Assembly (NCBI GenBank): GCA_020059045.1 | Contig: JAGVCW010000027.1 | Span: 1 to 49,544 of the forward strand | Direction: 5' to 3' | DNA length: 49,544 nt | From: Minisyncoccota bacterium | GTDB lineage: Bacteria > Patescibacteriota > Minisyncoccia > Phycocordibacterales > Zambryskibacteraceae | Shown here: piece after piece, positions 1 to 49,544 of the stretch | Position numbering within the stretch: the stretch's first letter is position 1 | Layout: each line of letters begins with the position of its first letter | The notes under the pieces: model-generated | What the model was told of the DNA's origin: nothing | The model's database searches: none | The model's input: the letters and a program-made list of their open reading frames with translations, nothing else | Program-made: the position numbers and the translations under genes

Positions 1-1
1 A

Positions 2-811
2 GTCCTGTATACGCTTGACGGCGTCGAGTGGAAAAGCCTGGGATTCGTGGAAAAAGATGAATTTGGTAGCAAACATTTTGAAATACCGATAGAGGAAGCA
101 TCAGAATGGGAAGAGATTTCAAAAATACAAATTGGTATCCAGAGTGTACCGGTGATAGATGATATCGCGCCGATTATCTACATTGACTCTGTCTGGATTG
201 AGACTGAGTACGAATATACAAATCAAGACGGCGAATCACAGCTAGCGAATGTCGCAAGTGGCATCACCGATATTTTTGGAGGAGAAAATAATGAAGTCAT
301 TCCGAAAGAAGATGACTATGGTATAGAAGAAGACACAGAAGAGGAATTATTAGAAGATGAACCAGAAGAAATACTGGAAGAAGAACTACTGGAGGAAGAA
401 ATCCCACAGGAATACGTGGAGCCGGTGCCTCCTTCGCTTCCTCTGTCAGCGAGAAGCTTTTCAAAAGAAATTGTCCTTGACCCTAGAGCAACACATCGTT
501 GCGTAGCATCTCCGTTTAATATTGATATTTCTGGAAGAAGCCCATTTTCCACGGACATTTCACTTAAAAAAACTCCTGAGGAAGAGTATGAAATAGAAAT
601 AGGCGGGTTGCCAAGTGGTATTGATGTTACTTTCTCAAAGAATGACGACTATCTGTACCAGCCCGGTTCTAATGAAGACACCGTATCGCTTAGTATAGAA
701 AATGAAAAAGGTTCACGCACGGGCAATTTCACTATTCCGATTGTTTTTACAGAAAAAGAAAAAAAAGATTCCTCGGTGATCTGTCAAATAAATATTATTA
801 ATTATGAGTGA
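2..811 (+). CDS. Partial secreted/surface protein with acidic linker (5' end outside window)
   Basis: The reading frame is open from base 2, so the GTG at 47 is probably internal and the real start lies upstream of the window. The visible part begins with a beta-rich segment, followed by a linker of almost pure Glu/Asp with Pro (nt 310-430) and then a second beta-rich domain of about 115 residues that ends the protein. There is no C-terminal membrane helix. I do not recognise a family. Glu-rich spacers between beta domains are usual in large extracellular proteins, and the neighbours are all exported, so a surface role is inferred. The stop overlaps the start of the next gene by 8 bases, indicating an operon. 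Confidence 0.7.
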   Translation, partial: VLYTLDGVEWKSLGFVEKDEFGSKHFEIPIEEASEWEEISKIQIGIQSVPVIDDIAPIIYIDSVWIETEYEYTNQDGESQLANVASGITDIFGGENNEVIPKEDDYGIEEDTEEELLEDEPEEILEEELLEEEIPQEYVEPVPPSLPLSARSFSKEIVLDPRATHRCVASPFNIDISGRSPFSTDISLKKTPEEEYEIEIGGLPSGIDVTFSKNDDYLYQPGSNEDTVSLSIENEKGSRTGNFTIPIVFTEKEKKDSSVICQINIINYE

Positions 812-1796
812 CACTTCGGAGTTATTAAAGATAAAAAAAAAGAACCGCACATATCTGATTGTCGCTGTAGTTAGTACTGTGACGACGGTTATTTTTGCGG
901 GACTTTTTTTTTATTCACAACGTCTGGGGGTAATACTCGATCTTAAGAATCCGTACCCACTTATCGATCCTGCCCGCAATTTTGTTCCGCAAGAAAATTT
1001 TGCGGTCAATCTTCAGCCCTTGCGGGAGGAATTGAGGAAGAAGGCAAGTGATTTTGCTAGTGGTGGAAAGGTTTCAATCTATGTTGAATTTCTCAATAGC
1101 GGAGCAAATATCCACGTCAATCCGACCACGTATGTCTGGCCAGCTTCTTTGCCGAAGCTTGCACTAAGTATGGCGGTTATGAAAAAGATAGAGCGTGGTG
1201 AATGGAAACTCTCAAATGAACTCATTCTTACTCGGGGTGACCAAGAAGAAGGAAGTGCTTCAGATGTGGACGCGCTATGGAAGCACCCCATTGGTACGCG
1301 GTTTACCATAGAGAAGTTGTTAGAGGAATTGCTTAAGAATTCAGACAATACGGCCCACGGTATCCTTTCGCGCAACATGCATGCCGACGAAATACAGGTA
1401 ATTCTTGATGACTTGGGTATGTCTGAACTTTTTAATGAGGAGGGGCAGGTAAACGCAAAAGAGTACTCACGCCTGTTTCGAGCGCTCTATACGGCAAGCT
1501 TTCTCACCCGCGAGCACTCCCAACTGCTTCTTACATGGCTTGACTCCTCGCTATTTAATGACTTTCTTGCAGGTGCCGTTCCAGAAGAAATCCCGTTTCC
1601 TCACAAATATGGATTGAACACAGAGCGCAGGGCATATGCAGACTCTGGCATTGTGTATATCCCTCGAGGGCCGTACATGATAACAGTAATTCTTGAGGGA
1701 GATCAGAGGCTTCTATATGAGATCGATGAAGTTCGCGCAAAGGCTTTTATGCAGGATATTTCTACATCGGTATATGAATATCTATCGAAGAATTAA
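804..1796 (+). CDS. Membrane-anchored serine hydrolase, class A beta-lactamase-like
   Basis: 330 residues. A lysine-rich N-terminus is followed by one membrane helix (about residues 18-38), so the enzyme domain should sit outside the membrane. The serine beta-lactamase/DD-peptidase motifs are visible: SLPK at 115-118 (SxxK, nucleophile Ser115 and Lys118), SDN at 180-182, and KYG at 268-270 in the place of the usual KTG, followed by the typical DSGIVYIP strand. Family members (beta-lactamase 2 fold) hydrolyse beta-lactams or act on peptidoglycan stems. The Thr-to-Tyr change in the third motif and the surface-protein context make a cell-wall or regulatory role more likely than resistance, but this is inference. 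It starts inside the preceding gene and ends 4 bases before the next one. Confidence 0.8.
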   Translation: MSDTSELLKIKKKNRTYLIVAVVSTVTTVIFAGLFFYSQRLGVILDLKNPYPLIDPARNFVPQENFAVNLQPLREELRKKASDFASGGKVSIYVEFLNSGANIHVNPTTYVWPASLPKLALSMAVMKKIERGEWKLSNELILTRGDQEEGSASDVDALWKHPIGTRFTIEKLLEELLKNSDNTAHGILSRNMHADEIQVILDDLGMSELFNEEGQVNAKEYSRLFRALYTASFLTREHSQLLLTWLDSSLFNDFLAGAVPEEIPFPHKYGLNTERRAYADSGIVYIPRGPYMITVILEGDQRLLYEIDEVRAKAFMQDISTSVYEYLSKN

Positions 1797-1800
1797 TATT

Positions 1801-4119
1801 ATGAAGATACTCTCGCGTGTACTCAGTACGGTTCTCATCCTCGTGATGTTTCTTTCCGATGTGCCGCTTGGAGTAGTAGTGGATGTTGTAGAAGATAGGA
1901 ATGTCGTCGATGTGCTATGGCAAGCGTACAAAAGCGGAAGTCTTGATGAGGCCCTTGGGCCCAACAAAGTCTATGCGGCAGATTACGACATCACCGAGCT
2001 TACAACGCTCGAGCATGACACGGGGAACGGTGTCCATAACTCATTAGTTCAAATAGACGCTACTCATTATATGCTCGCTTACTCTGGTGGTGGTAGTGAC
2101 GCCTTTCTTACGACATTTTCCATGGATGGCTCGTACAACGTTACGGAGATTGACCAGATTGAGCACGATACTGTCCTTGGGCAATTTCCTTCGCTTGTCA
2201 TGATAGATGCGACTAAGTTTGTGCTTGCATATTCTGGCAACGGCTCCGACGGCTTTATCAAGACATTCTCTATCGACGGCAGTTACGACAACATTACCTT
2301 GATAGACAGCTTGGAGCATGAAGTAACGCTCGGACAACATCAGTCGCTCGTTATGATTGATTCTACCCACTTTATGCTCGCGTACTCCGGTTCCGGCTCC
2401 GACGGTTACCTCTCTACGTTCTCTGTTGATAGTAATGCCGACAACATAACTATTATAGATACCATAGAACATGATACGACTCTCGGACAATACAACTCTC
2501 TCAAAATGATAAGCCCTACACGCTTTGTACTGGCCTACTCCGGTTCCGGCTCCGACGGCTTTATCAAGACATTCTCTATCGACGGCAGTTACGACAACAT
2601 TACCTTGATAGACAGCTTGGAGCATGACACGACTATTGGGTTGTGGAACTCTACAGTACTAATTGATTCTACCCATCTGCTTCTTGCTTATTCCGGACCC
2701 GACACTGGAGCGTCGACGCTGTACGATGGTTTTTTAAAAACTTTCTCTTTCGATGGAAATGCTGACAACATTACCTTGATAGACAGCTTGGAGCATGATA
2801 CAACTCTCGGACTCTATAACTCAATTAAGCAGATAGATAGCAACAATTTCCTATTAGCATATTCAAGCACCGACACTGGCGGAGCCGCTTTGTATGACGG
2901 CTTTATCAAGACATTCTCTATCGACGGCAGTTACGACACTATTACCGAGATAGACAGTGTTGAGCATGATACAACTCAAGGTATGTGGAATGACCTAATT
3001 TCTATATCTGAAACACACTATATACTTGCGTATTCTGGCAACGGTGCCGATGGTTACCTAACAACATTTAACGTTGAATTACCAAGCACCTTTGAGCAAT
3101 CCGCTTATAGGATTTTTGATAATGCCGACTCAATGGATGTTGGTACAGCACTTGCAGCACAAGATACTGCCGCCACTCTTACAAGTACAGGCGATGCGTT
3201 CCGTCTAAGAATGCTTATCCATGTTGCCGCTGGACAACTATCTGCAAGTGAGCAGAATTTTAAGTTACAATTTGCAGAAAAAAGCGGCACGTGCGATACG
3301 GGATTCTCTGGTGAGAGTTACGCTGATGTTAACGGCTCGACCGTGATCGCGTACAACAATAACGCATCCCCCGCGGACGGGGATAACTTGACCGCGAATG
3401 CATCTGATCCGACAGACGGCGGGGATACCATTGTCAATCAGGATTACGAGGAAGCGAATAATTTTACCAATACCGTTGCAGCCGTTCCTTCGGGGCAAGA
3501 CGGCAAGTGGGACTTCTCTTTGATTGATAACGGTGCAACTGCGAATACTTCATACTGCTTTCGTATTGTTGAATCCGACGGTACGCAACTCGATACTTAT
3601 TCTGTCATTCCCGAAGTGATAATGGCCGCGAGCGGTGCTTCCGGGACGCTCACGTTTTCCATTTCCGATAACACAGTCGAATTTGGCACACTCACTTCAT
3701 CTGACGATACATTTGCGGATAATTCTGGAGGAAACGCAACGGAGGTAGAGGCGCATACCATTACCGCTTCGACAAATGCTTCAAGCGGGTATGTCATAAC
3801 GATAAACGGTACAACGCTAACATCGGCAGGAAACACCATAACTGCCATTGGTTCTTCAAACACAGCTTCTTCCATTGGGACTGAACAGTTTGGTTTGCGT
3901 ATGACTGCAGCTGGTGGAAATGGTTCCGTAACTACACCATACGCCGCAAGTGGCTTTGCATTTGATACCGGAAGTTTTCCCGATCAGGTAGCGTCTGATG
4001 CTGACGGAGATGATGTAACCACGACGTACTCGGTGCGCTATCTGGGGAACATCGGCGCGACCACGGAAGCAGGAAGTTACAGCTCAACGCTCACGTATGT
4101 CGTTACAGCAGGATTTTAG
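1801..4119 (+). CDS. Secreted repeat protein: probable beta-propeller plus WxL-like C-terminal domain
   Basis: I place the start at ATG 1801 (MKILSRVLSTVLILVMFLSD, a signal peptide) rather than at upstream codons lying inside the previous gene; this gives 772 residues. Residues about 62-426 contain seven or so repeats of 45-55 residues with the pattern LAYSG..DG(F/Y)..TFS.DG..DNIT.ID..EHDT..G, most likely blades of a seven-bladed beta-propeller. A middle beta domain (about 430-605) has two Cys pairs. The last 155 residues (from about 617) match the C-terminus of the next gene's product, ending TYSVRYLGNIG...YSSTLTYVVTAGF, reminiscent of WxL cell-wall-binding domains although the W-x-L tryptophan is absent. 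Two repeats are identical at DNA level. A probable adhesin or matrix protein held by the DUF916-like protein two genes on. Confidence 0.75.
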   Translation: MKILSRVLSTVLILVMFLSDVPLGVVVDVVEDRNVVDVLWQAYKSGSLDEALGPNKVYAADYDITELTTLEHDTGNGVHNSLVQIDATHYMLAYSGGGSDAFLTTFSMDGSYNVTEIDQIEHDTVLGQFPSLVMIDATKFVLAYSGNGSDGFIKTFSIDGSYDNITLIDSLEHEVTLGQHQSLVMIDSTHFMLAYSGSGSDGYLSTFSVDSNADNITIIDTIEHDTTLGQYNSLKMISPTRFVLAYSGSGSDGFIKTFSIDGSYDNITLIDSLEHDTTIGLWNSTVLIDSTHLLLAYSGPDTGASTLYDGFLKTFSFDGNADNITLIDSLEHDTTLGLYNSIKQIDSNNFLLAYSSTDTGGAALYDGFIKTFSIDGSYDTITEIDSVEHDTTQGMWNDLISISETHYILAYSGNGADGYLTTFNVELPSTFEQSAYRIFDNADSMDVGTALAAQDTAATLTSTGDAFRLRMLIHVAAGQLSASEQNFKLQFAEKSGTCDTGFSGESYADVNGSTVIAYNNNASPADGDNLTANASDPTDGGDTIVNQDYEEANNFTNTVAAVPSGQDGKWDFSLIDNGATANTSYCFRIVESDGTQLDTYSVIPEVIMAASGASGTLTFSISDNTVEFGTLTSSDDTFADNSGGNATEVEAHTITASTNASSGYVITINGTTLTSAGNTITAIGSSNTASSIGTEQFGLRMTAAGGNGSVTTPYAASGFAFDTGSFPDQVASDADGDDVTTTYSVRYLGNIGATTEAGSYSSTLTYVVTAGF
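2241..2321 (+). repeat. 81-bp direct repeat, copy 1 (intragenic)
   Basis: These 81 bases are identical to 2547-2627 inside the same propeller-type gene. The spacing is 306 bases, a multiple of 3, so a duplication or deletion between the copies keeps the frame. A third, partial copy (about 40 bases) begins near 2899. Confidence 0.9.
2547..2627 (+). repeat. 81-bp direct repeat, copy 2 (intragenic)
   Basis: Identical in every base to 2241-2321; the rest of each repeat unit is more diverged, pointing to a recent duplication or gene conversion within the gene. Confidence 0.9.
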
Positions 4120-4158
4120 TTCTCCACAGATATGCTATCCACGACCTTCATAAACGCA

Positions 4159-4164
4159 TATAAT
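4159..4164 (+). promoter_or_regulatory. Possible -10 element for the second WxL-like gene
   Basis: TATAAT lies in the 109-base gap after the propeller gene, 65 bases before the next start. No good -35 is visible at normal spacing, so this is only a candidate; read-through from upstream is equally possible. Confidence 0.35.
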
Positions 4165-4228
4165 AGATGGTGTTTCCGGCCGTGCTCCACTGAAGCATTT
4201 ATTTTTTAAATTTAGCACCATAATTTAT

Positions 4229-5335
4229 ATGCAAAAGATTTCTTCTCGATTTCGTTTTATAACTAGCGTCAGTATTATTGTTGCTATGGTGTTTATGTTT
4301 GTGGGGGGGGTGTTGCCAAATACGGTATACGCGGCGTCGCTTCTAAATAAATCAGACACTATGTCGAGCCAGAAAGTGAGCACGGTGTCAAACCACACGA
4401 TTGTATTTAGAACACCAACTGGGGCGAATGAATCAACAGACACTATCATTATTACTCTTCCTACTGGCTTTACAACAAATACTTTTGATTTTGCTGACGT
4501 AGACCTTGCTCACTCTGCAGGTAGTCAGGCAAACTGTACAGCACCAACATATACTAACGAAGAAACACTCGCTGGTACTGCGACTGGAAGTGCTTGGGGA
4601 GCAGCTCTTTCTGGCCAAGTGCTCACTTTGACCGCACCAACAGATGGTGTGGGTGCAGCAGCAATTGCTGCGGACGCTTGCGTACAGGTTCAGATTGGTA
4701 CCAATGCAACAACTGGAGCTACGGGAGATACTCAAATCACTAACCACGCAAGTGCGGCAAGTTATACAATTGCAATCTCTGGTGCATTTGGGGATTCTGG
4801 AGACATTGTCATTAATGTTTTAAATGATGATCAGGTATCTGTCTCGGCAACTGTGGATGAATCTTTAACATTTACTATCTCCGACAACTCAATCGGATTC
4901 GGTACACTTTCGGCTTCTGATGATTACTTCGCCTCGGGCGACACAAATGGTTCCGCAACTGAAGCTGAAGCCCATACGCTTGTTGTTGGTACGAATGCTT
5001 CAAATGGTTACACCATGACATTGAATGGGGCGACACTTACATCTGGTGCGAACACAATTGCCGCTATCGGTTCTTCAAACACTGCGTCTTCGGCAGGGAC
5101 GGAACAGTTTGGATTGCGAATTGACGAAACTGGTGGTAGCGGGGTTGTTTCAGCGCCGTATGCAGCCTCTGGTTTTGCCTTTGATACAGCTGCTTTTCCT
5201 GACGAAGTAGCTGCAGCAACAGGAGCTTCGGCAAACACTACGTATTCGGTGCGGTACCTAGCTAACATCACATCATCGACCGAAGCGGGGGCGTACACAG
5301 CTACACTTACCTATGTAGCGACCGCCAACTTCTAA
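4229..5335 (+). CDS. Secreted protein with WxL-like C-terminal domain
   Basis: 368 residues with a clear signal peptide (MQKISSRFRFITSVSIIVAM, hydrophobic core, cleavage near AASLL about residue 36). Residues about 36-205 form a Thr/Ala-rich beta domain with a conserved Cys pair. From residue 213 (LTFTISDNSIGFGTLSASDD) to the end it is a clear homologue of the last 155 residues of the preceding gene's product; shared blocks include IGSSNTAS, GTEQFGLR, PYAASGFAFDT and TYSVRYL. The final strand YTATLTYVATANF resembles the end of WxL domains of Firmicutes. No membrane anchor is present, so it is probably released and then bound to the surface. The following gene encodes a DUF916-like protein, the known partner class of WxL proteins, which supports this reading. 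Confidence 0.75.
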   Translation: MQKISSRFRFITSVSIIVAMVFMFVGGVLPNTVYAASLLNKSDTMSSQKVSTVSNHTIVFRTPTGANESTDTIIITLPTGFTTNTFDFADVDLAHSAGSQANCTAPTYTNEETLAGTATGSAWGAALSGQVLTLTAPTDGVGAAAIAADACVQVQIGTNATTGATGDTQITNHASAASYTIAISGAFGDSGDIVINVLNDDQVSVSATVDESLTFTISDNSIGFGTLSASDDYFASGDTNGSATEAEAHTLVVGTNASNGYTMTLNGATLTSGANTIAAIGSSNTASSAGTEQFGLRIDETGGSGVVSAPYAASGFAFDTAAFPDEVAAATGASANTTYSVRYLANITSSTEAGAYTATLTYVATANF

Positions 5336-5372
5336 TGTGAGTGTATAGGATGTTGTATTGTCACAAACGCTT

Positions 5373-6344
5373 ATGCGAAAAATACTTTTTTACACATTCG
5401 TACTTCTTCTTACAATAGGCGTTGTTACAAGTGCATATGCACTTACTGTATCTCCTGCAAAAATTGAAATAACTGCAGACCCGGGACAGACAGTTCGCGG
5501 AGAGATCGAGCTTTTCAACGAGCAAGAGGTTGTGAAGACGTTCTACACTTCATATGAGAACTTTGAGTCGCGCGGAGATTCAGGTGCGCCCTATTTTATA
5601 GGTTCAAAGAATGGTCTTGCGACATGGGTTTCAACCGCTCCCGAAGTTACTCTTGCTTCTGGTGAGCGCATGCAAGTTCCATATAAGATCTCAATCCCAG
5701 AGGATACAAAGCCAGGGGGGTATTTCGCGGCTGTCTTCTTTGGAAGTCAACCTACACAGGGAACAGGCGGAGGGGAGGTAACCATCGGAGGTAAAATTGG
5801 GGTTCTTGTCCTTCTGAAAGTCTCAGGTGAGGTAGAAGAATCAGCAGGACTTGTCGATTTCATAGCGTTAAACGCACAACGTTTTTTTAGTAGGCTTCCG
5901 GTTACGCTTGAGTACGGTTTCAACAACACTGGTGGGGACAGAGTTGTTCCGCGCGGTGAAATAAAGATCAAGAATACTTTACAGTTGACGTCCGCAACTT
6001 TGCTTGCAAATGAGAACGAAGGAAGTGTGCTTCCGAACAGCACTCGACAGTTTGAAGTTATCTGGGGAGAAAAGCAAAGTGAAGAAGAGAAGTATGGATT
6101 TTTTGAGACGGCGCTTATGCAAGTAACAGATTTTCATTTCGGTTGGTATAGAGCTGAGACGAATCTGACGTGGGGAGCGTCGGCACAGACAGCGAACGCG
6201 TCGTATAGTTTTTTCATAGTCCCATGGCAACTTCTTACTATCGTTCTCGTAATTCTTGGGTTTACCTTGTTTGTCTTTAAGGTTTGGGTGGCCCGACTGA
6301 AACGCAGGATCCTTGCGGAAGCAATGCGTAACGAACAACAGTAA
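5373..6344 (+). CDS. DUF916-like WxL-interacting membrane protein
   Basis: The start is ATG 5373 (MRKILFYTFVLLLTIGVVTS, signal peptide); an upstream TTG at 5358 is possible but adds nothing. 323 residues. The mature part begins LTVSPAKIEITADPGQ and continues with the beta-sandwich typical of DUF916 proteins, including a segment PGGYFAAVFFGSQP that resembles the family's conserved GGYY motif. A second beta domain follows, then a C-terminal membrane helix (about residues 283-305) and a basic cytoplasmic tail. In Firmicutes, DUF916/DUF3324 proteins are the membrane-held partners of WxL proteins at the cell wall. The same role is inferred here because two WxL-like proteins are encoded directly upstream. 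Confidence 0.7.
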   Translation: MRKILFYTFVLLLTIGVVTSAYALTVSPAKIEITADPGQTVRGEIELFNEQEVVKTFYTSYENFESRGDSGAPYFIGSKNGLATWVSTAPEVTLASGERMQVPYKISIPEDTKPGGYFAAVFFGSQPTQGTGGGEVTIGGKIGVLVLLKVSGEVEESAGLVDFIALNAQRFFSRLPVTLEYGFNNTGGDRVVPRGEIKIKNTLQLTSATLLANENEGSVLPNSTRQFEVIWGEKQSEEEKYGFFETALMQVTDFHFGWYRAETNLTWGASAQTANASYSFFIVPWQLLTIVLVILGFTLFVFKVWVARLKRRILAEAMRNEQQ

Positions 6345-6353
6345 CAACAATGA

Positions 6354-7400
6354 ATGAACAACCAACGCATATTTTTTCTATTAATTTTGTTTTGCTTTGT
6401 AGGTATTGGGCCGTTTGTTGCGAATGCAAGTCCGATAACAGTTGAAATAACGGCAACAGTGCCCGGATGTGGCGATGGTGTAATCGGAAGCGGTGAACAG
6501 TGCGATGGCTCCAATTTGAATGGCACGTCTTGTACTTTGCAAGGTTTTACTGGTGGATCGCTTTCTTGTACCTCTGCTTGTACATTTAACACTTCGCAAT
6601 GCACATCTAGCTCTGGCGGTGGAGGAGGGGGCGGAGGCAGTGGGGGCGGTGGAGGAGGAAGTATTAGTTCTTCGATTCCGGCGACCAATGTTGTATTTAC
6701 TGGTAAGGCGTACCCCAGAAGTACCATAACGCTTCTCAAGGATGCTCAAGTAGCCGCGACGACGATAGCCGATACAAGTGCTAATTTCCAAATGACACTC
6801 TCTGGTCTTTCTGGTGGCAATTATATCTTCAGTGTTTACTCGGAGGATAGTAAGGGTATTCGCTCATCTCTCCTTACATTTCCTATAAGTGTTACATCAG
6901 GAGTAACGACAAAAGTCGGCAACATCTTCATCGCTCCAACCATCGCCGTTGACAAGAGCGAGGTGCGCCGCGGAGACAATATTGCTATCTTTGGGCAAAG
7001 CGCGCCCGCTTCAGAAATAACCGTGAGCGTCAATTCAGAGGAAGAATTTTTTATAAAGAAGACAGCGGATGCGACCGGAGCATATCTTTTAAATTTCGAT
7101 ACATCTGTTCTTGAGATGGGACAACATCAAACAAAATCGAAGTCTTCTCTCTCCGGGGATATAACGGCGTTTGGGAAGTTGGTTGGTTTTACTGTGGGGA
7201 CGAAAAATGTAGTTGCGGAACCATCCAAGGTGGTGACGAAGGGAGATGCAAATGGCGACAGCCGTGTGAATCTTATTGATTTTTCTATTACTGCATATTG
7301 GTATAAGCGTGTTAACCCGCCCTTGTCGGCTGATTTAAATGCTGATGACAAAGTTGATTTGGTCGATTTCAGCATCATGGCGTTCAACTGGACTGGCTAG
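6354..7400 (+). CDS. Secreted dockerin protein with Cys-rich repeat and glycine linker
   Basis: 348 residues. Order: signal peptide (1-25); a Cys-rich unit starting CGDGVIGSGEQCDG (about 40-85) of the type found in myxobacterial cysteine-rich repeats; a nearly pure Gly linker (about 88-102); two Ig-like beta domains; and a C-terminal type I dockerin. The dockerin shows both duplicated calcium loops: DANGDSRVNLID (from 298) and DLNADDKVDLVD (from 327), with the D-x-N-x-D spacing and the final Asp intact, each followed by FSI. Dockerins bind cohesins, and the next gene and two later ones encode membrane-anchored cohesin proteins, so docking to the cell surface is a strong inference. The next ATG is 26 bases after the stop. 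Confidence 0.85.
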   Translation: MNNQRIFFLLILFCFVGIGPFVANASPITVEITATVPGCGDGVIGSGEQCDGSNLNGTSCTLQGFTGGSLSCTSACTFNTSQCTSSSGGGGGGGGSGGGGGGSISSSIPATNVVFTGKAYPRSTITLLKDAQVAATTIADTSANFQMTLSGLSGGNYIFSVYSEDSKGIRSSLLTFPISVTSGVTTKVGNIFIAPTIAVDKSEVRRGDNIAIFGQSAPASEITVSVNSEEEFFIKKTADATGAYLLNFDTSVLEMGQHQTKSKSSLSGDITAFGKLVGFTVGTKNVVAEPSKVVTKGDANGDSRVNLIDFSITAYWYKRVNPPLSADLNADDKVDLVDFSIMAFNWTG

Positions 7401-7425
7401 TTCAACTCTAATAACTACAAGCAAT

Positions 7426-8319
7426 ATGTACTACTTATTAACAAAAATCTTTTTTATACTTGTGTTCTGCACGTTCTTTTCTCTTGATGTACATGCGTCT
7501 GAACTTCGACTCGATGTAAGTAAAGTAGATGTAAGAATCGGGGAAGAGTTTGTTGTTGAGGTACTCATGAACACCGACGGGCTTGTAAACGCCGTGGAAG
7601 GGAAAATAGTTTTTCGGGAGGATGTATTCGAGGTACGAGAAATTCGTGATGGCAACTCATCCATTAACCTCTGGATTGAAAAGCCCCATAGTGAGTCAGG
7701 AGCGATTGTGTTTTCTGGTATTACCCCCGGCGGATTCGTTGGAGTTAATAAGCACATCTTTTCTGTCGTTTTTGAGGTAAAACAAGAGGGTCCGGCGGAG
7801 ATCTCAATCGCGGAAGCGAAAGCCCTTGAAAATGACGGAACGGGAACGGAAATATCTCTTGCGCTACGAAATGCAACTGTGGATATAAAAGCGGGAGACA
7901 GTAGTATCCGACGATCAGTGATTAAAGATACCGTACCCCCCGAACCATTTACACCTATAATTTCGAGTGACCCAAACATATTTGGTGGGCAATCATTTGT
8001 TGTGTTTTCAACTCAAGATAAGGATTCTGGTATTTCGCATTATGAAATAAAAGAATACAGATTCAAACCGTTTTCGCTCTTCATTTTGTGGAGAGTTGTC
8101 GAGAGCCCATACATACTTTCAGATCAAGAACTTAAGAGTCACACTCTTATGCGGGCTCTCGACAACGCCCGCAACATACAAGTATCAGATATTGCTCCTG
8201 TTCGTCCACTTCTGTGGTATGAGTACGCTTTTTATTGGATTATACTTATAGGTGTGCTGTGCGGCGCGGGTTATGCATTCTCAAAAATATGGAGCAAAAA
8301 ATTTGTAACTACTTTATAG
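7426..8319 (+). CDS. Membrane-anchored cohesin-domain protein
   Basis: The start is ATG 7426, which gives a signal peptide (MYYLLTKIFFILVFCTFFSL); the longer frame from 7339 would run inside the dockerin gene. 297 residues. Residues about 26-160 form a cohesin domain: LRLDVSKVDVRIGEEFVVEV, then VNAVEGKIVFREDVFEV, GAIVFSGITPGG and ALENDGTGTEISL, the usual strand order of the family. A short Ig-like region (about 170-255) follows, then a C-terminal transmembrane helix (about 266-286) with a basic end. The layout places the cohesin outside the cell, where it could receive the dockerin protein encoded just upstream. The partner specificity is inferred from gene order alone. Confidence 0.8.
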   Translation: MYYLLTKIFFILVFCTFFSLDVHASELRLDVSKVDVRIGEEFVVEVLMNTDGLVNAVEGKIVFREDVFEVREIRDGNSSINLWIEKPHSESGAIVFSGITPGGFVGVNKHIFSVVFEVKQEGPAEISIAEAKALENDGTGTEISLALRNATVDIKAGDSSIRRSVIKDTVPPEPFTPIISSDPNIFGGQSFVVFSTQDKDSGISHYEIKEYRFKPFSLFILWRVVESPYILSDQELKSHTLMRALDNARNIQVSDIAPVRPLLWYEYAFYWIILIGVLCGAGYAFSKIWSKKFVTTL

Positions 8320-8326
8320 CCTATTT

Positions 8327-9001
8327 ATGTCAAATGAATTAATTTTTATAGTTTCAGCGCTTATTGATATTCTTTTTGTTTTTTTTGTTGCCAGGCGCGG
8401 TGCCGATTGGTTGTTTGGCAGTATCATAGTTAACCTCATACTAATAGGAATTTTCGGTGCCAAGCTTGTTGCGTTCTTTGGTATTATCACTAATGTTGGC
8501 AACGTGTTTTATGCTTGCGTATTTTTGGCTACTTATTTTCTTCTTGAAAAACATGGTAGACGCATGGGAATTATGACAGTTTGGTTGGGACTATCTTTTA
8601 GTGTATTTTTTATAGTATTGTCACAGTTAGCGGCAGAATCCACTGGCTTGTCGCAAAGTAAAGAGGTGAACGACGCTATTACAACTCTCTTTACATTTGC
8701 CCCTCGCGTTGTTTTGGCTAGTGTTATTGCTTATGTTTTTGCACAGCTTATAAATATAAAAATATATGAGTGGATTAAAATTCGTACAAAAGAAAGATTC
8801 CTTTGGATTAGAGCTGGCTCCGCCACTGTCATAAGCCAACTAGTAGATAGTTTACTCTTTTTCACCATTGTTTTTTTTGATTTACCGGGACCTCTACTTA
8901 TCCAAACGATCCTTGTAGGGTGGTTCGTGAAAACACTAGTCGTTTCAACGGGTATACCGTTTCTATACCTTGATGCGTATCTTGAACGAAGAAAATTATG
9001 A
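8327..9001 (+). CDS. VUT-family (YhhQ/queuosine-precursor type) transporter
   Basis: 224 residues with about six hydrophobic helices and no signal sequence. The segment GNVFYACVFLATYFLLEKHGRR matches the place of the family's (L/V)xDxxNExYG block, and LWIRAGSATVISQLVDSLLFF matches the highly recognisable xxxRxxxSTxxSQxxDTxxF block of the VUT family, whose studied members import queuine or its precursors. The substrate here cannot be told; the first block has lost the usual acidic residues. The last four bases (ATGA) overlap the next gene, so it is translated with the surface cohesin proteins, an unexpected context. Confidence 0.65.
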   Translation: MSNELIFIVSALIDILFVFFVARRGADWLFGSIIVNLILIGIFGAKLVAFFGIITNVGNVFYACVFLATYFLLEKHGRRMGIMTVWLGLSFSVFFIVLSQLAAESTGLSQSKEVNDAITTLFTFAPRVVLASVIAYVFAQLINIKIYEWIKIRTKERFLWIRAGSATVISQLVDSLLFFTIVFFDLPGPLLIQTILVGWFVKTLVVSTGIPFLYLDAYLERRKL

Positions 9002-11037
9002 CCCAACATTCTTGGAATGATATACATATAATTCGCACCGGTAGGTCTCTTTTAAAGGCCGTCTATATTGCACTTGGTGTCTTCCTTTTTCTTTTTGTAT
9101 CATTCCACATCGGTGGAGCTCTATATGTTTCTTCCATTGAGACAAAATCATCCGATGCTTTTAATGCGGGTATTTCAAAAGATCTGGCCTATTTAAAAGA
9201 GCAGGGTGATGAAGTCGCAAAAAATGATCTTTTAAAAAAATACCTCCTAGAGGAAGATTCAGAAAAAATTATTGAACTTACCAAAAAGGAGACTGACGTC
9301 CGCGGAGTGGGAATCATGGGTGTAGCGAATTCTGAAGGGATCATCGTCAGTCGCACCACAGAGAGATCAAGTCTTGGTCAAAACGTATTTCTAACTGTAC
9401 CGGCAGGCCGAGTTGTTTCAGAGGGTAAATATGTTCAGAGTATTGAATTGACAGGATTTGGTAATCAACTTTTTTTGACTACAGCTCGCCCTATCATTTA
9501 CCAAAACAAGATGGTCGGTGCACTTTTTGCTAATTATATTACAGATGATGAGTATGCTATTCGTTTTCGAGATACTTATTTGTCCCAAGGGACTGAAGTG
9601 CTTTTTTATACAAAAGAGTCGGGCGTCTATGGAAAGAGCTTTTCTGATCCCGAGATAAGTAAACTTATCGACGCATATTTTAACTCCGGCTCAGATTGGA
9701 TTAAAAATGGAAGCAGGGGTGAAACCATCTCTTTTAAAGAAAATGATTTTTATGTTATAGAGAACATCCTATTTCCTGGTCTTGAACAAAGCCCGGGCGG
9801 GGCGTTAATTTTCATCCCGCGTGCAGATATTTCATATACTTTGAATATTATCATTGCACTCTTGACTTTGTGTGTCTTTGTCTTTTTCGCAATCAAGCCT
9901 CACTTATCTTCCCGCGGTGAAGAGCATGGATGGCGTTACTATACACTTGTTGTAACTGTGTCAATTCCAGTTTTTATTCTTGCGTTATTTGCGCTCTACA
10001 TACATGATATTGGGTACCTAAAACTTGGACGCGTCCCGTATCCTCTCTATAACTCTACGTTGCATCTCCAACCTGAATTTGGGATTTATGATTTGGATTT
10101 TGAACAGAAGTTTTCTATTATTGTCGATACCGGTGATGAGAGCATCAACGCTGTTCAAGTTGGACTCGTATTTGACCCAGAGATGATTGATGTAAAAAAG
10201 CTCGAGACAGATGGCGGATTCTGCTCATATGTGATTGAAAATACGGTTGATGATTCTCTAGGCAGGGCGAATCTATCTTGTGTTCTTCTTAAGACTGAAG
10301 GAGAGAGAGGAACGTTGCGGATAGCTGATATCGTGGTAGTCCCAAAGCGGACAGGAACTTTCACACTCTCTTTTGATAAAAAAGAAACCAAAGTGTTTGC
10401 AAGTGATGGTCTTGGCACAGATGTCTTGCGTATGGCACAGTCTGGCAGTTATCGGGTAGATACATTTGATCCAATTTTAGCTACCACTACTGATAATAAC
10501 AGGTCTTTTATAGTTTTTTCTCCCACCCACCCTAATCAGAGTCGTTGGTACAACAGTAGTAGTGCGCGTTTTGTATGGAGGGGCAAACCAGATGCTGTCT
10601 ATAGATATGAATTTAATAGTTCCCCAAACATTATCCCATCAAATACTCACACAACCCAGGATTCATCAATCACAATTCCTGTCCCTGGGGATGGCACGTT
10701 CTATTTTCATCTTCAATTGGCTTCTGGTGGTCCGATCGCTCACTATCTTGTACAGGTAGATCGTACTCCGCCCTCAATTATAGGTGTACACTCAAGCAGT
10801 AATAATATTGTTGCTGGTGATGTAGTTCGGTTCTCATTTGAGGCCGAAGATACTGGGAGTGGCATCCAGCGAAATTACTACGCAGATCTCGGCAATCATC
10901 TATTTCTTCCAATTGGTAGAGAGCTCTTTATTCCGTTCTTAGAGGTTGGTGACCAGAAAGTGACACTTAGAGTGTATGATGATGCGGGAAATTACTCAGA
11001 AAAAACTCAAATAATTTACGTAAATGAAAAGCAATAA
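8998..11037 (+). CDS. Cache-like sensor fused to extracellular cohesin and Ig-like domains
   Basis: 679 residues. Topology from hydrophobicity: helix 1 at about 20-44; a 235-residue outside domain; helix 2 at about 282-299; a short charged loop; helix 3 at about 315-337; then some 340 residues outside. The first outside domain has the features of a dCache sensor: a long initial helix after the membrane, then DVRGVGIMGVANSEGIIVSR and the mid-domain LFLTTARPIIYQNKMVGALF. The second outside part begins with a cohesin-like domain (about 355-484, VQVGLVFDPEMIDVKKLETD ... VFASDGLGTDVL), followed by two Ig-like domains ending LRVYDDAGNYSEKTQIIYV. No kinase, HAMP or signalling output domain is seen. 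It overlaps both neighbours (4 and 14 bases). Confidence 0.7.
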   Translation: MTQHSWNDIHIIRTGRSLLKAVYIALGVFLFLFVSFHIGGALYVSSIETKSSDAFNAGISKDLAYLKEQGDEVAKNDLLKKYLLEEDSEKIIELTKKETDVRGVGIMGVANSEGIIVSRTTERSSLGQNVFLTVPAGRVVSEGKYVQSIELTGFGNQLFLTTARPIIYQNKMVGALFANYITDDEYAIRFRDTYLSQGTEVLFYTKESGVYGKSFSDPEISKLIDAYFNSGSDWIKNGSRGETISFKENDFYVIENILFPGLEQSPGGALIFIPRADISYTLNIIIALLTLCVFVFFAIKPHLSSRGEEHGWRYYTLVVTVSIPVFILALFALYIHDIGYLKLGRVPYPLYNSTLHLQPEFGIYDLDFEQKFSIIVDTGDESINAVQVGLVFDPEMIDVKKLETDGGFCSYVIENTVDDSLGRANLSCVLLKTEGERGTLRIADIVVVPKRTGTFTLSFDKKETKVFASDGLGTDVLRMAQSGSYRVDTFDPILATTTDNNRSFIVFSPTHPNQSRWYNSSSARFVWRGKPDAVYRYEFNSSPNIIPSNTHTTQDSSITIPVPGDGTFYFHLQLASGGPIAHYLVQVDRTPPSIIGVHSSSNNIVAGDVVRFSFEAEDTGSGIQRNYYADLGNHLFLPIGRELFIPFLEVGDQKVTLRVYDDAGNYSEKTQIIYVNEKQ

Positions 11038-12211
11038 ATTTATACTGGCCATATTACTTTTTATTTTAGCAGCCGTCCCAATTGGAGCGGTGGCAGCTAA
11101 TCTTGGATTTTCTCCATCAACACTCACCAGAACAGTTGGCGGTACGTTTTCCGTCTCGGTGTATGTTTCAAGCCCTGATAAGGCGATGAATGCTGCTTCT
11201 GGAGTTGTCTCCTTTCCAATCGACAAATTGGAGGTGGTGAGTGTGTCAAAAATGAATTCAGTGATGAATCTATGGGTACAAGAGCCGACATTTTCAAACA
11301 CAAAAGGGACGATTAACTTTGAAGGTATCGCTCTTAACCCCGGTTACACTGGAAGTCGGGGGACTGTGATCGCAGTTACGTTCAGGACGAAATCTGCTGG
11401 AGTTGCCAATATAACATTTTCTTCCGGCTCGGTCTTGGCGAACGACGGCGTGGGAACGAATATTCTTGAGGACTTAGGAAGCGCTAGTTTTTCAATACAA
11501 AAAATTCAAGTCCCGGAAGATATAAGTATTGATACGCAAAAGCCCGATACTGAAAACCCCCAAATAAATGAAAGCGCTTTACCAGAAACACCGGTTACTA
11601 CTTTTTACCCAGAAGAGATTAAATCAGGAGGGATTTTAAAAATACACGGTATCGCAAACTCTGGAGTAGATGTAGAAATTCGTATTTTGGGGAGCGATGG
11701 ATCAATCCAAGAGAAGGTATTTAGAAGTACGGGTGCGGGAGGTTTCGTAGCTATTTTTGATTCGTTGTCACAGCCTGGTATTTATACTTTCACTGCCCAG
11801 GCAATTGATGAAGCTGGAAACATAAGTGAAAAATCAAACCCACTTTCTTTTATTGTAAAACCAAAATTGTTGAATCAGCTCATAGAATCTATTCTTAGCT
11901 ACTTGTCCATGACATTGCTCATTGTTCTCTTGGTTGTCGGTCTCATTACAAGTGTGATATTTGTCTGGTTTAAATTAATTAGAATTATCCGCCGTCTGCG
12001 ACGCGAGAGCCGCGAGGCGGAAAAAGTGGTTGAAAAGTCGTTTAACCTGCTTCGTAGGGACTTGCAGGAACACATAACACGATTGAAAGCCGCAAAGGAA
12101 AAGCGTAAACTGTCGTCTGAGGAGCTGGCATTTCTTGAGCGATTTGAGGAAGAACTCTCTGAAGCTAAAGATATTATTGCAAAGGAGGTACAGGATATTT
12201 CCCACTCTTAA
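11024..12211 (+). CDS. Membrane-anchored cohesin protein with cytoplasmic coiled coil
   Basis: 395 residues. Signal peptide 1-24; cohesin domain about 25-157 (LGFSPSTLTRTVGGTFSVSV, AASGVVSFPIDKLEVVSVSK, GTINFEGIALNPGYTGSRGT, VLANDGVGTNILEDLG); a bacterial Ig-like domain about 190-285 ending YTFTAQAIDEAGNISEKSNP; a strong transmembrane helix about 293-320; then some 75 mostly charged residues predicted to form a coiled coil in the cytoplasm. It is the third cohesin-type protein in the run and the last gene of the surface operon. The long inner tail, absent from the first cohesin protein, could link surface binding to an inner partner; that is speculation. The start lies 14 bases inside the previous gene. 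Confidence 0.8.
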   Translation: MKSNKFILAILLFILAAVPIGAVAANLGFSPSTLTRTVGGTFSVSVYVSSPDKAMNAASGVVSFPIDKLEVVSVSKMNSVMNLWVQEPTFSNTKGTINFEGIALNPGYTGSRGTVIAVTFRTKSAGVANITFSSGSVLANDGVGTNILEDLGSASFSIQKIQVPEDISIDTQKPDTENPQINESALPETPVTTFYPEEIKSGGILKIHGIANSGVDVEIRILGSDGSIQEKVFRSTGAGGFVAIFDSLSQPGIYTFTAQAIDEAGNISEKSNPLSFIVKPKLLNQLIESILSYLSMTLLIVLLVVGLITSVIFVWFKLIRIIRRLRRESREAEKVVEKSFNLLRRDLQEHITRLKAAKEKRKLSSEELAFLERFEEELSEAKDIIAKEVQDISHS

Positions 12212-12398
12212 CGGTCTAGTGATAACGAACTTCAGGAAAATGCATGGAGAAGTGGAAAAGTGGGCGAAATGAGAAAGTATAGAGCATCTCCATGGTAAGG
12301 AGAAGGTCATCAGTGCAAGTCTGATTATCGGCTCTAAGGGGATGAATGTCGCACACATGGAAAATGTTGTTGGTTTGGTCCCAATCATTGTTTCAGCG

Positions 12399-12407
12399 TG
12401 ATATGAT
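12399..12407 (+). promoter_or_regulatory. Extended -10 promoter giving a leaderless start
   Basis: TG-A-TATGAT ends six bases before the ATG at 12414. With usual -10 to start-site spacing, transcription would begin at or next to the start codon, so the mRNA would be leaderless. No clear -35 is seen. Confidence 0.45.
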
Positions 12408-12413
12408 TTCACT

Positions 12414-12791
12414 ATGTCAACTGAAGGAACACCAAATCAAGAAAGTTTGATGGCACTTAAAGAAAGAATTTTAGAAGTTGTACGCTCGAGGGGATTTGAG
12501 GATTCAGAAATAAAAAAACTTATTGTTGAGTGGTCAGAAAAGAAAGATCAAGAAGTAGTAGAAAGTGGTGGTGACCCCAGGGTGCGTATTGTGTATGAAA
12601 GTGAGAGAGCAGAGATATGGGAAGCTGCAGGGGAGTTGGAGGAAGCAAAAGCAACGCTTCTACAGGCTTTTTATATTGCTACTCATGAAGAAGGTGTGCT
12701 AGATTTGGCTTTTGAAGTGAAGCAGAAAGCAGAAGCCCTAGGTGTTAAGGATGTAAAAACCGAAGCTCAGAAATGGGCTGACTCTGTATAG
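12414..12791 (+). CDS. Small soluble alpha-helical protein of unknown function
   Basis: 125 residues, rich in Glu, Lys and Ala, no signal peptide and no membrane helix. The middle and C-terminus (ERAEIWEAAGELEEAKATLL, then a second helix pair) look like tetratricopeptide-style helical hairpins, but the consensus is weak. I recognise no family. It stands alone between the surface operon and tRNA-Thr, and its own extended -10 element lies directly at the start codon. Codon use is like that of its neighbours. Confidence 0.7.
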   Translation: MSTEGTPNQESLMALKERILEVVRSRGFEDSEIKKLIVEWSEKKDQEVVESGGDPRVRIVYESERAEIWEAAGELEEAKATLLQAFYIATHEEGVLDLAFEVKQKAEALGVKDVKTEAQKWADSV

Positions 12792-12920
12792 GTCGTTTCC
12801 ATACTTAGTTGCTTCTATAAGCACCTTTTATTAGTGTCATTTAAGGTGATAAATAATAGAAACGGCAGAGGAGGATGAGAGCTAGTAATAGAGTTTAGGA
12901 CCCCTGTCTTCTAATAATAA

Positions 12921-12991
12921 GCCGGAGTAGTTCAGTGGCAGAACATTACTTTCGTAAAGTAGAAACGCGAGTTCGATTCTCGCCTTCGGCT
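12921..12991 (+). tRNA. tRNA-Thr (CGU anticodon)
   Basis: Cloverleaf read by eye: acceptor GCCGGAG / CTTCGGC with one G-U pair, D stem GTTC / GAAC, anticodon stem TTACT / AGTAG around loop TTCGTAA (anticodon CGT), T stem GCGAG / CTCGC around TTCGATT, discriminator T. CCA is not encoded. The next gene, prfB, begins at 12995. Confidence 0.92.
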
Positions 12992-12994
12992 CAA

Positions 12995-13870
12995 GTGAAA
13001 GAGGAAAGTAAAAAAAGAATACAAGAAATAGAGGCTGCAATGAATGCTGCAGACTTTTGGCTTGATAAGGAAAAAGCGCAAGCAATGATAAAAGAGTTAC
13101 AGGACTTAAAAGAAGAAGTGTCTGGAATAGGAAAGTTTGATAAAGGGGATGCAATCATGACAATATTCTCTGGTGCTGGAGGAGACGATGCAGAAGATTT
13201 CTCAGAAATATTGCTATCTATGTATCTGAAATATATTCAGAAACAGAAATGGGATTACTATCTTATACATGAGAACAAGAATGATCATGGCGGTTACAGG
13301 AATGTGACGATTGAGATTAAGGGCAAGTCAGTCTATGGAACTCTTAAGAACGAATCAGGTGTGCATAGACTTGTGCGTATATCGCCATTTAATGCTAAGA
13401 AGTTAAGGCACACTTCATTTTCCATGGTAGAAGTTATCCCAAAATTTGAAAAAGTCACAGAAATCGAAATACCAGAAGCAGATATTCGATACGAATTTGC
13501 ACGCTCGAGCGGCCCGGGCGGGCAAAATGTAAACAAGAGGGAAACAGCGGTACGTGTAGTTCATATTCCTACGAATCTTGCAGTGCACGCAGAATCAGAG
13601 CGTTCTCAAGCACAAAATAAAGAGAAAGCACTACAGATTTTACGAGGAAAAATATACAAAAAATTAGAAGAAGAAAGGACTGCGAAGGAAAAGGGTATGT
13701 ATATTTCTAAGACCACACAAATCGAATGGGGGAACCAGATACGTTCATATGTTATGCATCCATACAAAATGGTCAAAGACCACAGGACAAATGTTGAAAC
13801 ATCGAATATTGATAGTGTATTAGAGGGAGAGATAGACGAGTTTATTGCAGCTGAAAAAGCTTTGGGGTAA
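12995..13870 (+). CDS. prfB: Peptide chain release factor 2 with shortened domain 1
   Basis: It ends translation at UGA and UAA by recognising the stop codon and triggering peptidyl-tRNA hydrolysis. The SPF tripeptide typical of RF2 is at 130-132 (VRISPFNAKK) and the catalytic GGQ at 175-177 (SSGPGGQNVN). From GTG 12995 the protein has 291 residues against about 365 for usual RF2. The family's N-terminal line (EIEAAMNAADFWLDKEKAQ) is kept, but about 45-50 residues of the domain 1 helical bundle are missing between ELQDLKEEV and GKFDKGDAIMTI. No upstream ORF with an in-frame TGA is seen, so the classical autoregulatory +1 frameshift is absent. The start is three bases past tRNA-Thr with no room for a ribosome binding site; ATG 13040 would cut into the conserved N-terminus. 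The ftsE-ftsX genes follow, a common synteny. Confidence 0.9.
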   Translation: MKEESKKRIQEIEAAMNAADFWLDKEKAQAMIKELQDLKEEVSGIGKFDKGDAIMTIFSGAGGDDAEDFSEILLSMYLKYIQKQKWDYYLIHENKNDHGGYRNVTIEIKGKSVYGTLKNESGVHRLVRISPFNAKKLRHTSFSMVEVIPKFEKVTEIEIPEADIRYEFARSSGPGGQNVNKRETAVRVVHIPTNLAVHAESERSQAQNKEKALQILRGKIYKKLEEERTAKEKGMYISKTTQIEWGNQIRSYVMHPYKMVKDHRTNVETSNIDSVLEGEIDEFIAAEKALG

Positions 13871-13884
13871 AACTCTTTTTGGGG

Positions 13885-13890
13885 TATAAT
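13885..13890 (+). promoter_or_regulatory. -10 element upstream of ftsE leader
   Basis: TATAAT lies 15 bases after the prfB stop. The expected transcription start (7-8 bases on) falls at about 13898, the first base of the inverted-repeat arm of the ftsE leader. No strong -35 is visible because the upstream side is prfB coding sequence. Confidence 0.5.
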
Positions 13891-13898
13891 GATATGTG

Positions 13899-14049
13899 AC
13901 CCCGCTCGAGTTTTGATTTGAATGTTATGGCCAAACGCTTCGCGAGACGAGGGGTGCACTGTTCGTGCCCGCATTTGGCGGAGCAAGAAAATTATTACGG
14001 AATAATTCTCTGTTTAGTTTGATAAATATTGCCAAAACTCGAGCGGGGT
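13899..14049 (+). ncRNA. Candidate structured 5' leader RNA of ftsE
   Basis: The ends pair perfectly over 16 bases: ACCCCGCTCGAGTTTT (13899-13914) with AAAACTCGAGCGGGGT (14034-14049). Inside, GCCAAA...TTTGGC encloses a further hairpin GGGGTGCAC / GTGCCC (one bulge), and AATTATT-ACGG-AATAATT makes a perfect 7-bp stem. The layout, a closing stem with two internal stem-loops, looks like a riboswitch-type three-way junction. It lies directly after a -10 element and 42 bases before ftsE. A small mobile inverted-repeat element is the alternative; no target duplication is evident at the ends. Confidence 0.5.
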
Positions 14050-14091
14050 TCATTGTTTTTCTAAACTCGCTTCGCTCATTAAGAAATAACA

Positions 14092-14772
14092 ATGATCTAT
14101 TTTGACAAAGTTTCCAAGGTATACCCCGATGAATCGGTCGCGCTTGAAGATGTGACCTTTGCTGTCGAGCCACAAGAGTTTGTGTCAGTTGTTGGCCACT
14201 CTGGTGCGGGAAAAACCACTCTAATAAAACTGATTCTTGCGGAGGATAAACCTACTTCAGGTAAAGTGTTTTTCGGCTCAACAAACATTCATACACTTAA
14301 GTACAATGAGGTCCCTGAATATAGACGTAAAATCGGAGTAGTGTTTCAAGATTTTAGACTACTACCAAACAAAAATGTTTATGAAAATATTGCTTTTAGT
14401 ATGGAGGCCGCCGGGAGAACTGATGAGGAAATTGAGTCAGACGTACCACATGTACTTGAGCTTGTAGACTTATCGAAGAAGATATGGAGTTTCCCGAACG
14501 AACTTTCTGGTGGAGAGAAACAGAGGGTAGCCATAGCACGAGCTATTGTAAATCAACCTGACATTATTATTGCAGATGAGCCAACTGGTAACCTGGACCC
14601 CATAAACACCTTCGAGATTGTCCAAATACTTAAAAAGATCAATGACCTTGGAACGACAGTAATTCTCACTACCCACAACAAGGGCGTAATAGATTCTCTT
14701 GGTCGTAGAGTGATAACTATGGAAGGAGGTAAAGTAGTTAGGGATGATAAGGAGGGAAGGTATATCATATAA
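14092..14772 (+). CDS. ftsE: Cell division ATP-binding protein FtsE
   Basis: The ATPase half of the FtsEX complex, an ABC-type machine at the division site that controls peptidoglycan hydrolases rather than moving a substrate. 226 residues, the normal length. Walker A GHSGAGKTT (35-43), Q-loop in VVFQDFRLLPNKNVYENIAF (typical FtsE wording), signature LSGGE (138-142), Walker B with IIIADEPTGNLD (158-169) and the H-loop His in TTHNKG. ftsX follows after 183 bases that hold a second inverted-repeat leader, so the two genes may be partly independently expressed. Confidence 0.95.
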   Translation: MIYFDKVSKVYPDESVALEDVTFAVEPQEFVSVVGHSGAGKTTLIKLILAEDKPTSGKVFFGSTNIHTLKYNEVPEYRRKIGVVFQDFRLLPNKNVYENIAFSMEAAGRTDEEIESDVPHVLELVDLSKKIWSFPNELSGGEKQRVAIARAIVNQPDIIIADEPTGNLDPINTFEIVQILKKINDLGTTVILTTHNKGVIDSLGRRVITMEGGKVVRDDKEGRYII

Positions 14773-14805
14773 AAATAATGAGTGAAACGATTATATTTTT
14801 AATGA

Positions 14806-14907
14806 TCCCTCCTCATTTTTATTTTGAGCATAATTTTTAAAAAAACGATATAATGTATATGAAGCTTCTAATAGTCTTGTTTGTTCCTGCCAAAAAATGA
14901 GGAGGGA
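14806..14907 (+). promoter_or_regulatory. Inverted-repeat leader region of ftsX
   Basis: A perfect 15-base inverted repeat, TCCCTCCTCATTTTT (14806-14820) and AAAAATGAGGAGGGA (14893-14907), encloses 72 bases. A -10-like TATATT (14792-14797) would start transcription at the first arm; a second candidate, TATAAT (14849-14854, TTGAGC 19 bases upstream), lies between the arms. Between the second arm and the ftsX start, AGCTCGCTTTCGCTCACTAA resembles AACTCGCTTCGCTCATTAA found at the same place before ftsE. Confidence 0.5.
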
Positions 14908-14955
14908 CGTAAGAGGCTTGTAAGCTCGCTTTCGCTCACTAACAATCTCTAACGT

Positions 14956-15882
14956 ATGCTTTGGGTAAATATAAAAAGAATAATAAGGACAGGTTTCTTT
15001 AACTTCTCACGAAATGCGTTTGTTTCGCTGTCTTCGATTCTCGTTATGATAATAACGCTTTCTGTTCTTGCATCCCTTATATTTATATCTGCAATTCTAA
15101 ATGAGACATTACTACAGGTTAAAAACAAGGTTGATATAAACGTGTACTTCACAATTGCAGCTCCAGAAGCAGAGATTCTAAGTTTACAGAAAACTCTCGA
15201 AGGTCTTCCAGAGGTTTCATCCATCACATATACATCACGCGAGCAAGCACTCGAAGACTTCAAGTTACGACATGAAAACGATGAGCTTACACTTCAGGCA
15301 ATAGAGGAGTTAGGACAGAACCCACTTCAAGCCTCACTCAATATTAAAGCAAAAAACCCTTCAGAATATGAAGGTATAGCTGACTTTCTACAAAACAAGC
15401 CTATTCTTTCTACAGATGGTTCATCTATTGTAGAAAAAGTGAACTATTATCAAAACAAAGTGGCCATAGATACTTTAAGCAGGCTCATTGCTACTTCAGA
15501 ACGCTTAGGGACCATCATCGCTATTGTTCTTATAGTTGTATCAATCCTAATTACTTTAAATACCGTTCGATTAGCAATATATATATCCCGAGAGGAGATA
15601 TCAGTTATGAGACTCGTTGGTGCTAGTAGCTTCTATGTCAGAGGACCATTTGTGGTTGTGGGAGTCATATACGGAGCTCTCGCTGGGGTTCTAACTCTAC
15701 TTTTATTCTATCCAATTACATACTGGCTTGGAGGACAAACTTCGACTTTCTTCATAAATTTCAATGTGTTTGACTACTATACACATAACTTCGGCCAGAT
15801 TTTCCTCATAATAATGTTTGCAGGAATGATCATTGGTGCAATCTCAAGCTATATCGCAGTACGTAAATATCTAAAAGTGTAG
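14956..15882 (+). CDS. ftsX: Cell division membrane protein FtsX
   Basis: Membrane partner of FtsE; it passes the ATPase signal to cell-wall hydrolases outside the membrane. 308 residues with the FtsX plan: a short inner N-terminus, helix 1 (about 22-48), an outside domain (about 50-165) with VDINVYFTIAAPEAEI and the LPEVSSITYTSREQALEDF block, then three helices (about 178-200, 225-250, 275-300). EEISVMRLVGASSFYVRGPF is the diagnostic FtsX segment between helices 2 and 3. The start ATG follows ATCTCTAACGT. It is convergent with the next gene, 47 bases away. Confidence 0.93.
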   Translation: MLWVNIKRIIRTGFFNFSRNAFVSLSSILVMIITLSVLASLIFISAILNETLLQVKNKVDINVYFTIAAPEAEILSLQKTLEGLPEVSSITYTSREQALEDFKLRHENDELTLQAIEELGQNPLQASLNIKAKNPSEYEGIADFLQNKPILSTDGSSIVEKVNYYQNKVAIDTLSRLIATSERLGTIIAIVLIVVSILITLNTVRLAIYISREEISVMRLVGASSFYVRGPFVVVGVIYGALAGVLTLLLFYPITYWLGGQTSTFFINFNVFDYYTHNFGQIFLIIMFAGMIIGAISSYIAVRKYLKV

Positions 15883-15929
15883 TTGCTAAATTGGTTTTTT
15901 ACTTTGTTTCGCAAAAAATCTTAACAGGT

Positions 15930-17411
15930 TTAGTTTTTAAGTTTTCTCTGTGAACGAGTGAGCCTCTCAACTGGGGCATGGTCATCAGTTAAAACTATTG
16001 ATGAAGAGTTCCTACTTAGTAATCTTACAATCTCAGTGACATCTCCCAAAGGAAGGGTATTGGAATTAACTGACATTACAAACATAAGGTTCTGTATTCC
16101 AAGTGAGTCCGAGTTCGATGCTTTGTATACTTCAACATTGTTAAATATTTTTTCTAATGTTAAAAAAACGCTTCCTACAAATTCAGAATTTTTTTCTTCA
16201 AGACCTCCTATTATGTTTGCGATGACAATACCATTGGGCGCAAGGCTTTCCAAAACACTCTCAAACATTTCGAGAGTTACAAGGTGAAAGGGAATAAATG
16301 ACGCTGATCCAAACGCATCAAGTATTATAACGTCGTATTCGTTCCTGTTTGTATTGAAAAATATTCTGCCATCTAGGTGAGATATTTTCATTCTATCTAA
16401 AGGCGTTAGCCCAAAGAACATTTGAGAAATTGCAGTCATTCCTTTATCAATTTCTACGACATGAGCATTTGCATTTGGCATACTAATTAGCATTGCTTGA
16501 GGCAGAGAATAATTGCACCCCCCGACAAATAATAATTGCTTTGCATCTCCCGAAAGGGCTAGTACAGTTTCCTTGATCTTTCTTGTGTATGGAAATACAA
16601 GCTGGTCGATGAGAAGAGTATTATCTTTTACAAACATTGCACATTGTGTACCAAATGGGTCAGTGCTTATGTAGCGCATGAGAGTGTTTGATACTTCGTC
16701 TTTGTGTTCAGCAACAATAATTCTATTGTGAGCCGTGTCTATGTCTAAAATCGTATCTGGGTTTGCGTATATCGTAGGTAGAGAGTGTATAGATATTGTT
16801 GCTACAACTACCAAAAATACTGCGACTTTCGCCTGACGAAAACTAGCAAATGCGAGAAGAAGCAATATTGTTCCTGTCCCAAGCATTACATTGTGACTGC
16901 CAAATTGAGGTAGGAGATAGAGTCCTGCAAGCAGTGCACCTACAATACTGCCGACAGCGCCGTATGCAGATAGAGTTCCAATATCCTTACCACCCCTTTT
17001 TATATCTGTGATAGAAAGTTTTGCAAGAAAAGGGTAGACAGATCCAAGCAATAGAGAAACGGGGAAAAATAGTATAAATATTGCTACCAAACCACCGAAG
17101 GCAATGCTTATGCTTGCATTGCTCACAATTCCTGAGACCAAAGATAGTACTATAGTGTCAAAGCTACCTATTAAGAGACCAAGTAGGCCGCTTATAGTAA
17201 GAATTAACACTAACTTTTTTCTAACTTCTCCTTTGTCTGCGTATATACCCCCAATGTAGTAACCTAAACTCAACCCTCCTACAACTACAGCGATTAAAGA
17301 AGACCATACTTCAGTTGAGGTCCCAAAATGAGGGGCCACAAGCCTTGAGCCTGTAATCTCAAATATTAGAATTGCAGCATTAACTACAAAGGTAATTAAA
17401 TATGGATGCAT
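15930..17411 (-). CDS. Membrane-fused spermidine-synthase-like protein
   Basis: 493 residues. The N-terminal half (about 1-215) holds some seven hydrophobic helices, starting ITFVVNAAILIFEITGSRLV and with GSVYPFLAKL, as in the fused MFS/spermidine synthase proteins of bacteria. The C-terminal half (about 220-490) is a Rossmann methyltransferase-like domain: LLFVGGCNYSLPQAM in the nucleotide-binding position, VVEIDKGM as the acidic strand end, and YDVIILDAF as the post-motif. Members resemble polyamine aminopropyltransferases, but the fused forms have no proven activity and the usual GGG.G loop is GGCNYS here. It follows the YceI-like gene by 22 bases on the same strand. Confidence 0.75.
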   Translation of the reverse strand: MHPYLITFVVNAAILIFEITGSRLVAPHFGTSTEVWSSLIAVVVGGLSLGYYIGGIYADKGEVRKKLVLILTISGLLGLLIGSFDTIVLSLVSGIVSNASISIAFGGLVAIFILFFPVSLLLGSVYPFLAKLSITDIKRGGKDIGTLSAYGAVGSIVGALLAGLYLLPQFGSHNVMLGTGTILLLLAFASFRQAKVAVFLVVVATISIHSLPTIYANPDTILDIDTAHNRIIVAEHKDEVSNTLMRYISTDPFGTQCAMFVKDNTLLIDQLVFPYTRKIKETVLALSGDAKQLLFVGGCNYSLPQAMLISMPNANAHVVEIDKGMTAISQMFFGLTPLDRMKISHLDGRIFFNTNRNEYDVIILDAFGSASFIPFHLVTLEMFESVLESLAPNGIVIANIIGGLEEKNSEFVGSVFLTLEKIFNNVEVYKASNSDSLGIQNLMFVMSVNSNTLPLGDVTEIVRLLSRNSSSIVLTDDHAPVERLTRSQRKLKN

Positions 17412-17433
17412 GGTTCCGGGTCAAGTTTTAAAT

Positions 17434-18114
17434 TTAGATAGGATTAACCTTGTTCGCGACAATTCTTGCTCTCATGATTAGATCGTCTTCCACTCCCGAG
17501 ACAGTTGGAACACTGGGGATCTGCAAGTTAAAGTCAGATCTCTTTATGGTGGCTCGAGCTTCTCCACTTATACGGTTCTGTTCCACCGTACCTGTAATGG
17601 TGAGTGTAACAGGCTTTGTTATGCCAGCAATTGTAAGATCTCCTATAACTTGAAATGAAATTTCTTTATCAAGTTCAATCATTTCCGGAACAGATGTTAC
17701 ATTTGTTGGTTTAAAAGTAATAAATTCATTTCCCACCTCTTCCGATTTAAGTATTGAGCGGTTCACAGCACCGTCTCTTCTTTCGCTGTCAGTTTTAAAT
17801 GTTCGAGCATTTATAGTTATCACTCCAATTTCTACCTCCGTGTTTGGAGTAAATGTAATTCTAATATCACCAGAAATCTCACTTGTTGTACCCAGGACGG
17901 TGTTTGCACTTCCACGTAGAACTTCGTTTATTGTGTATTCAGCAGTAGACTGTCCTTTGTCTATCCTATAGATAGATGAATTCTCAGTAGTAGGCAATAT
18001 CTCTCCTGCGTTCTGAATATCTTCGCTAGGTAGTGCTGGAGGTCTTGTTATATATAAGAACACAAGTATTGCTATTACAATGACTATAAATATGCCTGAG
18101 ATTATTTTATTCAT
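17434..18114 (-). CDS. YceI-family protein with N-terminal membrane anchor
   Basis: 226 residues. A membrane helix at about 4-24 precedes a YceI-like lipocalin-fold domain (about 48-226): YRIDKGQSTAEYTINE, then ISGDIRITFTPNTEVEIGVI, TINARTFKTDSERRD, and FQVIGDLTIAGITKPVTLTI, which is the family signature. YceI proteins bind long isoprenoid chains in their barrel. Here the protein should be anchored facing outside; a role with undecaprenyl or quinone-like lipids is inferred only from the family. It has a 97-base upstream gap to the DUF2238 gene and lies just ahead of the spermidine-synthase-like gene. Confidence 0.85.
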   Translation of the reverse strand: MNKIISGIFIVIVIAILVFLYITRPPALPSEDIQNAGEILPTTENSSIYRIDKGQSTAEYTINEVLRGSANTVLGTTSEISGDIRITFTPNTEVEIGVITINARTFKTDSERRDGAVNRSILKSEEVGNEFITFKPTNVTSVPEMIELDKEISFQVIGDLTIAGITKPVTLTITGTVEQNRISGEARATIKRSDFNLQIPSVPTVSGVEDDLIMRARIVANKVNPI

Positions 18115-18211
18115 GGTTTTATTCTTTTAACTTATAAGCTACCTCCTAACATTAATGCTTTGAGAAGTAATTATAGCAAATAGACGTCTCCCTTTAGATT
18201 ATTAGCTTTAA

Positions 18212-18940
18212 TTAGAGTTTTTCCGTTTGTTTTGTATGATGGCCTGAGCGCTTCATGTTTTTCTGTAAGTATTCCTTCAGCTTAGTCTCTCCTAGTGGTC
18301 TGTCTTCATCTGGCAGGCGGAAGCTTTCACGTAGCTCCTTCCAATGATCCTTGTTCCATATCCAATTGATTATAAATATGATTGTCATCGCAACGATTGC
18401 GCCAATACCGGCAAGCCCCATATCTTTCTGTGCGTCCCATATATCGCCCTGTGTTCCAAGAAAGGCAAGTCCTGCTTCTGGAGCAACAATACTTGCAGTA
18501 AGCCACTCTATGATCTCATACACTGCTGACCCCGCTAGAACAAGATCAAGAGGGAAATAGTATGCCCAGAAACCTTTCACTTTGGATAGCCGCATGAACA
18601 CTTCACGTACAGGATATGCAAGCAAGAATCCAAAGGAGAAGTGAACTAAGCGATCGTATATATTACGAGTAGAACCGAACCAGCTTTCCAAAGTATAGCC
18701 AAAAGGAACTTCCGCATAAGTGTAGTGTGAGCCAATAACGTGCAAGATTAAAAAAATAGTAATCAGAGTATAGGAAACGTTAGAAAGCTGTAGGTATCTG
18801 CCAGCAATAAATATTATGGGTACAAATATAAAGACCAGTATGTTTTCAAGTAGCCACCCATCCCAGTAAAGTGGTTTTACTGCAGCCCAGGACCAGACAG
18901 CTGCAAAAGTAATAAATAAAAAAAGTTTATATTTGCTCAT
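18212..18940 (-). CDS. DUF2238 (YjdF-like) membrane protein
   Basis: 242 residues with about six or seven membrane helices and a long charged cytoplasmic C-terminus. Characteristic DUF2238 stretches are visible: HVIGSHYTYAEVPFG, YDRLVHFSFGFLLAYPVRE, AVYEIIEWLTA and GTQGDIWDAQKDMGLAGIGA. The conserved His, Tyr, Asp and Glu residues within helices are as in the family, whose function is unknown. Its start overlaps the end of the winged-helix gene by 14 bases, so both belong to the TasA-like operon or its tail. Confidence 0.8.
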   Translation of the reverse strand: MSKYKLFLFITFAAVWSWAAVKPLYWDGWLLENILVFIFVPIIFIAGRYLQLSNVSYTLITIFLILHVIGSHYTYAEVPFGYTLESWFGSTRNIYDRLVHFSFGFLLAYPVREVFMRLSKVKGFWAYYFPLDLVLAGSAVYEIIEWLTASIVAPEAGLAFLGTQGDIWDAQKDMGLAGIGAIVAMTIIFIINWIWNKDHWKELRESFRLPDEDRPLGETKLKEYLQKNMKRSGHHTKQTEKL

Positions 18941-19460
18941 ATCTTACAGATTTACCAACGCTGCCGATCTGACGGAGTTTACCTTCTTTTTCCAAAATTT
19001 CCAAATAACGAGTTGCTGTAGCGTCTGACACATGAAGCAACTTCTCTACTTCATCATTTGAAATAGAGTTGTTCTTCGCAAGATAGTTCATGATTTTATC
19101 AAGTTTTACCTTCCTTTTGCTTTGAATTTTTTGTCTTGCCTTGGCGAGTAATTCAATTATGAAATTTGTTTGTGGGCTAGTATTTTCTCTTGCGCTGGTA
19201 ACTATAATAGGAGTTTGTGTATATGTATTTTCATCCATCGGGACTGGTGTATTTGTAACCTCAGGAGGCAAGGAGTTGTGTATTGTTGCCGGAGTGGGTT
19301 CATTTACCTGGGTTGGTCTTTCAAGGTTGGTACTTGTTTCAAGAGTAGGGGTTTGAGAATTATCAGAAGTGTCTTCTATCGTGCTAGGTTCAGAGGTCAC
19401 AGCCACGGTTTGATCAATGGATGTATCTTCGTTAGTCACTACTTGTTCATCTCCTTCCAT
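18927..19460 (-). CDS. Winged-helix protein with long disordered N-terminus
   Basis: 177 residues. The first 100 are Thr, Ser, Glu and Pro-rich without hydrophobic segments and look disordered. The last 60 form a winged helix-turn-helix: KLDKIMNYLAKNNSISNDEV, then EKLLHVSDATATRYLEILEK and EGKLRQIGSVGKSVRYEQI, in the DeoR/MarR-like style with the recognition helix around ATATRYLEIL. It lies 95 bases after the signal-peptidase fusion in the same direction. Regulation of the TasA-like operon is plausible from position. The low-complexity acidic part resembles the C-terminus of the neighbouring fusion protein in composition, which may be chance. Confidence 0.65.
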   Translation of the reverse strand: MEGDEQVVTNEDTSIDQTVAVTSEPSTIEDTSDNSQTPTLETSTNLERPTQVNEPTPATIHNSLPPEVTNTPVPMDENTYTQTPIIVTSARENTSPQTNFIIELLAKARQKIQSKRKVKLDKIMNYLAKNNSISNDEVEKLLHVSDATATRYLEILEKEGKLRQIGSVGKSVRYEQI

Positions 19461-19555
19461 ATGGATATTTTAACACTTTCTGTTTTTGGGATCCTCCATA
19501 TCAAAATTGCATTTATAAAGGATGGGTTATTCTCGAGCATTAATTTAACTGAAAG

Positions 19556-21109
19556 CTACTCGGTTGGTGCCACTTCTACTTCGGTGTTAGGAATTTCATC
19601 TTCAGGTACAACTTGCAAATCTTCTTCTGTGTCTGGAGTTACAGGTTCCGAGGTAGAGGTATTTTCTTTATCTGTGGATTCAACTATAGATTCTATCAAT
19701 TTAGGGTTTTCGTCTGTTTTTTCAGACGGAGCTTCATCTGTGTCTTCAGGTTCAGTTTGTTCTGACACATCTTCAATAACAGGTTCTTCAACGTCTTCAG
19801 GTACTTCTTCTGGCAAAGTTTCTGTTACTGTTTCGCCTGGTGATTCGACCTCCACACTCGCTGGGAAGTTGTAGTTATATATTTTAAAAGGGTAGCGCTC
19901 CTCGTCTGTAAATGTTGTGTTTAAAACTGGGACAACTCCTGTAAGTTCAACGCTAAATATGATTTCACCAGCACACATTGTACCTGCGGGCATACCCAAA
20001 TTTTCTATTGGGACATTTAACATGAAGTACCATGTACCAAGAAGGGACATTTTAGGCAACGAAAAATCTTTAAGCAGCCCTTCAAATCTATACTCGTCTA
20101 TCCAAGCATCAAGCTCAAGGTTCTCACAGCCTGGGTCGCTATCTTCTGCAAGCTCAGCTTCAATTCTATAGTCAAAGGGTATGCTTTTTGGATCTTTATC
20201 AATGTTAATTTGGAAAAAGCTACTTCCCACATTCTCGTCTGTATTGAACGCTTCACTTTGTAATCTTTTTTCGTCCAGGCTTTCTTCAGTGCTTGTAGCT
20301 CTCTCCTCACCACTTGAATCATTTGCAGAAAGCCTAAGGTCCACCATACCAGCCTTTAAGAAGTTTCCAAGAGATGCTTCCATATCGTTGAAATAAGATA
20401 CTGTACTACCAACAGAAGATAGTCCAACAAGTGTCCCAATGGAGATCATTATTACCACAAACATTTTTGGGGAAAACAGATCAGAACTGTATTTCTTGTC
20501 CTCTGTTTTCGATGCTCTAGAAGTGTCTTGTGTTTTAATGTTGTCCACAAGTAAAGTCGGGGTATGTGGGGCTTCTTCGTCGCCAGTTTGTTTGCTTCTC
20601 TTTCTTCGTTTGAGCGATCTAATTTCGATAATAATCTTTCCAACCTCATCAATTATTACTGCTAGTGCTGGGACACCAACAAGCAAGCCAAAACCAAGCG
20701 GTTGGCGACCAAAATCAAGTACATACCCAATATAGGGTAGAGATGCGATTACCTTACCCTTTACTTCAGAGATTCGAGTAGGTACAGGGTCTGCAGCATC
20801 ATTTGCGTCACCTTTTGTTACAAATATTTGTGAACCGTTCAGAGTATTAGTCTCTATTATTCGGTGAGTAGTGGGGATTTGAGTTTTCGTATCTTTACCA
20901 AACGTGATTACATCACCTATGGCGTACTGACTTGCCGACTTGATCACAACAATGCTACCCACAGGTATTGCAGGTTCCATGGATCCAGATTTCACTATTT
21001 TTACTTCTAGATTACCTGGTATTGGCATTAGTGTTGCAAGAAGAAGCAGGCCAAGTATTACAACACCCACAATGAGGAGACCGTAGATTGTTTTGAATAG
21101 TGTTTTCAT
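19556..21109 (-). CDS. Signal peptidase I (SipW/S26B type) fused to a TasA-like region
   Basis: 517 residues from ATG 21109, which follows GGTGAG at good spacing; a TTG 15 bases upstream is less likely. Residues 1-180 are an archaeal/SipW-type signal peptidase: helix 5-28, Ser43 in SGSMEP, His82 in PTTHRI in place of the bacterial Lys, and the acidic residue in VTKGDANDAADP, with a helix at about 122-145. After a linker, another helix (about 205-225) ends in VSYFNDMEASLGNFLKAGMVDLRLS, the same signal and cleavage context as in the TasA-like proteins encoded next to it. A beta domain with two Cys and a 130-residue Glu/Thr/Pro-rich tail follow. Protease and a substrate-like module are thus in one chain. 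It should process the three upstream gene products. Confidence 0.82.
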   Translation of the reverse strand: MKTLFKTIYGLLIVGVVILGLLLLATLMPIPGNLEVKIVKSGSMEPAIPVGSIVVIKSASQYAIGDVITFGKDTKTQIPTTHRIIETNTLNGSQIFVTKGDANDAADPVPTRISEVKGKVIASLPYIGYVLDFGRQPLGFGLLVGVPALAVIIDEVGKIIIEIRSLKRRKRSKQTGDEEAPHTPTLLVDNIKTQDTSRASKTEDKKYSSDLFSPKMFVVIMISIGTLVGLSSVGSTVSYFNDMEASLGNFLKAGMVDLRLSANDSSGEERATSTEESLDEKRLQSEAFNTDENVGSSFFQINIDKDPKSIPFDYRIEAELAEDSDPGCENLELDAWIDEYRFEGLLKDFSLPKMSLLGTWYFMLNVPIENLGMPAGTMCAGEIIFSVELTGVVPVLNTTFTDEERYPFKIYNYNFPASVEVESPGETVTETLPEEVPEDVEEPVIEDVSEQTEPEDTDEAPSEKTDENPKLIESIVESTDKENTSTSEPVTPDTEEDLQVVPEDEIPNTEVEVAPTE

Positions 21110-21130
21110 AATCAAACTCACCAACAGATT

Positions 21131-22498
21131 TTAGTTGTCATCATTTGTTATCGTACATGTTATTGCTTCGCCCTCGTCAAGCGTTGCTGTACCACCAAGA
21201 GCTATTGGGCACTTGGGGTGACCTGTAATTGATACGAAGTGGTATCCAGCTCGTGGATCTTCTGTGATTGTGTGCGCACTGTTGGCTGAAACTGCAAACG
21301 AAGAACCGCTTGGAACTAGTATCCCATCTATTCTCATTCTAAATTGGGAAGACTGAGATGTTCCGCTCCCATTGTTTATTACGTTTTTAATGAGAGTGAT
21401 GTTTCCAGGCAAGTCATTGTTTGTAATGTAGCAGATTTTTTCTTCACCAATACCTACCGTTACATCTCCATCTTCAGTGCAGTCACCACTAAATGAGGCA
21501 ACATAGCCAGAAACTCCTGTTTCAGAAATTGTATAAGTGCCTGCAGGTAGTGTAGTTGTGGCACCTGATGTTACGGCTGTTGATACAAACCCATCGTCTA
21601 CAAAGAGATTGAAGTCTGGGACCACGTTGTTGCCTCCGTTATCATTCGTAACTACCTTCACAACAGTAAGCTTGGCGGCAAGAGTTGTTGTTGCTCGTGA
21701 GCACAAGAAAGTGTCGTTGTTACGTGCTTGAATAGCAGTAAATACTACGTCAGCAGTCAGACTATCTGTTTGGCTTGCATTATCGAGTCCTGTTCCGTCA
21801 CAAGATATCCCGCCTGTTGAATTCCCTGGGGTTCTCGGGCTTGTACTGCCTATACCATCTTGGGTGAGCGGAGAGGGTACAATGTCGCCGAAACACCAGG
21901 CCTTACCAATGTAGAGAGTTTGTGAGCCCGGGAATGGCCCTCCAGCGCCTGTCCAAATGTTTGTCTGTGAGTCAGCTAAAGTTATGGTGGTAGAGCCGTT
22001 AAGTCCAAGAGCACCGATTGGCCCTTCGGAAATCACTCCCTCGTCACTTTCTAAGACATTATCACCATCGTCTGCCCACCAAATGAAGTTTACAAGCCCA
22101 GCGAGTTCACCATTTCCAGGACCGTCGTTTGCATCCACCTCTGATTCTGGCTCAGTAAGACCGTTATCGTCGTTTGATGTTAGAGCTACGTTTGCACAAA
22201 TATATGCGTCATTAGAATCAACGTGGAGTGATATTGTATCCTCGCCGAAGTCGCCTGGTTTAATATCAGGGAAGTCGAAGAATTTCTCGACGGTTAAATC
22301 AATCAAAGCCCATGTGGTGCTCGCGTTCAGTTGGCCGTTGTAATAACTGGTGTTATCAATTTTAAGATCAATGGCACCAGCTGCAAATGTGTTTGCTGTG
22401 GAGGTCTCACTATCGGAGAAGAACGCTCCAGTCCCGCCAGCAACAAAAATTGCTGTAATGAAGACGATGATTGTGATGCTCAGTAATATTTTTTTCAT
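21131..22498 (-). CDS. TasA/camelysin-like secreted protein with two SpaA-like domains
   Basis: 455 residues. Starts MKKILLSITIIVFITAIFVA GGTGAFFSDSETS; the hydrophobic helix followed by (A)FFSD(S/T)ET is the SipW-type cleavage context, then NTFAAGAIDLKIDN. Residues about 28-270 form the TasA-like beta domain (DIKPGDFGEDTISLHVDSND, WWADDGDNVLESDEG, GKAWCFG). Two prealbumin-like Ig domains follow (about 275-365 and 366-455), each ending in CxITNDD-type strands with Cys pairs. TasA proteins form extracellular fibres in Bacillus; fibre formation here is inferred. It is the last of three paralogues, 21 bases before the signal-peptidase fusion. Confidence 0.82.
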   Translation of the reverse strand: MKKILLSITIIVFITAIFVAGGTGAFFSDSETSTANTFAAGAIDLKIDNTSYYNGQLNASTTWALIDLTVEKFFDFPDIKPGDFGEDTISLHVDSNDAYICANVALTSNDDNGLTEPESEVDANDGPGNGELAGLVNFIWWADDGDNVLESDEGVISEGPIGALGLNGSTTITLADSQTNIWTGAGGPFPGSQTLYIGKAWCFGDIVPSPLTQDGIGSTSPRTPGNSTGGISCDGTGLDNASQTDSLTADVVFTAIQARNNDTFLCSRATTTLAAKLTVVKVVTNDNGGNNVVPDFNLFVDDGFVSTAVTSGATTTLPAGTYTISETGVSGYVASFSGDCTEDGDVTVGIGEEKICYITNNDLPGNITLIKNVINNGSGTSQSSQFRMRIDGILVPSGSSFAVSANSAHTITEDPRAGYHFVSITGHPKCPIALGGTATLDEGEAITCTITNDDN

Positions 22499-22519
22499 TC
22501 CGATAGTGTTAACTAATAA

Positions 22520-23857
22520 TTATGGAAGTTGTCCGCGAATCATAACGTTGTCTATATACGCATGATTTGTATTGTCGACACCCGTGAGACTGAATCTTAT
22601 TTTCACATTGGACTTGTGGTCAGCTCCCGGAGAAAGAGAAAAACTCTTGCCAGTCCAGTCGGATTCGCCGGTAACAGTTTCAATTGTTGTCCAGCTTCCA
22701 CCGCCATTTGTGCTAAACTCTACTTTTAGAGTTTGTAACCCAAGTGGTTGTGTGGGGGAGTTCGTATCATCCATTTTTCTGTCATACTTGAGAGTAATAT
22801 CTTCGTAAAGAGTCATGTCTATTGACTTCGATGTAATTACCTCTTTATGATTCGTACTGCCCTCATTTTTGCCGGCATCTAGGTCAACAATTTTCTTGTG
22901 TTCACCTCCTACTTGAATTGCTTGTACTCCTCCTTCCTCTACCCAGTTTGAATTCCAGGATGGGTGGAAATTCATACCGAGTTGGCAGCTCTCGAAGTTG
23001 TCGAAGAAAAGGAGAATTGGATCATCACTTGGTTCTTCTTCTCTCGTCTCGCCACATATGAAGCTCTCGTTACCTCGAGCTTGTACTGCTTCAAATGTGA
23101 CATCTGCCTTTATCCCATCTGATTGGAACTCATTACCGAGACTATCTCCATCGCAATCAAATCCTGTACCGCGCACTAGTGGGCCATTCGAACCAGTTTT
23201 CCCCATACCGTCTTGTGGTAGAGGAGTCTTCGTAAGATTGCCGTAGCACCATGCTTTGCCAATATACTTAATTGAGTTGCCTGGTATAGGCGCTCCCTCC
23301 CCGGACCAAATATTGTGGTCCGAGTCCGCGAGCGTCCATAACTTTCCATTGAAGATATCTTTTACAAGACCTTCTCGGAATGTGTCTTCGCGTCGCTCAA
23401 ATACGTTGTCTCCATCGTCTGCCCAGAATGCGAATTCTAATGTGTTTTGTAGTTCACCTTGCTGCACACCTCCCGTACTATCCACGAGCATTTCTGGTTC
23501 TGTCTGCTCGTTTTCGGGCGTGCCTGTCAGTGTGACAGACATACACATCCATGCATTATTGTTGTTGACGTGAAGTGAAATGGTATCCTCGCCAATGTCG
23601 CCTGGCTTTACGTCTAAGAAGTTGAAGAAGAGTTTGCCACTAAGACCCGATAGTTCCCAAGAGGTCGCTGGGCTAAACACAAGCTTCCCATCTTCGTTCG
23701 TTATATAACTTTCGTTATCAACCTTAAGGTCGATCACACCTGATGCAAATGTGTTTCCTGTTGATTTCTCTTTATCAATCAAGAATGCACCAGTGCCGCC
23801 TATAAGCATTGCACTAACGAATATTATTGAGCCAAAGCTAGCGAGAATTTTTTTCAT
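22520..23857 (-). CDS. TasA/camelysin-like secreted protein with jelly-roll C-terminus
   Basis: 445 residues. The N-terminus MKKILASFGSIIFVSAMLIG and AFLIDKEKSTGNTFASGVID show a SipW-type signal, though FSDSET has become LIDKEK. The TasA-like domain (about 28-275) keeps DVKPGDIGEDTISLHVNNN, FWADDGDNVFERRED and GKAWCYG. Instead of SpaA-like repeats, the last 165 residues (from LLFFDNFESCQLG) look like a jelly-roll sandwich of the MAM or carbohydrate-binding type: FHPSWNSNWVEEGGVQAI, VEFSTNGGGSWTTIETVTG, and VKIRFSLTGVDNTNHAYIDN. Binding of glycan or another surface is inferred from this fold. It lies 21 bases before the next paralogue. Confidence 0.78.
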   Translation of the reverse strand: MKKILASFGSIIFVSAMLIGGTGAFLIDKEKSTGNTFASGVIDLKVDNESYITNEDGKLVFSPATSWELSGLSGKLFFNFLDVKPGDIGEDTISLHVNNNNAWMCMSVTLTGTPENEQTEPEMLVDSTGGVQQGELQNTLEFAFWADDGDNVFERREDTFREGLVKDIFNGKLWTLADSDHNIWSGEGAPIPGNSIKYIGKAWCYGNLTKTPLPQDGMGKTGSNGPLVRGTGFDCDGDSLGNEFQSDGIKADVTFEAVQARGNESFICGETREEEPSDDPILLFFDNFESCQLGMNFHPSWNSNWVEEGGVQAIQVGGEHKKIVDLDAGKNEGSTNHKEVITSKSIDMTLYEDITLKYDRKMDDTNSPTQPLGLQTLKVEFSTNGGGSWTTIETVTGESDWTGKSFSLSPGADHKSNVKIRFSLTGVDNTNHAYIDNVMIRGQLP

Positions 23858-23892
23858 TTTCGATTGTTAATTACGTATTTGATTCTAAATAC

Positions 23893-25539
23893 CTAGTTTG
23901 CGAATGTGTTCGTAACTGTGCAGGTAATAGTGTCTCCTGGAGCAAGAAAAATGTTGCCAGGGAATGTTGCTGGACATGGAATACCCAAGAAGGATGATCC
24001 CGTGACAGATGTTTGTGTGTAACCCGTCACTAGTACCTCCTCATCTAATTCGTGGGAAGTGTTAGCACTTACTCCATTTGATGAACCCGAAGTAACTACC
24101 CCGCTATTGATTGAGAGATCGAAATCGTCAGCTACTGCAGTTCCTCCAACAACATTTTTTATGAGAGTAATAACTGGTTGGATATCGTCATTAGTAATAG
24201 TACAAGTTGCTACTCCTCCCGCAGGCACTGTTACATTGCCTGACGCATTACAATCACCACTAAATGTTGCTGTATAACCAAACAGTCCTGATTCAGTTAC
24301 TGTGTGAATACCAGCAGATGTCGTGGTAGATGAGCCGGAAACAATGCCCATACTATCAACAAAGAGACTAAAGTCAGTTGTAGTTGCTGTACCACCACTG
24401 TCATTCACAACAACTTTAGTTACTGTTAGGGTTCCAGGCTCTGGTTCAGGTTCACCAATATCATCATTAGTAATCGTACAACTTGCTGATCCGCCAGCAG
24501 GCACAACTACGTTACCTCCTCCGTCACAATCTCCACTAAATGAAGCTTGGTAACCGGTGGTTGGGCCTTCAGAAACTACATGAGCTCCCGCTGTTGTTGT
24601 GCCGAGAACACCACTTGTTACAGGTGAGCCGTCAACAAAGAGTGCAAAATCGCTTACTGTTGATGTTCCTGTGTTGTCATTTATAACTATTTTAGTAACT
24701 GTAAGTGTTCCAGTTGTTGGTTCTTGTGGATCTTCTGGAACACATTGGAATGTTCCGTTGTTTCTAGACTGAACTGCTCGGAAAGTGATATCTGCTGTTG
24801 TGCTGTCTGTCTGACCAGTGTTGTCAACACCCGTTCCGTCACAAGTAAGACCTCCTGTTGAGTTTGCAGGTGTTCTTGGGCTTGTTGTGCCAAGACCATC
24901 TTGAGTAAGAGGAGATGCTGTAAGAACTCCATAGCACCATGCTTTACCAACGTATCTTACTGAATCACCTGGTAGAGGAGTGCTTGTACCTGTAGTCCAA
25001 ATATTTTCATCGGAGTCTGCTAGTGCAACTGTTGCTGTTTCTCCTACTTCAAGAGCGCCAAGTGGGCCTGCTGGTAGGGGGGTCTCGTCATCCTCTAGTA
25101 CATTGTCACCGTCATCTGCCCACCACGTGAAGTTGATCTGGTCTGCAAGCTCGCCAGTTGTGGTGCTTGTGTCTCCATCATCACCTTCTGGTTCTGTTAG
25201 ACCATTGTCGTCATCAGATGTGAGAGTAATGTCCGCACAGAGCCATGAATCGTTGTTGTTCACGTGTAGAGAAATAGTGTCTTCACCAATATCTCCTGGT
25301 TTCAAGTCATTGAAATCGAAAAACCTTTCAATTGTTAAATCTCGGAGAGTCCAGCTAGTAGCAGATGATACGGCTCCGTTGTAATAACTCGTGTTGTCTA
25401 CTTGCAAATCGATAGCACCAGCACTCAAAGTGTTGCCAGTTGATGTCTCAGAATCACTGAAGAAGGCTCCAGTAGCTCCGATGATAACTGCAACCACAAA
25501 CACAATCATTCCCAAACTTAATGTAATTCTTTTATTCAT
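23893..25539 (-). CDS. TasA/camelysin-like secreted protein with three SpaA-like domains
   Basis: 548 residues and the first gene of the operon. The signal MNKRITLSLGMIVFVVAVII is followed by GAFFSDSETSTGNTLSAGAI, the fullest SipW/TasA motif of the three. The TasA-like domain covers about 28-275 (DLKPGDIGEDTISLHVNNND, WWADDGDNVLEDDE, GKAWCYG). Three prealbumin/SpaA-like domains (about 285-370, 375-460, 465-548) repeat LTVTKVV.ND..GT, FSGDC.G.GNV.VPAGG and ATCTITNDD. The difference in repeat number between paralogues suggests gain or loss of whole domains. A long hairpin-rich leader lies directly upstream. Confidence 0.82.
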   Translation of the reverse strand: MNKRITLSLGMIVFVVAVIIGATGAFFSDSETSTGNTLSAGAIDLQVDNTSYYNGAVSSATSWTLRDLTIERFFDFNDLKPGDIGEDTISLHVNNNDSWLCADITLTSDDDNGLTEPEGDDGDTSTTTGELADQINFTWWADDGDNVLEDDETPLPAGPLGALEVGETATVALADSDENIWTTGTSTPLPGDSVRYVGKAWCYGVLTASPLTQDGLGTTSPRTPANSTGGLTCDGTGVDNTGQTDSTTADITFRAVQSRNNGTFQCVPEDPQEPTTGTLTVTKIVINDNTGTSTVSDFALFVDGSPVTSGVLGTTTAGAHVVSEGPTTGYQASFSGDCDGGGNVVVPAGGSASCTITNDDIGEPEPEPGTLTVTKVVVNDSGGTATTTDFSLFVDSMGIVSGSSTTTSAGIHTVTESGLFGYTATFSGDCNASGNVTVPAGGVATCTITNDDIQPVITLIKNVVGGTAVADDFDLSINSGVVTSGSSNGVSANTSHELDEEVLVTGYTQTSVTGSSFLGIPCPATFPGNIFLAPGDTITCTVTNTFAN

Positions 25540-25588
25540 AATTATTATTTTAATTTAGTGTTAATTTTCTAATTCACGCGTACCGACC

Positions 25589-25746
25589 GTTCCTTTTTTG
25601 CTACTCAAAACAAAAAAGAACTGTCCCTTGCTCTCATTACAGCAAAAGACAGCTCTTGTTTAAGAGCTGCACTCACGTTTACTCCACTACACACTTTTTT
25701 ATTTATTTCTGTTAAGAACATTCGCGGCTGCCTCGTTACGAGACAG
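25589..25746 (-). promoter_or_regulatory. Multi-hairpin leader of the TasA-like operon
   Basis: On the minus strand, in order: CTGTCTCG-TAA-CGAGGCAG (25728-25746, one G-U pair), CAGCTCTT-AAAC-AAGAGCTG (25650-25669), a 12-bp stem CTGTCTTTTGCT / AGCAAGGGACAG (25621-25652) and GTTCTTTTTTG / CAAAAAAGGAAC (25589-25621). The second and third stems share three bases, and the third and fourth share one, so they cannot all be fully formed at once, an attenuator-like arrangement. The leader ends about 50 bases before the start codon. No consensus promoter is clear; TTGACT at 25787-25792 has no well-spaced -10. Confidence 0.5.
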
Positions 25747-26003
25747 TGCGTTTGATTGTAGTATGCGCAATCTGAAATCTAAATGAAGTCAAAAGTAGAA
25801 GTGTTCAAAAACTTGTGGAAAAGATCTTTATAATTCTGTATATCTTGTTTATTTTGAATTTAGAATTTTTTAAACTAATTGTGTCAATATGGTTGATTCG
25901 TTGTGTTCTGTTGTCTTTGCAAATAATAATTTAACAACTTTCTTGATTGAACAAGGGAGTAACATTTCTAAATGGGAAGTGACGCGCATAAACAATTTAC
26001 AGT
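25747..26003. other. AT-rich spacer without a gene
   Basis: Between the TasA-like leader and the terminator of the small upstream gene I see no coding frame with a plausible start. It probably holds the promoter of the minus-strand TasA-like operon, near 25755-25830, where TTGACT, TACTAC and TACAAT occur but at poor spacing. Confidence 0.4.
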
Positions 26004-26041
26004 AAAAAAAACACCCAGAAGCCTCCTGACCTTCTTGGGTG
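26004..26041 (-). terminator. Rho-independent terminator of the 59-residue gene
   Basis: The minus strand reads CACCCAAGAAG ... CTTCTGGGTG followed by eight T: a 10-bp stem with one bulged A, directly after the stop codon at 26048. Confidence 0.85.
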
Positions 26042-26047
26042 GCAGTA

Positions 26048-26227
26048 TTATTCCTCCCACGGATGCCGCTCTCTTTGTCCACTTGCGTACCAGCCTGGGT
26101 AGGGCTTTCTGACCTCATGTCGTTCCTTTTGTCCGCTCGAGTAGTAGCCTTCATAAGGCTCTCTGTCAGTAAATTGGCTTTCCATCATCCTCCTTCTCTC
26201 CTCTTCCTTCTTTTCCTTTTTACCCAC
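26048..26227 (-). CDS. 59-residue protein with tandem PYxGxYxSGQxERH repeats
   Basis: A short gene that is well supported by its signals. A perfect AGGAGGT ribosome site (26232-26238) stands four bases before GTG 26227; a strong promoter lies upstream and a terminator directly downstream. The product starts with a Lys/Glu/Arg cluster (MGKKEKKEEERRR), then carries two near-identical units, EPYEGYYSSGQKERHEVR and KPYPGWYASGQRERHPWEE. It has no Cys, no signal peptide and no membrane segment. I recognise no family. The aromatic-Gly-Ser-Gln-basic repeats look like an RNA- or protein-binding peptide, but this is a guess. A strong promoter and ribosome site suggest high expression. Confidence 0.8.
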   Translation of the reverse strand: MGKKEKKEEERRRMMESQFTDREPYEGYYSSGQKERHEVRKPYPGWYASGQRERHPWEE

Positions 26228-26303
26228 AATGACCTCCTGTTAATGTGATGTTTTGGTGCCAAAGTTGCAAGTTCTAATGACGATGTTTCTACTTTCTTAA
26301 AGC

Positions 26304-26332
26304 AGAATAGAATAATAAAATCAGAGTGTCAA
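26304..26332 (-). promoter_or_regulatory. Strong sigma-70-type promoter of the 59-residue gene
   Basis: On the minus strand TTGACA (26327-26332), 17 bases, then TATTCT (26304-26309). The transcript would start near 26297, with a leader of about 70 bases to the GTG at 26227. Confidence 0.7.
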
Positions 26333-26366
26333 CAGTTCGTATGCCCCTACTCCACGTACTCCCGAG

Positions 26367-26809
26367 TCACAAAAGGACAGGATCTTTTTTTACTAAATTT
26401 TTTAGATCAATACTCGAAATTTTATTCAGTAAGTCTTCAATGTCGGTATAAGTTATTACCAGGTTAGCCATTCCTGGGAGGTAAGTGTTTCCTACTCCAT
26501 CCTTAATTGCTACAACAATTGGAATTCCACGAGCAATACTGTAACCAACCTCGAGTATCATGCCCTCACTTTTATTCTCTCTGAGGTAATGAGAACAAAT
26601 AGTAAACCTGATTTATCCAGACTTTTAAAAGCATCAAATAAGTAATCTTGTGGTTTAAAATTCTTTGATCTAACTAGAAGATCATCATCAAACAAGTTGC
26701 AGTAAGCCTTGACTCCACATTGGGCAAGCTTGTCGCAAACGGGCCCAAGAAGACTTTTTAAATCCTCTGGGTTTTCTCCTGTAAATCTGTAAGAAATAAA
26801 ACCGTTCAT
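26367..26809 (-). pseudogene. Nucleoside 2-deoxyribosyltransferase-like protein, frameshifted
   Basis: Two frames together make one domain. The first (26809-26558) gives MNGFISYRFTGENPEDLKSL through KSGLLFVLITSERIK; the second (from about 26570 down to 26367) continues SEGMILEVGYSIARGIPIVV. The joint SER.KSEGMILEVGY matches the conserved block of the nucleoside 2-deoxyribosyltransferase-like fold, where the Glu is catalytic in true enzymes. A -1 shift at the run of four A (26570-26573) restores the frame, so a lost A, a sequencing error or real frameshifting are all possible. The start codon lies just after the helicase stop, so the two are linked on the minus strand (helicase first). Confidence 0.65.
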
Positions 26810-26812
26810 AGT

Positions 26813-28120
26813 CTATCTTCGTGGTCCCCGGGTTTGAGGTCTTCTGTTTCCGAAGCTTCCAGTAGACGAACCGCTTCTAGAAGAACCTCTTCTTGCACCA
26901 TGGAAGCCGCCCGATCTTCCTTGTGGGCGATAGGCTCTACGAGAATCGTCGGTGTCAATAATATTTGGCATGTTTGTGGATGGAGGAAGTTTCGGAGTGG
27001 GAGATATGCGTAACGGGCGGCGGATAAGTCTTTCAATATTTCTGATACTACGCTGTTCTTCTGGCATTGCAAAAGATATTGCTCTGCCTTCAGTACCTGC
27101 ACGAGCAGTACGACCAATTCTGTGAACATAGTCTTCACCTTGAGCTGGAATATCATAATTAACTACAAGCTCAACTCCTTTAACATCAATTCCACGTGCA
27201 GCAATGTCAGTTGCTACTAACACTCTGTATCGCCCGTTACGAAAACCTTCCATTGCTTCCTTGCGTTGTACAAGAGATCGGTTCGCATGTATTTCTGCTG
27301 CTGCATGACCAATTGCTCTAAGTGCTTGTGTAATACGTTTTGCACCATGTTTGGTTCTTGTGAACACGATTGTTGATCCAAGATACTGTTTCAATACTGA
27401 TTCAAGAAGTCGCATCTTTTCGTCTTTTCTTACAATGAAGAATTCTTGGGTTACTCTTTCTACTGTTGTGCCAGGGGGCGCTACTTCTATAGAAGTTGGA
27501 GTTTTCATATGCTTTGTAGCAAGCTCCATTATTTCTTTAGAAAGTGTTGCGGAGAAAAGCAAAGTCTGACGCTCTTTAGGTACTGCTTCAATAATCTGTC
27601 TAATCTGTGGCCAGAAACCCATATCTAGCATTCGATCGGCCTCATCTATAACTAGAATAGACGTGCCATCGAGACGCACGTTTCTCTCCTGCATGTGATC
27701 AAGTAAGCGGCCAGGGGTTGCCACTATTACATGTGGCTTACGACGAAGCTGAGCAATCTGCTTTCCCATTGGTGCTCCTCCAATAAGGACGACACCTGAG
27801 AGCTTGAGTGTTTGACCTAGTTTACCTAGAGTCTCTGCTACTTGGATTGCAAGCTCACGTGTGGGTACGAGAATCAGCGCCTCACCTTGAGAAGCTGCAA
27901 TACGCTGTAGAAGTGGAATGCCGAAGGCCAAAGTTTTACCTGTACCGGTTTGAGCTACTCCTATTAAATCCTGACCAAGTATCGCCTGGGGGATAGCTCT
28001 GCGCTGGATTGGAGTGGGGACTGTTAGATTCAAGGAGTCTAGTATTTCAAGTAGTTTTGGTGCAAGGCCCATTCCCCGGAAGGAAGCTTCCTGCGGTGAG
28101 GGGGTAGAAGGAGTGGTCAT
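26813..28120 (-). CDS. DEAD-box RNA helicase, RhlE-like
   Basis: 435 residues. An ATP-driven RNA-unwinding enzyme with all motifs: Q motif around PTPIQRRAIP (36-45), Walker A AQTGTGKT (56-63), PTRELA, TPGR, VIDEADRMLDMGF, SAT, and the C-terminal RGIDVKGVELVVNYDIP and HRIGRTARAG. The last 60 residues are Arg, Gly and Ser-rich (SGGFHGARRGSSRSGSSTGS), an RGG-like tail that probably binds RNA. Roles in the family are ribosome assembly and mRNA decay. It is followed after 3 bases by the frameshifted deoxyribosyltransferase-like gene. Confidence 0.93.
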   Translation of the reverse strand: MTTPSTPSPQEASFRGMGLAPKLLEILDSLNLTVPTPIQRRAIPQAILGQDLIGVAQTGTGKTLAFGIPLLQRIAASQGEALILVPTRELAIQVAETLGKLGQTLKLSGVVLIGGAPMGKQIAQLRRKPHVIVATPGRLLDHMQERNVRLDGTSILVIDEADRMLDMGFWPQIRQIIEAVPKERQTLLFSATLSKEIMELATKHMKTPTSIEVAPPGTTVERVTQEFFIVRKDEKMRLLESVLKQYLGSTIVFTRTKHGAKRITQALRAIGHAAAEIHANRSLVQRKEAMEGFRNGRYRVLVATDIAARGIDVKGVELVVNYDIPAQGEDYVHRIGRTARAGTEGRAISFAMPEEQRSIRNIERLIRRPLRISPTPKLPPSTNMPNIIDTDDSRRAYRPQGRSGGFHGARRGSSRSGSSTGSFGNRRPQTRGPRR

Positions 28121-28199
28121 TCGTCGTTGTAGTCAATTATTGATAGACACACACACTACCACAGAATGAGCGTCTTGGGAAACTTACAAACAAAACAAA

Positions 28200-30017
28200 T
28201 TATTTAGTAATTATTTTTTGAGTTTGGAGCCATTTCTTGTACTTAATAGCCATATTCTCAAAGCTTTTTGTACTATTGCTTACTTCTCTTTTACCATGTG
28301 TCATATGTACTTGCACATTAAGTTTCACTTTTCCGGAAACTGATTTTATTTTATTCATTACTTTAATTCTTTTTTGTAGCCGTTTCATGGTGGTGCCAAG
28401 TGAAGCAGTAACATTTTTTATATAAGTGTCTGCAGAAAGTTTTTTCCCTGTTGCAAGCATTACAAACTCATAAAATGTTTTTGTTGACCCTAGTTTCCAC
28501 ACTTTTGTCATTTCATGACCAACGTTTGGATTGTCTACAATATACCCGTACTTATTGTAAAAGTATTCTCTCCACTGATGAACAGCAAGGAGTGCAAGAC
28601 CATACCCATGATAAGAAGCAGAACTTTCCCAGCTGTATATATGTGGTGTGCCTAAAGCGGCAAAAGAATCTTCGCTTCTCTCAAAATATTTTCTAAAATT
28701 TCTTTTTGCAATTGTTTTGATGGTTTCTATGCTTAAGTTCTTATGCTCATATATTTCTCTTTCAAAATTTGAGACAAATATTATGGAATTTAGTCCCAGT
28801 GGACGGAGTAGATGATGCTTTTTGAGAATCTTTTTATATAAACTAAGTGGATAAGATTTATTTCTCTTGTTTCTCGCATATCTCATTAGCCACTCGTAAC
28901 TTCCAAAGAGTGTATCCATAAACATGCTTTGAGTTTCTGCCCAAGACATAGACATAGGAGCGTATTCATGATTTACGCAAACGTCTTGTTCGTCCGAATT
29001 AAGTAGATGAGCAGCATGCCCACCTTCATGGAAAAGCGTGTTGTATCCGTCATCCCCTGAACCTACTTGTCCGAATACTACATTACACGTGAAATTAGAA
29101 GTTCCTGGAATCCTCTTATTATTCTCGTACCTGACAAGCTCTGGCCAGTGACAAAAGCCGTTGTTCCATTTACCCTTACGGTCCAAAAGATCTAGCTTTA
29201 ATGAGCCTCCTCTAAAATCGATACCCAGAGCCGTAAATGACTTGCCCCAGCGCATGAGGGCTTCATCAAACTGAAAGTATTGGTCCTCTTCTTTTGTGAA
29301 ATTGCCAGACATTATATACCCAAAGTTCCATGGTTTTCTTAACCCAGGATTTTTCTTTTCTAATTTCAAAATATTTTTCTTTGCGTATTTTGTTTTCTTA
29401 TATATTGAATCAAATATCTTGAACAACTCTTGTTTTGTCATTCCATCTTCGCGCCTTACTTTAAAGTCATAGAAATCACTGTATCCAAGTTGCTTTGCGT
29501 ACCTGTTTCGCAGTTTTATAAGTTGTAGGTATTCTTCTAGTTGTCCAGTTGCTAATTTCTCCTTTGCTACAAAGCAAGCTTTTCTCACGTTTTCATCGGG
29601 GTTTGTGCCTATAATCACGGACATTTGTACTGAGGAAGCTGAAACAAACTTTTTAGTCTTTGGGTCAATGTACCCCTCCTTTCTATTAGATCTAGCTCTG
29701 TTTATTTTCGATTCTAGCTCATCAATTTTTTTCTTAGTTTCTAATGTGGTTCGCGGGGTTTGGTACATTTCAAAAAATCTTACCCACAATCCTAGCCTTC
29801 GTCTTGTTTCTCGCTCGGAGTTTCTTATTAATTTGTTGACTTGTGCAAGGTAAGCAGAGTTTGCACGAAAAGAATCGCGCTTTGCTAAGGCAATATCCTT
29901 CCTTTTGTCCACTCTGTGATCTCCCATATATGACTGCCAAAATAGCTCTTCGTAAGTCTTGTGAAGCTTGTGGTATTTCTTATTTAAAAAGTATAAATAT
30001 TTTTCTGCTTCTGTCAT
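28200..30017 (-). CDS. M3-family oligoendopeptidase (PepF/ThoP type)
   Basis: 605 residues, a usual length for the family, without a signal peptide, so cytosolic. It hydrolyses short peptides with a zinc ion. The zinc site is HEGGH at 330-334, preceded by NTLF, with Glu361 (SWAETQSMF) as the third ligand. The C-terminal substrate-closing part has YSWESSASYHGYGLALLAVH, where the Tyr/Gly-rich turn is typical. The mostly helical N-terminal half forms the channel wall. It lies 9 bases before the methyltransferase stop, same strand, likely one transcript. Confidence 0.88.
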   Translation of the reverse strand: MTEAEKYLYFLNKKYHKLHKTYEELFWQSYMGDHRVDKRKDIALAKRDSFRANSAYLAQVNKLIRNSERETRRRLGLWVRFFEMYQTPRTTLETKKKIDELESKINRARSNRKEGYIDPKTKKFVSASSVQMSVIIGTNPDENVRKACFVAKEKLATGQLEEYLQLIKLRNRYAKQLGYSDFYDFKVRREDGMTKQELFKIFDSIYKKTKYAKKNILKLEKKNPGLRKPWNFGYIMSGNFTKEEDQYFQFDEALMRWGKSFTALGIDFRGGSLKLDLLDRKGKWNNGFCHWPELVRYENNKRIPGTSNFTCNVVFGQVGSGDDGYNTLFHEGGHAAHLLNSDEQDVCVNHEYAPMSMSWAETQSMFMDTLFGSYEWLMRYARNKRNKSYPLSLYKKILKKHHLLRPLGLNSIIFVSNFEREIYEHKNLSIETIKTIAKRNFRKYFERSEDSFAALGTPHIYSWESSASYHGYGLALLAVHQWREYFYNKYGYIVDNPNVGHEMTKVWKLGSTKTFYEFVMLATGKKLSADTYIKNVTASLGTTMKRLQKRIKVMNKIKSVSGKVKLNVQVHMTHGKREVSNSTKSFENMAIKYKKWLQTQKIITK

Positions 30018-30026
30018 AAGTTAGTT

Positions 30027-30626
30027 TTATACACCATTTTTTATAGCAGTAAAGTGGATTACATGCCAATGTTTTATTACCCCTAGGGCAGTTTTTCTTT
30101 CGGCCTCTTCTTCTTTAAGCGAAACAATCTTAAGTTTTTCTAGCAAAACTTTCGCTTCTTCGATCGAGTGGAAGGTTATGTCACTTTCTTTATTATTCCA
30201 TTCATCTCGAATTCCAAAGAATTGTCCCACCATAACTCCGCCAGGTTTCAGTGATTCAAGTATTGAATTAAGCACTTTTGGGAAAGCTATCCTTGAAATG
30301 AAGGGGAGGGAGTACTGAGCATTTACTAAGTCGTACTTGTTTTGCGGAAACTCAAAATCTTCAAACTTACATACCACATACGACAATTTGTCCTTTGGAA
30401 AGTGTGATAGAACTTCTCGGGGTACAGATACCTTGTCGAGAGCAGTGATATGCTTAAAGTCGGTAGTGGGACCGAGGAGATAACGCACGTCGTTTAGTGC
30501 ACCTGCACCGAGCTCAAGGGCTTCATCTTTATTCTTCACATATTTCATACTACTTACGAGGGTAGGCCGTGGGTTAGCTCCCTTGGTCATGTTGAAATAT
30601 TTTTTCCAGTTACTGTCGGAAGTCAT
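30027..30626 (-). CDS. Class I SAM-dependent methyltransferase
   Basis: I choose ATG 30626 (MTSDSNWKKYFN) over an upstream start at 30644. 199 residues. Motif I is ALELGAGALNDVRYL, motif II end ITALDKV, then CKFEDFEFPQNKYDLVNAQY (motif IV) and LKPGGVMVGQFFG (motif V/VI). The N-terminal SNWKKYFNMTKG... resembles the small methyltransferases related to tellurite-resistance protein TehB. The substrate cannot be told. It is transcribed towards the M3 peptidase with a 9-base gap. Confidence 0.8.
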   Translation of the reverse strand: MTSDSNWKKYFNMTKGANPRPTLVSSMKYVKNKDEALELGAGALNDVRYLLGPTTDFKHITALDKVSVPREVLSHFPKDKLSYVVCKFEDFEFPQNKYDLVNAQYSLPFISRIAFPKVLNSILESLKPGGVMVGQFFGIRDEWNNKESDITFHSIEEAKVLLEKLKIVSLKEEEAERKTALGVIKHWHVIHFTAIKNGV

Positions 30627-30650
30627 AGTAGCCAATACTATCACTAAAAC

Positions 30651-30675
30651 AAAAAAATCAGCCGATTAGCTGATT
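30651..30675 (-). terminator. Terminator after the 193-residue gene
   Basis: Minus strand AATCAGC ... GCTGATT followed by a T run, touching the stop codon of the gene ending at 30674. Confidence 0.8.
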
Positions 30676-31255
30676 ACTCTTCAATCTGTTGTGTATCGGG
30701 TCGAAGAGCCCTTTGCACAGAGCGTTCAATATCGCGAATAAATCTGGCCACATCAAACCGTTGTTCTAGAGCATAACGTTCTTTCAGACGGTTCACTTTC
30801 TCAAGAATTTCTCGAGTTGGTTCTTCCTCCCATATGTTTTTGAAAAACTTATAATCATCTGGATCCATTTGAGTCAGAAGTCCTATTGGTACTTCCACGA
30901 CGGTGTATCTGCCTTTCTTCTCGAGACGACGGAAAAGGCGAGTCAGAAAGGTCGCAATCACCATTCGGTGTTTCAAGTTCTCCTGTTCTTCGGCGAGAGT
31001 TCCTTCTTGAAGTGAAAGGAACTGGTCAACAGTAATTACAGGATTTCTCATCCCAGCAAGCAAAGCAAGAAAAGAACGAATGTTTCTTTCTTTAATGCTG
31101 TTGTTAAGCTCTCTACCGCCCACTAGGTGTACAAGGCTCTGGAATTCTTTAAGTGATATAACCTTTTTAGGAAATACATACGTTTCTTCCCAAAGTCGCA
31201 TTTCTCTTTTTGCTTCTTCTGTTTGTAGGTACGTCGACTCTTTGGAGTTTGCCAT
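30674..31255 (-). CDS. Unknown cytosolic protein, 193 residues
   Basis: I choose ATG 31255 (MANSKESTYLQTEEAKREMR): GGAG stands about 9 bases upstream, and the alternative GTG at 31300 falls inside the predicted -10 element. The protein is mostly helical and charged, with no signal peptide, membrane segment or Cys motif. The regions KVISLKEFQSLVHLVGGREL and EVPIGLLTQMDPDDYKFFKN are the most structured-looking. I recognise no family. It has its own promoter and terminator, so it is a single-gene unit. Confidence 0.7.
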   Translation of the reverse strand: MANSKESTYLQTEEAKREMRLWEETYVFPKKVISLKEFQSLVHLVGGRELNNSIKERNIRSFLALLAGMRNPVITVDQFLSLQEGTLAEEQENLKHRMVIATFLTRLFRRLEKKGRYTVVEVPIGLLTQMDPDDYKFFKNIWEEEPTREILEKVNRLKERYALEQRFDVARFIRDIERSVQRALRPDTQQIEE

Positions 31256-31298
31256 ATCTCGGCTCCGTGAAGGTGGGGGGGTGAACTTCTCTGCATGC

Positions 31299-31327
31299 AC
31301 CCTAACCTAGAGTATGGGGTGTGTCAA
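31299..31327 (-). promoter_or_regulatory. Promoter of the 193-residue unknown gene
   Basis: Minus strand TTGACA (31322-31327), 17 bases, TAGGGT (31299-31304). The -35 is perfect and the -10 weak. It supports the later start codon at 31255. Confidence 0.5.
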
Positions 31328-31333
31328 CTTTGT

Positions 31334-31705
31334 TTAAATGAGTGCGAAGAGTCCTACAAGAATTCCAAGGATTCCGATCCACTCAGCGTGTCTTTCTAGT
31401 ATTACAATTCGTTGGTGTATCGCGTTGTATTTCACAAAAAAATTCATAGAAAGTATTAGTCCCATGAGGATTGCAATGATCGCTTGCGGATAACTTGACC
31501 ACAAGTATGGAACGTAAAAGTTAAATATGTTTGCGCGTACAAGTAGTGCAATAAGCCCAAGTACTAGGATCACTAGTCCAATTGTTCCTCGAAATCGGTT
31601 AAGCTTTCCTTCTGCTGTTTCAATATCCTTGGCCATTCCTAAAGTTTTCAACTTTGGAGCGGCAAGTACGAATCCTGAAACAATATTTGCAATTGGAAGA
31701 ATCAT
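31334..31705 (-). CDS. Small four-helix membrane protein, unknown
   Basis: 123 residues with four hydrophobic segments: about 3-15 (weak), 42-60, 74-92 and 105-122. A charged stretch KDIETAEGKLNRFRG lies between the first two and AIHQRIVILERHAEW between the last two. No family recognised. It lies in its own unit between the 37-residue basic ORF and the 193-residue gene. Confidence 0.65.
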   Translation of the reverse strand: MILPIANIVSGFVLAAPKLKTLGMAKDIETAEGKLNRFRGTIGLVILVLGLIALLVRANIFNFYVPYLWSSYPQAIIAILMGLILSMNFFVKYNAIHQRIVILERHAEWIGILGILVGLFALI

Positions 31706-31770
31706 ATAAATTATCTATTATTATATTTAATCGGCTACTATTTAATTATACGGTACTAGCTCTATAGAGG

Positions 31771-31884
31771 CTATTTGTTTCTTTTGCGCCTAGCTAGCTC
31801 TACTTTCTTCTCGGCCAAGCGCTTCTTGGTCTTTTTTGACCGAGAAGTCTTGTTTTTCGTATTTACACTCATTCTTTTTGCCAT
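31771..31884 (-). CDS. Putative 37-residue very basic peptide
   Basis: ATG 31884 opens MAKRMSVNTKNKTSRSKKTK and ends ARRKRNK before TAG; nearly half the residues are Lys or Arg, with only two acidic ones. The composition is like that of small ribosome-associated or nucleic-acid-binding proteins. There is no strong ribosome site, and low-complexity A-rich DNA can give such frames by chance, so support is moderate. The frame is clean over its full length, and it fills a gap with no other gene. Confidence 0.45.
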   Translation of the reverse strand: MAKRMSVNTKNKTSRSKKTKKRLAEKKVELARRKRNK

Positions 31885-31987
31885 ATGCGTAACTATATAC
31901 TATTGCAGGTAACGGTCCAACCCCCAATCCTTGTATATCTACAAAAAATAAAAAAATGACTAACCTGAGGCGGATTTTTCCTTGAAC

Positions 31988-32015
31988 TTGACTTTTATCT
32001 AGCTTTATGTATAAT
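31988..32015 (+). promoter_or_regulatory. Sigma-70-type promoter of the 83-residue gene
   Basis: TTGACT (31988-31993), 16 bases, TATAAT (32010-32015). Closely similar in wording to the promoter of the DEAH helicase at 34977-35005. Transcription should start near 32022. Confidence 0.75.
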
Positions 32016-32047
32016 AATAGGTAGAAGTACGGGCAAGCTCAAGGTGA

Positions 32048-32090
32048 CTCCGTGTTGTTGTTTCTGGGGAATATTTAACCCCAACCGGAG
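32048..32090 (+). promoter_or_regulatory. Leader hairpin covering the ribosome site
   Basis: CTCCG (32048-32052) can pair with CGGAG (32086-32090), which contains the GGAG ribosome site of the gene at 32097; an inner stem GGGG (32066-32069) / CCCC (32079-32082) stacks inside. Pairing would hide the ribosome site, suggesting control of translation. Confidence 0.4.
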
Positions 32091-32096
32091 AAAGCG

Positions 32097-32348
32097 ATGA
32101 GCGCAGCCCAAAAGAGGTACAAGTACGGAAGTGTGAGTTTCCCCATACTCTTCGAGGGTTATGGGATACGGGTTTTTCGGAATCCGTCTGGTGAGATCTT
32201 TGTGGAAGACGTCGAGTCAGGCGTCACCATGAGACTCTCGCAGTCACACTATCCCGGTGGGGGAATCCAGTTTACCACCGAGGGTTTCGTGGAACCTATC
32301 CGAGTCACCAATATGATCGGATGGCGTGTCGCGAACCGCACTCGCTAA
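32097..32348 (+). CDS. 83-residue beta-rich protein of unknown function
   Basis: ATG 32097 follows GGAG at 32087-32090. The product is mostly beta, with an even charge, no signal and no Cys: YKYGSVSFPILFEGYGIRVF, then PSGEIFVEDVESGVTMRLSQ and PIRVTNMIGWRVANRTR. No family recognised. The codons are visibly richer in G and C than those of adjacent minus-strand genes, a trait shared with the DEAH helicase gene further on. It has a consensus promoter, a structured leader and a strong terminator, so it is a complete single-gene unit. Confidence 0.75.
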   Translation: MSAAQKRYKYGSVSFPILFEGYGIRVFRNPSGEIFVEDVESGVTMRLSQSHYPGGGIQFTTEGFVEPIRVTNMIGWRVANRTR

Positions 32349-32357
32349 CCTCAGCCA

Positions 32358-32392
32358 AACCGCCATACACACCACTGTGGCGGTTTTCGTTT
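32358..32392 (+). terminator. Terminator of the 83-residue gene
   Basis: AACCGCCA ... TGGCGGTT (8 bp) followed by TTCGTTT, ten bases after the stop codon. Confidence 0.85.
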
Positions 32393-32475
32393 GATTAAAT
32401 TTTAAATAAAAAAACCACATATTTCTTAGAAGTTACGTGGTAGATGATTGCTGAAACAATCTTGTCTTTTATTAC

Positions 32476-33264
32476 TCAGAAAACAAGGCGCCATATATCT
32501 CCCCCGATTGCAAAAATGATCAAGGCAAGGATCAAGACAGTTCCTATGCCGTCAAAAATACCTATGGCGTACTTATTTTTTGTAGCCGACTTTATGACAT
32601 CCCGCACCCGCTGCCCACCATCAAGGGGCATAATGGGCATACAATTCATTAAGGCAAGGGAGAATGACAGAATGACACTCTTTAAAAGAAAGTCAGCAAT
32701 TTCTTTCTGTTTAGATATGTTCTCGACAATCCCAATTGGTCCTACAACTGATGTTCCTGGCGATTTGATGATTAAATAAAGGGTAAAGATTGCGATCATT
32801 ATACCAATGGGTGCCATGAGGTATTGTGTAAATACATATCTACCCCAACACAAGAAGACAACGAGCCCTGCGGCAGTGATAATCAACGGATCGGTGAGAA
32901 CATCAGAGAAACTCAGTCCTTTCTTGTAAATCAAAATTGCAATTCCTACTACCACCCCAAATAGTATATTTGCAATTACTCCTGCGCCGAATACAAGAGA
33001 ACGGTCTCGCTTAGACAGCCTTTCCATTGTTTGATTGCCAGCCGCTGTTGGTTTTACATATCCTCCAAGAAGAAGAGGAGTGATCTGTATGATCATCCCT
33101 CGAAACCTTTTTGATTTCCAGGAAAAAGCAGGGAGACTGTAAGGTCTAAAACCGATTGAGAATATTTCGATCTCTACACCCTTTGAATACATTGCGACTG
33201 CATGACCAAACTCGTGTACAACAACTATTACAGTTAATATTGCTAGTGCGTATAGAATCGCCAT
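32476..33264 (-). CDS. M50-type (site-2 protease-like) membrane metalloprotease without PDZ
   Basis: 262 residues with about six helices. The zinc motif HEFGH is at 17-21 in the first helix; the third ligand is Asp215 in the LDG motif (MPLDGGQ), after NCMPIMP; a GPIGIV block is at 175-180. These are the hallmarks of intramembrane site-2 proteases, which cut membrane proteins such as anti-sigma factors. The RseP-type PDZ domain between the two halves is absent, and a beta region FRGMIIQITPLLLGGYVKP is kept. The substrate is unknown. Single-gene unit on the minus strand. Confidence 0.85.
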   Translation of the reverse strand: MAILYALAILTVIVVVHEFGHAVAMYSKGVEIEIFSIGFRPYSLPAFSWKSKRFRGMIIQITPLLLGGYVKPTAAGNQTMERLSKRDRSLVFGAGVIANILFGVVVGIAILIYKKGLSFSDVLTDPLIITAAGLVVFLCWGRYVFTQYLMAPIGIMIAIFTLYLIIKSPGTSVVGPIGIVENISKQKEIADFLLKSVILSFSLALMNCMPIMPLDGGQRVRDVIKSATKNKYAIGIFDGIGTVLILALIIFAIGGDIWRLVF

Positions 33265-33356
33265 TTCCTCACCATGTGGTTCGGGTTTAAATGAACTGAC
33301 AACGATCTAATCTCAAAATAACACTTTATTATAAAACAGTCAATTTTTATTTAAAT

Positions 33357-33379
33357 AAAAAACTGCCCTAGTTAGGCAG
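33357..33379 (-). terminator. Terminator of the tautomerase-like gene
   Basis: Minus strand CTGCC-TAACTAG-GGCAG followed by six T, just after the stop codon at 33386. Confidence 0.8.
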
Positions 33380-33385
33380 GTCGAT

Positions 33386-33742
33386 CTACAATGTGGCGAA
33401 ATATCCACCGTAGCCCAGTTGAATCCATACAGAGATTTTGAGTGAAGAAATTTTTGCCGCTTCACAGATATCGTGAACAATCCACCTTGCTTTGTCATCA
33501 AGACCCTCGCTTCTCTCTTTATAAAAGTTGGCCTGTACAACGATTTCAACGTCGGATGTCATGATGTCGAATTCATGTTTTTCAGAGAAATGCACACTAA
33601 CATCTTTCGCAGTCAGACGTGCTTCTGGTCTAGACTCAACAGTTAGGTGCTTCGCGACCATTTCAGGTATTGAACTGATGATTTCTGTAATGACTGCATA
33701 GCTCACATTTTCTGAACTCCGTTTAACATGTACAAGTGGCAT
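33386..33742 (-). CDS. Tautomerase/MIF-like small protein
   Basis: 118 residues starting MPLVHVKR. After removal of Met an N-terminal Pro would be exposed, as in the tautomerase superfamily where Pro1 is the catalytic base. The beta-alpha-beta pattern (SYAVITEIISSIPEMVAKHL, ARLTAKDVSVHFSEKHEFD, DVEIVVQANFYKERSEGLDD) fits the 5-carboxymethyl-2-hydroxymuconate isomerase-like group. This is a pattern judgement; no substrate can be named. The gene upstream (33790-34185) is on the same strand, 47 bases away. Confidence 0.55.
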   Translation of the reverse strand: MPLVHVKRSSENVSYAVITEIISSIPEMVAKHLTVESRPEARLTAKDVSVHFSEKHEFDIMTSDVEIVVQANFYKERSEGLDDKARWIVHDICEAAKISSLKISVWIQLGYGGYFATL

Positions 33743-33789
33743 ACGACCTCCGCGGTTTGTGTGGTTGGGTCTAAAGCTACAAGTCCTAG

Positions 33790-34185
33790 CTAACCGTTAT
33801 TAGCCGCAGGTTCTACAGCTTTTGATGTCAAAGGTTTGTTAGGGGTTTCACCATTCAAATATTTCTCCCACTCACAGCGACGGATGTAAGCGGATCGTGC
33901 ATACATAGAAAACAGTTCATCTCGCTCAGTTTTTGTTTTCGCCCCATCTAACCTCTTAGTTGCTTCGGGGGAGAGTGATACCTCCAACAGATCCTTTCTT
34001 TCTTCTGGAGTAAGTAGTGCTAAGCGGCGCATGTATTGCAAGTTCTTGATGAGTTCATCAATACATGCAACCTGATTCTCCACCTTAGTAATTCCATTCA
34101 GATATTCGGCAAAATATTGGTTGGTTTTTTCAATCCACTGTTCCGTGCTTTCAACTTCCACAATTCCTCCTTGTGTGATAGACAA
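33790..34185 (-). CDS. Unknown helical protein, 131 residues
   Basis: 131 residues with no signal peptide or membrane segment, and mostly helical: VESTEQWIEKTNQYFAEYLN, IDELIKNLQYMRRLALLTPE and RLDGAKTKTERDELFSMYAR. No recognised family. It is probably co-transcribed with the tautomerase-like gene. Its start is 50 bases from a perfect 34-base palindrome that lies in the divergent intergenic region. Confidence 0.6.
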   Translation of the reverse strand: MSITQGGIVEVESTEQWIEKTNQYFAEYLNGITKVENQVACIDELIKNLQYMRRLALLTPEERKDLLEVSLSPEATKRLDGAKTKTERDELFSMYARSAYIRRCEWEKYLNGETPNKPLTSKAVEPAANNG

Positions 34186-34234
34186 CGTTCTGTTTACCAG
34201 CTTACTTTAACTTCTTTCGGTGTCAAATGCTTCC

Positions 34235-34268
34235 AACACTCTTATATTCTCGAGAATATAAGAGTGTT
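34235..34268. repeat. Perfect 34-bp palindrome in a divergent intergenic region
   Basis: AACACTCTTATATTCTC is followed immediately by its exact complement, with no loop. The centre TTCTCGAGAA is shared with the 42-bp palindrome at 45592-45633. It lies between the minus-strand gene at 33790 and the plus-strand gene at 34348, so it could be an operator or a cruciform site rather than a terminator. Confidence 0.9.
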
Positions 34269-34347
34269 CAGTTGAATAACATGCCATATAAGAAAGCAGT
34301 ATGTGGTTAGAAGTACAACAAGAAATGTAGCCATAAGACTTGCAAGA

Positions 34348-34872
34348 ATGTCTTGTCTTGTGTGTAAACTTGCTTTTGTGCATAATGACCCAAGACTCAC
34401 ACATTCGGAGAAAAACATGCTTGACTCAACGGGCAAAATGACTGTTCATCGAGTGCCATGTGTGTTCTGCCCAAGAGTGATTGTACTTGAAGAGTATTGT
34501 CCGGAGCATGGACATGACGGTCAACCAATAAATGAGGGATCGTGGGTGGTTCCTACCAGAGAACTTCTGGAAGGAGCATTGATCACTTTATTTCGTATCG
34601 AAGACAAAATAGAACGAGGGAACTACTCATATATTTTTGATGAGTATCCAATTCGTCGACACCACAGTCATTACGCTATGTATGGAATATATGTTCCTCC
34701 ATTTGGACTAGAAGTGGGCAAAGTACTCTGGATTTGCCAATCGTGTGACGCACTCATAACTGCAAGTGGTTCTGGTGTAAAGGATGTTTTTTCCCAAAAA
34801 TGTGGACAGTGGGATGAGTTCCTAAAGAAACATGCAAAGTTAGTTGAGAGTGAGCAAAGCCAACCAGTATAA
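34348..34872 (+). CDS. Cys-rich (zinc-ribbon-like) protein of unknown function
   Basis: I prefer ATG 34348 (MSCLVCKLAFVHND) to the GTG 34303, whose extra residues carry no recognisable motif; 174 residues. CxxC at MSCLVC, CVFC in HRVPCVFCPRVIVL, CPEHGH, and CQSCD late in the chain suggest two zinc-binding ribbons. Between them a helical segment TRELLEGALITLFRIEDKIE is visible. No family recognised. Soluble, with its own terminator. Confidence 0.6.
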   Translation: MSCLVCKLAFVHNDPRLTHSEKNMLDSTGKMTVHRVPCVFCPRVIVLEEYCPEHGHDGQPINEGSWVVPTRELLEGALITLFRIEDKIERGNYSYIFDEYPIRRHHSHYAMYGIYVPPFGLEVGKVLWICQSCDALITASGSGVKDVFSQKCGQWDEFLKKHAKLVESEQSQPV

Positions 34873-34884
34873 AGAATTTGCTGT

Positions 34885-34909
34885 ATCCGGATTAAATCCG
34901 GATTTTTTT
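34885..34909 (+). terminator. Terminator of the Cys-rich gene
   Basis: ATCCGGAT-TAA-ATCCGGAT followed by seven T, 13 bases after the stop. Confidence 0.9.
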
Positions 34910-34976
34910 ATTGTTGTCCTAAGGCGGAATTCCATTTTATGTCTCAAAATAGCCATAATTAGGGCCATATTTATCC

Positions 34977-35005
34977 TTGACTTTCATATCTGACTATGCT
35001 ATAAT
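34977..35005 (+). promoter_or_regulatory. Sigma-70-type promoter of the DEAH helicase
   Basis: TTGACT (34977-34982), 17 bases, TATAAT (35000-35005), with an AT-rich upstream flank. Confidence 0.8.
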
Positions 35006-35063
35006 ATAGGGTAGGTTCTTTGTCAGATCACCACGGGCCGCCTTGCCCTTTCGTTCCACTTAA

Positions 35064-37463
35064 GTGGGAAAGCATCCGCAAGATGCGCAGGGGACAAGGC
35101 TACTCGAAAGAGTATGTCCGCCTGTGGAGAAAACATTGTTACTTCCAATTGATGCTGTGCGTGAAAGGATCGTTCAAACGATCAAGGAGAATCAGGTCAC
35201 GATCGTGGTTGGAGCGACCGGCTCCGGTAAAACTACCAGACTCCCGGTTTTTCTCTACGAGGCCTGCTACTCCACACAGGGGCTCATCGGCATTACTGAA
35301 CCTCGTCGCATCGCGGCAAGTTCGGTAGCTAGGTACGTTGCCGAGCAGCTCGGTCCGAAAGGCGACAAGGTAGGATACCAGGTTCGGTTCGAAGACGAAA
35401 CGTCCTCGACCACCAGGGTGAAGTTCATGACCGATGGAATTCTACTTCGTGAGATTCAGGATGATCCTAATCTCTCAAAGTATTCTGTCATCATGGTAGA
35501 CGAGGCGCACGAGCGCAGCGTGAACATCGACTTCACTCTCGGTCTCCTGAAGGATCTGCTTCGTCGACGTAGGGACCTGAAAGTTGTTGTCTCATCGGCG
35601 ACAATTGATTCGGAAAAGTTTTCTCGGTACTTTGACGGCGCAGCCGTCATCGAAGTCCCGGGACAAATGTATCCGGTTGAGGTCGTGTGGAGTGACTCCA
35701 CTTTCCAGAAGAGCGACATGCCGTCGGCAGTAGCGGAAAGAATCTTCAAGATTCATACTCAAATGCCCGACGGGGATGTTCTCGCTTTCATGGATGGGTT
35801 CGACTCGATCAACAAGGTTATCGAAAGGCTCGAAAATATGGGATGTACCGACATGGTCATCCTACCGGCCCATGGGGGTCTCGCTCCTGAGGATCAGCGG
35901 AAGATTTTCGATACATTCCCAGGAAAGCGAAAGGTCATCGTCGCAACAAACATCGCAGAGACCTCGATCACTGTGGACGGAGTTGTTTATGTGGTTGACT
36001 CTGGACTCGTGAAGCAAACAAGCTTCAATGCTACTTCAGGTATTCAGAGCTTGGATACAGTTCTGCACTCGCAAGCGGGGTGCAAACAACGTTCCGGTCG
36101 CGCAGGACGTACTCGTCCTGGAATCTGCTATCGGATGTATAGCGAGGGATCGTTTGAAATTCGTCCCTCGTTTACCGAGCCTGAGATCCGTCGCATGAGT
36201 CTTGCAAGTGTCGTGCTCACAATGGAGTCAATCGGCATCAAGGATGTTGAAGGATTCGAGTTTGTAGATCAGCCAGACAGAGAGGCTTTCCATGAGGCAT
36301 ACGAAACTCTCGTTGCCCTTGGTGCCATCAATGTTGACCGGTCTTCTCTCACAGAGCTCGGCACCAATATGGCGAAGCTTCCTCTGGAACCCCGCATCGC
36401 GCGAATGGTTCTCGAGGCGGAGAAGCATGGGTGTGTGGCTGAGATTGCGACCATTGCGGCGTTTCTCTCCATTCGGTCAGTGTTTGTTCGACCGAAGGAC
36501 AAAGCAAACGAAGCTGATGTCAAACACAATCGTTTCAAGGTGTCGACATCGGACGCACTCACGTTCCTTAGGGTGTGGAGAGCGTATGAAGAGGCGAACT
36601 TCTCACGAAGTTTCTGCTTCGAGAATTTCCTCAACGCGAAGGGGTTGAGTGAGGTTGAAAGCGTTCGCTCTCAACTTCTTTCGATCCTTAAGCGAAGTAT
36701 GAATATCACCTCGACGAAAGATGATGTAAGTATTTTGCGTTCTGTTGCGGCTGGGCTTGTCCAAAACTTGCTCCAGCTATCCACTGGATATGCCTATGAA
36801 GGAATCCTCCGTGAGAATCTCTACGGAGTATTCATTCATCCAGGGTCAGCAACGTTTGGATATGAAACTCGACGTTGGCTAGTATGCACCGAACTCGTGG
36901 ACACGTCCAAAACGTACGCTCGCGGAGTAAGCGAAGTTAAGCCAGAGTGGCTTCCAGAGCTTGCTCCTAATCATTTCTCTTTTGGCCCGGTCGTTCTTGA
37001 CCGACTAACTGAGGATGGCAATGCTGTCGTGGCCTACCGACCGATCTTCCAGCGCACCCGCTACTCTGGCGAGTTGCAGGAAGTTGGAACGAGGAGTATC
37101 TTCGTTCTTTCACTGGAGGAGGCGTCAAAGGTTCAAGAGGAAAATATTCGGGATGCAAAATCTCGAGGAATGATCCGACTTCAGTTTACTGTTGAGGAAG
37201 CGGGCATGGACTTTTGGCGCAGGAAGATGGTTGCTTACGTCGGTGGGGTGCGCCATGAAGTTGGGCTCCTCTCCAAAATCCGACCGGTTGTCGGCAAGAC
37301 CTACTACTGTGTCGCTAGTCTGAATGTATATCGCAGTGGTCTTATGATGGCTAACCCGCAGTTTGAAGTGTTTGATCTGCCTTTTCCGAAAATCGAAGCA
37401 ACTAGTCCTCCAAACGTGGAGGAGCTCGATCGATTGAGGGAGGCGTGGGGTGCGACGAAGTAA
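35064..37463 (+). CDS. DEAH-box helicase, HrpA/DHX-like
   Basis: About 800 residues. An ATP-driven RNA helicase of the DEAH family: Walker A GATGSGKTT (50-58), motif Ia TEPRRIAAS, motif II DEAH (146-149), SAT (178-180), and the VI motif QRSGRAGRTRPG (342-353). Winged-helix, ratchet and OB-fold-like C-terminal domains follow. It is shorter than E. coli HrpA (about 1300) and closer to HrpB or eukaryotic DHX enzymes in plan. The start is uncertain: GTG 35064 is the first possible codon after an in-frame stop and the first 25 residues do not look conserved; family similarity begins at LLLPIDAVRERIVQTI. The codons are visibly richer in G and C than those of its neighbours, suggesting transfer or strong selection. 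Single-gene unit. Confidence 0.88.
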   Translation: MGKHPQDAQGTRLLERVCPPVEKTLLLPIDAVRERIVQTIKENQVTIVVGATGSGKTTRLPVFLYEACYSTQGLIGITEPRRIAASSVARYVAEQLGPKGDKVGYQVRFEDETSSTTRVKFMTDGILLREIQDDPNLSKYSVIMVDEAHERSVNIDFTLGLLKDLLRRRRDLKVVVSSATIDSEKFSRYFDGAAVIEVPGQMYPVEVVWSDSTFQKSDMPSAVAERIFKIHTQMPDGDVLAFMDGFDSINKVIERLENMGCTDMVILPAHGGLAPEDQRKIFDTFPGKRKVIVATNIAETSITVDGVVYVVDSGLVKQTSFNATSGIQSLDTVLHSQAGCKQRSGRAGRTRPGICYRMYSEGSFEIRPSFTEPEIRRMSLASVVLTMESIGIKDVEGFEFVDQPDREAFHEAYETLVALGAINVDRSSLTELGTNMAKLPLEPRIARMVLEAEKHGCVAEIATIAAFLSIRSVFVRPKDKANEADVKHNRFKVSTSDALTFLRVWRAYEEANFSRSFCFENFLNAKGLSEVESVRSQLLSILKRSMNITSTKDDVSILRSVAAGLVQNLLQLSTGYAYEGILRENLYGVFIHPGSATFGYETRRWLVCTELVDTSKTYARGVSEVKPEWLPELAPNHFSFGPVVLDRLTEDGNAVVAYRPIFQRTRYSGELQEVGTRSIFVLSLEEASKVQEENIRDAKSRGMIRLQFTVEEAGMDFWRRKMVAYVGGVRHEVGLLSKIRPVVGKTYYCVASLNVYRSGLMMANPQFEVFDLPFPKIEATSPPNVEELDRLREAWGATK

Positions 37464-37504
37464 CAGAGTTTTCGCTGATCTTTTTTGAAAAGGGCTTTGC
37501 CCGG

Positions 37505-37553
37505 TCCCGCTATGTATTTCGAGAAATTCTCGATATCCGTAGCGGGATTTTTT
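37505..37553 (+). terminator. Terminator of the DEAH helicase
   Basis: TCCCGCTA / TAGCGGGA outer stem with an inner TTTCGAGAAATTCTCGA palindromic part, followed by six T. Confidence 0.85.
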
Positions 37554-37677
37554 GTTGGTGATTTATTTATAATTTTGGCAGTTTTAGGAAGGATAAGTAT
37601 ATTTAACGATAAATATATATTGTAAATCGATATGGTCCGTGATACACTTATTTTGTTAATCTATAAAGATAATTTAC

Positions 37678-38163
37678 ATGATGAAAAAAGGATCAACACT
37701 TGTATTAAAAGGAACAGTGTTGCTTATGGGGGTTATAGTGCTTGCTCTCTGTATTTTCGCACTACCTAGTGTGTGGAAAGGGGGCTCAGCAGAGTTCCCA
37801 CAAGCGTCTCGTGCACTACTTTTTATTGTGATTGGTTTGTATATAACAGTGGTACCGTTTTTCATTGCGCTTTGGCAGACTATGAAGCTCTTGAGTTATA
37901 TCGATAAAAATATTGCCTTCTCAGATTTGTCGGTAAGGACATTAAAGATTATTAAATATTGTGGGATTAGCATCGGCGCAATATTTATGGCATGTGTACC
38001 ACTACTCCTACCTATAGCAGAAGCAGATGATGCTCCGGGTCTTGTGGTCTTCGGTTTTGTTATTGCTTGTGTTTCGTTCGTCATCGCGGTATTTGCAGCA
38101 GTTCTCCAAAGGCTTCTTGAAAATGCAATAGAAATAAAGAGAGAAAACGACCTAGTGGTTTAA
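37678..38163 (+). CDS. DUF2975 membrane protein
   Basis: 161 residues with four helices (about 10-30, 46-68, 97-117, 124-146). FFIALWQTMKLLSYIDKNIA and FSDLSVRTLKIIKYCGI, the loop between helices 2 and 3, are the recognisable DUF2975 part. The family's function is unknown, but these proteins are very often encoded with a small XRE regulator, as here (38239). Tandem ATGs open the frame; 37681 is the alternative start. An inverted repeat TATATTTA-ACGA-TAAATATA upstream (near 37598-37618) could be an operator. Confidence 0.8.
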   Translation: MMKKGSTLVLKGTVLLMGVIVLALCIFALPSVWKGGSAEFPQASRALLFIVIGLYITVVPFFIALWQTMKLLSYIDKNIAFSDLSVRTLKIIKYCGISIGAIFMACVPLLLPIAEADDAPGLVVFGFVIACVSFVIAVFAAVLQRLLENAIEIKRENDLVV

Positions 38164-38172
38164 AAATACTTG

Positions 38173-38239
38173 TCCCGTTAGAAATAGAGCGGAATATGAG
38201 TAATAACTTAAATATTAATAATTTAAATTTCTAATGGGA
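38173..38239 (+). promoter_or_regulatory. Inverted-repeat leader of the XRE gene
   Basis: TCCCGTTAGAAAT (38173-38185) pairs with ATTTCTAATGGGA (38227-38239); the only mismatch becomes a G-U pair in RNA. The second arm runs into the start codon, so pairing would hide the translation start. A weak -10 (TAAAAA, 38161-38166) would start the RNA at the first arm. Confidence 0.5.
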
Positions 38240-38448
38240 TGGCAATCATAATTAACATTGATGTGATGCTTGCGAAGAGGAAAATGAGTGTCACAGAACT
38301 CTCAGAAAAAGTTGGGATCACTATGGCAAACATTTCTATACTGAAAAATGGAAAGGCTAAAGCGGTTCGGCTATCAACTCTTGAGGCGATTTGCAAAGCT
38401 TTAGAATGTCAGCCTGGAGATGTTTTGGAATACAAGGAAGATTGTTAA
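38239..38448 (+). CDS. Small XRE-family regulator (YozG-like)
   Basis: 69 residues. A single Cro/C1-type helix-turn-helix domain: VMLAKRKMSVTELSEKVGIT, MANISILKNGKAKAVRLSTL and EAICKALECQPGDVLEYKED, the standard five-helix plan. Proteins of this size next to DUF2975 genes form a common pair in bacteria and probably control the operon. Start ATG 38239 is preceded by CTAATGGG and lies in a paired-arm leader. Confidence 0.9.
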   Translation: MAIIINIDVMLAKRKMSVTELSEKVGITMANISILKNGKAKAVRLSTLEAICKALECQPGDVLEYKEDC

Positions 38449-38462
38449 CATAACCAAATAAT

Positions 38463-39923
38463 ATGGATAATAAATTAATAAAAGCTGTATATGTCATTTT
38501 AATAAGCTTAGGTCTTGCTGTAATCTTCAACTTTTTGTTTTTTGACAAATTAATTGGGTTATCAGTTCTGATTTTTGCTGTGATACTTTTGGGAACAGCA
38601 TTTTTGTTTGGGCTACGTGAACAGGTAGCGATGAAAAGGGTTTGGTGGATCGTCGCACTAGTTGTCTTTTTTGCTCTTATGCCAAGTGTTCGCGTAAACG
38701 GGTTTCTGACCTTTCTAAATATTTGTGCAACACTCGGCTTACTCTTGTTGCTTGCTCATGAACTTGCTGGTACGCGAGCCTTCATAATGAAACTGCGTGA
38801 TTATCTGGCTCTCATGTTTATTGTTCCTTTCCGGATGTTAGGTCGGGCGTTGTCCACAGTGTCTCTGGTTGCCCAAATACGTAGCAACGTAAAGCACCAC
38901 AATGTGCTGTTACGGGTAGTGAAGGGTGTGATTATGGCAGTACCGGTGCTTATTATTTTTGGAGTTTTATTTTCACAAGCTGACTTGGCTTTTTCTCAAT
39001 TCGTGGGTGGCATTGCTCATATAAATATTTCGGAGCTTACAATTCAATATTTTGTATTACTCTTCGTTGCGTTCGTAGCATCTTTGAGCTTCCTTTCCTA
39101 CATATTTTTCCCCAAGCAAAAAGAAGATATTTCGTCTAGTGAAAAAAATCTCCCAACAGTAGATCAAGGTAAGGGAATAGAAGTCGCGGTTTTCTTGGGG
39201 CTTATCTCAACACTGTTCTTGGTCTTCATTGGTTTTCAGGTTACCTACTTGTTTGGTGGTGAGGCAAATATTATTAATGCAGGTTTTAGGTATGCCGAAT
39301 ATGCACGCCGTGGTTTCTGGGAATTGCTTGCGGTAGTGATACTGTCACTATTTGTGTTGTTCGCTTCCGAAAAGTATTCTGGTGTTGAATCAAAAAAAGA
39401 TAGGCGATTCCTCACACCCGCACTCATATTAATAGTTGAGGTTGGGATCGTTATTTTCTCTGCTTTCAAACGCCTTTCACTATATATAGATGCTTATGGT
39501 ATGACCCTACAGCGTTTTTATGTAGCTGGATTCATCATGTTGCTATCTGTGTTGTTTATCCTTCTTGCAATTAAATTCATAAAGTCGAAAAGTGAACAGT
39601 TCTTCACTTTTGGCACCTTTCTTTCAATTGTAAGTTTCTTGATTGTAGTAAATCTTGTTAATCCTGACGCGTTTATAATAAAAACTAATATGGAGCAATA
39701 TGCTCGAACAGGAAAAATTGACGTTGTCTATGTAACGGAGCTCTCAGTCGATGCGGTTCCTTGGGAAATTGAACTATATGACAAGTTGAAAGGTGAAGAA
39801 AAGCAAGTCTTGCGAGCCTTGTTACTAGAGCAGAAAGATATACTAGAAAATAGTAGAACCAGTTGGCAGGGAGCAAATCTTTCTCGTGCCCGAGCTTTGA
39901 AATTATTAAAGGAATTAAGGTAA
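38463..39923 (+). CDS. DUF4173-type multi-helix membrane protein
   Basis: 486 residues, about eleven hydrophobic helices. The region NIINAGFRYAEYARRGFWEL is the recognisable DUF4173 signature, followed by LLAVVILSLFVLF; a late cytoplasmic or outside tail has GKIDVVYVTELSVDAVPWEI. The family's function is unknown. It follows the XRE gene by 14 bases, so DUF2975, XRE and this protein are probably one regulated group. Ends 13 bases before a convergent gene. Confidence 0.75.
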   Translation: MDNKLIKAVYVILISLGLAVIFNFLFFDKLIGLSVLIFAVILLGTAFLFGLREQVAMKRVWWIVALVVFFALMPSVRVNGFLTFLNICATLGLLLLLAHELAGTRAFIMKLRDYLALMFIVPFRMLGRALSTVSLVAQIRSNVKHHNVLLRVVKGVIMAVPVLIIFGVLFSQADLAFSQFVGGIAHINISELTIQYFVLLFVAFVASLSFLSYIFFPKQKEDISSSEKNLPTVDQGKGIEVAVFLGLISTLFLVFIGFQVTYLFGGEANIINAGFRYAEYARRGFWELLAVVILSLFVLFASEKYSGVESKKDRRFLTPALILIVEVGIVIFSAFKRLSLYIDAYGMTLQRFYVAGFIMLLSVLFILLAIKFIKSKSEQFFTFGTFLSIVSFLIVVNLVNPDAFIIKTNMEQYARTGKIDVVYVTELSVDAVPWEIELYDKLKGEEKQVLRALLLEQKDILENSRTSWQGANLSRARALKLLKELR

Positions 39924-39936
39924 TTACTTCCTTATT

Positions 39937-40179
39937 TTAACGATGTATACAGCCAGCCCAACAGCAGGGTCGGCGCTTACCTTCCTTAAGCTCACTTGTA
40001 GCCCTTTTAATATGGAGTTTCCTAGTCTCCGGTTTCTTCACTGACAGAACCCAGCAGATCCACTCATTACGCGCAAGTGGCGTAATATCTTCCCACGCAA
40101 CAAGTGACCTCGAAGAAGAAATAAGGGCCTTGCGTAAGTCCTCTGGCACTTTATGAACTGTACCACTAGAGATTTTCAT
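39937..40179 (-). CDS. YdeI/OmdA-like small protein
   Basis: 80 residues: HKVPEDLRKALISSSRSLVA, WEDITPLARNEWICWVLSVK, ETRKLHIKRATSELKEGKRR and PCCWAGCIHR. This is the wording of the bacteriocin-protection YdeI/OmpD-associated family, including the C-terminal RRPCCW.GC.HR. The function is poorly known. Its ATG begins directly after the stop of the YbjQ-like gene, so the pair is translated together. Confidence 0.85.
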   Translation of the reverse strand: MKISSGTVHKVPEDLRKALISSSRSLVAWEDITPLARNEWICWVLSVKKPETRKLHIKRATSELKEGKRRPCCWAGCIHR

Positions 40180-40506
40180 TTATTTCAATTTAACGGCTGT
40201 GCCATAAGCAAGTACCTCTGCTGCTCCATTCATAATTTGTGATGTGGAATAACGCATACAGACCACTGCGTCAGCGCCAACAGCATGTGCATCAGCTAAC
40301 ATACGGTCTGTAGCTTCTTCGCGTGCGGTAGTAATAGCTTTTACATATCCCTTAACTTCACCACCCACGACCGAGGTTAGTCCTGCTACGATATGACTTC
40401 CAATGTGCCGAGTTTGAACCGTATTTCCTTTTACAAGACCTAGAATCTCGCCAATTTCTCGTCCAGGTATGTGTTCTGTAGTTGTTATTAGTATATTTTT
40501 TTGCAT
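40180..40506 (-). CDS. YbjQ/UPF0145 family protein
   Basis: 108 residues. ILITTTEHIPGREIGEILGL, VKGNTVQTRHIGSHIVAGLT and VGGEVKGYVKAITTAREEAT, then A.A.GADAVVCMRYSTSQIM, are the usual family blocks. The fold is a beta-rich pentamer-forming domain, sometimes called heavy-metal-binding, but the cellular role is not established. First gene of a two-gene unit with the OmdA-like protein. Confidence 0.93.
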   Translation of the reverse strand: MQKNILITTTEHIPGREIGEILGLVKGNTVQTRHIGSHIVAGLTSVVGGEVKGYVKAITTAREEATDRMLADAHAVGADAVVCMRYSTSQIMNGAAEVLAYGTAVKLK

Positions 40507-40577
40507 AGGGCTATTATAGCAAAATTGCGAGTTGTCTGAGTTGGGCCTCTAGTGGTTGGAATGAAATTGGAACTTAT

Positions 40578-41105
40578 TTATAAAACAATCTTTCTTAAAA
40601 CATCGGCTGCAATTTTGCAGTCTTCAAGAGCATTGTGGAGGTCTCTAGGTTTAGCTCCAAAATATTGGAATAACTCTTCTGAACCAACGCCACCCGTATA
40701 ACCACTTTTTAAAGCATGAATATATGCAATAGGCCATATGTCTATAATATGAAAATCATATTTAGAAAAATTAACTGGTCCTTCAGTAAAATCTATTTTC
40801 GCTTTTTTCATTAGATTGATGAAGTGTGAAATATCTAAACTTTGAACCCAAGACGCAATAAAAACATTTGATCCAAACTTTTCATAAAGCGTTCTACCGA
40901 TTTCTTCTGGTTTCGGTGCTTCATTGATCATCTCCTGAGTTATTCCTGATTTTTTAACGATCCTACCACCAAGATCAGCGTAAATATAAGAAGTAAAATT
41001 ATCTTTTTCTTCTAACGTCTCCTTATCTAACAAAACAGCTCCTACTTGAACAGGATTACTTACTCCCTCAAAATCTATAAGAAGAATGTCTTTTGGTAAT
41101 TTCAT
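40578..41105 (-). CDS. DEDDh-type 3'-5' exonuclease-like protein
   Basis: 175 residues. Exo I motif is LLIDFEGVS with Asp11 and Glu13; Exo III motif is HNALEDCKIAADVL with the conserved His and Asp. Exo II is probably within FIASWVQSLDISHF. These are the metal-binding residues of the RNase T/DnaQ group, which trims RNA or DNA 3' ends. No polymerase or helicase domain is fused. Which nucleic acid it acts on cannot be told. Single gene; 71 bases separate it from the YbjQ-like gene. Confidence 0.8.
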   Translation of the reverse strand: MKLPKDILLIDFEGVSNPVQVGAVLLDKETLEEKDNFTSYIYADLGGRIVKKSGITQEMINEAPKPEEIGRTLYEKFGSNVFIASWVQSLDISHFINLMKKAKIDFTEGPVNFSKYDFHIIDIWPIAYIHALKSGYTGGVGSEELFQYFGAKPRDLHNALEDCKIAADVLRKIVL

Positions 41106-41445
41106 AAACTAAGAATATCACGCGACTTTTAAGTTGAAAATCAAGGTGTATCAACCAACTCAAATATTTTGCTGCCGGTCAGGGATAATAGACTCGATTC
41201 TTACAGGATCAGTACAGGTTTTCCATTTTCTTAAAGCAAAGCTTTTCGAAAATATGGAAGAACCTTTTCGAGCCCCTGACGAACATGAAGTAGTTCATGT
41301 TTTACCAGGCAGTATGCGAGTTTTGGATAACAAAAGTTATCAAAACTCTTCATTGCTGGCCGTCTCGAGCTCGAACCCTGAGGAGCCAAGCCCTGCTTGA
41401 CGGAATTAGCTTAATTTTAGCATCTTAAACGACGGGTCTCGGGCG
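41106..41445. other. Gene-poor interval with partial tRNA-Gln copy
   Basis: An open frame at 41134-41400 (88 codons, + strand) has no ribosome site and no protein-like pattern, so I do not call it. The interval contains GCTGCCGGTCAGGGA at 41171-41185, identical to the 3' end of tRNA-Gln (42786-42800) and in the same orientation; after a 7-base insertion the next CTCGA also matches. It may mark the end of an inserted segment. Confidence 0.5.
41171..41185 (-). repeat. 15-bp direct repeat of the tRNA-Gln 3' end (possible attachment site)
   Basis: Same 15 bases as 42786-42800. The two copies bracket a 1.6-kb stretch with three overlapping genes, as attL and attR would, but no integrase is seen. 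Confidence 0.5.
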
Positions 41446-41961
41446 CTACTGGATTAAACTAATTATCTTATCAACCGCATCATCAAGACTGCCACCTGTA
41501 TCTACTGGAATTGCGCCATGCGAAAGAACCTCGGGATCAAATTCTTTCTGCCATGCGATGTTATCTTCTTGTTCCGCTTTTGTTTTTCCATACCCAGATT
41601 TATTAACTCTTGTTTCCATGCGATAGATTAAGGTCTCGGGGCTACACTGTAGGAGTATTATCTTGTCAAAAAGAGGAAAATATTCGGCTTGATTATCTCC
41701 CGCCGTACCAGCCACGACTATGTTCTCACTCTCATTTAGTATATCCTTTAATTTACTAATATCACAAAAACGATCTACAGTATCAAACCAATCGCGTGAA
41801 TGAATAGGAGTATATTGAACCCTATTCTTAGTCACCTTGTCCTGCCAGAACATCAACTCAGGCACATCATGCAAATCAATTGAGTTAACACCTCTCTCAT
41901 TTAGAGCTTTTACTATTGTTGATTTTCCAGTCCCAGCAATACCTGTAATTAGTACTTTCAT
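41446..41961 (-). CDS. P-loop nucleoside/adenylate kinase-like protein
   Basis: 171 residues. Walker A GIAGTGKST at 7-15, a central IILLQCSPETLIYRMETR with the lid-type Arg residues, and NSIDLHDVPELMFW as the substrate side, in the style of small AAA/adenylate-kinase-like enzymes. It probably phosphorylates a nucleotide or small molecule; the substrate is unknown. The start codon overlaps the stop of the upstream gene (ATGA), the third of a three-gene unit beside tRNA-Gln. Confidence 0.72.
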   Translation of the reverse strand: MKVLITGIAGTGKSTIVKALNERGVNSIDLHDVPELMFWQDKVTKNRVQYTPIHSRDWFDTVDRFCDISKLKDILNESENIVVAGTAGDNQAEYFPLFDKIILLQCSPETLIYRMETRVNKSGYGKTKAEQEDNIAWQKEFDPEVLSHGAIPVDTGGSLDDAVDKIISLIQ

Positions 41962-42476
41962 GTATTCAATACTAAATCAACAAAAAAATCTTCCAAAAGG
42001 ACTCTTAATTTTATCGCCGCACCTTCTACGTCAGTTATTACGGGGTTAAAAGTATAAGAGTGTTGGGAGCTGTCCAGCAACAATTTATAGTCAATAATCT
42101 CCTTGTAGATCCTTTTATCTTTTAAATGAATTTGCACCTTTCCCAATAATTGCTTTGTGTCAAAATAATCATCATCTTGCTTTATTTCGTCCTCTTTGCC
42201 AATCTTTTGAAACTTGCGAACAATGCTTAAAGGCAATAAGCGTCTGAGCAATAACATCGAACTGAAAGGCTTATTGTTAGAAAATGAAAAATTAAATTCC
42301 TTGCATACTTCACCCACATCCTTAGGTAATGATTTAATAAGCGAATCAGGGAAAATAGTTCTTTCATTAGGGGTTTGCAAGTCAGTATTGGCTTCTCCAA
42401 ACAAACTCAAATACTCCCCGTATAACTGATCGAAGCGTGGTTGCAATATTTCGATTCTAAATAGTCTGTTACTCAT
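41958..42476 (-). CDS. Unknown protein, 172 residues, in tRNA-flanked cassette
   Basis: 172 residues, soluble, helical, no Cys motif. Segments DQLYGEYLSLFGEANTDLQT, SSMLLLRRLLPLSIVRKFQK and EGAAIKLRVLLEDFFVDLVL stand out. I recognise no family. It overlaps the gene before it by 8 bases and the gene after it by 4, so all three are co-translated. The codons are more A/T-rich than in the surface-protein operons. Confidence 0.6.
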   Translation of the reverse strand: MSNRLFRIEILQPRFDQLYGEYLSLFGEANTDLQTPNERTIFPDSLIKSLPKDVGEVCKEFNFSFSNNKPFSSMLLLRRLLPLSIVRKFQKIGKEDEIKQDDDYFDTKQLLGKVQIHLKDKRIYKEIIDYKLLLDSSQHSYTFNPVITDVEGAAIKLRVLLEDFFVDLVLNT

Positions 42477-42687
42477 ATTCCCATCCTTGTGTCACAATTC
42501 TAATTGCTCCTAATTCTTCTAATTTTTCCAAAGCTTTAGCTTCATTAGCGGGGCTTAAACCTGGTCCAAAAAAATCAAAATTCACCCAATGCTGAATAGG
42601 GTCTCCCGAGACAGTTCTGTAGGACTCCTCTTTTAATTTCTGCAGAACTTCCCACTGCTCCTTTTTTACTTTATTTTCTAAGTTCAC
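42469..42687 (-). CDS. Small probable winged-helix protein, 72 residues
   Basis: 72 residues. EQWEVLQKLKEESYRTVSGD and NEAKALEKLEELGAIRIVTQ followed by GWEYE look like a compact winged helix, the last part being the beta wing. It is the first gene of the three-gene unit and could be its regulator; this is inference. No family named. Confidence 0.55.
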   Translation of the reverse strand: MNLENKVKKEQWEVLQKLKEESYRTVSGDPIQHWVNFDFFGPGLSPANEAKALEKLEELGAIRIVTQGWEYE

Positions 42688-42783
42688 ATTACTAATTATA
42701 TCGCTAACCTAAATTTATCGCTCTATGCAAAATATAGGATGCGTAGCATAGACGCTCCTCGGGCGCGATAACTGCGCTCAAGA

Positions 42784-42857
42784 TGGCTGCCGGTCAGGGA
42801 CTCGAACCCCAATACCATGCTTCAGAGGCATGTGTCCTACCATTAGACGAACCGGCA
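42784..42857 (-). tRNA. tRNA-Gln (CUG anticodon), CCA encoded
   Basis: Minus-strand cloverleaf: acceptor TGCCGGT / ACCGGCA, D-arm GTCTAATGGTAGGAC, anticodon stem CATGC / GCATG around loop CTCTGAA (anticodon CTG), T stem GGGGT / T-loop TCGAGTC region, discriminator G and encoded CCA at 42784-42786. Confidence 0.9.
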
Positions 42858-43102
42858 ATGTGTTTTACATTACTTTGTATTTCCACATGAATAAATATTT
42901 TATCTGTACTTCGACCTGCTGGCCTCAGTATCTTCGTCGCCGTAGCTCCTCGATAATCAGTATTCAAGACTAAGATACGTGAAAAATGATTCTTTTTCAA
43001 ATTATTTTTTGAAAAAAGAATCTAAATTTCTTGCTTTACAAATTTCAATATAAATATATATTTACAAAAGAAGTCCAAGTTCTCTCTTCATCGAGGATGC
43101 CA
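42858..43102. other. Intergenic region with two inverted repeats
   Basis: Upstream of tRNA-Gln on the minus strand: GTATCTTCGTC (42928-42938) and GACTAAGATAC (42968-42978) form an 11-base inverted repeat with one mismatch. At 42988-43022 GATTCTTTTTCAAA and its near complement form a long A/T-rich hairpin. No gene is seen. Confidence 0.5.
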
Positions 43103-43417
43103 ATGCGGAACACCTCCTTAACCAAGGTTACTCTTTTACTTAAAATTGACAATTTAGACGCGCTGTCAATTGATAGAAATCTGAAGCGGGAAAATATTCC
43201 AGGCGGATGGAGAGTTCATGGCGATGATGGCGAACAGCTAGGAGAGGGAAATGCCATGTATCAAGCGGCACTCTCATTTTTCGCTAGAAACTATGGTTCT
43301 AAAACAGCTACGCCACAAGAACACTGTAATGCAGTAGTAGAGACACTTATCGGCAGAGCATCTGCAGATCAGCTGAGTAGAGCGGTATCGGCTATGATTG
43401 CTGAACTACAGTCCTAG
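43103..43417 (+). CDS. Unknown 104-residue protein
   Basis: I choose ATG 43103, six bases after GAGG; ATG 43097 and longer versions lack a spaced ribosome site. MRNTSLTKVTLLLKIDNLDA, GGWRVHGDDGEQLGEGNAMY and a helical C-terminus SADQLSRAVSAMIAELQS are visible. No signal, membrane segment or metal motif. I recognise no family. It has its own terminator. Confidence 0.6.
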   Translation: MRNTSLTKVTLLLKIDNLDALSIDRNLKRENIPGGWRVHGDDGEQLGEGNAMYQAALSFFARNYGSKTATPQEHCNAVVETLIGRASADQLSRAVSAMIAELQS

Positions 43418-43430
43418 AAGTGAATTTTTA

Positions 43431-43457
43431 AGTATCGATTGAGGTCGATGCTTTTTT
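43431..43457 (+). terminator. Terminator of the 104-residue gene
   Basis: GTATCGA-TTGAGG-TCGATGC followed by six T. Confidence 0.85.
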
Positions 43458-43524
43458 ATATAAAACTATATCCTAAATAAATTGCTTAAGTTGATGTTAC
43501 AGATGACTTTCAGTAAATCGCAAT

Positions 43525-43549
43525 AAAAAAAGCGGCATGATGATGCCGC
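43525..43549 (-). terminator. Terminator of the 128-residue gene
   Basis: Minus strand GCGGCAT-CATC-ATGCCGC followed by seven T. Confidence 0.9.
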
Positions 43550-43556
43550 AGGCAAT

Positions 43557-43943
43557 CTAGTTTTTTGAGGTCCGAAGCAATTCCATGTACAAAGTTATAA
43601 TCTCACACCAGTCCCTGTCCAATAGTTTTTCATAAAGACCCGGCGTATCTTTTATGGTAGAGGCTATGCCTTCTACTAGAGTATCTTTCTGGCTAAAGGG
43701 TTCGGGCAGAGAAAGTTCAGCAATCTTTTTCTTGACTCTCAATGCAGCTGCAGCGAACTTTTTTCGATTTGCAGTTTCCATTAGTGCACGTGTATCACCC
43801 CATCTTTTCGATACTATTTGTATGTAATCTCCAGGTTTAGGTGACCAAGTGATACGAGCGTGGTTGCCGCAGATGTGGCAGAGTACCACAGTGGGATACT
43901 GAGGTGTTTTACGGGGCACGTTTCTCTCCTTTAAGTCTTCCAT
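43557..43943 (-). CDS. Unknown protein with single CxxC motif
   Basis: 128 residues. VVLCHICGNHARITW carries CHIC and a nearby His that could bind zinc; the rest is helical and basic (RKKFAAAALRVKKKIAELSL). No signal or membrane part. No family recognised. Single-gene unit with a strong terminator. Confidence 0.6.
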   Translation of the reverse strand: MEDLKERNVPRKTPQYPTVVLCHICGNHARITWSPKPGDYIQIVSKRWGDTRALMETANRKKFAAAALRVKKKIAELSLPEPFSQKDTLVEGIASTIKDTPGLYEKLLDRDWCEIITLYMELLRTSKN

Positions 43944-43985
43944 ATTTATACAAGACTCTTACTAAATGTCAAGACTTATATGAAA

Positions 43986-44016
43986 TAAAAAAGCGCGTTG
44001 TGGTGTTCCAACGCGC
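43986..44016 (-). terminator. Terminator of the 260-residue membrane gene
   Basis: Minus strand GCGCGTT / AACGCGC followed by six T. Confidence 0.9.
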
Positions 44017-44026
44017 AATCCAATGG

Positions 44027-44809
44027 TTACTTAATTTTCATGTCACTCATGAAAGCTTTCAATGCTTCGTCACTCCTACTCGTCATTTTAGTGAAAAATG
44101 TTTGAGTAAGAAGAATAGCAACAAGACCAACAATGATCACAATCAATCCCAGAAGAATATCTATCTCTCCTGCTCTCATTGCTTGGGCCACTCTACCAGA
44201 AGCAGTTGTGGTATCAAAAATACCTGGAGGAGTTGGATGTCTCGGCATGTTGCCGGTAACAAGTACTATACCCCAAGCTAGTGACAGTAGCCCCATGAGC
44301 GCAAAAGTCATAACAGCAAATTTACTCTTTAGGGGTAAACCATGCCATGGTAATTTTACGTACCGTATGTCCTTCCACCCCGAGAGTATTTTCTGTTTCT
44401 CCATGATTTCCGCATTGATCTCCTTTTGTATGATTTCCATAAGGAAGACATCAGAAGGGATACCATTCACAGGGTCACTCGCGTTCTCCCTAATCTTTTT
44501 TTCTAAATCGAGAAGATCCACAATTGGCCGCTTTTTTAAACGGGAATTGATTGGAAGGAAATATAGAATTAAGGTGAATAGTTGAATCAAGCTGCTTACC
44601 AAGAAAACCAGAAACACAAACAGTCCCCAGCTCTCTTCCTGAGTGTTCATGAAGAGCATGGAATACTTAACAATAAGCAGGCCGATCACGGGAGGAACAA
44701 AAATAGCGAGGACAGCGCTCGAGAAAACCTTTGCTGCTTTTTTGTTCAGAAACTGTGGAAAGTTTCTATTGTCCGCCGCAAACTCACGCCACTTTCTTAG
44801 TGGTTTCAT
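44027..44809 (-). CDS. Unknown four-helix membrane protein
   Basis: 260 residues. Helices at about 30-50, 63-85, 165-185 and 220-240; between the second and third is a charged cytoplasmic part (KKRPIVDLLDLEKKIRENAS, then a helical EIIQKEINAEIMEKQKILSG). No motif recognised. Single-gene unit on the minus strand. Confidence 0.65.
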   Translation of the reverse strand: MKPLRKWREFAADNRNFPQFLNKKAAKVFSSAVLAIFVPPVIGLLIVKYSMLFMNTQEESWGLFVFLVFLVSSLIQLFTLILYFLPINSRLKKRPIVDLLDLEKKIRENASDPVNGIPSDVFLMEIIQKEINAEIMEKQKILSGWKDIRYVKLPWHGLPLKSKFAVMTFALMGLLSLAWGIVLVTGNMPRHPTPPGIFDTTTASGRVAQAMRAGEIDILLGLIVIIVGLVAILLTQTFFTKMTSRSDEALKAFMSDMKIK

Positions 44810-44921
44810 AAATTCCCCTGGTTGATGTAAGGTACGAACTAATTAAGTAATAGCATAATTAGCAGGACATGTCAAAAGTGCATGTCGATGGAATAGGAGT
44901 AGAATGACTATATAAAAGTTA

Positions 44922-45046
44922 ATCCGTTAGAGATGGGTAGAGCTTAAAATAAGGTATAATTTAATAGAGATTCGTTCGTCGAAATAATCAATTACAAATA
45001 ATCTAATAGAAACAGGAGTCTAAGGACTCCTTATCTCTAACGGGAT
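44922..45046 (+). promoter_or_regulatory. Inverted-repeat leader of the 177-residue gene
   Basis: ATCCGTTAGAGAT (44922-44934) pairs with ATCTCTAACGGGAT (45033-45046, one bulged G); the second arm includes the start codon's AT. Between them AGGAGTC-TAAG-GACTCCT (45014-45031) is a perfect 7-bp hairpin. TATATA (44909-44914) would start the RNA at the first arm; a TATAAT (44955-44960) inside is an alternative promoter that would leave the first arm out. Confidence 0.5.
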
Positions 45047-45578
45047 GAAATCAAACACAATAGTTTACATACTAATAGCGCTAGTAGTTATAGGAGGCAT
45101 AGCTTATATGATGACGAAAGGGGACAATGGAGATGCTCGCATAGAAACAGAAGTTACAAGTAATGATATAGAAAATATGGTTGCAGATTCTAGAACTCAA
45201 ACTGCATCAATGAAGGAGCTTGTAGACAAGGGTGAGCCGGTGAAATGCACATTTACTCAAGTGACAAGCAATGCGGATTCAAATGGCACAGTATACATAG
45301 CAGACGGTAAGGTAAGAGGAGACTTTGAGACTACTTCTGCGGGGCAGAATTTCAATTCATATATGATTTCTGATGGGAGCGATATATATGTCTGGTCATC
45401 ACTTACAACGCAAGGATTTAAGATGCCGGTCAGCAATACACCTTCAGCCGGTGCAGAGTCACAGAACGGAGTGAGCTATGATCAGAAGCTAAATTATGAC
45501 TGTGATCCTTGGAATAAAGATGTTTCTGTATTTGTTCTACCTGCGAACATTTCATTTGGAGCTCTCCCAACTTACTAG
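45045..45578 (+). CDS. Membrane-anchored extracellular protein, unknown
   Basis: 177 residues. A helix at about 6-23 (IVYILIALVVIGGIAYMMTK) is followed by a helical spacer and a beta domain (about 60-177) with Cys68 and a late Cys in NYDCDPW that could pair: CTFTQVTSNADSNGTVYIAD, DIYVWSSLTTQGFKMP. The pattern recalls LolA-like lipid-binding sheets but is too weak to name. Exposed outside the membrane by the usual orientation rule. Confidence 0.65.
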   Translation: MKSNTIVYILIALVVIGGIAYMMTKGDNGDARIETEVTSNDIENMVADSRTQTASMKELVDKGEPVKCTFTQVTSNADSNGTVYIADGKVRGDFETTSAGQNFNSYMISDGSDIYVWSSLTTQGFKMPVSNTPSAGAESQNGVSYDQKLNYDCDPWNKDVSVFVLPANISFGALPTY

Positions 45579-45591
45579 TGCTTACCATGCA

Positions 45592-45633
45592 CAAAACTAT
45601 TCTCTTATTCTCGAGAATAAGAGAATAGTTTTG
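45592..45633. repeat. Perfect 42-bp palindrome
   Basis: CAAAACTATTCTCTTATTCTC is followed at once by its exact complement. It lies just after the stop at 45578 and before the next promoter, so it may end transcription in both directions (GTTTTG at both ends) even though a long T run is missing. Its centre matches the palindrome at 34235-34268. Confidence 0.9.
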
Positions 45634-45648
45634 TAGTAATAGAATTCA

Positions 45649-45676
45649 TTGAAAAAGCGTGCTTTAAGCGTATAAT
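45649..45676 (+). promoter_or_regulatory. Promoter of the bactofilin-like gene
   Basis: TTGAAA (45649-45654), 16 bases, TATAAT (45671-45676). The expected start is about 12 bases before the ATG at 45695, so the leader is very short. Confidence 0.7.
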
Positions 45677-45694
45677 CGAGCTATTAGACACAAT

Positions 45695-46828
45695 ATGAAA
45701 AAAATCTTTATATATAGTCTTATTTTAGCCATACTTTTGCCGGTAACCCTTTTTGCTGGCACGGTGCACTTTGATCGTGATTACTCTTTAAGAAAAGGAG
45801 AGGAAGTGGTAAATGATCTATACGTTGCAGGTAATAGCACAACAATAGCTGGTAATGTGCTCGGGGATTTACTCGCAACTGGACTCAACGTTTTTGTGGG
45901 AGGAAATACAATTTCAAACGACGCACTAATAATAGGTGGAACTGTGAATGTTGTGAGCGATATAGGAGAGGACCTTCGACTTGTTGCAGGCAAGGCACTT
46001 TTCAGTGGTACGGTGGGAGAAGACTTGGCAGTAGCGGCTCAAGAGATACAAACTATTTCACAGTCGAAAGTTTCAGGCAGCTTCATTGCAGCAGCAGGCA
46101 GAGTAGTGCTTGGAGGAGAAGTGGTGGGTGATGTAAAGATTGCTGCTGGAGAAGTGATCATCAATGACGTGATCGGCGGCAACGTATCTATTACAGCAGA
46201 CAAAGTGGTAATCGGGCCCGAGGCCAGGATTTCCGGCAACTTAAATTATGCATCTGGTCATGTGGCCGAGATAAGTGATGGTGCAGAGATACGCGGTGAG
46301 ACGGTGTACAAAGCTATCAATACTCGTCCAGGCAAGGAGAAGTTCCTTCCTACGCTTTGGGGAACATGGGTGCTCATACAATTTGTTGTTCTCATGATTG
46401 CCGCACTCGTTCTGCATGGAGTATTCCGTAACATTTCACACCGGTTTGTCGCTACTTCTATCAATTCTTTCTGGCGAAGTCTTCTTTATGGTTTTCTCTT
46501 TGCTGTCGCAGTACCGATTGCTTTAGTACTTGCATTTGCCACATTTGTGGGCATCCCGTTTGGGATACTGGGAGTGGCAATATATTCTATATTTCTCATC
46601 ATTGCATCCATATACGGTCCGATCGTTCTCGGAGCGCTCATATACAAAATAACTAAAAGGCAAAAAGAGATTACCGTAAGTTATAAAACTGTAGTGATAG
46701 GAGTTGTCGCAACTATTGTTCTCAATTTCATTCCATACATTGGAGATATTATTAAATACGCGTTCATTGTTGTTGCGCTCGGTGCAATATATAGAGTACT
46801 GTTCGATAAATTTGTGGAAGTTAGGTAA
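45695..46828 (+). CDS. Exported bactofilin-like beta-helix protein with membrane domain
   Basis: 377 residues. Signal peptide 1-21; then about 190 residues of short repeats (GNVLGDLLATGLNVFVGGNT, IGEDLRLVAGKALFSGTVGE, VVGDVKIAAGEVIINDVIGG) with the hydrophobic pattern of bactofilins, forming a right-handed beta-helix. The C-terminal part has about four membrane helices (from about 225: LWGTWVLIQFVVLMIAALVL). Bactofilins are normally cytoplasmic scaffolds; here the helix should lie outside the membrane. Genes of this plan are known in several phyla without proven function. A scaffold for cell envelope is inferred. Confidence 0.82.
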   Translation: MKKIFIYSLILAILLPVTLFAGTVHFDRDYSLRKGEEVVNDLYVAGNSTTIAGNVLGDLLATGLNVFVGGNTISNDALIIGGTVNVVSDIGEDLRLVAGKALFSGTVGEDLAVAAQEIQTISQSKVSGSFIAAAGRVVLGGEVVGDVKIAAGEVIINDVIGGNVSITADKVVIGPEARISGNLNYASGHVAEISDGAEIRGETVYKAINTRPGKEKFLPTLWGTWVLIQFVVLMIAALVLHGVFRNISHRFVATSINSFWRSLLYGFLFAVAVPIALVLAFATFVGIPFGILGVAIYSIFLIIASIYGPIVLGALIYKITKRQKEITVSYKTVVIGVVATIVLNFIPYIGDIIKYAFIVVALGAIYRVLFDKFVEVR

Positions 46829-46836
46829 GAGACCTT

Positions 46837-46845
46837 TGGTATAAT
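46837..46845 (+). promoter_or_regulatory. Extended -10 promoter with leaderless start
   Basis: TGGTATAAT ends six bases before ATG 46852, so the transcript should start at or beside the start codon. Confidence 0.55.
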
Positions 46846-46851
46846 AGCCAA

Positions 46852-47481
46852 ATGTCTAGGTCTCAAATCTTTGGAGTTGCCATACTTGTGTTTGTAGCTG
46901 TAGGATTTTTCTTTTTTAGAGCGAGTAACCCAGATATAAAAAACTATCCTTCAAAAGGTGGTGAGATCGTTGCTTTCGGTGATAGTCTTGTCGAGGGCGT
47001 AGGAGCAACTGAGGGCAATGATCTCTTCTCAATTCTTGCGCGAAAGCTTGGCACAAGAATACTTAACTATGGGCGAACGGGAGATACAACGGCACTTGCT
47101 CTTGCGAGACTTCCTCAAGTATTTAAGGATGTACCTCATCCAAAAATGGCAATAATAGTACTTGGTGGTAATGATTTTTTACAAAAAGTGCCATCAGCGG
47201 TAACTTTCAGTAATATATCGAAGATTATAGAGGAGTTTCAGTCGAGAGGGGCGGTGGTTGTAATACTCGGCGTTCGCGGAGGAATACTTAGAGATAACTT
47301 CGAGGTAGAATACGAAGCGTTGCGTGATAAATACAAGACAGGATATGTCTCTGACATTGTGGGGGACCTCGCTTTGTTTAAACGGGAATATATGTATGAT
47401 TCAATACACCCAAATGATCAAGGGTATGCCTTAATAGCGGAAAGAGTTCACCCAATAATTAATGAATTAATTAAAGAATAA
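46852..47481 (+). CDS. SGNH/GDSL-family esterase with N-terminal membrane anchor
   Basis: 209 residues. Membrane helix about 7-23; then an SGNH hydrolase: block I AFGDSLVEG with Ser45, Gly in the RTGDTTA segment, block III GGND (105-108), and block V YDSIHPND with Asp183 and His186. It cleaves esters or thioesters outside the membrane, in the group of TesA/arylesterase-like enzymes, possibly removing acyl groups from lipids or sugars. The Gmad2-domain gene follows after 2 bases. Confidence 0.9.
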   Translation: MSRSQIFGVAILVFVAVGFFFFRASNPDIKNYPSKGGEIVAFGDSLVEGVGATEGNDLFSILARKLGTRILNYGRTGDTTALALARLPQVFKDVPHPKMAIIVLGGNDFLQKVPSAVTFSNISKIIEEFQSRGAVVVILGVRGGILRDNFEVEYEALRDKYKTGYVSDIVGDLALFKREYMYDSIHPNDQGYALIAERVHPIINELIKE

Positions 47482-47483
47482 TA

Positions 47484-48005
47484 ATGAAGAAAATAATTGC
47501 AGTTATTGTTGTAATCATTCTAATTGTTTTAGGTGTCTACATGACAAAAAGTAAGTCGAAAGTGGTAGTGAAGAGTTTTGCCGACTGTGTGAAAGCAGGC
47601 TACCCAGTCATGGAATCGTATCCGCGTCAGTGTAGAGCATCGGACGGGGAAACTTATACTGAAGATATTGGTAATGCACTTGCTGTAGCTGACTTGATTG
47701 TACTTGAAACACCAAGACCAGGAGATAAGGTCACAAGCCCGGTAGTGCTTAAGGGTAGTGCACGTGGCGGGTGGTATTTCGAAGCCTCATTTCCAGCTTT
47801 TGTATATGATTCGAATGGCCAGGAACTTGGGGTTGGTGTAATGCAAGCCGGAGATGACTGGATGACAGAAGAGTTTGTCCCATTTGAATCACAAATTACT
47901 TTCAGTATGCCAACGACCGCAACGGGGACTCTAATTCTCCGAAAAGATAATCCATCTGGACTTCCCGAGCATGACAATGCACTTCTTGTTCCTATTGTGT
48001 TTTAG
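47484..48005 (+). CDS. Gmad2-domain membrane-anchored protein
   Basis: 173 residues. A helix at 3-19 and then FADCVKAGYPVMESYPRQCR, a short Cys-pair module common at the start of small envelope proteins, followed by a Gmad2 Ig-like domain (about 70-173): IVLETPRPGDKVTSPVVLKG, WYFEASFPAFVYDSNGQELG, QAGDDWMTEEFVPFESQITF. Gmad2 occurs in spore-germination and other surface proteins and has no known enzymatic role. Same transcript as the esterase. Confidence 0.8.
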   Translation: MKKIIAVIVVIILIVLGVYMTKSKSKVVVKSFADCVKAGYPVMESYPRQCRASDGETYTEDIGNALAVADLIVLETPRPGDKVTSPVVLKGSARGGWYFEASFPAFVYDSNGQELGVGVMQAGDDWMTEEFVPFESQITFSMPTTATGTLILRKDNPSGLPEHDNALLVPIVF

Positions 48006-48049
48006 AGGTAAGATAGTCCTATACAAATTTAGAAATTTAGTTAACCAAT

Positions 48050-48229
48050 ATGAGTCATTATGTATGTAAAGGAGATTGCAAAACAGTTTCCGATGATGCG
48101 GGGATCTGCCAAGCAGACTTCTGCAATAAGAAAGGTGAGGAGTTGAAGATATGCGGATGTGAAGATGGAGTACACAGCGAACATGCGACAGCAGAAAATG
48201 CTTCTGGAGGGGTTGAGACAGGCGCGTAA
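48050..48229 (+). CDS. Cys-rich 59-residue protein
   Basis: MSHYVCKGDCKTVSDDAGIC continues QADFCNKKGEELKICGCEDG and ends in an Ala/Glu/Gly tail before TAA. Six Cys (CxxxC, C, C, CxC) and two His suggest one or two small zinc or iron-sulphur sites. The frame is clean, in the direction of the preceding genes and 44 bases after the Gmad2 gene; a terminator follows. No strong ribosome site is seen. No family named. Small metal-binding peptides of this type are common and often missed because of length. Confidence 0.65.
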   Translation: MSHYVCKGDCKTVSDDAGICQADFCNKKGEELKICGCEDGVHSEHATAENASGGVETGA

Positions 48230-48257
48230 GAGAAACTACACATCTGACGTTCCTCAT

Positions 48258-48286
48258 AAAAGATACTAATTATTTAGTATCTTTTA
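48258..48286. terminator. Bidirectional terminator
   Basis: AAAGATACTAA ... TTAGTATCTTT forms an 11-bp stem with T-rich flanks on both strands. It serves the small Cys-rich gene and overlaps the stop codon of the MFS gene. Confidence 0.75.
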
Positions 48287-49448
48287 TTCGTAATATGGGG
48301 ATAATACCTACTGCTATAATGCACGCAAGAACAAGAAATGAAACTCTCAAGTCTAAAAAATTTGAGGAAATGAAAAATACTAGTGGTGCGACAATAAGTG
48401 AGAGTGGAATCATGGCTCTATATATACTTATTAAATTCGCATTCTTGCCACTCACTTGTCTAAAGAAGTAAGTATCTGCCGCGACTTCCACTATACTTGC
48501 GCCCACTCTAGTAAGGAATAGTACCACTGCCCATATAAGAGGGAGTGTAGTATCAAGTAGGGCAATAAAGGCAGTAGAGACAGCCATAATCATTAGGCCG
48601 ATAAATAGAAACTCTTTTTCTCCAAATTTTTTGTCTGCAAGTTCTCCTACGGGGAGCTCAAATATTACAAATGGTAGAAGCATAATGCTGAAAATCAAAC
48701 CAATACTTGACCATGGTATTCCCAATGTCTCATGTAGATAGATCGGGGTGTAGACAACCATCCATGAAAAGAAAAACTGTAGTAAGAAATTGACGAAGAC
48801 GATACGACGAACATCGGGCAGGCGTATCAGGTCAGCAACATCGTCACTAATATTTATATGTGATATGTGAGGTTCTTGAATATTCTTGAAATATTTTAAA
48901 GCGATGAAAAAAGCTGGTAATAGAAGAAGTGCCGCTACAATATACACGGTCGAGTAGTCGTTGTCATGAGCAAGAACTGAAAGCAGTGCTGGACCGATTA
49001 TCACACCAAGGTTTGCTATCGTAAGGTAGGCACCTCGCAAAACGCCAGTGTGGCCCTCCTTTTTTGTTAGAGTTTCAAGGAACACATCCATGCTATAGAA
49101 GATTGCGTAAACAGATACAAAGTAGACTAGGAACGCGCCTATCAAAAGGGCAGTGAAAGTCGCAAATGCAAGAGTAAGAAGCGCAATTATTTCAAGAAGA
49201 AATATGACTATTAGAAAGTCGAAGTTGCTCACTCTTCTCACAAGTCTTGGTGCAAATAAAAATGTGACGAAGCTTATAGCCGCAACGAAGGTGTACAAAA
49301 TGCTCAGCTCTCTTGATGATAAAAATGTTCGTAGAAACGAGGAATTAATATAGATAACAACAATGTAGTGAAGCGCAATAAAAAAGCTCGCGATAAAAAC
49401 AGGTATGACCTTGTGACTATGCTTGATTCTTGCAATTATTTCACTCAT
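48270..49448 (-). CDS. MFS transporter
   Basis: 392 residues, about twelve helices in two six-helix halves, with the cytoplasmic loop around YFKNIQEPHISHINISDDVA. After helix 2 the motif-A-like region is FLFAPRLVRRVS, and the matching loop of the second half is PVGELADKKFGEKEF, which is close to the family G(x)LADrxGrk. An exporter or drug/sugar carrier is possible; the substrate is unknown. The start ATG 49448 follows TTCTAACGGG, the same ten-base context seen before other leader-controlled genes. Confidence 0.85.
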   Translation of the reverse strand: MSEIIARIKHSHKVIPVFIASFFIALHYIVVIYINSSFLRTFLSSRELSILYTFVAAISFVTFLFAPRLVRRVSNFDFLIVIFLLEIIALLTLAFATFTALLIGAFLVYFVSVYAIFYSMDVFLETLTKKEGHTGVLRGAYLTIANLGVIIGPALLSVLAHDNDYSTVYIVAALLLLPAFFIALKYFKNIQEPHISHINISDDVADLIRLPDVRRIVFVNFLLQFFFSWMVVYTPIYLHETLGIPWSSIGLIFSIMLLPFVIFELPVGELADKKFGEKEFLFIGLMIMAVSTAFIALLDTTLPLIWAVVLFLTRVGASIVEVAADTYFFRQVSGKNANLISIYRAMIPLSLIVAPLVFFISSNFLDLRVSFLVLACIIAVGIIPILRIKDTK

Positions 49449-49544
49449 CCCGTTAGAAGCAGGCCCCGATAGAAATTTTACATTCGAGTGAATGCTTACT
49501 TCTATCTTTTCTGCTGTTTAAGTTTGTCATTTGATAATACTTAA

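Follow-up and report, generated by a model that had tools for sequence, protein, structure and literature searches.

The last gene of an operon in the window (the whole stretch analysed here, 49,544 nucleotides of contig JAGVCW010000027.1 from a Minisyncoccota bacterium of the Zambryskibacteraceae) encodes a SipW-like signal peptidase with intact catalytic residues, joined in one chain to a C-terminal half that carries a SipW-type cleavage motif of its own. In most relatives the homologue of this half is a separate gene directly downstream of sipW, and the fused architecture recurs in other genomes of the family, the order and the wider CPR. At slightly better than even chances, we lean towards reading the protein as a chimera of SipW and a TapA-like subunit, in which the peptidase would export the fibre subunits and free its own minor subunit, which would start the fibre.

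The operon and the fused protein

The draft genome that holds the window comprises 0.9 Mb in 30 contigs. From the reading of open reading frames, four genes follow one another on the minus strand (25539–23893, 23857–22520, 22498–21131 and, last, the fusion at 21124/21109–19556). The first-pass annotation had placed three TasA-like genes ahead of the peptidase, and matches to PF12389 and/or TIGR04088 around their cut-offs bear this out; each product also has a SipW-type signal (a slash marks the cleavage site below). P0004 (TasA/camelysin-like, 548 aa; 23893–25539, minus strand; signal ATGA/FFSDSETS) scores 21.2 bits against TIGR04088 (cut-off 19) and, against PF12389 (cut-off 22.5), 21.2 bits alone and 27.4 bits with neighbouring in-frame matches added; its C-terminal part holds three SpaA-like modules (PF19403 SpaA_2, 56.3 bits in three stretches). 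P0003 (TasA/camelysin-like, 445 aa; 22520–23857, minus strand; signal GTGA/FLIDKEKS) scores 24.8 bits against PF12389 (cut-off 22.5) and 14.6 bits, under the cut-off, against TIGR04088, and ends in a reelin/jelly-roll-like module whose match to PF21471 (E = 2.5e-4) lies under the cut-off of that family. P0002 (TasA/camelysin-like, 455 aa; 21131–22498, minus strand) scores 24.8 bits against PF12389 and 21.0 bits against TIGR04088 and has two SpaA-like modules (SpaA_2, 51.2 bits in two stretches). The C-terminal modules had therefore been described roughly correctly, with the jelly roll remaining sub-threshold, but the claim that the paralogues differ only in these modules was overstated, as P0003 and P0004 share just 38% and 55% whole-chain identity with P0002.

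The range first assigned to the locus, 18927–25539, does contain the four reading frames, but it also spans a winged-helix gene (18927–19460) that adjoins the fusion; its N-terminal stretch is rich in P/T/E and its C-terminal domain matches PF13412. We rejected this gene as a member of the system, as a counterpart is present in none of the compared loci. One sortase is encoded in the genome (G000:C10:3631–4047; PF04203, E 2e-20), and despite it the fibre proteins of the window have no obvious LPXTG end. Surface-protein-like segments with repeated ND/TGGN.. motifs (for example, VDTTASTGGNTSTGG) were seen beside or within several loci of relatives (L037:10071–10703 and L038:6283–6885; also L042, L062, L066 and L100).

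Read from the ATG at 21109 (MKTLF..), which agrees with homologues and is a likelier start than the TTG at 21124, the fusion protein has 517 aa (19556–21109, stop codon included; minus strand, as are all parts that follow). Residues 1–175 (20585–21109) form an ER-type signal peptidase that includes two membrane segments and matches TIGR02228, the ER-type signal peptidase I family, at 98.7 bits (2.9e-28; cut-off 51.85). A basic cytosolic linker, residues 176–216 (20462–20584), is the counterpart of the extension with which the unfused downstream protein begins, and the two have a VDNI/VDNL/MDDV-type motif in common. The third membrane segment and its SipW-type cleavage site occupy residues 217–238 (GLSSVGSTVS/; 20396–20461); the segment ends TVS/YFNDMEASLGNFLKAG, and the site TVS/YFNDMEASLGN makes it the second export signal of the chain. 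Behind it lie the predicted mature N-terminus, a donor-strand-like segment by profile alignment to 8aur (residues 239–258, YFNDMEASLGNFLKAGMVDL; 20336–20395), a predicted beta-sandwich domain of about 120 residues with two family-conserved cysteines (approximately residues 294–411; 19877–20230) and an acidic tail rich in P/T/S/E/D/Q and without a membrane anchor (approximately residues 420–517; 19559–19852).

The catalytic residues Ser43, His82, Asp101 and Asp107 are intact, with a Ser-His rather than a Ser-Lys pair, and the catalytic columns are retained in 18–19 of the 19 aligned long-frame sequences and in all 38 separate ones. A model of the whole fusion has human signal peptidase 7p2p as its best PDB match (E = 2.8e-4). 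By its sequence the peptidase is SipW-like and stands outside the Bacillus SipW equivalog NF046067, for which it scores 95.4 bits against a cut-off of 190. Because it is the sole SipW-type peptidase found in the genome (the other signal peptidase, on a different contig, is of the ordinary LepB/S26 type), the fused enzyme would be the one that probably processes the three paralogues, if these are SipW-processed. The earlier reading of a peptidase and a TasA-like substrate module in a single chain is supported by the TIGR02228 match and by the TasA profile match described below.

The C-terminal half and its unfused counterparts

A motif had been noted in both the paralogues and the fusion. It is real, although approximate: YFNDMEASLGNFLKAGMVDL and FFSDSETSTGNTLSAGAIDL are identical at 11 of 20 positions in a direct comparison, and a profile of the C-half family aligns with one of the paralogue family at this motif with a probability of 97.5%. 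We rejected the idea that the C-half is a copy of the upstream paralogues, as the profile similarity covers 52 columns, the signal/donor segment only, and its full-domain homologues are separate downstream genes.

Searched alone, the C-half of the window matched nothing in Pfam (including PF12389) or NCBIfam (including TIGR04088), and its link to TasA/camelysin therefore comes via homologues. Among 27 aligned homologues, 11 match PF12389 (E ≤ 0.1, best 9.6e-7) and 12 match TIGR04088 (E ≤ 0.1), and two weakly match the TasA equivalog. When a profile of these 27 sequences (A1) was searched against 177,635 PDB sequences, Bacillus subtilis TasA came out best, with the TasA filament 8aur (E = 0.0077) and TasA 5of1 (E = 0.028) as the top two matches; the alignment spans the first approximately 55 mature residues, from the donor strand (8aur residue 2) through the first strands. 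No structure of TapA was among the PDB matches of A1 at E ≤ 10, and the C-half has no sequence match to TapA. An AlphaFold2 model of the C-half, for which just four sequences were eligible, shows eight strands at a modest pLDDT of 60.6; its residues 1–55 are disordered. Foldseek matched this model best to donor-strand pilins (CfaE/CfaB and FimA) and other beta-sandwiches. None of these matches reached E ≤ 0.001, and TasA was absent among the 50 listed. The outcome named as refuting the original proposal, a second half structurally unlike TasA, was thus not obtained, as TasA is the best profile match to a solved structure, but Foldseek did not single TasA out, probably because so few sequences were eligible for the model. 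Overall, these sequence comparisons give moderate support to a relationship between the C-half and TasA.

We searched 297 sampled genomes of the order, 39 of which have a match to the fusion, and read 36 complete loci. The usual layout consists of TasA-like genes, a separate sipW (approximately 180 aa) and then a separate homologue of the C-half. This homologue lies directly after sipW in 28 of the 36 loci, overlapping it by 4–59 nt in 20 pairs and spaced 1–26 nt from it in 8; the remaining loci are fused in six cases (the window and L037–L041) and differ in two (L045 and L069). Whereas the fused half had initially been tied to the upstream paralogues, its counterpart in most relatives is therefore this separate downstream gene. 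The peptidases nearest to that of the window, in L005 (Nomurabacteria) and L057 (Zambryskibacteria), are both unfused; these loci resemble the window in operon order and in their homologous peptidases (57–59% identity), and L005 has the C-half homologue closest to that of the window (about 30% identity), but two overlapping genes stand where the window has one chain. We also weighed a programmed frameshift linking the two genes of a pair, but the overlap frames vary among genomes and plain translational coupling is simpler. Many CPR versions of the downstream protein have a lamin-tail domain, PF00932, which is absent from the C-half of the window; it was seen in SipW substrates, downstream or fused, of L044, L046, L059, L105 and L107 (E 1e-12 to 1e-16).

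Recurrence, predicted cleavage and proposed role of the fusion

Among the genomes examined from the family of the window, five have a TIGR02228 match over the cut-off, and in all five it lies in a long frame (476–691 aa). The same architecture, with conserved linkers, is thus shared by the window with four further family genomes, and at least four genomes from other parts of the order have it too. In L124–L126 the peptidase, the linker, the TVS/YFND-type site and the TasA-like domain are all present, and an additional lamin-tail region is visible in the translation of L125. A search for the fusion in other genomes had been suggested in the first-pass annotation and, across the sampled CPR genomes, it found the fusion in the family, the order and the wider CPR. 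The fusions from more distant members of the phylum (L101–L103 and L105–L109), which were chosen for long reading frames and yield no rate, likewise join peptidase, linker and SipW-type signal in a single chain; unlike in the window, most of them have a lamin-tail (LTD) protein as their C-half and lack a TasA domain. In L104 (G347:C21:6000–19000), from another CPR lineage, the fused C-half ends in LPETG and a membrane segment, a sortase-type anchor, and its middle part weakly matches camelysin PF12389. Within the family of the window, a further TasA-like gene lies directly before the fused sipW (L038:12333–13472, L124:4996–5871 and L126:5146–6027), with an unusual signal, LYARGVEPG, instead of an FFSD-type site. 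Our search of open-licence papers found no published SipW-TasA fusion from CPR bacteria.

In the peptidase tree the four other family fusions form one well-supported fused clade, the window groups with the unfused L005 and L057 and the fused L037, and the fusions are scattered. A single clade uniting the nine fusions of the order, and with it one origin for all of them, was rejected (p-AU 0.0076); with a smaller set of six fusions the same test was borderline (p 0.059). As the bootstraps had not fully converged, the number of fusion events is uncertain, and more than one origin, or one origin plus fissions, is possible.

The scatter of fused forms is what would be expected if the fusion were functionally neutral, coupled overlapping genes having been joined by a small indel into products that work as they do when separate. 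The various frames in which unfused pairs overlap and the unfused state of the nearest relatives of the window SipW (L005 and L057) also fit this explanation, to which we give a chance not far short of even. However, all five SipW genes found in the family are fused, four of them in one well-supported clade, and the fused state is thus stable there. Neutrality is compatible with the processing mechanism that we favour; the one point of difference is the importance of the join itself. Nor does the system require the fusion, given that the two genes are separate in most relatives. More tentatively, the chain may be an autoprocessing protease-nucleator, whose peptidase cuts itself and releases its own fibre starter, linking how many fibres start, and where, to the number of export peptidases, and which evolved several times in CPR; we regard this as possible but somewhat doubtful.

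Of the fused proteins, 15 have a clear motif, and every one of them retains the cleavage site: positions −3 and −1 are occupied by small residues and P2' by an aromatic residue or Leu. This result is to be read with the fact that the matrix used to locate the site includes these columns and was built in part from these proteins, but the site residues are directly readable in proteins that did not contribute to it (for example, TFA/FF, AFA/YF and TWA/LY). The P2' aromatic residue found in TasA suits ordinary LepB badly; SipW is the enzyme that handles it (PMC10269814). The strand that each subunit of a TasA filament donates to the next consists of mature residues 28–38, right behind the SipW site (PMC9674648), and therefore the motif common to the paralogues and the fusion probably represents a cleavage site plus a donor-strand segment. 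TapA has been proposed as the giver of the first donor strand (PMC9674648), and secreted TapA residues 44–57 alone restore the B. subtilis biofilm (PMC10151520). Three fused proteins (L037, L039 and L040) and an unfused one (L052) have no folded domain, only the motif and an acidic tail. The three fusions are thus reduced to the part that suffices in TapA, which makes processing, with a TapA-like starter as its product, likelier than a base that stays uncleaved.

We therefore consider it unlikely that the TasA-like domain stays on the peptidase as an uncleaved anchor, accepting the donor strand of a subunit so that fibres grow from the peptidase. Such a role would suit the folded TasA-like domain of the fused proteins of the window, L038, L041 and L124–L126, and the LPETG-type anchor of L104 indicates that such anchoring occurs somewhere. 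Against it stand the motif retained in every clear fusion, the three fusions of the order that lack an acceptor domain and the fact that a tethered N-terminus is not donatable. Of the two roles first suggested for the fusion, self-processing is accordingly plausible, as the catalytic residues and the cleavage site are kept, with cleavage itself following by inference, and a base for fibre growth is the less supported, given L037, L039 and L040. The retained site could also serve the donor strand alone, or be inherited.

In the SipW-TapA-like reading that we favour, the operon would encode surface fibres of the TasA type, assembled by donor strands, in a CPR bacterium. Its three TasA-like products would be exported, adhesin-decorated fibre subunits, and the last gene would combine a SipW-like peptidase, a linker, a membrane segment that also serves as a SipW-type signal, and a minor TasA-like subunit, the putative counterpart of TapA in Bacillus. 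The peptidase half would cut the signals of the three fibre subunits, and the fusion chain would be cut at TVS/YFND by its own peptidase or by a neighbouring copy. Freed at the outer face of the membrane, the minor subunit may then donate its new N-terminal strand to the first TasA-like subunit, and with this the fibre would begin.

The fused linkers and the N-termini of unfused downstream proteins share a short cytosolic motif (VDNI, VDNL, VDGIV, MDDVF.P or MDDVLRP). A broad pattern for it matches 10 of the 36 segments, where shuffled sequences would give 0.8, and is a lead, as the pattern was picked after viewing the sequences and the relatives are not independent. The motif (also MDEIF.P) sits just before the substrate membrane segment and was seen in the window (20462–20584), L005, L038, L039, L040, L044, L046, L057, L065 and L124–L126. 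Its conservation in fused and unfused proteins could point to a regulatory tail, in which the C-half would control the peptidase as a pseudosubstrate or a sensor; in most loci, however, the module is a separate protein of exported type that frequently carries a lamin-tail domain, as suits a surface protein better than a regulator, and we judge regulation to be very improbable. Finally, one indel in a draft assembly of 30 contigs would suffice to join such overlapping genes by a one-base error, but recurrence with conserved linkers in four other family genomes and in at least four genomes from the rest of the order refutes an artefact for the architecture as such and leaves it a negligible chance in the window.

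Comparison with known systems

Signal peptidases and their substrates are separate proteins as a rule. A peptidase and its substrate in a single chain, which persists throughout a family and apparently appeared more than once, would provide a natural system for testing whether a SipW-type enzyme can cut in cis and whether a minor subunit starts fibres. Surface attachment to hosts is important in CPR bacteria and poorly understood, and the 39 sampled genomes with a match to the fusion suggest that TasA-type fibre operons are common among them.

The closest described parallel is the tapA-sipW-tasA operon of B. subtilis, in which, as here, the gene of an ER-type peptidase lies beside those of a fibre subunit that depends on SipW and of a minor accessory subunit. 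The stop codon of TapA overlaps the start codon of SipW in Bacillus, which recalls the overlapping gene pairs in the CPR order, and the N-terminal donor-strand motif at the cleavage site of TasA-type proteins in B. subtilis is common to the window proteins. In contrast to B. subtilis, the window has three paralogues of the major subunit, which carry SpaA-like or jelly-roll modules, and its accessory subunit comes after sipW, is related in sequence to TasA rather than to TapA and is fused to the peptidase. The parallel between the C-half and TapA is therefore one of anatomy only: a signal, a donor-like strand, a folded domain with two cysteines and a dispensable-looking tail. In the sipW-tasA/calY system of Bacillus cereus, one SipW serves more than one camelysin, comparable to the several substrates in the window, and a camelysin paralogue is suspected in the role of TapA (PMC10151520). 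All of these B. cereus genes are separate, and a fusion of peptidase and substrate is not described in the literature that we searched. These parallels with Bacillus make the fusion testable in laboratory strains.
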